Source of the DNA: a bacterium
GTDB taxonomy: Bacteria; UBA9089; CG2-30-40-21; SBAY01
Assembly: GCA_040757115.1 (NCBI GenBank)
Contig: JBFLYA010000200.1
Location: forward strand, 1 to 6,803
DNA length: 6,803 bases
Reading direction: 5' to 3'
The notes beneath the pieces were generated by a model. The model did no database searches and was not told the origin of the DNA. It was given only the letters and a program-made list of their open reading frames with translations. A program made the position numbers and the translations under genes. Below are positions 1-6,803 of this stretch, piece by piece (the first letter of the stretch is position 1; every line of letters begins with the position of its first letter).

Positions 1-122
1 TGTGGAAAACAACAAATTTCCATAAATTTCTATTAGTTTCTATTAATTTCAATTTTTTTAATAATATCTCCCTATCTCCTTAATCTCCACATCTCCTTTT
101 GTTACACCACCTGAACGCTTAC
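1..122 (-). repeat. Partial repeat element with GTAAGCGTTCA end
   Basis: On the minus strand this begins (at 122) with GTAAGCGTTCAGGTGG, nearly the same end sequence as the elements at 2095-2333, 2721-2974 and 3074-3178, and runs out of the window. Inside are two low-complexity arrays: four ATCTCC units spaced 8-9 bases (66-96) and a TTTC-led decamer repeated four times at exactly 10-base steps (17-56). No open reading frame or RNA gene is visible. The end lies only three bases from the start of the first ncRNA repeat unit, so it may mark an insertion beside that RNA gene. Confidence 0.5.
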
Positions 123-140
123 AAGTTTGGCTACTAATAT

Positions 141-352
141 TTTAACCCCTAAAATAAAAAAGGGGTAAACAATCAAAATCGTCCACACGTCACGAAGTCC
201 GATAATGATAGCTACCCCTCTTGCTGTGCAAAAAACACAGCAATAATAGTAGCCTCCTTCTTAGTGACGTGTGAGAGGATAAAAATCCTCTTTTAAGAAA
301 AAAGGCTATTAGCCTCTACTAAATTTATTTTGCCCAAAAACCTATTTATCTA
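141..352 (-). ncRNA. Structured ncRNA, copy 1
   Basis: Predicted transcript of about 210 nt from the consensus promoter at 359-387. It lies in a 271-bp unit (126-396) repeated at 1588-1856. Helices in plus coordinates: HP2 274-280/285-291; P1 184-193/264-273 (10 bp); P2 210-215/249-254; P3 221-228/236-243; 3' hairpin 145-150/161-166. P1, P2 and P3 differ in sequence from copy 2, yet pairing is kept by paired substitutions, while the linkers (for example AUCAUUAUCGG and CGAUUUUGAU in the RNA) are unchanged. That pattern is expected of a selected RNA structure, not of a decaying repeat. No reading frame fits. I do not recognise it as 6S, SRP, tmRNA, RNase P or a known riboswitch. The 3' end is uncertain because no U-tract follows the last hairpin. 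Confidence 0.75.
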
Positions 353-358
353 CATTTC

Positions 359-387
359 ATTATACCAGATTACCTCCATGTTGTCAA
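359..387 (-). promoter_or_regulatory. Sigma-70 promoter of ncRNA copy 1
   Basis: On the minus strand TTGACA (387-382), a 17-base spacer and TATAAT (364-359) match the sigma-70 consensus at every position. The expected start is near 351-352. The same promoter, including the whole spacer, is present in copy 2. It begins about 55 bases downstream of the PIN gene stop, so the RNA need not depend on readthrough from that operon. Confidence 0.85.
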
Positions 388-441
388 CAAAAAATTCAGG
401 CAAAATTAGAATTTTATCTACATCCCTCCTTCAGGATAAAA

Positions 442-987
442 TTATCTGGATAATTCTCTCTGTCTCAGTTTGTGAATTTCTTGCCAGATAGTACCTTTAT
501 AGTAAGTAGAAAGGAACTGTTTTGCAGTCATTGTAAGGAAGGCATCAACCTGAAGTTTTTCGTAAATATCTCGATTATCAGATACTAAAATGTCAGCTTG
601 ACAACTTTCCGCAAAAGCAGCAATCAAAGCATCTCCCGTTTTTAGCCCTTCTTTTGAACAATATTTCTCAAATAGTTCCCTGGAGACAGTATATAAAGGG
701 CCAAATATAATTTTATGTGAAGAGCTTATGAGACGATAAAAATCTTTTGCTAAATTATCGGGTAAATTCCTTTCGACTTCATCCCGTATAATCTCGGGAA
801 CAAAAAGGCTAAAGTCCGGAATTGAGCTTATCATCTCAGGCAACATACTAATAAGATCAATAGAGTCCTTGGCTCCGGACTTTCTATTTAACCCAAATAT
901 GTATTCGTTGCTATCCAAAATAAGCCGAATACTTTTCTCGCCAGAGTTCTTCTCTTGTTTGTCTGAGCCTTTTGATAACCTTTTCAC
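442..987 (-). CDS. PIN-domain ribonuclease, VapC-like toxin
   Basis: A 181-residue protein with a PIN fold, the Mg-dependent ribonuclease domain of VapC-type toxins. The acidic metal-binding positions are visible: D25 in LILDSNEYIFG after the first beta strand, E70 in IIRDEVERN, D119 in TGDALIAAFAE, and D137 (with D140) in ILVSDNRDIY. It is longer than a typical VapC (about 130-140 residues) because of a helical stretch between the first two motifs and a 35-residue tail. The start is GTG at 987, preceded by AAAGG with a 7-base spacer. An in-frame TGA lies two codons upstream and no later ATG or GTG precedes D25, so this start is almost forced. It overlaps the upstream antitoxin-like gene by 77 bases in another frame, implying coupled translation. 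Family knowledge suggests cleavage of tRNA or rRNA, but the target cannot be read from sequence. Confidence 0.85.
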   Translation of the reverse strand: MKRLSKGSDKQEKNSGEKSIRLILDSNEYIFGLNRKSGAKDSIDLISMLPEMISSIPDFSLFVPEIIRDEVERNLPDNLAKDFYRLISSSHKIIFGPLYTVSRELFEKYCSKEGLKTGDALIAAFAESCQADILVSDNRDIYEKLQVDAFLTMTAKQFLSTYYKGTIWQEIHKLRQRELSR

Positions 988-1231
988 CTTTCAACCTTTG
1001 CATATCTTTTTCATTCATTCTGTCTCTTATCTTTTCAATTGCCTCTGCACACCTTTGACTATCTAAGGAATCTTTAGCTGGGTAGAAAACAGGGAAATAA
1101 TAAACCATTTCTCGTCTCAGTCCTTCACATATAATCTCCTCAATACTCGAAAATATCTGAGCATCTACTAACTGCTTTGAATCTTCATATAAATGCTTTG
1201 GGATATTGACTTCAATATGTTTTAAAGACAT
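911..1231 (-). CDS. Ribbon-helix-helix-like antitoxin
   Basis: A 106-residue protein (start ATG 1231) just upstream of the PIN toxin and overlapping it. The N-terminus, KHIEVNIPKHLYEDSKQLV, has the strand-helix pattern of ribbon-helix-helix (CopG/RHH) DNA-binding antitoxins, followed by a second helix (EEIICEGLRREM). The C-terminal half is charged and helical, as expected of a toxin-wrapping tail. I prefer ATG 1231 to the GTG at 1240: the purine-rich AGGGGGTG lies six bases before the ATG but abuts the GTG. Promoter, spacing and order (antitoxin first) fit a type II toxin-antitoxin operon. Likely autoregulation by operator binding is family knowledge. It is not a clear match to VapB AbrB-type antitoxins, so the pairing is called by context. 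Confidence 0.75.
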   Translation of the reverse strand: MSLKHIEVNIPKHLYEDSKQLVDAQIFSSIEEIICEGLRREMVYYFPVFYPAKDSLDSQRCAEAIEKIRDRMNEKDMQRLKGEKVIKRLRQTREELWREKYSAYFG

Positions 1232-1255
1232 TACCTTCACCCCCTGACTATGGTC

Positions 1256-1284
1256 ATTATAACATCATTAAACAAAGTTGTCAA
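1256..1284 (-). promoter_or_regulatory. Sigma-70 promoter of the toxin-antitoxin operon
   Basis: Minus-strand TTGACA (1284-1279), 17-base spacer, TATAAT (1261-1256). The start should fall near 1248-1249, giving a leader of only about 17 bases before the antitoxin ATG. A small dyad, TGAC-4-GTCA (1245-1256), overlaps the start and the edge of the -10 box and could be the operator for antitoxin autoregulation. Upstream flank 1284-1325 resembles the flank upstream of ncRNA copy 1. Confidence 0.85.
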
Positions 1285-1321
1285 TAGAAAATTAAGGATT
1301 ACGCTTAAATTAGAGTTTTAT

Positions 1322-1501
1322 CTATCTCTCTTCCCAGTTTTGAATCTTCAAATAAAAAGGGCATTTTTTACATTCTTGTAAGGTGTGGTTATGACAACAG
1401 GCTGGATTTTTTACCTCAAAACAATTCTTACTCTGCCTGTACGCCTCGCACATTAAATAGAAACTTGCAGGACAACCCTTGATATTAAAGCATTTATTCA
1501 T
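1322..1501 (-). CDS. Small cysteine-rich protein, probable metal binder
   Basis: A 59-residue ORF starting at ATG 1501 with a strong AGGAGG eight bases upstream. It has eight cysteines (C4, C10, C18, C27, C35, C36, C44, C47) and two histidines (H37, H39) arranged as CFNIKGCPASFYLMCEAY, NCFEV, a CCHNH cluster and CKKCPFY. Such spacing suggests zinc or iron-sulfur binding. I recall similar small proteins with CPASxY, NCWE-type and CC motifs in anaerobic bacteria, but know no function. No signal peptide or membrane segment is present, so it is probably cytosolic. It lies downstream of ncRNA copy 2 on the same strand (about 100 bases after its 3' hairpin) and upstream of the toxin-antitoxin promoter. 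No separate promoter is obvious, so readthrough from the ncRNA promoter is possible. Confidence 0.75.
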   Translation of the reverse strand: MNKCFNIKGCPASFYLMCEAYRQSKNCFEVKNPACCHNHTLQECKKCPFYLKIQNWEER

Positions 1502-1524
1502 TATCTCTTCCTCCTCTTTTTAAG

Positions 1525-1587
1525 TAATCGAATTAATCGAATAAAACAAATTCGTAAAAATACGAAGAATTCGTTAAATTCGTTAGA
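1525..1587. repeat. TTCG-rich AT repeat patch
   Basis: Short iterated AATCGAA, ATTCGT and GTTAAATTCGTTAG units, with a perfect 6-bp hairpin TTCGTA-AAAA-TACGAA (1551-1566). This looks like a degenerate intergenic repeat. It sits between the 3' end of ncRNA copy 2 and the ribosome binding site of the cysteine-rich gene. No coding potential. Confidence 0.45.
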
Positions 1588-1602
1588 TTTGGCTACTAAT
1601 AT

Positions 1603-1812
1603 TTTAACCCCTAAAAATAAAAAAGGGGTAAACAATCAAAATCGGCAACCCGACAGTAACACCGATAATGATCGCCACCCCTTACTACACAAAAGTGTAG
1701 TTTAAGATAGCGACCTTCTTCTTACTGTCGGGTTAGAGGATAAAATTCCTCTTTAAGAAAAAGAGCTATTAGCCTATACTAAATTTATTTTGCCCAAAAA
1801 CCTATTTATCTA
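1603..1812 (-). ncRNA. Structured ncRNA, copy 2
   Basis: Second copy of the RNA at 141-352, in the 269-bp unit 1588-1856. Helices in plus coordinates: P1 1647-1659/1722-1734 (13 bp); P2 1670-1675/1710-1715; P3 1684-1690/1695-1701 with a four-base loop; 3' hairpin 1607-1612/1624-1629; plus the hairpin AGAGGA/TCCTCT (1735-1752). Relative to copy 1 all four differing P1 positions are matched by a compensating change, and the P2 and P3 differences are likewise compensated or G-U consistent. Promoter and outer 100 bases are nearly identical. Downstream on the same strand comes the cysteine-rich small gene, so a leader or regulatory role is possible; but copy 1 precedes no visible gene, which favours a free-standing RNA. 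Confidence 0.75.
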
Positions 1813-1818
1813 TATTTT

Positions 1819-1847
1819 ATTATACCAGATTACCTCCATGTTGTCAA
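1819..1847 (-). promoter_or_regulatory. Sigma-70 promoter of ncRNA copy 2
   Basis: Minus-strand TTGACA (1847-1842), 17-base spacer, TATAAT (1824-1819), identical through the spacer to the copy 1 promoter. Expected start near 1811-1812. The similarity to copy 1 stops at 1856, nine bases upstream of the -35 box. Confidence 0.85.
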
Positions 1848-1947
1848 CAAAAAATTGGTGGTGTCTGAAAATAACTCTAATAGTGAAATCTATGCAGATT
1901 TGGTGTCCAAAAGGAATTTCCTCCAAAGAGCAAAATGCAAAACTCGT

Positions 1948-2042
1948 TTATAGTTTAGGGTTTATAGTGTATAGTTTATAGTTTATAGTGTATAGTGTAT
2001 AGTGTATAGTCCTTCAACTATAAACTATCAACTATAAACTAT
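1948..2042. repeat. Heptamer array with inverted partner
   Basis: Nine tandem 7-base units (TTATAGT or GTATAGT, one TTAGGGT variant) fill 1948-2010. After a six-base gap (2011-2016) come 3.7 units of the reverse complement (ACTATAA, ACTATCA) to 2042. The two arms can form a long AU-rich hairpin in either strand. No protein or RNA gene is apparent here, nor in the 90 bases on its left back to the ncRNA unit. Confidence 0.85.
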
Positions 2043-2094
2043 CTTTGCCAAAGTTCAGTAAAATTATCTCTTTCCTTTCAGCGTTAAAATACTT

Positions 2095-2333
2095 GTAACT
2101 GTTCAGATAGTAATTCACCGCAGAGACGCAGAGAAACAGAGAGGAAAATATCTTTTTTTTTCGTGTTTTTCGGTGTTTAAAAAAGTTTAAAAACAGTTAG
2201 GTGAAAGTAAGTATTAAAAGATTAATAAACAACGAAAGACCCGAAATGCACAAAAAAAGGAAATTTCTGTCTCTGGTGAATAGATTTTAATTTTTTCTCT
2301 GCGTCTCTGTGGCATCTTGCGGTGAACGGTTAC
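2095..2333 (+). mobile_element. Small inverted-end element with 8-bp target duplication
   Basis: A 239-bp element starting GTAACTGTTCA and ending TGAACGGTTAC. Subterminal inverted copies of CCGCAGAGACGCAGAGAAA follow each end. It is flanked on both sides by the same octamer AAATACTT (2087-2094 and 2334-2341), a typical target-site duplication, so this is a real insertion. No transposase is encoded, which makes it MITE-like. Near its right end a short frame on the plus strand (ending LVNRF then TAA at 2288-2290) resembles the C-terminus of the GxxExxY remnant at 2762-2922. A T9 run lies in its left half. Confidence 0.8.
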
Positions 2334-2341
2334 AAATACTT

Positions 2342-2508
2342 GAAGTCCTTTTTGAAATTTGATTTGTAATTTTGCATTTTGATATTTGATATTTAATATT
2401 TATTTATTGTCTCCCCAAATCCTATTTTGCAGAACCCTATACACTATTTTAACCTTTATGATAGATTAAGACACCACCCGAAAAAGCTATCATTGCCCAA
2501 AATTTTTC
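2342..2508. other. Gene-free AT-rich spacer
   Basis: Low-complexity TTTGATATTTGATATT-type sequence (2350-2407) followed by unremarkable spacer. AGACACCACCCGAAAAA (2470-2486) recurs with changes at 2995-3010 and, inverted, at 1857-1873, so it may be the end of another degenerate repeat. No ORF or RNA gene is seen before the promoter at 2509. Confidence 0.5.
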
Positions 2509-2537
2509 TTGACATCTCTTCAATCATGGGTTATAAT
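2509..2537 (+). promoter_or_regulatory. Sigma-70 promoter of the 92-nt RNA
   Basis: TTGACA (2509-2514), 17-base spacer, TATAAT (2532-2537): a full consensus promoter on the plus strand. The start is expected near 2544, directly at the base of the RNA closing helix. Confidence 0.9.
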
Positions 2538-2543
2538 TATATC

Positions 2544-2635
2544 AAAAGCGGGTAAGTCCTGCAGCGTACCGTGATGTTTCCTGCTGTAAGGTGGGTTAAG
2601 TCACGGAAGTATATGCTGTAGGGACCGCTTTTTTT
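2544..2635 (+). ncRNA. Compact structured ncRNA, about 92 nt
   Basis: The region runs from a perfect promoter to a U7 tract and folds as a rod. Closing helix AAAGCGG/CCGCTTT (2545-2551/2625-2631); GTCC plus TGCAGC against GCTGTA plus GGAC with one bulged G (2556-2565/2614-2624); CCGTGA/TCACGG (2569-2574/2601-2606); an apical region with CCT/AGG and the conserved-looking GGGTTAAG. No ORF fits. Size and rod shape resemble small SRP RNA, but the SRP signature (GUCAGG, GGAA tetraloop, AGCAG) is absent, and it is too short for 6S. I do not recognise the family. It lies between repeat elements and is intact, consistent with a free-standing housekeeping or regulatory RNA. Confidence 0.8.
2625..2635 (+). 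terminator. Intrinsic terminator of the 92-nt RNA
   Basis: The 3' arm CCGC of the closing helix runs directly into seven T residues (2629-2635). The partner arm is 2545-2551, so the terminator stem is the base of the RNA itself, with the whole rod as its loop. Confidence 0.8.
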
Positions 2636-2720
2636 ATTAATATAATTTCTTTTCAATAGTTATCTTTTCTTTAATCAAGTCATAAAACCTTGAATCTTTC
2701 CACTCATAGTTTCGAAATAT

Positions 2721-2974
2721 GTAACCGTTCACCGCAGAGACACAGAGACGCAGAGAAAAAATTAAAAACTATTTACCAGACGCAGAATTCCATCACGGAT
2801 TTTCATCAGTGCAAGCTTTTGAGGACCGACATATCATGATTGATTAACAAATTTGGTTTTGATGTCCTATGTAGGACAATGATTGCATCAATAATCTTTT
2901 CTGTTATCTGATTTATTTCCATGTCTTCTCTGTTCCTCTGCGTCTCTGCGGTGAATTACCACCTGAACGGTTAC
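2721..2974 (-). mobile_element. Inverted-end element carrying a GxxExxY remnant
   Basis: 254 bp with inverted ends GTAACCGTTCA (2721-2731) and TGAACGGTTAC (2964-2974), then inverted CCGCAGAGACGCAGAG-type segments. The left end, including the AAAAAATTAAAA stretch after it, matches the inverted right end of the element at 2095-2333; the right end matches the element ending at 3178. The interior holds a broken GxxExxY gene (2762-2922). No clear target duplication is visible (CGAAATAT against AAAAAATT), so the insertion is older or rearranged. Confidence 0.7.
2762..2922 (-). pseudogene. GxxExxY protein gene, deleted and frameshifted
   Basis: From ATG 2922 the frame reads MEINQITEKIIDAIIVLHR, very like the start of GxxExxY-family proteins (a PD-(D/E)XK-like family of about 125 residues). 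It then jumps to PNLLINHDMSVLK, which resembles the family C-terminal region, and stops at TGA 2806 after 38 codons. In the shifted frame the sequence continues RDGILRLVNSF and ends at TAA 2762-2764, matching the family C-terminus. So the middle of the gene, with its core motif, is deleted and one frameshift follows. It lies wholly inside the inverted-end element, suggesting these elements once mobilised, or were built around, this gene. Recognition is from memory of the family. Confidence 0.65.
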
Positions 2975-3073
2975 AAAAAATTGTAGTTATTGTCAGACAC
3001 TACCGAAAATTACAAGACATTAAATTCCATTTCGTGTCCTTCGTGCTCTTCGTGGTGAATAGTTACCTTTTGA

Positions 3074-3178
3074 CTAACTGTTTTTAAGCCTTTTTAAACA
3101 CCGAAAAACGCAAAAAAAAAGATATTTTCCTCTCTGTTTCTCTGCGTCTCTGCGGTAAATTACCACCTGAACAGTTAC
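3074..3178 (-). repeat. Half element, inverted copy of 2095-2200
   Basis: The reverse complement of this 105-bp stretch matches 2095-2200 with few differences: GTAACTGTTCA end, CCGCAGAGACGCAGAGAAAC, then a T9 run and CGGTGTTTAAAAA. The other end of the element is not found; similarity stops at the AACAGTTAG shared by both, next to a CACGAAG-type repeat (3030-3056). The GTAAC end lies six bases beyond the stop codon of the DUF342 gene, so it probably inserted there or replaced that gene's terminator region. Confidence 0.75.
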
Positions 3179-3184
3179 AGCTTT

Positions 3185-4792
3185 TTATTTAGCTGACCCA
3201 ATTCGATATGTAATTTGAGCCTTTTGAGACATAGGTGGTAAAATAGCCTCTGCAACAAGGATAGGTTTTTCAAATTGTTTATTTTTAAAAGCGGCAACAA
3301 TAACATCTTCTTTAATTCCAACCATAACACCTTTTCGTTTTAAGGCAGAGAGGACATCTTCTGGACCAAGCATTAAATTACCCTTTTGGGGAGGAATTAT
3401 CGTAAAATAAGCCTTAAGTTTATCTTCTGATATATCAATTTTAACTTTTCCACCTATTTCTTGAGTAAGTTGCATAATACCAATTTTAACGGTTGTAGGA
3501 ACATTTGTCTTACAGGCAGCTATTATTTTAGAAGAATCGATTCCAATAAAACCTTGTTGTTGTGCGGCAAGGATAATATTTTCCGGGCTCACCTTTTTCC
3601 CTGAGCCACTTGAAGAAATAATGTGGAGATATAAACCATCTTCGCGGTTTTCGAATTTAAAATTCCCATCTACTGGAGGACCATCTATATTATTTATCTC
3701 ATTCCATTCTTTTTTCCAATGTTCAGAGGCACCTTGAGGAAATATTCGCAATATAGGTCGGTTAGAATATTCATTAGAAATTATTTCTCCATCTAACCCT
3801 TCAGCCGGCAAACCTAATAATTCAGCACCTTTTCTTTTTCCTTCTTCTAAAGATGCCGCCTGCACGATTACTGATGGTGAGAATTGAGGATGTTTAACCT
3901 TTTGTTTATGAGTATCTTCTTGAGAGGCAGAGTGGGTAAACTCGATTTTAGGTTCTTGATATTCAGTGGTTGTCATTCCGGATAGTTCTGCTTTAATCGT
4001 CAGGCGTTTCAATTTCCGTTTGGGAATCATTGTTCTTCTTCCCAATATCATTTTTACTTTGGGATAAAGTATTCCGTGGATTGAGATATTTCCGCCTTGC
4101 TGTATCTTTACTTCGGTTTGTATAGAGGTGCGTTCACTGCCAATGGTCATAGCGTTTATTTCTTTTTTGGCACAAACAACGCCACCAGCAATTATTCCTT
4201 TTCTCCCAGAACAAATTACCCTTTCTCCATTTACTTTACACCCAAGTAATGCCCCTTCTATTAAAATATAGCCTTTTGCCTCTAATGATGATTCTTTAGC
4301 CGAGCAAGATTTAATATTCTCTTGTGCAATTATAGTTGCATTTCTAACTTCTTGTTTTATTTCTACGGTTCCACCTGAATCTATTTCAGCATCTGCTACA
4401 GAGCCCGCGATACTAACATCGGCGGTAGCGTGTATTTTAAATTTCCCCTCCACACTGCCTGAAACTTTCACCTCGCCATCAAAGTCAATATTCTCCTCTA
4501 CATCTTTAGTTATTTGAAGCACTCTTTGGACATCTACGCGGTTTCCCTGCCACCTGATTTTTCCAAAAGAGGCGGAGTAAATCCGCAACCCATCTTCAGA
4601 GGCATAAACATTCATTCCTAAAATAACAGGAATATCCTCTCCCAGCTGAGGTAATAATTCTTCGCCGGTAACCGTTAATCCTGGTTTACCGAGGGCAGGT
4701 GGTTTTTTTACGGCTAATAATTGTCCCGGGATAGCATCATCCCCTAATGCTTCTATCTCCCAGGCCAGGTGAGTATCAACTTGTTCTTCCAT
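3185..4792 (-). CDS. DUF342/FapA-family protein, permuted domain order
   Basis: A 535-residue soluble protein of the FapA (flagellar assembly protein A, DUF342) family. Residues about 20-95 (GQLLAVKKPPALGKPGLTV onward) are the family's entry into the beta-helix. Residues 95-250 are the right-handed beta-helix with short repeated strands (NIDFDGEVKVSGSVEGKF, ADVSIAGSV, GYILIEGALL, GGNISIHG). Residues 240-275 match the usual end of that domain. Then come parts that normally stand first: a Jag_N-like segment (308-339, VIVQAASLEEGKRKGAELLG), a linker domain (395-430) and a FapA N-terminal-like domain (447-532, KIDISEDKLKAYFTIIPP to QITYRI). The order is therefore circularly permuted. The usual C-terminal coiled coil is missing. 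ATG 4792 directly follows the TAA of the upstream gene in the same frame, without a good ribosome site of its own, so translation is probably coupled. Role: family link to flagellar or envelope assembly; exact function unknown. Confidence 0.8.
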   Translation of the reverse strand: MEEQVDTHLAWEIEALGDDAIPGQLLAVKKPPALGKPGLTVTGEELLPQLGEDIPVILGMNVYASEDGLRIYSASFGKIRWQGNRVDVQRVLQITKDVEENIDFDGEVKVSGSVEGKFKIHATADVSIAGSVADAEIDSGGTVEIKQEVRNATIIAQENIKSCSAKESSLEAKGYILIEGALLGCKVNGERVICSGRKGIIAGGVVCAKKEINAMTIGSERTSIQTEVKIQQGGNISIHGILYPKVKMILGRRTMIPKRKLKRLTIKAELSGMTTTEYQEPKIEFTHSASQEDTHKQKVKHPQFSPSVIVQAASLEEGKRKGAELLGLPAEGLDGEIISNEYSNRPILRIFPQGASEHWKKEWNEINNIDGPPVDGNFKFENREDGLYLHIISSSGSGKKVSPENIILAAQQQGFIGIDSSKIIAACKTNVPTTVKIGIMQLTQEIGGKVKIDISEDKLKAYFTIIPPQKGNLMLGPEDVLSALKRKGVMVGIKEDVIVAAFKNKQFEKPILVAEAILPPMSQKAQITYRIGSAK

Positions 4793-6427
4793 TTAACCTA
4801 AATTTGCAGTTTCCTTTTCAAGTCGTTCAATATGTCCTCTTCCCAGAGCTTTTACGGCACAACCTAATTTCAAGTACTGCTTGATTTTTACATCGGATAA
4901 AATGCCAAAACAATCAACGATTGCCACGGATTTACCCACCAACTTCACTAAATTTTCAGGATTAATATCAAGGTAGTGTTTATGTTTAACGGCGAATATA
5001 ACGCCGTCAACATCTTTAAGATTTGAATCTAAGTCATTCTGGATTTTGAGGTTTTGAAGATTATCCTGATATTTAAAAAATCGAGCTAATGAATGACCTG
5101 GAGCAGGATAGGTATCTTGTTTTTCAAATTCCCACCAATGTTGGAGATAAGGGTCATGAACCGAGATTTTAGCACCCATCTCTGTGAGTTTTCGGACAAT
5201 AACCTCTGAACCACTATATCGTGTATCGCCTACATCTTCACGATATGCCGCACCCAATAGAAGGATTTTTGAGTTACTAACCTTTTTACCCATTTTTTTC
5301 AATGCCATTTCCATCAATTCTGCCACATGTAATGCCCTTGTATCATTAATATTAATAGATAAGGGTGTTATCTTGAAAATATCATCTTTAAAATTAAGGA
5401 TATTTTTATATGCCCAAACGCCTAAAGCCCCATCTTTTGGCAAACAATAACCACCAACACCAGGTCCTGGAAAGATAATATTATTATGTGTAGGGCGGAT
5501 TTTGATTGCCTCAATAACCTTGGTCAGGTCAACACCATTTCGTTCGGCAAATAAGCTCCATTCATCCAAAAAGGCTAAGATAGTTGCCCGGTAACTATTT
5601 TCAATGATTTTTGTTGTTTCTGATTCGACTGGTCTATCCAGAACAGTTAAAGGATATTCATCGGTATTTAGCACCTCATTTAAAAATTTAACTACCCGCC
5701 TTTTGCTTTCTTGATTTATACCGCTACAAACTCGCCAGAAATCACGGATTGAGCTAATGTAATTACGACCTGGCATCACCCGCTCAAATGAATGAGCCAA
5801 TAAAGGTTCTGTTTCAATATTCCGCTTTTTGAATTCCTCTTTTAATATTGGATACGCAACAAACTCAGTTGTGCCTGGAGCCACAGTTGTTTCTATCAAA
5901 ACCAGGGCATCAGCTGGCATTTTTTCGCCAATTACTCTTAGCGACTTTTCTAATGCGGCCATATCTGTATTTCCAGTTGAAATATCACCCAGAGATTCTT
6001 TCATATAGTCACATTGGACATCGACCACGATTACATCAGCTAAACTAAACGCATAGCCAGTAAAGGTAGCAATTAATGTTTCTTTATCCCGAACACATCG
6101 CAAAATCATTGGTTCTACTTCCGGGTCTTCTGCTTTGACGGGTGAAATGCCTCGGTTAAGATAAGGGATTTTCCAGTATGAGCGAGGTGAAGGTCTTTGC
6201 ATGCCAATAACAAATTTTTGTGGTTTTTTTGTTTTTTTATCGACACTATCAGCAATGATTGCCGCCATAACCGCACCAACAAAACCAATTCCAACAACAA
6301 CAACAATTTCATATCCTTCCGCTCGTTTTTTACCTACAATTTCATCTAACCGTTTATATTCAGCCAGATAATCATCCTGTGTTGGAAGCAAAAACTTTTC
6401 TCCATTTGGGCTTACTGAATACTCCAT
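4793..6427 (-). CDS. Nucleotide-sugar 6-dehydrogenase (UDP-HexNAc type)
   Basis: A 544-residue member of the UDP-glucose/GDP-mannose dehydrogenase family, which oxidises C6 of a nucleotide sugar to the uronic acid with two NAD+. Visible: Rossmann GIGFVG (46-51); ETTVAPGTTE (179-188) with catalytic T181; ERVMPG (215-220), the ERxxPG form typical of UDP-N-acetylhexosamine dehydrogenases; ESETTKIIENSYRA with K273 and N277; GPGVGGYCLPKD with catalytic C328, K331 and D332; and the C-terminal UDP-binding domain (LGAAYREDVGDTRYSGS, 391-407). It is about 100 residues longer than the usual 420-440, through an N-terminal lead (1-40), an enlarged region at 60-130 and a tryptophan-rich insert (428-460). 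Start ATG 6427 has AAGGAGGT eight bases upstream. It probably supplies a uronic-acid sugar for surface polysaccharide. First gene of a two-gene unit; no convincing promoter seen. The exact substrate cannot be fixed from sequence. Confidence 0.9.
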   Translation of the reverse strand: MEYSVSPNGEKFLLPTQDDYLAEYKRLDEIVGKKRAEGYEIVVVVGIGFVGAVMAAIIADSVDKKTKKPQKFVIGMQRPSPRSYWKIPYLNRGISPVKAEDPEVEPMILRCVRDKETLIATFTGYAFSLADVIVVDVQCDYMKESLGDISTGNTDMAALEKSLRVIGEKMPADALVLIETTVAPGTTEFVAYPILKEEFKKRNIETEPLLAHSFERVMPGRNYISSIRDFWRVCSGINQESKRRVVKFLNEVLNTDEYPLTVLDRPVESETTKIIENSYRATILAFLDEWSLFAERNGVDLTKVIEAIKIRPTHNNIIFPGPGVGGYCLPKDGALGVWAYKNILNFKDDIFKITPLSININDTRALHVAELMEMALKKMGKKVSNSKILLLGAAYREDVGDTRYSGSEVIVRKLTEMGAKISVHDPYLQHWWEFEKQDTYPAPGHSLARFFKYQDNLQNLKIQNDLDSNLKDVDGVIFAVKHKHYLDINPENLVKLVGKSVAIVDCFGILSDVKIKQYLKLGCAVKALGRGHIERLEKETANLG

Positions 6428-6455
6428 AATATTTTACCTCCTTTGTTTTGGTAAT

Positions 6456-6492
6456 TGGTAACTGGTGAATGGTAATTAGTTACCAGTTACCA
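6456..6492 (-). repeat. Inverted repeat in dehydrogenase leader
   Basis: Perfect 11-bp arms TGGTAACTGGT (6456-6466) and ACCAGTTACCA (6482-6492) with a 15-base loop. It lies about 15 bases upstream of the AGGAGG of the dehydrogenase gene, so it would form a hairpin in the leader if transcription starts beyond 6492. GGTAACTGGT-type repeats are common spacer sequence, so a regulatory role is only possible. Confidence 0.5.
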
Positions 6493-6547
6493 TTTAACCG
6501 ATTACTTACTTTATAATTTCGTGAAGCCCTATTGTGTAAGTATTCAA

Positions 6548-6590
6548 TCCTGAGATATCAGGAGTCAGACACTGAAAGTCTACTTTTCAG
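6548..6590. repeat. Two consecutive small hairpins
   Basis: TCCTGA-gata-TCAGGA (6548-6563) and CTGAAA-7-TTTCAG (6572-6590), both perfect 6-bp stems, lie between the divergent dehydrogenase gene and the plus-strand promoter at 6608. No U-tract follows either, so they do not look like terminators. They could be operator-like sites for the divergent promoters. The rest of 6493-6607 shows nothing else. Confidence 0.35.
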
Positions 6591-6607
6591 AACTGGAATT
6601 TAATTTC

Positions 6608-6636
6608 TTGACAATTCTCTAAATATAGGATAAAAT
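6608..6636 (+). promoter_or_regulatory. Sigma-70 promoter, divergent from dehydrogenase
   Basis: TTGACA (6608-6613), 17-base spacer, TAAAAT (6631-6636; one mismatch to TATAAT). The start is expected near 6643, about 20 bases before the ATG of the small ORF at 6664. Confidence 0.7.
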
Positions 6637-6663
6637 ATACCTCCAGGACGAGGAGAAACGCTC

Positions 6664-6756
6664 ATGCCCACAGGGATGGACACAAAGTCTTATGGTGAAA
6701 TGTCAAGTAAAAAATTAAGTTTTTTTAAAAATATTTTTCTTGACTTATATCCCTAA
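6664..6756 (+). CDS. Possible 30-residue leader peptide or broken gene start
   Basis: ATG 6664 has a strong GAGGAG eight bases upstream (6650-6655) and the promoter at 6608-6636. The frame encodes 30 residues starting MPTGMDTKSYGEMSSKK and stops at TAA 6754-6756. The peptide ends in a hydrophobic run (FFKNIFLDLY) and matches nothing I know. It may be a leader peptide, the 5' end of a gene broken by frameshift, or a transcript acting as RNA: the leader can form CCTC-CAGGAC-GAGG, placing GGA in a loop. The window ends 47 bases later, so what follows is unseen. Confidence 0.4.
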   Translation: MPTGMDTKSYGEMSSKKLSFFKNIFLDLYP

Positions 6757-6803
6757 AAAGGCACAAAAATAGTATGTTCGGATACAAGTGAATTTTTTAA
6801 ATA

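Follow-up and report, generated by a model that had tools for sequence, protein, structure and literature searches.

Several described bacterial RNAs resemble the RNA reported here, which is encoded twice (copies A and B) in a 6,803-nt stretch of bacterial DNA (the window). The DUF3800-associated RNAs, noncoding RNA candidates from comparative genomics, are likewise intergenic and structured, have a strong promoter of their own, and are of unknown function. Compared with DUF3800-V (RF02964), the paired RNA is longer (about 230 nt versus 96 positions), occurs as two copies with a variable core, and is known from one contig. A DUF3800-V RNA is itself present in the window at 2541-2634 on the plus strand (54.5 bits; cut-off 37.4), with a perfect TTGACA-17-TATAAT promoter at 2509-2537 directly upstream; none of the window ORFs that were scanned is a DUF3800 gene. 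6S RNA has two paralogues in some Bacillota, as there are two copies here, and the resemblance to it is only in how the RNA might work: a conserved asymmetric bubble set between helices whose sequence is free, and a strong promoter. However, 6S RNA is a rod along its whole length, whereas the bubble of the paired RNA lies in a 90-nt hairpin of a multi-hairpin RNA; no match to 6S RNA was found even at E-values up to 10, and the folds do not form an RNA-long rod. Retron msr-msd RNA is similar in having two short hairpins followed by a long one and ends that can pair, but the window has no reverse transcriptase, the closing stem of the paired RNA is only 5 bp, and there is no match in Rfam to such families.

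The two units are on the minus strand at 396-126 and 1856-1588, about 270 nt each, in direct orientation and 1.46 kb apart, as a preliminary description made from the sequence alone had placed them. Their edges are abrupt, with AATTTTTTG at the promoter end and GTAGCCAAA at the 3' end; each starts with AATTTTTTGTTGACA-N17-TATAAT, the flanks are unrelated past the 3' end ...TTAGTAGCCAAA, and homology stops where promoter and RNA stop. The promoters had been called perfect, and both do have TTGACA-17-TATAAT with a TG before the second hexamer (extended -10, sigma-70), with 38 of 38 bases identical between copies, both hexamers, the TG, and the 17-nt spacer among them. Equally perfect promoters precede the antitoxin-like ORF between the copies (Table 1) and the plus-strand DUF3800-V RNA. 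Because other genes in the window have them too, these promoters are no evidence for anything special about the paired RNA; they are not specific to it and look like the ordinary strong promoter of this genome. A region at 6608-6735 on the plus strand has a near-perfect promoter (TTGACA-17-TAAAAT) before about 70 nt that contain no ORF of at least 60 aa; this stretch folds no more stably than its shuffled versions (z 0.72) and has no Rfam match above cut-off.

The predicted 5' end of the copy A RNA (about 357-352) follows from the promoter, and the predicted 3' end from where homology stops, at GTAGCCAAA. No intrinsic terminator was found at the RNA 3' end. There is no ORF of at least 60 aa within the copy A unit, and copy B is overlapped by one plus-strand frame with no Pfam match. 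The 5' leader is the same in both copies at 24 of 25 columns and the 3' domain at 57 of 59, and the differences between copies are concentrated in a central hairpin of about 90 nt.

Table 1. Features of the two RNA units and of the ORFs between them (window positions).
Feature	Position	Strand	Details
Copy A promoter	359..396	-	AT-rich upstream block, TTGACA 387-382, 17-nt spacer, extended TATAAT 364-359
Copy A structured RNA	126..357	-	MFE z-score -6.1
Copy A hairpin H2 (AGAGGA/UCCUCU)	274..291	-	pairing columns invariant
Copy A core hairpin	184..273	-	P1 273-264/193-184, P2 253-248/216-211, P3 242-236/228-222
Copy A 3' domain	126..183	-	ACCCC/GGGGU hairpin; GCCAAA end can pair with 5' UUUGG
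Copy B promoter	1819..1856	-	TTGACA 1847-1842, 17-nt spacer, extended TATAAT 1824-1819
Copy B structured RNA	1588..1817	-	MFE z-score -6.2
Copy B core hairpin	1647..1734	-	P1 1734-1725/1656-1647, P3 1701-1695/1690-1684; P2 extended, register shifted
59-aa Cys-rich ORF	1322..1501	-	Shine-Dalgarno-like sequence; ATG about 87 nt after copy B end; no Pfam match
109-aa antitoxin-like ORF	911..1240	-	between RNA copies; own perfect promoter 1284-1256; no Pfam family
181-aa PIN-domain ORF, toxin-like	442..987	-	PF01850, 23.7 bits, just over cut-off; overlaps 109-aa ORF

The core hairpin has three helices, P1 to P3, and in copy A an asymmetric internal loop with the conserved strands UAAGAAG (263-257) and AUCAUUAUCGG (209-199), both kept in the copy B hairpin. 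In P1, the four paired substitutions reported earlier are all present (C-G to A-U, A-U to C-G, U-A to A-U, and C-G to G-C), and the other six of the ten pairs are unchanged. P3, said to keep its stem with mostly different sequence, does so to the full extent: with the register set by hand, the automatic alignment being off by two columns there, each copy has 7 bp, and all seven pairs are changed and all seven kept. The claim for P2 stands in part, since compensation is present, but in the register shared by the copies it amounts to a single full compensation and two further changes that are G-U-consistent, where three and two had been counted. A 12-bp P2 about 3 nt out of the shared register improves the fold of copy B by about 10 kcal/mol, and because copy B prefers this shifted register, P2 exists in both copies but its individual pairs are not cleanly homologous. 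When equal numbers of substitutions are scattered randomly over both arms, the chance of keeping all ten P1 pairs is p = 4.3e-4, and under the random-substitution null the values are p = 3.4e-3 for P3 and p = 0.011 for P2 in the shared register, all somewhat optimistic in being conditional on helices picked from the folds themselves. No double-sided changes remain when the pairing is slid by 1-3 columns; with two sequences, the shuffle control of the covariation tool is of low power (15/500). Of 50 paired columns in the core, 26 differ between the copies, compared with 5 of 23 in the internal loop (Fisher p = 0.02, on columns counted by hand). Relative to shuffled sequence, the RNAs as a whole have MFE z-scores of -6.1 and -6.2, and their core hairpins reach -7.3 and -7.7.

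The strand is indicated in three ways. Folding is more stable on the minus strand, at -39.5 and -45.4 kcal/mol, than on the plus strand, at -30.2 and -31.1 kcal/mol, the one-sided changes give G-U on the minus strand and would give A-C on the plus strand, and the consensus promoters of both units face in the minus-strand direction. Compensatory change of the kind looked for in a stand-alone structured noncoding RNA is present in P1 and P3, though only between two paralogues. Selection on RNA structure, put forward in the preliminary description for all three helices, is in terms of a predicted folded minus-strand transcript well supported for P1 and P3, where there is compensation, and only weakly supported for P2.

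Outside the core, there is no variation between the copies in H2, in the 3' hairpin, or in the closing stem (UUUGG/CCAAA), and hence no covariation signal. Hairpin H1 is poorly kept in copy B, with a shortened stem and one pair that is now G-U. But for two U-U mismatches, AUCAUUAUCGG is complementary to CGAUUUUGAU downstream of it (172-209 and 1635-1672, minus strand); copy B has the better match of the two copies, and the pairing might give an alternative fold that excludes P1. A long-range helix between them alongside P1 was rejected, the linker being too short for a pseudoknot, which leaves only the alternative fold.

All three ORFs between the copies are on the same strand as the RNA, and the 109-aa ORF is termed antitoxin-like only from its position before the PIN gene. 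No genes for reverse transcriptase, TnpB, IscB, Cas, or recombinase are present among the ORFs scanned in the 6.8-kb window. Elsewhere in the window, inverted and direct repeats of the TTCACCGCAGAGACGCAGAG and CACCACCTGAACGGTTACA type are clustered at 2087-3186 and resemble miniature mobile or dispersed repeats, and ATAGTTT/ATAGTGT heptamers at 1946-2042, tandem and inverted, could form a long AT-rich hairpin.

The statement that the RNA belongs to no known family holds for Rfam 15: with both copies searched on both strands at E-values up to 5-10, all scores were far below the gathering cut-offs, with best E-values of 2.3 and 0.56 in the two regions. An exact 22-base gapped pattern (conserved loop plus linker) found no plausible homologue in the 84,980 species genomes of GTDB r220; its matches in a coding-looking stretch and in another AT-rich sequence were rejected, as both lacked the remaining conserved elements and gave no match to a covariance model built from the two copies. 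The same model found nothing in 299 + 299 genomes of two phyla, these 598 representing the phyla of the two chance-match genomes and probably not the phylum of the host. In IMG/VR viral contigs, five patterns gave chance matches or nothing, as judged by sequence, fold, or covariance model. One viral-contig match of 18.3 bits was rejected, reading as protein-coding and aligning only with most of the core deleted, so that E-values near 1e-3 from this two-sequence model cannot be trusted. DNA searches of 101 relatives of an Ezakiella genome gave only chance matches of 20-26 bases, those of plasmids and phages gave nothing, and a plasmid search with the PIN and antitoxin-like proteins gave no useful neighbour. 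No description of such an RNA was found in the literature. Further homologues with covarying helices, which the preliminary description had proposed to look for, were therefore not found in anything searched, but this is weak evidence of absence because the searched phyla probably exclude that of the host. The candidate family as defined by sequence is two paralogues, both on one contig, and the findings suggest a real RNA family that is absent from Rfam 15.

The RNA structure is well supported, while for the mechanism we only infer. In the preferred reading, held tentatively and at a little under even confidence, the units are paired stand-alone genes for an RNA of about 230 nt, with the conserved internal loop as a putative protein-binding site and a scaffold or decoy role for the molecule. 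The two paralogous genes would produce the structured RNA from the minus strand through identical strong sigma-70 promoters, and the RNA would be abundant and act in trans. The molecule is probably closed by pairing of its 5' UUUGG with its 3' CCAAA. The strands UAAGAAG and AUCAUUAUCGG, opposite each other between helices of free sequence and accompanied by constant 5' and 3' domains, would bind a protein partner, and the RNA would be the scaffold or decoy of a ribonucleoprotein. Because the loop is kept while the surrounding helices are replaced, it looks like a binding site held in place by helices whose sequence is free, most simply one for a protein.

The conserved unpaired strands could also be read as belonging to a base-pairing, trans-acting small RNA, with UAAGAAG, AUCAUUAUCGG, or the conserved CGAUUUUGAUUGUUUA segment as mRNA seeds that the helices merely present. 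The strong promoter and the two sibling copies would suit such an RNA, but two of the strands are inside the internal loop of a very stable hairpin and the terminator-type U-tail of Hfq-type small RNAs is missing, and this explanation is considered unlikely. A cis-acting leader (riboswitch or attenuator), with copy B serving the Cys-rich ORF as its 5' leader and H1 with its U-run acting as an early terminator, accounts for the nearness of that ATG to the end of copy B and for the terminator-like score of H1 plus U-run in copy A. It is improbable, as the 125 nt of the window left after copy A contain no such ORF, the degraded H1 of copy B does not score as a terminator, and no Rfam riboswitch matches above cut-off.

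Mobile or recombining DNA might also be involved. Two small hairpins followed by a long one, complementary ends, and sharp unit edges, with transcription that would run past such an edge into unrelated flanks, might be expected if the units were the RNA component of a retron-like or OMEGA-like (TnpB/IscB) element or were non-autonomous mobile copies of such an element. Against this, the edges are without terminal inverted repeats or target duplications (judged by eye), the closing pairing is short, as noted above, and Rfam gives no match to such families, including the HEARO and RAGATH-18 type models; there is little likelihood that the units are of this kind. Compensatory change alone cannot tell RNA from DNA, and two direct copies flank the PIN/antitoxin-like pair, so that a hairpin selected as single-stranded DNA, for example a recombination site flanking a toxin-antitoxin-like cassette, was considered as well. 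The G-U consistency and better energies of the minus strand and the consensus promoter of each unit argue against it, and it is very improbable. Because none of the genes sought for retron, OMEGA, or cassette readings are among the scanned ORFs, all three are without protein support in the window.

For stand-alone RNA genes with a protein-binding loop, it is awkward that the promoter spacer, usually free to change, is identical between copies while the core helices are heavily changed. The outer parts may have been kept by recent duplication or gene conversion and not by RNA function; alternatively, the core may be diverging faster than neutral sequence, or the spacer may itself be a binding site. 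A broader proposal, more tentative still than the protein-binding reading, is that this is a new abundant RNA family whose scaffold and promoter stay constant while the core hairpin changes quickly and its internal loop is fixed, and in which siblings would have the same shape with diverged helices and perhaps stay orthogonal. On present evidence the RNA pair is new as a family and ordinary in kind. If homologues exist, it would be a further unassigned class of structured RNA from an uncultured lineage, with a covariance signal already at hand; with its outer parts frozen, promoter spacer included, and compensation in the core, it would serve as a test case for the divergence of duplicated RNAs.
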